A model generated the notes under the pieces. It made no database searches and had not been told where the DNA came from. It worked only from the letters and a program-made list of their open reading frames with translations. Positions 1 through 16,226 of a DNA stretch of 16,226 bases are shown here, one piece after another. Position 1 is the stretch's first letter. Every line of letters begins with the position of its first letter. Made by a program: the position numbers and the translations under genes. The stretch is taken from positions 1 through 16,226 of the forward strand of contig JAFZDV010000090.1 in NCBI GenBank assembly GCA_017560955.1, written 5' to 3'. Source of the DNA: Anaerotignum sp. (GTDB taxonomy: Bacteria; Bacillota; Clostridia; Lachnospirales; Anaerotignaceae).

Positions 1-444
1 ATGCTGAGCGGCTCTATTCTGGGGGAAGCCATGCGAAACAGAGAAATCCGCAGAACATATCTGGCTGTAACGGAAGGGGAACTTCCTGAAAAGGGGACTA
101 TCGATCTGCCCATCGGCAGAAGAGAAGGTTCTGCTGTAGAAAGATGTATTGACGAAAATGGTGCAAAGGCTGTGACCCATTTTGAACGTTTACATTTTGC
201 CAATGGGCATTCTCTTGCCCAGATCCGTCTGGAAACAGGAAGGACCCATCAGATCCGCCTGCATATGAGGGCGATCGGTCATCCTCTGCCTGCGGATGTG
301 TTATACAATCAGAATTTTACTGTGATCGGCAGACATGCCCTGCATTCCTGGAAACTGGAATTTCCTCACCCGATCACAAAAGAAATCCTGTGTTTTGAGC
401 AGGAAATGCCGGAAGATATGAAAAATATTCTGGATATAAAATAA
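1..444 (+). CDS. RluA-family 23S rRNA/tRNA pseudouridine synthase, 5'-truncated by window edge
   Basis: This is the C-terminal 147 residues of an RluA-family pseudouridine synthase, which isomerises uridine to pseudouridine in structured RNA in the cytoplasm. The diagnostic C-terminal block GRTHQIRLHM (about residues 80-89 of the visible part), followed by the GHPL/D..Y segment, is present, as is the REIRRTYLAV strand that normally follows the catalytic domain core. The catalytic HRLDxxTSG motif lies upstream and is outside the window, so the ATG at base 1 is probably an internal methionine, not the start. The frame is open to the first base. The subgroup (RluC, RluD or a Firmicute YlyB/YjbO-type paralogue) cannot be decided without the N-terminus. 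A terminator follows 15 nt after the stop, so it ends its transcription unit. Confidence 0.9.
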   Translation: MLSGSILGEAMRNREIRRTYLAVTEGELPEKGTIDLPIGRREGSAVERCIDENGAKAVTHFERLHFANGHSLAQIRLETGRTHQIRLHMRAIGHPLPADVLYNQNFTVIGRHALHSWKLEFPHPITKEILCFEQEMPEDMKNILDIK

Positions 445-458
445 AAATGGCAGGAAAG

Positions 459-485
459 AAACTCGGAGAATTCCGAGTTTTTTTA
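459..485 (+). terminator. Rho-independent terminator after the pseudouridine synthase gene
   Basis: The arms ACTCGGA (461-467) and TCCGAGT (472-478) pair perfectly around a GAAT loop, extended by flanking A/T pairs, and are followed by a run of seven T. It begins 15 nt after the stop codon. Confidence 0.88.
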
Positions 486-550
486 TGCAGAAATTGAATT
501 TATATGAAGAAAATGACAGGGGTGTACTTTATACAAGGACATCTGATGCC

Positions 551-566
551 ATGAAACGCGTTTCAT
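551..566. promoter_or_regulatory. 16-bp perfect palindrome, candidate LacI-family operator
   Basis: ATGAAACGCGTTTCAT is a perfect inverted repeat. Its length, TGAAA half-sites and CG-rich centre resemble LacI-family operators. It differs from the CcpA cre consensus at the centre (CGCG instead of GCGC), so a pathway-specific regulator is more likely than CcpA. It lies about 115 bp upstream of the only clear promoter, so either there is a second promoter nearer to it or it acts at a distance. Confidence 0.5.
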
Positions 567-681
567 CACAATGTACTATGAAAACATGGATTTTTGTCGA
601 TTTATAGATAATATGTGATGATTCTGGTTGCGAAAGCTGATTTTTTTTATTCAATTTGAATATAAAAATTTGGCGTTTCTA

Positions 682-711
682 TTGACACTTTGGAACATGT
701 GAGTATATACT
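682..711 (+). promoter_or_regulatory. Sigma-A type promoter for the ABC transporter genes
   Basis: A consensus -35 box TTGACA (682-687) is followed after 18 bp by TATACT (706-711). An overlapping TATATA (704-709) gives 16 bp. Transcription would start near 718. Confidence 0.65.
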
Positions 712-862
712 TAACTAAAATATGTACATTGAAAAATGGCATAAAGTAACCTTTGCAGGTATGATTGTATAGGATATGTTTTTATATCGGATGACATTCA
801 GAGCCTGTTCACTATTAAAAGTATTCTCAGGCATCAGCCTGATTTGCGGAAGGGAGGAACCT

Positions 863-2371
863 ATGGGAAGCGACGTAAAACTTCGGGTTCAAGGTATTGA
901 AAAGTCTTTCCCTGGTGTTAAAGCGCTGGATAAAGTAAATTTTGCTGTACGCAAAGGTACAGTTCACGCGCTGTGCGGTGAAAACGGCGCAGGGAAGTCT
1001 ACTCTGATGAAAATCATCAACGGTATCTATAAACCCGATGCCGGTGAAATCTATGTAGATGAAAATCCGGTAAAAATCAAAGACCCTATCATGGCAAGAT
1101 CCTTGGGTATTGCTATGATCGCTCAGGAACTGAACTTTGTTCCTGAAATGTCCGTTGAAGAAAACCTCTTCTTGGGACGACTGCCTGCAGACGGCATGGG
1201 CAGAGTAAACTGGCGTGAAGTTCGTCAGAAAACAGAAGAACTGCTGAAAAACGAAGGTCTGCCTTATAAACCTACAGAAAAATTGAAAATGCTGACAACA
1301 TCTGATATTCAGATGCTGGAAATCATGAAAGCGATTTCTAATGATGCTTCCATCGTTGTAATGGATGAACCTACATCCTCCATTACACAGAAAGAAGTAG
1401 AACTGCTGTTCAAGAAAATCGACATTCTGAAAGCAAAAGGCTGCGCTATCGTATATATTTCCCACAAAATGGACGAAGTATTCCGTATTGCGGATGATAT
1501 CACAGTATTCCGTGATGGTACTGTAGTAAAATCCATGAGAGCGGAAGAAACGAACATCGACGAAGTTATCGCGCTGATGGTAGGCCGTAAAATGGAAAAT
1601 GTATACCCTAAAGAAGATCTGGAAATCGGCGAACCTCTGCTGGAAGTAAAAGATCTGAAGAGTGGTCAGCTGTTTGAAGATGTAACATTCCACGTAAACA
1701 GAGGCGAAATCGTAGGTTTTGCAGGTCTGGTTGGTGCAGGCCGTACAGAAACAATGCGCTGTCTGTTTGGTCTGGATCCCATCGATGGCGGTACAGTAAA
1801 AGTAAGCGGTAAGGAAATCAACATCAAGAAAGTATCTGATGCAACAGGCGCGGGTATGGTAATGCTGTCTGAAGACCGTCGCCGTTACGGTATCATTCCT
1901 ATGAGAAGTGTTAAGGAAAATGCCAGCCTGTCTGCTCTGGAAAAATTCTTCTATGGTGGCCGTCACCATAAACAGGAAGAAGTAGATGTGGTGAAAAAAT
2001 ACTTCGACAAAATGAGTGTAAAAACACCTACACTGGAAACACCCATCAAATCTCTGTCCGGTGGTAACCAGCAGAAAGTACTGCTGGCAAAATGGATGAT
2101 GCGTGATCCTGATGTTCTGATCCTGGACGAACCTACAAGAGGTATCGACGTAGGTGCGAAATTTGAAATTTACAAACTGATGACAGAAACAGCAAAAGCA
2201 GGTAAAGCGGTAGTTATGGTTTCCTCTGAACTGCCTGAACTGATCGGTATGTGTGACAGAATCTATGTAATGTGTGAAGGTCATATTGCAGGCGAACTGA
2301 AGAGAGATGAATTCTCTCAGGAAGCAATCATGATGTATGCAACCGGTACACATAACATTATTCAGGACTAA
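863..2371 (+). CDS. Sugar ABC transporter, double ATPase subunit (RbsA/MglA/XylG type)
   Basis: This 502-residue protein is the cytoplasmic ATPase that powers a CUT2-family sugar importer. One chain carries two nucleotide-binding domains. Domain 1 has Walker A GENGAGKST (39-47), a degenerate signature (LTTSDIQ, 144-150) and Walker B with MDEPTS. Domain 2 has the family's altered P-loop GLVGAGRTE (288-296), which lacks the lysine, an intact LSGGNQQ signature (near 398) and LILDEPTRGID. Normal RbsA length is about 495-510. The ATG at 863 was chosen because AGGGAGG stands just upstream and the protein then begins like the family; the longer frame from 776 adds an unsupported extension. The permease gene starts 20 nt downstream. 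The neighbouring pentitol enzymes suggest a sugar alcohol substrate, which is an inference. Confidence 0.95.
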   Translation: MGSDVKLRVQGIEKSFPGVKALDKVNFAVRKGTVHALCGENGAGKSTLMKIINGIYKPDAGEIYVDENPVKIKDPIMARSLGIAMIAQELNFVPEMSVEENLFLGRLPADGMGRVNWREVRQKTEELLKNEGLPYKPTEKLKMLTTSDIQMLEIMKAISNDASIVVMDEPTSSITQKEVELLFKKIDILKAKGCAIVYISHKMDEVFRIADDITVFRDGTVVKSMRAEETNIDEVIALMVGRKMENVYPKEDLEIGEPLLEVKDLKSGQLFEDVTFHVNRGEIVGFAGLVGAGRTETMRCLFGLDPIDGGTVKVSGKEINIKKVSDATGAGMVMLSEDRRRYGIIPMRSVKENASLSALEKFFYGGRHHKQEEVDVVKKYFDKMSVKTPTLETPIKSLSGGNQQKVLLAKWMMRDPDVLILDEPTRGIDVGAKFEIYKLMTETAKAGKAVVMVSSELPELIGMCDRIYVMCEGHIAGELKRDEFSQEAIMMYATGTHNIIQD

Positions 2372-2391
2372 TTATAAGGAGGAGATCGAAA

Positions 2392-3408
2392 GTGAAAAAT
2401 GGTAAAACAAGCCAGCTGATGCAGAAATACTCTATTTTCTTCGTTCTGCTGGTAATGATTATTGCATCTACAATGATGAACCCCAGCTTCATGAGCACAA
2501 GAAACATGACAAACATTGCTGTTCAGCTGGCGGTAGCAACAATTCTGGCTTATGGTGAAATGGTACTGATCGTATCCGGTCTGCTGGACCTGTCCGCTGG
2601 TGCGGTTCTGGCCCTTGCGGGTGTCCTTTCCGTAAGCGTATACAAATCTACAGGTAACATGGCAATGGCATTTGCTGTAGCGATCGGCGTATCTGTTGTA
2701 TTCAACATGATCAACGCGCTGTTCGTAGCAAACTTCGGCCTGCCTGCCTTCATCGTAACACTGGCAACACAGATGGCTGCCAGAGGTCTGGCGCTGTTGT
2801 ACACATCCGGTCAGAACATTCTGCAGATCGGTGACTATGCTTTCTGGGGCCAGGGCAAAATTGCTGGTTTCCTGCCTGTTCCCGTTATCTTCATGATCGT
2901 GGCGACCATTATTATTTCCTACATCATGAACCAGACAAGACTGGGCCGTTCCTTCTATGCGATCGGTGGTAACGAAGAAGCTGCAAATGCTTCCGGTATC
3001 AATGTAATCAAATCCAAATACATGGCATTCCTGATCAACGGTATCCTGGTTGGTATCGCAGGTGTACTGTTCATGGCTCGTGTAAACGCAGGTCTGCCTA
3101 ACGGTGCTGTAGGTTATGAAATGGAAGGTCTGACAGCTGCCATCGTTGGTGGTACATCCTTCTCCGGTGGTATCGGTACAACATCCGGTACTCTGATCGG
3201 TTCCTTCATCATCGGCTGTCTGAACAACATCATGAACCTGCAGGGCGTAGACTCTTACATCCAGCAGGTAGTTAAAGGTATCATTATCGTAGGCGCTGTA
3301 CTGTATGACGTACGTTTCAAAAACAAAAAAGCACCTAAAGTGATCCTGAAAAAGAAAGACGAAGAAGAAAAGAAAGATGACGCACCCAAAGCAGAAGCTG
3401 GTGCATAA
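2392..3408 (+). CDS. Sugar ABC transporter permease (RbsC type)
   Basis: This 338-residue integral membrane protein forms the translocation pore of the CUT2-type importer, presumably as a homodimer. It starts at GTG, preceded by AAGGAGGAG at a good distance. Family motifs are visible: LLDLSAGAVLALAG (near 64-77), the ANASGINVIKSKYMAF cytoplasmic loop, and EGLTAAIVGGTSFSGG (245-260), the conserved coupling region. Several hydrophobic segments alternate with short loops. The tail from about residue 306 is unusual: roughly 33 residues rich in Lys, Asp and Glu, ending in Ala/Gly, predicted to be cytoplasmic. It lies 20 nt after the ATPase stop and 96 nt before the binding protein gene, so the three are probably cotranscribed. 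Confidence 0.94.
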   Translation: MKNGKTSQLMQKYSIFFVLLVMIIASTMMNPSFMSTRNMTNIAVQLAVATILAYGEMVLIVSGLLDLSAGAVLALAGVLSVSVYKSTGNMAMAFAVAIGVSVVFNMINALFVANFGLPAFIVTLATQMAARGLALLYTSGQNILQIGDYAFWGQGKIAGFLPVPVIFMIVATIIISYIMNQTRLGRSFYAIGGNEEAANASGINVIKSKYMAFLINGILVGIAGVLFMARVNAGLPNGAVGYEMEGLTAAIVGGTSFSGGIGTTSGTLIGSFIIGCLNNIMNLQGVDSYIQQVVKGIIIVGAVLYDVRFKNKKAPKVILKKKDEEEKKDDAPKAEAGA

Positions 3409-3504
3409 TCGAAAACCTTAACAAAGGCTTTCATTTGAGCAATCAAATTCAAATAAAGCAGATTCTCACAAAACAATTTCACAAGAAGAAAGGGAGAGAG
3501 TAAC

Positions 3505-4479
3505 ATGAAAAAGTTTTTAGCATCCATTCTGGTAATGGCAATGGCAGCAACAGCTCTGACAGGTTGTGGCGGTTCCGAACCCGCAGCTGAAAGCGGCGAC
3601 GGCTACAAAGTAGCATACATCGCTCGTGCTCAGTCCGACTCCTTCGCAGCATGGCTGGCGAACGAAATGATCAGAGCAGCAGGCGAATACGAAGACATCA
3701 CACTGGATGTATTCGATGGCCAGGCTGACGACGCAAAAGAAAACGCAGCAATTGAAAACGCAATTGCAAACGGCTACGATGCAATCATCGTACAGCCCAA
3801 CAACGGTGAAGCTCAGAGACCTTACGTTGAACAGGTAGTTGCAGCTGGTATCGTTGCAATCACAACAAACTCCAGAATCGCTGGTATCGAAGGCGCTTCC
3901 TCCGTTGACGCTGACCCTTATGTACAGGCTCAGGTTAACGCTGAAAAAGCTATCGAACAGGTTCCCGAAGGCGCTAAAGTAGTAGTACTGAGAGGTCCTT
4001 CCGGTAACTTCCACGCTGACGAAAGACTGAAAGCTTGGAACGAAGTATTCTTCGCTGCAAGACCCGACGTTCAGATCGTAGGCGATGACTACGCTAACTG
4101 GAACAAAGACGAAGCTATGACTCTGATGGAAGACTGGACACTGGCTCACGGCAAAATCGACGCTGTAATCTCCATGAACGATAACATGGCAGCAGGTGCT
4201 CTGGAAGTAGTTAAAGACAACCCTGAATTCGACGACATGCTGGCTTACGGTGTAGACGGTACAGCTGAAGCTTGTCTGCTGATCCAGGATGGTCTGATGA
4301 CATCCACATGTCTGCAGTCCGCAATCGACCTGGCTGACCTGAACATGGCAACAGTTCACAAACTGCTGACAGGTGAAGAAACACAGATCGACACAGATAT
4401 CGACGCAGTTCTGATCAATGCTGACAACGTTGCTGAATACGTAGAAATGTACAAAGCAAACGGCCAGATCACAGAATAA
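3505..4479 (+). CDS. Sugar-binding lipoprotein of the ABC transporter (RbsB type)
   Basis: This 324-residue protein is the extracellular substrate-binding component. It begins with a lipoprotein signal: MKKF, a hydrophobic stretch, then the lipobox LTGC with Cys21 as the lipidated residue, followed by a Gly/Ser/Glu/Ala linker. The rest fits the periplasmic-binding-protein fold of pentose/polyol binders: YKVAYIARAQSDSFAAWL at the first strand, YDAIIVQPNN in the N-lobe, and a C-lobe with GPSGNFHADERLKAW and YGVDGTAEA. AAGGGAGAG precedes the ATG. The ligand cannot be read from sequence; dehydrogenase and xylulokinase downstream suggest xylitol or D-arabitol. A terminator starts 55 nt after the stop, an arrangement that often sets a separate, high level for binding proteins. 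Confidence 0.93.
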   Translation: MKKFLASILVMAMAATALTGCGGSEPAAESGDGYKVAYIARAQSDSFAAWLANEMIRAAGEYEDITLDVFDGQADDAKENAAIENAIANGYDAIIVQPNNGEAQRPYVEQVVAAGIVAITTNSRIAGIEGASSVDADPYVQAQVNAEKAIEQVPEGAKVVVLRGPSGNFHADERLKAWNEVFFAARPDVQIVGDDYANWNKDEAMTLMEDWTLAHGKIDAVISMNDNMAAGALEVVKDNPEFDDMLAYGVDGTAEACLLIQDGLMTSTCLQSAIDLADLNMATVHKLLTGEETQIDTDIDAVLINADNVAEYVEMYKANGQITE

Positions 4480-4534
4480 TTCAAAATTACATAAGTTTTT
4501 TTGAAGCGTAATTTCTGACTGACATTAGCAATTT

Positions 4535-4582
4535 AGAGGTACCATTTTCGGTTCAGCCGGAGGTGGTACCTCTTGCTTTTTT
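4535..4582 (+). terminator. Terminator between the transporter genes and the dehydrogenase gene
   Basis: A perfect 10-bp stem (AGAGGTACCA 4535-4544 with TGGTACCTCT 4564-4573) encloses a loop with its own CGG/CCG mini-stem. Six T follow at 4577-4582. Confidence 0.82.
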
Positions 4583-4616
4583 ATGAGTATTTTCTCATTT
4601 GTGAGGGTGGAAAATA

Positions 4617-4645
4617 TTGCGAAATCAAGCCAGAACTGGTATGAT
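4617..4645 (+). promoter_or_regulatory. Extended -10 promoter for the dehydrogenase-kinase genes
   Basis: TTGCGA (4617-4622) and TATGAT (4640-4645) are exactly 17 bp apart, with the extended -10 dinucleotide TG at 4637-4638. It lies between the upstream terminator and the dehydrogenase start. Confidence 0.68.
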
Positions 4646-4719
4646 GAAATATAAGAGATCTGTATAAAACAGGTCTGCACAGAAGGTATTTTAATTAAGT
4701 GAAAGTGAGGAGATTCGAT

Positions 4720-5754
4720 ATGAAAAATAGACAGGCATATATGGTAGGTCTGAACAAAATGGAAATTCGTGAAACAGCTGTACCCGAACCCAAAGCTGGT
4801 GAAGTTCTGGTTAAAGTAGAATATGTTGGTATCTGCGGTTCCGATGTACATTACTTCAAAGACGGCAGATGCGGCGACTTCGTGGTTGACGGCGAACTGA
4901 TGCTGGGCCATGAAGCAGGCGGCGTTGTTGTAAAACTGGGCGAAGGCGTAACAGATCTGGCTGTTGGCGATAAAGTAGCTCTGGAACCCGGTATCACATG
5001 CGGTCAGTGTGAATTCTGCAAATCCGGCAGATACAACCTGTGCCCCGATGTAATTTTCCTGGCTACACCTCCCGTACAGGGCTGTAACGAAGATTACATT
5101 GCATTCCCTGCAAATATGTGCTTCAAACTGCCTGAAAATATGACAACAAAAGAAGGCGCTCTGATCGAACCTTTCGCAGTAGGTCTGCATGCAGCGCATC
5201 AGGGTAAAGTAGGCATGGGCGACCAGTGTATCATTCTGGGTTCCGGCTGTATCGGTCTGATGACTCTGCTGGCTTGTAAAGCATGCGGCGCTACAGATAT
5301 CACAGTAGTAGATATGGCTCAGAAACGTCTGGACTTCGCTATGGAACTGGGCGCAACACGCGTGATCAATGCAAAAGAACAGGATGTTCTGAAAGTAGTA
5401 GAAGAACTGACAAATGGCGCTGGTATCGAAAAAGTATTTGAAACAGCAGGTTCTCCTATCACAATCGCACAGACACCTTTCCTGGTAAAAACAGGTGGTA
5501 CAATCACTCTGGTTGGTATGTCTGCAAATCCCGAAATCACATTCAACTTCGGTCAGATCATGGCAAAAGAAGCTAGAATCGAATCCGTATTCCGTTACAG
5601 AAACCTGTATAAAAAAGCAATCGCAGCAGCTGCAGATGGTCTGAATATCGGCAGAATCGCAACACATGAATTCGACTTCGCTGACATTCAGGAAGCATAT
5701 GAAGCATCTGTAAGAGATAAAGAAAACATCGTAAAAGCAGTAATCAAACTGTAA
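4720..5754 (+). CDS. Zinc-dependent polyol dehydrogenase (xylitol/sorbitol/D-arabitol type)
   Basis: This 345-residue medium-chain alcohol dehydrogenase should oxidise a sugar alcohol to a ketose with NAD+ in the cytoplasm. The catalytic zinc site is recognisable as Cys39 (GICGSD), His64 and Glu65 (GHE) with Glu150 (IEPF). The structural zinc site has all four cysteines (94, 97, 100, 108). The Rossmann motif GSGCIG (174-179) and Asp198 at the end of the second strand indicate NAD+ over NADP+. The ATG at 4720 has GAGGAG 7 nt upstream; an in-phase GTG at 4699 would add seven residues but overlaps no better site. The xylulokinase gene begins 31 nt after its stop, which points to D-xylulose as product and thus to xylitol or D-arabitol as substrate. 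Sorbitol to fructose remains possible. Confidence 0.93.
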   Translation: MKNRQAYMVGLNKMEIRETAVPEPKAGEVLVKVEYVGICGSDVHYFKDGRCGDFVVDGELMLGHEAGGVVVKLGEGVTDLAVGDKVALEPGITCGQCEFCKSGRYNLCPDVIFLATPPVQGCNEDYIAFPANMCFKLPENMTTKEGALIEPFAVGLHAAHQGKVGMGDQCIILGSGCIGLMTLLACKACGATDITVVDMAQKRLDFAMELGATRVINAKEQDVLKVVEELTNGAGIEKVFETAGSPITIAQTPFLVKTGGTITLVGMSANPEITFNFGQIMAKEARIESVFRYRNLYKKAIAAAADGLNIGRIATHEFDFADIQEAYEASVRDKENIVKAVIKL

Positions 5755-5785
5755 TCAGAATTACCACAGAAATGGCGGTGTAATT

Positions 5786-7309
5786 ATGGAATATTTACTG
5801 GGTATTGACATTGGTACTTCCGGTACAAAGACAGTTCTGTTTGACCGTGATGCCAATCCAATCACAGCAAAAACATTTGAATATCCCCTGTATCAGGAAC
5901 AGAACGGCTGGGCAGAACAGGAACCCAACGACTGGTGGGATGCAACTGTAAAAGGTGTGCAGGGCGTTCTGGAAGCATCCGGCGTAAATCCTGCAGACAT
6001 CAAAGGTATCGGCCTTTCCGGTCAGATGCATGGTCTGGTTATGCTGGATGAAGCAGGCGAAGTGCTGCGTCGTTCCATCATCTGGTGCGACCAGAGAACA
6101 GGCGAAGAAGTGGATGACATGAACCGTATGATCGGTGCAGATAAAATCATCCAGATCACAGCAAACCCTGCAGTAACAGGCTTCACAGCAGCGAAGATCC
6201 TGTGGGTGAAAAAACATGAACCCGAACTGTACGCAAAATGTAAACATATCCTGCTGCCTAAAGACTATATCCGTTATAAACTGACAGGCGAATATGCAAC
6301 AGAAGTATCCGATGCTTCCGGTATGCAGCTGATGGATGTTGCAAAGCGTACATGGTCTGATGAAATTCTGGAAGGTCTGGGTATTGATAAAGCACTCTTG
6401 GGTAAAATGTATGAATCTCAGGATGTAACAGGTGCGGTTCATGCAGAAGCATCTCAGCTGACAGGTCTGGCAGAAGGTACTATCGTTGTCGGCGGTGCTG
6501 GTGATAACCCTGCAGCGGCTATCGGTACAGGTATTGTTTCTCAGGGCAAAGCTTTCACAACAATTGGTACATCCGCAGTAGTATATGCAGTATCCGATCA
6601 GATGGCACTGGATCCCAAAGGTAGAGTACATACACTTTGTGCTTCCGTTCCCGGCAAATGGACAGTAATGAGCTGCACACAGGCGGCTGGTCTGTCCCTG
6701 CAGTGGCTGAGAAATAATGTTTGTACACCTGAAATGGCAGAAGCGGCTGAAAAAGGTGTGGATCCTTACGAAATCATGACAGCAGAAGCAGCGCAGGTTC
6801 CCATCGGTTCCGAAAAACTGCTGTATCTGCCTTATCTGATGGGCGAAAGATCTCCTCATCCCGATCCCGACTGCCGTGGCGTATTCTTCGGTCTGTCTGC
6901 AATGCATCAGAGACCTCATTTCATCCGTTCCGTAATGGAAGGTATCTCCTTCTCCCAGTGGGAATGTGTAGAAGTATTCCGTGAAATGGGTGTACCCATT
7001 GAAGATATGATGATCTGCGGCGGCGGTGGCAGAAGCCCCTTCTGGAGACAGATGCTGGCAGATATGTATGGCTGTCCCGTAAGCACAGTACAGTCCGATC
7101 AGGGCGGCGCACTGGGTGCAGCGATCCTGGCTGGTGTAGGTGCAGGCATCTATTCCGATCTGGAAACAGCATGTAACGAACTGGTTCGAAAGAAAGATGT
7201 TGCTGAACCTGATATGGCGGCAAATGGCGAATATGCGAAGTTCTTTACATTATATAAAGATCTGTATAAAACACTGTTCAGTAGTTTCAAAGATCTGAAA
7301 AATATCTAA
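5786..7309 (+). CDS. xylB: Xylulokinase
   Basis: This 507-residue FGGY-family kinase phosphorylates D-xylulose with ATP to D-xylulose 5-phosphate, which enters the pentose phosphate or phosphoketolase pathway. The N-terminal phosphate loop GIDIGTSGTKT contains Asp8. SGQMHG (78-83) matches the substrate-contacting Met-His pair of xylulokinases, WCDQRT follows, and the predicted catalytic base is Asp240 in GGAGDNP. The C-terminal ATP domain has GGGGRSPFWRQMLAD and DQGGALGAAILAG. Length is normal. It follows the dehydrogenase by 31 nt with a weak GGCGGTG binding site, and ends in a terminator 8 nt past the stop. No xylose isomerase is present, so xylulose here most likely comes from the adjacent dehydrogenase. 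Confidence 0.95.
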   Translation: MEYLLGIDIGTSGTKTVLFDRDANPITAKTFEYPLYQEQNGWAEQEPNDWWDATVKGVQGVLEASGVNPADIKGIGLSGQMHGLVMLDEAGEVLRRSIIWCDQRTGEEVDDMNRMIGADKIIQITANPAVTGFTAAKILWVKKHEPELYAKCKHILLPKDYIRYKLTGEYATEVSDASGMQLMDVAKRTWSDEILEGLGIDKALLGKMYESQDVTGAVHAEASQLTGLAEGTIVVGGAGDNPAAAIGTGIVSQGKAFTTIGTSAVVYAVSDQMALDPKGRVHTLCASVPGKWTVMSCTQAAGLSLQWLRNNVCTPEMAEAAEKGVDPYEIMTAEAAQVPIGSEKLLYLPYLMGERSPHPDPDCRGVFFGLSAMHQRPHFIRSVMEGISFSQWECVEVFREMGVPIEDMMICGGGGRSPFWRQMLADMYGCPVSTVQSDQGGALGAAILAGVGAGIYSDLETACNELVRKKDVAEPDMAANGEYAKFFTLYKDLYKTLFSSFKDLKNI

Positions 7310-7317
7310 AATATTTT

Positions 7318-7344
7318 GAGCCTCCGAAAGGAGGCTCTTTTTTT
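7318..7344 (+). terminator. Terminator after xylulokinase
   Basis: GAGCCTCC (7318-7325) pairs perfectly with GGAGGCTC (7330-7337) around a GAAA tetraloop, followed by seven T. Confidence 0.92.
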
Positions 7345-7371
7345 GTTCATAAAATCTTAAGAAAACTGTCC

Positions 7372-7400
7372 TTGTTTCTTTGGTACATCTTCTTTATAAT
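7372..7400 (+). promoter_or_regulatory. Promoter of the L,D-transpeptidase gene
   Basis: TTGTTT (7372-7377), a 17-bp spacer and a perfect TATAAT (7395-7400). Transcription would start near 7407, giving a leader of about 60 nt. Confidence 0.7.
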
Positions 7401-7468
7401 ACCTAATGGGAAGAATGATGAAGCATTCATTTTCAAAAAGATATTTGGAGATGGAAGGAGAAAAATAA

Positions 7469-8449
7469 ATGAAAAAGAAATTATTGGCACTGCTGATGTT
7501 CTGCCTGCTGATCTGCAGCATGAGTACAGTGGTTTTTGGTGCGGAAAAAGAGGAATACCCCTATTATGTAACAGTAAACCTGACAGATAATATCGTAACG
7601 GTATATGAAAAGGATGATGCAGGAGAATATACGGTTCCTGTGCGGGCATTCCTTTGTAGTGTAGGGGAGTCTACCCCCGAAGGTACTTTTCAGACACAGG
7701 TGAAATATGACTGGAGGTATCTGTTCGGGGATGTATGGGGGCAGTATGCCACACGTATCATAGGGCATTATCTGTTCCACTCTGTGCCTTATTTTGAAAA
7801 AGATAAAAGTACATTGGAATATGAAGAGTATAACAAACTGGGAACAACAGCATCCATGGGTTGTATCCGCCTGACGGTAGAAGCGGCAAAATGGATCTAT
7901 GACAATTGCCCTGTGGGCACAACTGTAGAGATGTACCATGGGGATGTGGAAGAACCTATACAGCCCGAGGCGGTACAGAAAATCAATGTGAATGATGCTG
8001 TAAAAAGAGGCTGGGACCCCACAGACCCTACGGAAGAAAATCCCTGGAGAAAGGGAGAAATGCGTCAGATGCAGCCTTCCTGGTTTGGTAAGGATGTAGC
8101 AGCTTACTATGAAAATGGTACATACTATCTGAATAAAGCGGGTGCGGAAAAATTATTTTCTCAGGTGGATATCAGACTGAATCTGGAAGAAGCAGAAGTG
8201 AAAGATGGAAAAGTATCTATTTTGCATGAGGATGTAAAAACACTGGTAAGCTGCCGCGTGAAAGATGGAGAAGTTTATTATAAAATCAGAGATCTGGCGG
8301 AAATGGTTGGCGCAGAAATGATCTGGAATGGAGAAATCAAAGAAATCAGCCTGCAGTATGGGGGAAAGGCAGCATCTATCACGTATGGACCTGCTATCAA
8401 GGGTGTGGTTTCTCTTCCTGCAAAGATGGCAGCCTTCTTTTTCAGCTGA
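7469..8449 (+). CDS. Secreted L,D-transpeptidase (YkuD domain) with C-terminal stalk-like region
   Basis: This 326-residue protein has a signal peptide (MKKK, hydrophobic to about residue 24, likely cleavage after VFGA) and a YkuD catalytic domain. Such enzymes make 3-3 cross-links in peptidoglycan or attach proteins to it, outside the membrane. The catalytic cysteine is Cys132 in ASMGCIRL, with His100 in GHYLFH upstream. The usual histidine of the SHGC motif is Met here. From about residue 200 a second region contains YYKIRDLAEMVGA and W (270-287), typical of copper-amine-oxidase N-domain-like stalks that bind envelope structures. This region ends abruptly after PAKMAAFFFS and looks shorter than a full stalk. 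AAGGAG precedes the ATG. The next gene has a related stalk, which suggests shared envelope function. Confidence 0.88.
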   Translation: MKKKLLALLMFCLLICSMSTVVFGAEKEEYPYYVTVNLTDNIVTVYEKDDAGEYTVPVRAFLCSVGESTPEGTFQTQVKYDWRYLFGDVWGQYATRIIGHYLFHSVPYFEKDKSTLEYEEYNKLGTTASMGCIRLTVEAAKWIYDNCPVGTTVEMYHGDVEEPIQPEAVQKINVNDAVKRGWDPTDPTEENPWRKGEMRQMQPSWFGKDVAAYYENGTYYLNKAGAEKLFSQVDIRLNLEEAEVKDGKVSILHEDVKTLVSCRVKDGEVYYKIRDLAEMVGAEMIWNGEIKEISLQYGGKAASITYGPAIKGVVSLPAKMAAFFFS

Positions 8450-8466
8450 TATCTGAGGGGAAAGAT

Positions 8467-8495
8467 TTGCAATTTCTGACACTTTATGGTATGCT
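8467..8495 (+). promoter_or_regulatory. Extended -10 promoter for the following envelope gene
   Basis: TTGCAA (8467-8472), 17 bp, TATGCT (8490-8495), with an extended -10 TG at 8487-8488. It resembles the promoter at 4617 closely. Confidence 0.5.
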
Positions 8496-8525
8496 TTCTG
8501 CGTTGATACAGAAAGAGGGAGAATC

Positions 8526-9545
8526 ATGACGATCAAAAAACTGACAGCGATCGCTGCGGCAGGTGCAGTCCTTCTGGCAGGTGCCATTGGCATCTCCATG
8601 CGACTGACAAGCCCCCATGAAATGGAAATGGCGGTCCCTGAAAAGAATGAAAATATAACAAATGCAGATGGATCTCAGACATTGGGTGAAATGGAAAATA
8701 TCCCTTTGTACTATGATGAAACAGAAAAACTGCTGCTGCCCCTGCGTAATGTAATGGAGGGACTGGGCGGTTCTGTAACATGGAACAAAGAAACAAAAAT
8801 GACTGAGGTGACATATCGCGACAGAACACTGGCGCTGAGAGCAGGGGAAGAAAAAGCCTATCTGAATGGCTATGAAGTGATCCTGCCTGAAGCAGCGGAA
8901 ATCATCAATGGCTGTCTGTATGCAGACGAATCCTTGATTTCTGCGTACTATACAGGTGATGTGGATTTTAATGTGGAAACCAGACAGGTGACGCTACAGA
9001 CAAAGGATAGCAGTATGCCTGTGATGGCAACACGCCTTCTGACAAGGGAAGCAGAGGGAAGGGTTTATGAAATCGAAGTACCTCTTATCATTGGTCTGAA
9101 TGACAACAGTTATGAAGAAAATCTGAATGATATGATGTTGACAGAACTGATGACCTACGGGGATGATTTTCTGGAAGCAGAGCAGGTGGAAAATGGCGAT
9201 GGTCTGCTGAAACTGCAGGCGAAAACAGGAATGTACACCAAGGACTTCCTTTCCATTCGCTGGGAAGGCACAAAAGACGGCGTGCCTGTGAAGTTTGCAA
9301 AAAACATTGACCTGCTGGGCCAGAAAACAATAACACTGGCGGATATGCTGGAAGATACATCCATGGAAAAGGCCAGACTGTATGCCGGTGAAGGCTGGAC
9401 GGAAGACAGATTTTATCTGACAGCGGAAGGTGGCCTGGTACTGATGAAAGGCAGCAATGAAAGCAGTCTGAATATGTACTATTGGACAACAGAAGGAGAA
9501 CAGCCTGAATGGAAAGATACCTACCAGGTGCTGTTTCAGAAATAA
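8526..9545 (+). CDS. Membrane-anchored envelope protein: stalk domain plus DUF4163/DUF3298-like region
   Basis: This 339-residue protein has an N-terminal membrane anchor or uncleaved signal (hydrophobic 6-23). Residues about 58-158 resemble the copper-amine-oxidase N-like stalk: LLLPLRNVMEGLGG (69-82) and Trp86, then a second half ending in VTLQT. From about 178 the pattern YEIEVPLIIGL, asparagine-rich helix, and a late KTITLADMLEDTS segment resembles the DUF4163 and DUF3298 modules found in PdaC-type proteins and RsiV anti-sigma factors. I see no catalytic residues and propose no reaction. It could sense or bind cell-wall material outside the membrane. GAGGGAGA precedes the ATG. It lies 76 nt after the L,D-transpeptidase and has its own likely promoter, so the two may be expressed both together and separately. 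Confidence 0.75.
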   Translation: MTIKKLTAIAAAGAVLLAGAIGISMRLTSPHEMEMAVPEKNENITNADGSQTLGEMENIPLYYDETEKLLLPLRNVMEGLGGSVTWNKETKMTEVTYRDRTLALRAGEEKAYLNGYEVILPEAAEIINGCLYADESLISAYYTGDVDFNVETRQVTLQTKDSSMPVMATRLLTREAEGRVYEIEVPLIIGLNDNSYEENLNDMMLTELMTYGDDFLEAEQVENGDGLLKLQAKTGMYTKDFLSIRWEGTKDGVPVKFAKNIDLLGQKTITLADMLEDTSMEKARLYAGEGWTEDRFYLTAEGGLVLMKGSNESSLNMYYWTTEGEQPEWKDTYQVLFQK

Positions 9546-9550
9546 GAGAT

Positions 9551-9587
9551 AAAAGAGAGCTTAAATAAGGCTCTCTTTTCTTTTTTT
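9551..9587 (+). terminator. Terminator after the stalk-domain gene
   Basis: AAAAGAGAGC (9551-9560) pairs perfectly with GCTCTCTTTT (9570-9579), followed by C and seven T. Confidence 0.88.
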
Positions 9588-9717
9588 GGAAAAACTACGA
9601 TAAAAAAATTCAGTCAAATACTGGCATATACACACAGTATACAGCACGTTTGTTTTTTAATTAACGAATTATTTTTAGACACGAAACTGTCTTGATGGTA
9701 TTTTTATACAAACAAAA

Positions 9718-9732
9718 ACTTGTCAGACAAGT
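9718..9732. promoter_or_regulatory. Palindromic operator candidate, distal copy
   Basis: ACTTGTC-A-GACAAGT is a perfect 7+1+7 inverted repeat. Its TTGTCAGACAAG core recurs at 9935-9946. The GTCnGAC symmetry is typical of FadR-subfamily GntR regulators such as LldR and PdhR relatives. It lies about 128 bp upstream of the -35 box. Confidence 0.5.
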
Positions 9733-9822
9733 AAAATGGCGGATTTCGGCGGCAATGGAAAAAAGTGCATAAAAAATAATAAAGTAATGTTAGCATGCTA
9801 GGTATATCGCACAAAAAGCATT

Positions 9823-9840
9823 TTGTTAGAAACATAACAG
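9823..9840. promoter_or_regulatory. Rex-like operator candidate
   Basis: TTGTTA-GAAACA-TAACAG keeps the outer arms and 18-bp spacing of the Rex consensus TTGTTAAnnnnTTAACAA with one arm mismatch (final G for A), but lacks the inner A/T pair. It lies 19 bp upstream of the -35 box. Confidence 0.4.
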
Positions 9841-9859
9841 GGCATTTTTCATTTTGCTG

Positions 9860-9888
9860 TTGAAAAGGTTTTGAATTGATTGTATAAT
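9860..9888 (+). promoter_or_regulatory. Promoter of the pyruvate:ferredoxin oxidoreductase gene
   Basis: TTGAAA (9860-9865) and a perfect TATAAT (9883-9888) are 17 bp apart. This is near consensus, as expected for a highly expressed gene. Confidence 0.8.
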
Positions 9889-9934
9889 AATCAGGTAAAA
9901 ATTTCGATTCTGTGTGAAAAAGAGAGTGATCTCG

Positions 9935-9946
9935 TTGTCAGACAAG
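9935..9946. promoter_or_regulatory. Palindromic operator candidate, proximal copy
   Basis: TTGTCAGACAAG is identical over 12 bp to the core at 9720-9731; 9935-9945 is a perfect 5+1+5 palindrome. It falls about 40 nt downstream of the predicted transcription start, a roadblock position, and its centre is 215 bp from that of the distal copy. Confidence 0.5.
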
Positions 9947-9961
9947 AGTTTGACAAAAAAA

Positions 9962-10005
9962 TTTCCATAACATGGAAACGGAATGTGCTGTCGTTTATCG
10001 ACGGC
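9962..10005 (+). other. Inverted repeat and hairpin in the leader
   Basis: TTTCCAT (9962-9968) and ATGGAAA (9972-9978) flank AAC. Then GCTGTCG (9987-9993) pairs with CGACGGC (9999-10005), with one G-U pair, around TTTAT. No U-tract follows, so this is not an intrinsic terminator; it may shape or stabilise the mRNA leader. Confidence 0.4.
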
Positions 10006-10063
10006 TGAACAATTGGGGTAACCCGCAAATAAAATTCTCTATTTTATAAGGAGGAGAAAAATT

Positions 10064-13000
10064 ATGGCTAAAGTTATGAAAACTATGGATGGTAACGAAG
10101 CTGCTGCATACGCTTCCTATGCGTTTACAGAAGTAGCTGGTATCTTCCCCATCACACCTTCCTCTCCCATGGCTGAAAAAACAGACGACTGGGCAGCAAA
10201 CGGTAAAAAGAACCTGTTTGGTCAGGAAGTAAAAGTTGTTGAAATGCAGTCCGAAGCTGGTGCTGCAGGTACAGTACACGGCTCTCTGGCAGCTGGTGCT
10301 CTGACAACAACATACACAGCATCTCAGGGTCTGCTGCTGATGATCCCTAACATGTACAAAATCGCCGGCGAACTGCTGCCTTGCGTATTCCACGTAACAG
10401 CACGTGCTCTGGCTGCACATGCTCTGTCCATCTTCGGCGACCATTCCGACGTTATGGCATGCCGTCAGACAGGTTTCGCAATGCTGGTTTCCAACTCCGT
10501 ACAGGAAGTTATGGACCTGGCTTGTGTAGCTCACCTGTCCGCAATCAAAGGCCGTGTTCCTTTCCTGCACTTCTTCGATGGTTTCCGTACATCTCACGAA
10601 ATCCAGAAAATCGAATGCATGGATTACGAAGAACTGGCTAAGATCATCGACATGGATGCGGTTAACACATTCAAGAGAAATGCTCTGAACCCTGAACACC
10701 CCGTGATCAGAGGTACAGCTCAGAACCCCGATATCTACTTCCAGGGCCGTGAAGCAGCTAACAAATTCTATGATGCTCTGCCTGCAGTAGTAGAAGAATA
10801 CATGGGCGAAATTTCCAGAATCACAGGCAGAGATTACAAACTGTTCAACTACTACGGTGCTCCCGATGCTGACAGAGTAATCGTTGCTATGGGTTCCGCT
10901 TGTGAAGCAATCGAAGAAACAATCGATTACATGACAGCAAAAGGCGAAAAAGTTGGTCTGGTTAAAGTACACCTGTTCAGACCTTTCGTAGCATCCAAAC
11001 TGCTGGAAGTAATCCCTAAAACAGCTAAGAAAATCGCTGTTCTGGATAGAACAAAAGAACCCGGCTCTCAGGGTGAACCTCTGTACATGGATGTATGTAC
11101 AGCAATGTTCGAAGCTGAAGAAGCTCCCGTTGTAGTAGGCGGCCGTTATGGTCTGGGTTCCAAAGACGTTACACCTGCACAGTTCCTGGCAGTATACGCT
11201 AACCTGTCTCTGGACAAACCTAAAAACCACTTCACACTGGGTATCGTGGATGACGTTACAAACACATCCCTGGAAGTTGGCGAAGAAGTTAACGTTACAG
11301 GCAACGACGGCACAATCTCCTGCAAATTCTGGGGTCTGGGCGCTGACGGTACTGTAGGTGCTAACAAAAACTCCATCAAAATCATCGGTGACCATACTGA
11401 CAAATATGCTCAGGCATACTTCAGCTATGACTCCAAAAAATCCGGTGGTATCACTCAGTCCCACCTGCGTTTCGGTGACACACCCATCAGATCTACATAC
11501 CTGGTAAAAACAGCTGACTTCGTAGCTTGTCACAAACAGGAATATGTAAACCTGTATGATATGGTTACTGAACTGAATGACGGTGGTACATTCCTGCTGA
11601 ACACAGAATGGACAGTAGAAGAACTGGATGAAAAACTGCCCGCTAAACTGAAAAAACAGCTGGCTGCAAAACATGCTAACTTCTATGTGATCAATGGTAC
11701 AGCAATCGCTCATGAAATCGGTCTGGGCAACAGAATCAACACAGTTCTGCAGGCTGCATTCTTCAAACTGGCTAACATCATTCCCATTGAACAGGCTGTT
11801 GAATACATGAAAGCAGCGATCACAAAATCCTACGGCAAAAAAGGTGACACAATCCTGAACATGAACTATGCTGCTGTTGACCGCGGTGTAGATGGTGCTG
11901 TTAAGGTTGAAATCCCCGCTGCATGGGCTGATGCTGTTGACACAACAGTAGTTGTAGAAAGAAAGAAAACAGACTTCGTAAAAGCAATCGTAGATCCTAT
12001 GAACGCTCAGGAAGGCGACAAACTGCCCGTATCCGCATTCGCTGGCAGAGAAGATGGTCACTTCCCTTGCGGTACAGCTGCTTACGAAAAACGTGGTGTA
12101 GCTGTTAACGTACCCGAATGGAACGCTGACAACTGTATCCAGTGTAACCAGTGCTCTTATGTATGTCCTCACGCTGCAATCAGACCCGTTCTGGTAACAG
12201 ATGAAGAACTGGCTAAAGCACCCGAAGCATTCAAAGCTGTTGAAGCAAAAGGCGGCGCAGCATTTGCTGGTCTGAAATACAGAATGCAGGTTTCCGCTCT
12301 CGACTGTCTGGGCTGCGGTTCCTGTGCAGAAGTATGTCCCGCTCCTAACAAAGCTCTGGTTATGAAATCTCTGGCTACTCAGGAAGCTGAAATCGCTAAC
12401 TGGGACTTCATGATCGACGAAGTAGAACACAAAGCTAACCCTATGGGTAAAGGCTCTGTAAAAGGTTCTCAGTTCGAAGAACCCCTGCTGGAATTCTCCG
12501 GTGCATGTGCAGGTTGTGGTGAAACACCTTACGCTAAACTGGTAACACAGCTGTTCGGTGATAGAATGTATGTTGCAAACGCAACAGGTTGCTCCTCCAT
12601 CTGGGGTGGCTCCGCTCCTTCTATGCCTTACACAGTAAACAAAGACGGCCGTGGTCCCGCTTGGGCAAACTCCCTGTTCGAAGACAACGCAGAATATGGT
12701 CTGGGTATGGCTTCCGCTGTAAAACAGATGAGAGCTGGCCTGAAAGATAAACTGGAAAACCTGAAAGCAATCGACGCTTCCGTTGCAGGTGTTGTTGATG
12801 CTTGGGTAGAAACAATGTTCGACGGTGAAAAATCCAGAGAAGCATCCGACGCTCTGGTAGCTGCACTGGAAGCTTACGCTGGCACAGATGCAGAAGCGAA
12901 AAACATCGTTTCTTATGTACTGACAAACAAAGATCAGCTGGTGAAAAAATCTCAGTGGATCTTCGGTGGTGACGGCTGGGCTTACGATATCGGTTACGGC

Positions 13001-13594
13001 GGTCTGGACCACGTACTGGCATCCGGCGAAGATGTAAACGTTCTGGTATTCGATACAGAAGTTTACTCCAACACAGGCGGTCAGGCATCCAAATCCACAC
13101 CCGTTGGTGCAGTTGCTCAGTTCGCTGCATCCGGTAAGAGAGTGAAGAAAAAAGACCTGGGTATGATGGCTATGTCCTATGGCTATGTATACGTTGCACA
13201 GGTTGCTATGGGCGCAGACAAAAACCAGCTGGTTAAAGCTCTGGTTGAAGCTGAAAAATACCATGGTCCTTCCCTGATCATCGCTTACGCTCCTTGTATC
13301 AACCACGGTCTGAAAGGCGGCATGGCTGGTGCTCAGAACGAAATCAAACGTGCAGTTGAAGCAGGTTACTGGCATATGTACAGATTCAACCCTGAACTGA
13401 AAGAACAGGGCCAGAATCCTTTCACACTGGACTCCAAAGAACCTACAGCATCCTTCAGAGACTTCCTGCTGAGCGAAGTTCGTTACTCCGCACTGCAGAG
13501 AACATTCCCTGAAATCGCTGAAGAACTGTTCGTTGAAACAGAAAAGAACGCAAAAGACAGACTGGAAGGCTACAAAAAACTGGCTCAGGGTTAA
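10064..13594 (+). CDS. nifJ: Pyruvate:ferredoxin (flavodoxin) oxidoreductase, single-chain
   Basis: This 1176-residue cytoplasmic enzyme oxidises pyruvate and CoA to acetyl-CoA and CO2, passing electrons to ferredoxin, and is central to anaerobic fermentation. Active-site residues match the Desulfovibrio africanus enzyme in number: Thr31 (ITPSSP), Glu64 (MQSEAG) and Arg114 (VTAR). The ferredoxin-like domain holds two CxxCxxCxxxC motifs (Cys691, 694, 697, 701 and Cys748, 751, 754, 758). The proximal cluster ligands are Cys815, Cys818, Cys843 and Cys1078. The thiamine diphosphate site includes GDGWAYDIG and NTGGQ. The domain order is the usual one: two alpha-like domains, gamma/EKR domain, dicluster domain, TPP-binding domain. 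Length is normal. A strong AAGGAGG precedes the ATG. It appears monocistronic, with its own promoter and terminator. Confidence 0.97.
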   Translation: MAKVMKTMDGNEAAAYASYAFTEVAGIFPITPSSPMAEKTDDWAANGKKNLFGQEVKVVEMQSEAGAAGTVHGSLAAGALTTTYTASQGLLLMIPNMYKIAGELLPCVFHVTARALAAHALSIFGDHSDVMACRQTGFAMLVSNSVQEVMDLACVAHLSAIKGRVPFLHFFDGFRTSHEIQKIECMDYEELAKIIDMDAVNTFKRNALNPEHPVIRGTAQNPDIYFQGREAANKFYDALPAVVEEYMGEISRITGRDYKLFNYYGAPDADRVIVAMGSACEAIEETIDYMTAKGEKVGLVKVHLFRPFVASKLLEVIPKTAKKIAVLDRTKEPGSQGEPLYMDVCTAMFEAEEAPVVVGGRYGLGSKDVTPAQFLAVYANLSLDKPKNHFTLGIVDDVTNTSLEVGEEVNVTGNDGTISCKFWGLGADGTVGANKNSIKIIGDHTDKYAQAYFSYDSKKSGGITQSHLRFGDTPIRSTYLVKTADFVACHKQEYVNLYDMVTELNDGGTFLLNTEWTVEELDEKLPAKLKKQLAAKHANFYVINGTAIAHEIGLGNRINTVLQAAFFKLANIIPIEQAVEYMKAAITKSYGKKGDTILNMNYAAVDRGVDGAVKVEIPAAWADAVDTTVVVERKKTDFVKAIVDPMNAQEGDKLPVSAFAGREDGHFPCGTAAYEKRGVAVNVPEWNADNCIQCNQCSYVCPHAAIRPVLVTDEELAKAPEAFKAVEAKGGAAFAGLKYRMQVSALDCLGCGSCAEVCPAPNKALVMKSLATQEAEIANWDFMIDEVEHKANPMGKGSVKGSQFEEPLLEFSGACAGCGETPYAKLVTQLFGDRMYVANATGCSSIWGGSAPSMPYTVNKDGRGPAWANSLFEDNAEYGLGMASAVKQMRAGLKDKLENLKAIDASVAGVVDAWVETMFDGEKSREASDALVAALEAYAGTDAEAKNIVSYVLTNKDQLVKKSQWIFGGDGWAYDIGYGGLDHVLASGEDVNVLVFDTEVYSNTGGQASKSTPVGAVAQFAASGKRVKKKDLGMMAMSYGYVYVAQVAMGADKNQLVKALVEAEKYHGPSLIIAYAPCINHGLKGGMAGAQNEIKRAVEAGYWHMYRFNPELKEQGQNPFTLDSKEPTASFRDFLLSEVRYSALQRTFPEIAEELFVETEKNAKDRLEGYKKLAQG

Positions 13595-13601
13595 TAAGTT
13601 G

Positions 13602-13655
13602 ATGCTGCAAAGCAGCATTGACACAGCACTTTAGTGCTGCACCCTCCCCGGAGGG
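13602..13655 (+). other. Three consecutive hairpins in the nifJ 3' untranslated region
   Basis: Starting 8 nt after the nifJ stop: ATGCTGC/GCAGCAT around AAA (13602-13618), CAGCACT/AGTGCTG (13624-13639) and CCCTC/GAGGG around CCCG (13642-13655). None has a U-tract; the true terminator follows at 13694. GGCTGA then occurs twice (13655-13660 and 13669-13674). They could protect the mRNA 3' end or form part of a small RNA. Confidence 0.55.
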
Positions 13656-13693
13656 GCTGATCCGCATAGGCTGACTGAAGCGAATAAAGAATT

Positions 13694-13724
13694 CCCCGAA
13701 CCCGAAAGGGTTCGGGGTTTTTTA
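13694..13724 (+). terminator. Strong terminator of nifJ
   Basis: CCCCGAACCC (13694-13703) pairs perfectly with GGGTTCGGGG (13708-13717) around GAAA, followed by six T. Confidence 0.95.
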
Positions 13725-13753
13725 TTGAAATGAAACAGAAATCATGTTACGAT
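13725..13753 (+). promoter_or_regulatory. Extended -10 promoter for the barnase-barstar unit
   Basis: TTGAAA (13725-13730) directly follows the nifJ terminator; 17 bp later comes TACGAT (13748-13753) with TG at 13745-13746. The -10 box matches consensus in four of six bases. Confidence 0.5.
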
Positions 13754-13788
13754 AAAATCATAATTTGAACCTTGAGGAGGAATGTAAT

Positions 13789-14241
13789 ATGAAAAAGAAA
13801 CTGACAGCTTATATGTTGATGATGCTGATGTTCTGCATGACACTTCTGAGCGGCTGTGGCGGCGGAGAACAGGGTTATGAAGAAGGTCAGACAGATGTTG
13901 TTACCATTGAGGAAGATGGCTGGTATTACAGCACAGAAGATGTAGCACTGTATCTGTATACTTATGGTGAACTGCCTGAAAACTTTATTACAAAGAAAGA
14001 AGCACAGAAACTGGGCTGGGACAACAAAAAAGGCAACCTGTGGGAAGTGGCTGACGGTATGTGCATCGGCGGTGACTATTTTGGTAACTACGAAGGTCTG
14101 CTGCCCGAAGAAGATGATTATACAGAATGTGATGTAAACTATGAAGGTGGCTACCGTGGTGCAGAACGCATCATCTTCTCTGATGATGGCGATATCTACT
14201 ACACAGGCGACCACTACAAGAGCTTTGAACAGCTGTATTGA
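13789..14241 (+). CDS. Barnase-family ribonuclease, predicted lipoprotein
   Basis: This 150-residue protein is a guanyl-preferring RNase homologue. A lipoprotein signal ends in LLSGC (Cys23), so it should be tethered to the outer face of the membrane. The mature part aligns with Bacillus amyloliquefaciens barnase along its length: LPENFITKKEAQKLGW, KGNL, IGGDYFGNYEG, DVNYEGGYR, ERIIFS and DHY. All five catalytic residues have counterparts: Lys69 (barnase Lys27), Glu113 (Glu73), Arg123 (Arg83), Arg127 (Arg87) and His142 (His102). Barnase Glu60, which reads guanine, is kept as Glu102; Arg59 is replaced by Tyr101. The mature chain is very acidic (about 30 Asp/Glu against 8 Lys/Arg). GAGGAGG lies 8 nt before the ATG; an in-phase TTG at 13765 is less likely. 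The barstar-like gene follows after 14 nt. Confidence 0.92.
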   Translation: MKKKLTAYMLMMLMFCMTLLSGCGGGEQGYEEGQTDVVTIEEDGWYYSTEDVALYLYTYGELPENFITKKEAQKLGWDNKKGNLWEVADGMCIGGDYFGNYEGLLPEEDDYTECDVNYEGGYRGAERIIFSDDGDIYYTGDHYKSFEQLY

Positions 14242-14255
14242 TCGGGGTGAAGGAT

Positions 14256-14492
14256 ATGAAATATATTCTGGATGGGAAAAAGATGGTTTCTAAAGAGGAA
14301 ACACATAAGTATCTGAAAGAAACTTTCGGCTTTCCTGAACATTACGGCAATAATCTGGATGCACTCCATGACTGCCTGATGGAACGAAACGTTATGGAAA
14401 TTGAAGTGGAGCATGAGGAAAAAATGCTGGCGGCGCTGGGCAAATATGGTGAAAAACTGATGCAGGTGCTGGATGATGTGAAAAACAGATAA
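14256..14492 (+). CDS. Barstar-family ribonuclease inhibitor, short form
   Basis: This 78-residue cytoplasmic protein should bind and block the adjacent barnase homologue before export. It aligns without gaps to barstar over the binding helix and loop: HYGNNLDALHDCL (29-41) places Asp35 and Asp39, the two main inhibitor residues, at the same numbers as in barstar. Tyr29 and Trp38 of barstar are His here, and the Glu76 position is occupied by an Asp (73 or 74). The chain stops at DDVKNR, about 10 residues before the end of barstar, so the last beta-strand is missing. The next bases form a terminator, with no sign of a frameshift. The ATG at 14256 has GGGGTGA 5 nt upstream; the frame is also open from a TTG at 14238 that overlaps the barnase stop. 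Confidence 0.88.
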   Translation: MKYILDGKKMVSKEETHKYLKETFGFPEHYGNNLDALHDCLMERNVMEIEVEHEEKMLAALGKYGEKLMQVLDDVKNR

Positions 14493-14494
14493 AC

Positions 14495-14530
14495 AAAAAG
14501 GATATATCTGAAACAGATATATCCTTTTTT
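14495..14530. terminator. Bidirectional terminator between the barstar gene and metA
   Basis: A perfect 16-bp stem, AAAAAGGATATATCTG (14495-14510) with CAGATATATCCTTTTT (14514-14529), closes on AAA. A-tracts and T-tracts on the two sides let it work on both strands. It separates the barstar gene (stop 14492) from metA (stop 14538, minus strand). Confidence 0.92.
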
Positions 14531-14537
14531 ATTTTGC

Positions 14538-15494
14538 TTAGTCGAGTTTCATAGGTTCGGGATAAGCAACGTTATCGTTGCTGATCTTTGTGATGTCATA
14601 AGGGGATGTCTGGTAAACGAAATAGTTCAGCCAGTTGGAGTACAGCAGGTTGGCATGGGCTCTCCATGTAACCAGAGGATCTTTTGTATCGTCGTCGCCA
14701 GGATAGTAGTTTTTGGGAACAGCGATTTCCAGACCAGCATTTTTATCACGCAGATATTCTTTTTCCAGTGTTCTGGGATCATATTCAGAATGACCCATGA
14801 TGAATACCTGTTTGCCGCCGTCTGTGTGGATAGCATATACGCCTGCTTCGTCGGAGGAAGCAATGATTTTCAGACGAGGGTCTTTTTCAATCAGTTCTCT
14901 GTCCACTGTGGTATGTCTGGAGTGGGGGACATAGAAAATATCATCGGAGCCACGGAACAGTATAGAAGTTTTCTTTTCCAGTGTGTGGGGGAATACGCCG
15001 AACATCTTTTCATCCATGATGCGTTTGTTGATGCCGTAATGGTAGTACAGGCCTGCCTGTGCGCCCCAGCAGATGTGGAAAGTGGAGTGTACGTTAGTTT
15101 TGCTCCATTCCATGATTTCCACCAGTTCATCCCAGTATTCTACTTCTTCGAAGGGCATCAGTTCTACAGGAGCACCAGTGATGATGAGACCGTCCCAGTT
15201 CTGGTCTTTTACATCGTCAAATGTTTTGTAGAAAGAGATCATGTGATCTTCAGGAGTGTTTTTGGATTCATGGCTCTTTGTATGGATCAGTTCCAGTTCG
15301 ATCTGCAGGGGAGTGTTGCCCAAGAGACGAGAGAGCTGTGTTTCTGTGTCGATTTTTGTGGGCATCAGGTTCAGAAGCAGGATGCGCAGAGGACGGATAT
15401 CCTGTGTCAGCGCTCTTGTTTCTGTCATGATGAAGATGTTTTCATCTGTCAGCACCTGTGCCGCAGGTAATGCGTTAGGTATTTTAATTGGCAT
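14538..15494 (-). CDS. metA: Homoserine O-acetyltransferase, MetA family
   Basis: This 318-residue cytoplasmic enzyme activates homoserine for methionine synthesis. It is a MetA-fold protein, often annotated homoserine O-succinyltransferase. The acyl-enzyme cysteine is Cys142 ([10 protein letters not shown]), and His235 and Glu237 (GHSEYD) complete the catalytic set. Residue 111 is Glu (ITGAPVEL); family work shows that Glu111 selects acetyl-CoA and Gly111 succinyl-CoA, so the product should be O-acetylhomoserine. The N-terminus [11 protein letters not shown] and length are normal. The ATG is preceded by AAGGCGGTGA, 6 nt away. It lies 31 nt downstream of metY on the same strand, so the two form an operon making and using O-acetylhomoserine. 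Confidence 0.95.
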
Positions 15495-15525
15495 AGTAAT
15501 TCACCGCCTTCATTCAAATTTCAAC

Positions 15526-16226
15526 TTAACGAATCGCTTCCAGAGCCTGAGCGATATCGTCGATCAGATCCTGTGCGCTTTCAAGACCGCAGGACAGACG
15601 AACCATGTCGCCGGGAACACCAGCTGCTGCCAGTTCTGCATCTGTCATCTGTCTGTGTGTGGAGCTTGCAGGGTGCAGACAGCATGTTCTTGCATCTGCT
15701 ACATGTGTTTCGATTGCTGCTGTTTTCAGTTTGCCCATGAATGCTTCAGCCGCTGCTCTGCCGCCTTTTACGCCAAAGGAAACAACGCCGCATGTGCCGT
15801 TGGGCATATATTTCTGTGCAACTTCATAGTATTTGTCACCTTCCAGACCGGGGTATGTTACCCATTCGATCTGTTCGTGAGCTTTCAGATATTTTGCTAC
15901 AGCCAGACCGTTTTCGCAGTGACGAGGTACGCGAACGTGCAGGCTTTCCAGACCCAGGTTCAGGATGAATGCAGACTGGGGAGAAGGTGTGGAACCGAAG
16001 TCGCGCATCAGCTGTGCGGTTGCTTTTGTGATGAATGCGCCTTCTTTACCGAATTTTTCAGCGTATGTGATACCGTGGTAGCTGTCGTCGGGTGTGCACA
16101 GGCCGGGGAATTTTTCTGCATGTGCCATCCAGTCGAAGTTGCCGCTGTCAACGATACAGCCGCCTACAGCTGCGCCGTGGCCGTCCATATATTTTGTTGT
16201 GGAGTGTGTAACGATGTCAGCACCCC
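15526..16226 (-). CDS. metY: O-acetylhomoserine aminocarboxypropyltransferase (sulfhydrylase), 5' part outside window
   Basis: This is the C-terminal 233 residues of a PLP-dependent Cys/Met-metabolism enzyme that replaces the acetyl group of O-acetylhomoserine with sulfide to give homocysteine. The PLP-binding lysine is visible at 16192-16194 in HSTTKYMDGHG, followed by the MetY-type GGCIVDSGNFDW insert, RDFGSTPSPQSAFI and LGLESLHVRV, then HPASSTHRQM and the substrate-carboxylate arginine in VRLSCGLE. GTCGVVSFGVKGG precedes the last domain. MetY-specific spacing and the neighbouring acetyl-type MetA favour MetY over cystathionine gamma-synthase. The N-terminal half and the promoter lie beyond base 16226. 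Confidence 0.93.
   Translation of the reverse strand, partial: GADIVTHSTTKYMDGHGAAVGGCIVDSGNFDWMAHAEKFPGLCTPDDSYHGITYAEKFGKEGAFITKATAQLMRDFGSTPSPQSAFILNLGLESLHVRVPRHCENGLAVAKYLKAHEQIEWVTYPGLEGDKYYEVAQKYMPNGTCGVVSFGVKGGRAAAEAFMGKLKTAAIETHVADARTCCLHPASSTHRQMTDAELAAAGVPGDMVRLSCGLESAQDLIDDIAQALEAIR

Follow-up and report, generated by a model that had tools for sequence, protein, structure and literature searches.

A barnase-type ribonuclease with a predicted lipid anchor and its adjacent barstar in Anaerotignum

Two neighbouring genes of the window, by which we mean the whole stretch of 16,226 nucleotides analysed here, encode a barnase-type ribonuclease of 150 residues (13789..14241 including stop, forward strand) and, after a gap of 14 nt on the same strand, a barstar of 78 residues (14256..14492 including stop). 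Judging from its sequence, the RNase appears to be tethered to the outer face of the membrane through Cys23, a residue predicted to be lipidated. We lean towards the reading that it digests RNA close to the wall while barstar guards the cytoplasm, and favour this over contact killing. The genome is 68% complete in 267 contigs, and its nearest named records are two Anaerotignum MAGs, L024 (88% identity) and L025 (84%).

The RNase scores 73 bits against PF00545 (cut-off 24) in a Pfam profile scan, its single Pfam match, and its top PDB matches are barnase chains (up to 103.7 bits, E 7.8e-29). The gene is preceded by a ribosome-binding site read from the sequence, gaggagg at 13774..13780 (forward strand), 8 nt ahead of the ATG, and the protein is laid out as a signal peptide, a short spacer and the RNase domain (13936..14238, forward strand; residues 50–148 in the PDB barnase alignment). 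This domain carries Glu102 and the counterparts of barnase Lys27, Glu73, Arg83, Arg87 and His102, namely Lys69, Glu113, Arg123, Arg127 and His142, so that the first-pass annotation was correct in calling a barnase homologue with five catalytic residues. The columns of all six residues hardly vary among 82 non-redundant relatives (83 ORFs, L074 counted once), in which Lys27 and Arg87 are kept in 82 and Glu73, Arg83 and His102 in 81 each. In the L074 locus (4521-5350), the RNase lies in two reading frames beside a barstar, either a decayed copy or a sequencing error. The predicted structure of the window domain has a mean pLDDT of 96, matches barnase with a TM of about 0.9 in Foldseek, and, for 49 of the 50 PDB matches listed, superposes on barnase or binase within 1.0–1.4 Å.

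One residue departs from barnase: Arg59 is replaced by Tyr101 (codon at 14089..14091, forward strand) in the PDB alignment. At position 59, 55 of the 82 RNases have Tyr, 20 have Arg, 6 have another residue and 1 has a gap; within the genus, G008 has Lys. Tyr is the commonest state; by sequence it would mark a branch of the family, with PF00545 membership unaffected. The dN/dS of the RNase domain is 0.03–0.10 in the six listed comparisons with finite dS, against 0.02–0.09 for metA and 0.04–0.17 for pyruvate:ferredoxin oxidoreductase (PFOR) among listed, finite values, several dS being high or saturated throughout. Such ratios indicate purifying selection on the domain, of a strength like that on metA. 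Neither the RNase nor barstar was matched by NCBIfam profiles (E 0.001) or by the PADLOC defence library (E 0.1), and a defence-system identity for the pair was set aside on the latter result.

The N-terminus has the anatomy of a lipoprotein. Residues 1–22 (13789..13854, forward strand) read as a signal peptide with a KKK n-region, a hydrophobic stretch and then Leu20-Ser-Gly-Cys23, an LSG lipobox directly ahead of the predicted lipid-bearing residue (Cys23 codon, 13855..13857, forward strand), and a spacer of about 26–27 residues by count (13858..13935, forward strand) leads from the anchor to the RNase domain. This call, made by sequence pattern rather than by a trained predictor, agrees with an earlier claim of a lipobox at Cys23. 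All 6 syntenic genomes retain Gly-Cys although the rest of the N-terminus changes fast, and the RNases of the genus genomes G013 and G015 have it too; the RNase of G012 is a divergent copy whose hydrophobic stretch has no lipobox. Among relatives, 44 of the 61 sampled RNases have a hydrophobic N-terminal stretch, followed in 28 of the 44 by a lipobox-like motif (27 without L127, where the motif seems incidental), against a mean of 7.6 and a maximum of 14 in shuffled windows (500 runs). The strict motif was observed 16 times versus 1.7 in shuffles. The other 17 RNases (L156-L171, L173) were classed by eye as not membrane-tethered, although L159 among them nonetheless passes the hydrophobicity threshold.

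The enzymes of lipoprotein maturation are also in place. All 9 genus genomes have LspA, and Lgt was detected in 7 of them, the genome of the window being among those with both; a miss of Lgt does not equal its absence because the same search also missed the control, Bacillus subtilis. Together, Gly-Cys conservation, the lipobox excess and the presence of LspA and Lgt lend sequence support to the tethered RNase that had been suggested before. Alternatively, the lipobox could be unused, with an ordinary signal peptidase cutting the precursor, the RNase secreted free like barnase, and Cys23 incidental. The motif is indeed absent in 16 of the 44 relatives with hydrophobic N-termini, some of which may have cleavable signals; however, the retention of Gly-Cys in 6 of 6 syntenic genomes within so variable an N-terminus, the excess over shuffles and the lipoprotein enzymes argue against an incidental Cys23, and we regard free secretion as quite unlikely.

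The spacer bears on where a tethered RNase could reach. It counts 27 residues from Cys23 to the domain in the window RNase and 20–136 across the 26 RNases measured. An extended chain covers about 0.35 nm per residue, and the Gram-positive wall is 20–40 nm thick. Because the 27-residue spacer, even when stretched, is shorter than 10 nm and thus shorter than the wall, the RNase probably sits beneath the wall, too near the lipid to cross.

The second gene product scores 68.3 bits against PF01337 (cut-off 23.4), has a PDB barstar match at E 7e-7, and yields a model with a mean pLDDT of 91 that lies within 1.6–2.2 Å of barstar in 19 PDB matches with E <= 0.001. A 78-residue barstar homologue 14 nt downstream of the RNase had been proposed, and profile, PDB match and coordinates all agree with it. 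Asp35 and Asp39, invariant among 41 aligned barstars, are kept; Trp38 is replaced by His38 in the PDB alignment, and Glu76 pairs with Asp74 in an alignment made by eye. The barstar sheet has three strands. In the model, strands are found only at residues 2–6 and 48–52, and the chain stops before a stretch that is present in G010, G011 and G014. The barstars of these three genomes have the last strand, which is missing from those of G000, G008 and probably G009; among 59 barstars, its loss was seen by eye only in G000, G008 and G009, the fused barstars being unclear in this respect. As modelled, the window barstar is a shortened PF01337 member with an incomplete three-stranded sheet. Its dN/dS (0.15–0.36 in five listed comparisons, several dS being high or saturated) exceeds that of the RNase domain, and the lost strand together with the faster evolution could mean a weaker inhibitor.

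The two genes look like a stand-alone, two-gene operon. Upstream lies the PFOR gene (10064-13594), whose predicted terminator, a 10-pair hairpin with a T run (13694..13717, forward strand, by scan), separates it from the pair; a hairpin and T run are visible by eye at this site in six aligned genomes, with varying sequence. A candidate promoter follows at 13725..13753 (forward strand, scan 9/12), TTGAAA and TACGAT spaced by 17 nt, the latter an extended -10 with TG one base before. The promoter scan count was not above chance (4 sites versus 2.1 +/- 2.0 in shuffles); the extended -10 (TGnTAnnAT) is identical in 6 of 6 syntenic genomes. Downstream of barstar, a predicted terminator with a 16-pair hairpin, found by scan on both strands (14495..14529), is perhaps shared with metA, which lies on the opposite strand and is followed by a Cys/Met-metabolism enzyme. 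Terminator-like sites in the window exceed chance, with 6 against 0.6 +/- 0.8 in shuffles. These signals are in line with the flanking promoter and terminator of the first-pass annotation, and its view of a stand-alone unit likewise finds support in the sequence. Upstream of PFOR (7469-9545), we also note an L,D-transpeptidase (YkuD) in which a copper-amine-oxidase N-terminal-like domain is weakly matched; the protein after it has such a domain as well.

The locus is held in common by much of the genus. Six of 9 genus genomes (G000, G008, G009, G010, G011 and G014) have in common the order copper-amine-oxidase-N-like gene, PFOR, RNase, barstar, and metA with its next gene follows the pair in G000, G009, G011 and G014. 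In G013 and G015, the RNase has an efflux-like operon rather than a barstar for a neighbour, and barstar is found on another contig beside a glutamate-synthase-like gene (L177:5673-5981 and L178:4568-4876; neighbours named by eye in all these cases). The G012 contig ends just past the RNase, and a barstar search of that genome gave zero matches. G011 has a second barstar match (L179, about 5956-6231) with one stop inside, near what by eye is an aminopeptidase-like gene. No third conserved gene was seen beside the pair: clustering of the 216 immediate neighbours with a length of 90 aa or more gave 139 clusters, 98 of them singletons, the largest cluster (9) consisting of barstar fusions and most other larger ones coming from close relatives. 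This neighbour set was compiled without the loci below L024, L074, L099, L156-L171, L173 and duplicates. A mobile origin of the window copy was considered and found no support, with zero matches in 50,697 phage records and shared neighbours in 6 of 9 genus genomes. Partial matches (35–74% of the query, best E 2e-37) came from six plasmid records; five of these, each at least 0.59 Mb, may be chromosomal.

A complete nuclease-inhibitor unit of this kind had been called uncommon, and a survey of related genomes proposed; the survey contradicts that claim. The RNase is found in 9 of 9 genus genomes, 13 of 58 family genomes and 57 of 393 sampled class genomes, and barstar in 15 of the 58 and 71 of the 393. 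Twelve of the 13 RNase-bearing family genomes also have barstar; in the class, it is found in 54 of the 57 genomes with the RNase versus 17 of the 336 others, and 319 have neither gene (Fisher p 2e-47, uncorrected for kinship). In the available part of Zhang et al. 2012 (PMC3482391), simple barnase-barstar gene pairs are likewise called "widely distributed". The counts of RNase and pair in genus, family and class ruled out the reading as a rare unit: it is common, yet patchy outside the genus (13/58 and 57/393), and the RNase is therefore dispensable. Barstar is the same-strand neighbour of the RNase in 52 of the 61 sampled cases. These comprise 36 of the 44 with hydrophobic N-termini (8 of 44 have no adjacent barstar), a group in which 22 of the 28 RNases bearing a lipobox-like motif have the neighbour, and 16 of the 17 others. 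Adjacency and co-occurrence, with the suggestive covariation described below, give sequence support to the idea that barstar is the cognate cytosolic guard.

Arg59 of barnase, the residue replaced here, belongs to the guanine loop and is a main barstar contact. According to the available part of PMC4207830, it contacts barstar Asp35 and Glu76, and barstar Trp38 in the bound state lies near barnase Lys27, so Arg59-Trp38 would not be the main bound contact. When corrected mutual information was computed over 106 natural pairs (effective number 80), RNase column 101 (barnase 59) and barstar column 38 came third among 8436 column pairs. The combinations are Arg-Trp in 22, Lys-Trp in 5, Tyr-Tyr in 27, Tyr-His in 11, Tyr-Asn in 10, Tyr-Phe in 5 and Tyr-Trp in 4, with Arg opposite a residue other than Trp in 8. 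In the first part of the data (57 pairs), Arg or Lys goes with Trp in 14 of 21 cases and Tyr with Trp in 1 of 33; in 49 further pairs, the figures are 13 of 15 and 3 of 26. Removing the phage-type pairs from the latter set leaves 34, with Arg opposite Trp in 5 of 6 and Tyr opposite Trp in 2 of 25. The 59/38 pair was first noticed in the data and the letter groups were chosen afterwards; the pair set is free of L074 (two frames), L172, L173, duplicates and RNases with no barstar in range, and a gap at barstar residue 38 (L159) was scored as non-Trp in the tree tests and the split-data counts.

Relatedness accounts for part of this covariation, and the tree tests disagree. An independent-pairs test on the tree for 59/38 was not significant. 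A one-trait tree simulation gave p 0.0010 and 0.0035 in the two directions for Arg-Trp; for Arg/Lys-Trp the values were 0 of 4000 and 0.0005, and for Tyr-Trp 0.0018. In an all-column simulation screen, roughly calibrated with 6.3% of tests below 0.05, the 59/38 pair had p 0.0027 and ranked 14 of 4095 by p. We take the covariation as suggestive that the two proteins bind as barnase and barstar do.

Some relatives carry further domains. L055 (87-1652) joins the RNase and a GDSL lipase in one chain behind a lipobox, and L127 (3060-4217) joins it to an alpha/beta hydrolase behind a membrane stretch, both by Pfam scan; L064, L065 and L067 have a tail as long as that of L055, length alone being compared. 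Fusions to lipase and hydrolase suggest a digestive role for the RNase. Barstar, too, occurs in fusions: in frame to QueA (L028:5378-6658; L029, L031 and L033 are alike by sequence), to DUF169 (L059:1418-2545), to a DegT aminotransferase (L068:943-2490), to SIR2 (L082:4239-5303), and to about 190 residues with no Pfam match (L034:5510-6334; L036 is alike). It is odd that an RNase inhibitor should be fused to its neighbouring gene in several different ways.

It is reasonable to hypothesize the following course for the window pair. The RNase would be exported unfolded by Sec; Cys23 would receive its lipid, signal peptidase II would cut, and the RNase would fold outside, held between membrane and wall by its spacer of about 27 residues. 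There it would cut RNA fragments diffusing inward from gut contents or lysed neighbours (the habitat is a guess), and the cleavage products would supply nucleosides and phosphate. Cytoplasmic barstar would block any RNase that folds before export, and tethering, unlike the release of free barnase, would retain the products for the producer. We favour digestion because of the lipase and hydrolase fusions and because, in the available part of PMC5021464, balifase, the homologue in Bacillus licheniformis, is reported to share an operon with its inhibitor and to be induced by phosphate starvation. The intact catalytic residues, the low dN/dS of the RNase domain, the kept Gly-Cys and lipobox excess, the presence of LspA and Lgt, the adjacency and co-occurrence of barstar, the 59/38 covariation and the differing neighbours also speak for it. 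Against it stand the lack of a phosphate or nucleotide gene among the window proteins identified, the patchiness of the RNase outside the genus, the RNases with no adjacent barstar (8/44; G013, G015), the absence of a barstar match in G012, the shortened and fast-evolving barstar, the disagreement of the tree tests, and a conflict over B. licheniformis: against PMC5021464, the available part of PMC8837141 has barstar absent from that species.

Nutrient scavenging and contact competition were the two roles first put forward, and the former would be the better. In contact or vesicle-borne competition, the tethered RNase would be a toxin and barstar its immunity protein, with the 59/38 classes as specificities. 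The gene order is that of toxin then immunity, the available part of PMC3482391 describes barstar as giving immunity specifically against barnase-like toxins, positions 59 and 38 covary, the distribution outside the genus is patchy, and some relatives have the RNase and barstar in phage-head-like proteins (of 10 set-apart RNases tested, 5 match Phage_Mu_F: L156, L162, L163, L166 and L170, 3 of them over the cut-off). However, polymorphic toxin systems are recognized by a delivery domain or secretion-system trait ahead of the toxin domain, and the window RNase has neither; as the first-pass annotation had stated for secretion systems, a scan of 12 window proteins, with the partial first ORF (1-444) left out, turned up neither a delivery domain nor a secretion gene. 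The 27-residue spacer is probably too short to span a Gram-positive wall, purifying selection on the RNase domain is strong, the pair keeps its site beside PFOR in 6 of 9 genus genomes with the RNase in 9 of 9, phage records gave zero matches, and fusions are to lipase and hydrolase domains. We therefore consider competition unlikely.

If, instead, barstar were lost or degraded and unexported RNase halted growth, for example after phage infection, the pair would be a cytoplasmic toxin-antitoxin or self-killing device. The 14-nt gap between the genes, the shortened and faster-evolving inhibitor, and the relatives' barstars that stand alone or are fused to other enzymes fit such a device, but a conserved signal peptide implies an enzyme meant to leave, and PADLOC gave zero matches; we find it highly improbable. 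The RNase might also act outside the membrane on the cell's own RNA, for example RNA shed in vesicles or part of a biofilm matrix, and its role would then be structural or one of signalling, not nutritional. Its anatomy would be the same and our data do not separate own from foreign RNA, yet this role has no direct support and the lipase and hydrolase fusions point to general degradation, which makes it rather improbable to us. Digestion of RNA at the wall stays our preferred reading.

Apparently tethered pairs in Clostridia form a large natural set in which another residue stands in for Arg59 and barstar residue 38 tends to differ along with it. Such a set would make the evolution of the barnase-barstar interface testable, and would suggest that digestion of RNA at the membrane has been overlooked in these bacteria. 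As a long shot, the tethered Clostridia barnases may be an unrecognised class of envelope RNases with an interface rewired at 59/38, in which the Arg-Trp and the Tyr-Tyr/His/Asn/Phe groups do not cross-react and serve kin discrimination.

Barnase and barstar are a textbook pair for protein binding, but most of what is known of their biology comes from Bacillus enzymes that are secreted free. A lipid-anchored barnase is described in no title or abstract opening that we found, in mostly non-subscription literature, which is a weak sign of novelty. Among known systems, the Clostridia phage Mu-F-like barnases belong to the same RNase family and have barstar adjacent in 4 of 5 cases (L162 lies at a contig end); unlike in the window, their RNase is the C-terminus of a phage-head-like protein, and 13 of the 15 pairs classed by eye as phage-type have Trp at barstar residue 38. 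The pairs of Zhang et al. 2012 share the stand-alone order of RNase then inhibitor, with no lipobox mentioned in the available part of that text (PMC3482391). In the available part of PMC5021464, the genes for balifase and its inhibitor in B. licheniformis are described as one operon, a feature shared with the window pair, and balifase as extracellular, a point of difference. With barnase and barstar of Bacillus amyloliquefaciens, the window pair has in common the RNase fold, the five catalytic residues, the inhibitor fold and Asp35/Asp39. It differs in an RNase that is predicted to be lipid-anchored rather than freely secreted and has Tyr for Arg59, and in an inhibitor with His for Trp38, Asp74 in the place of Glu76 (by eye) and the last strand missing.
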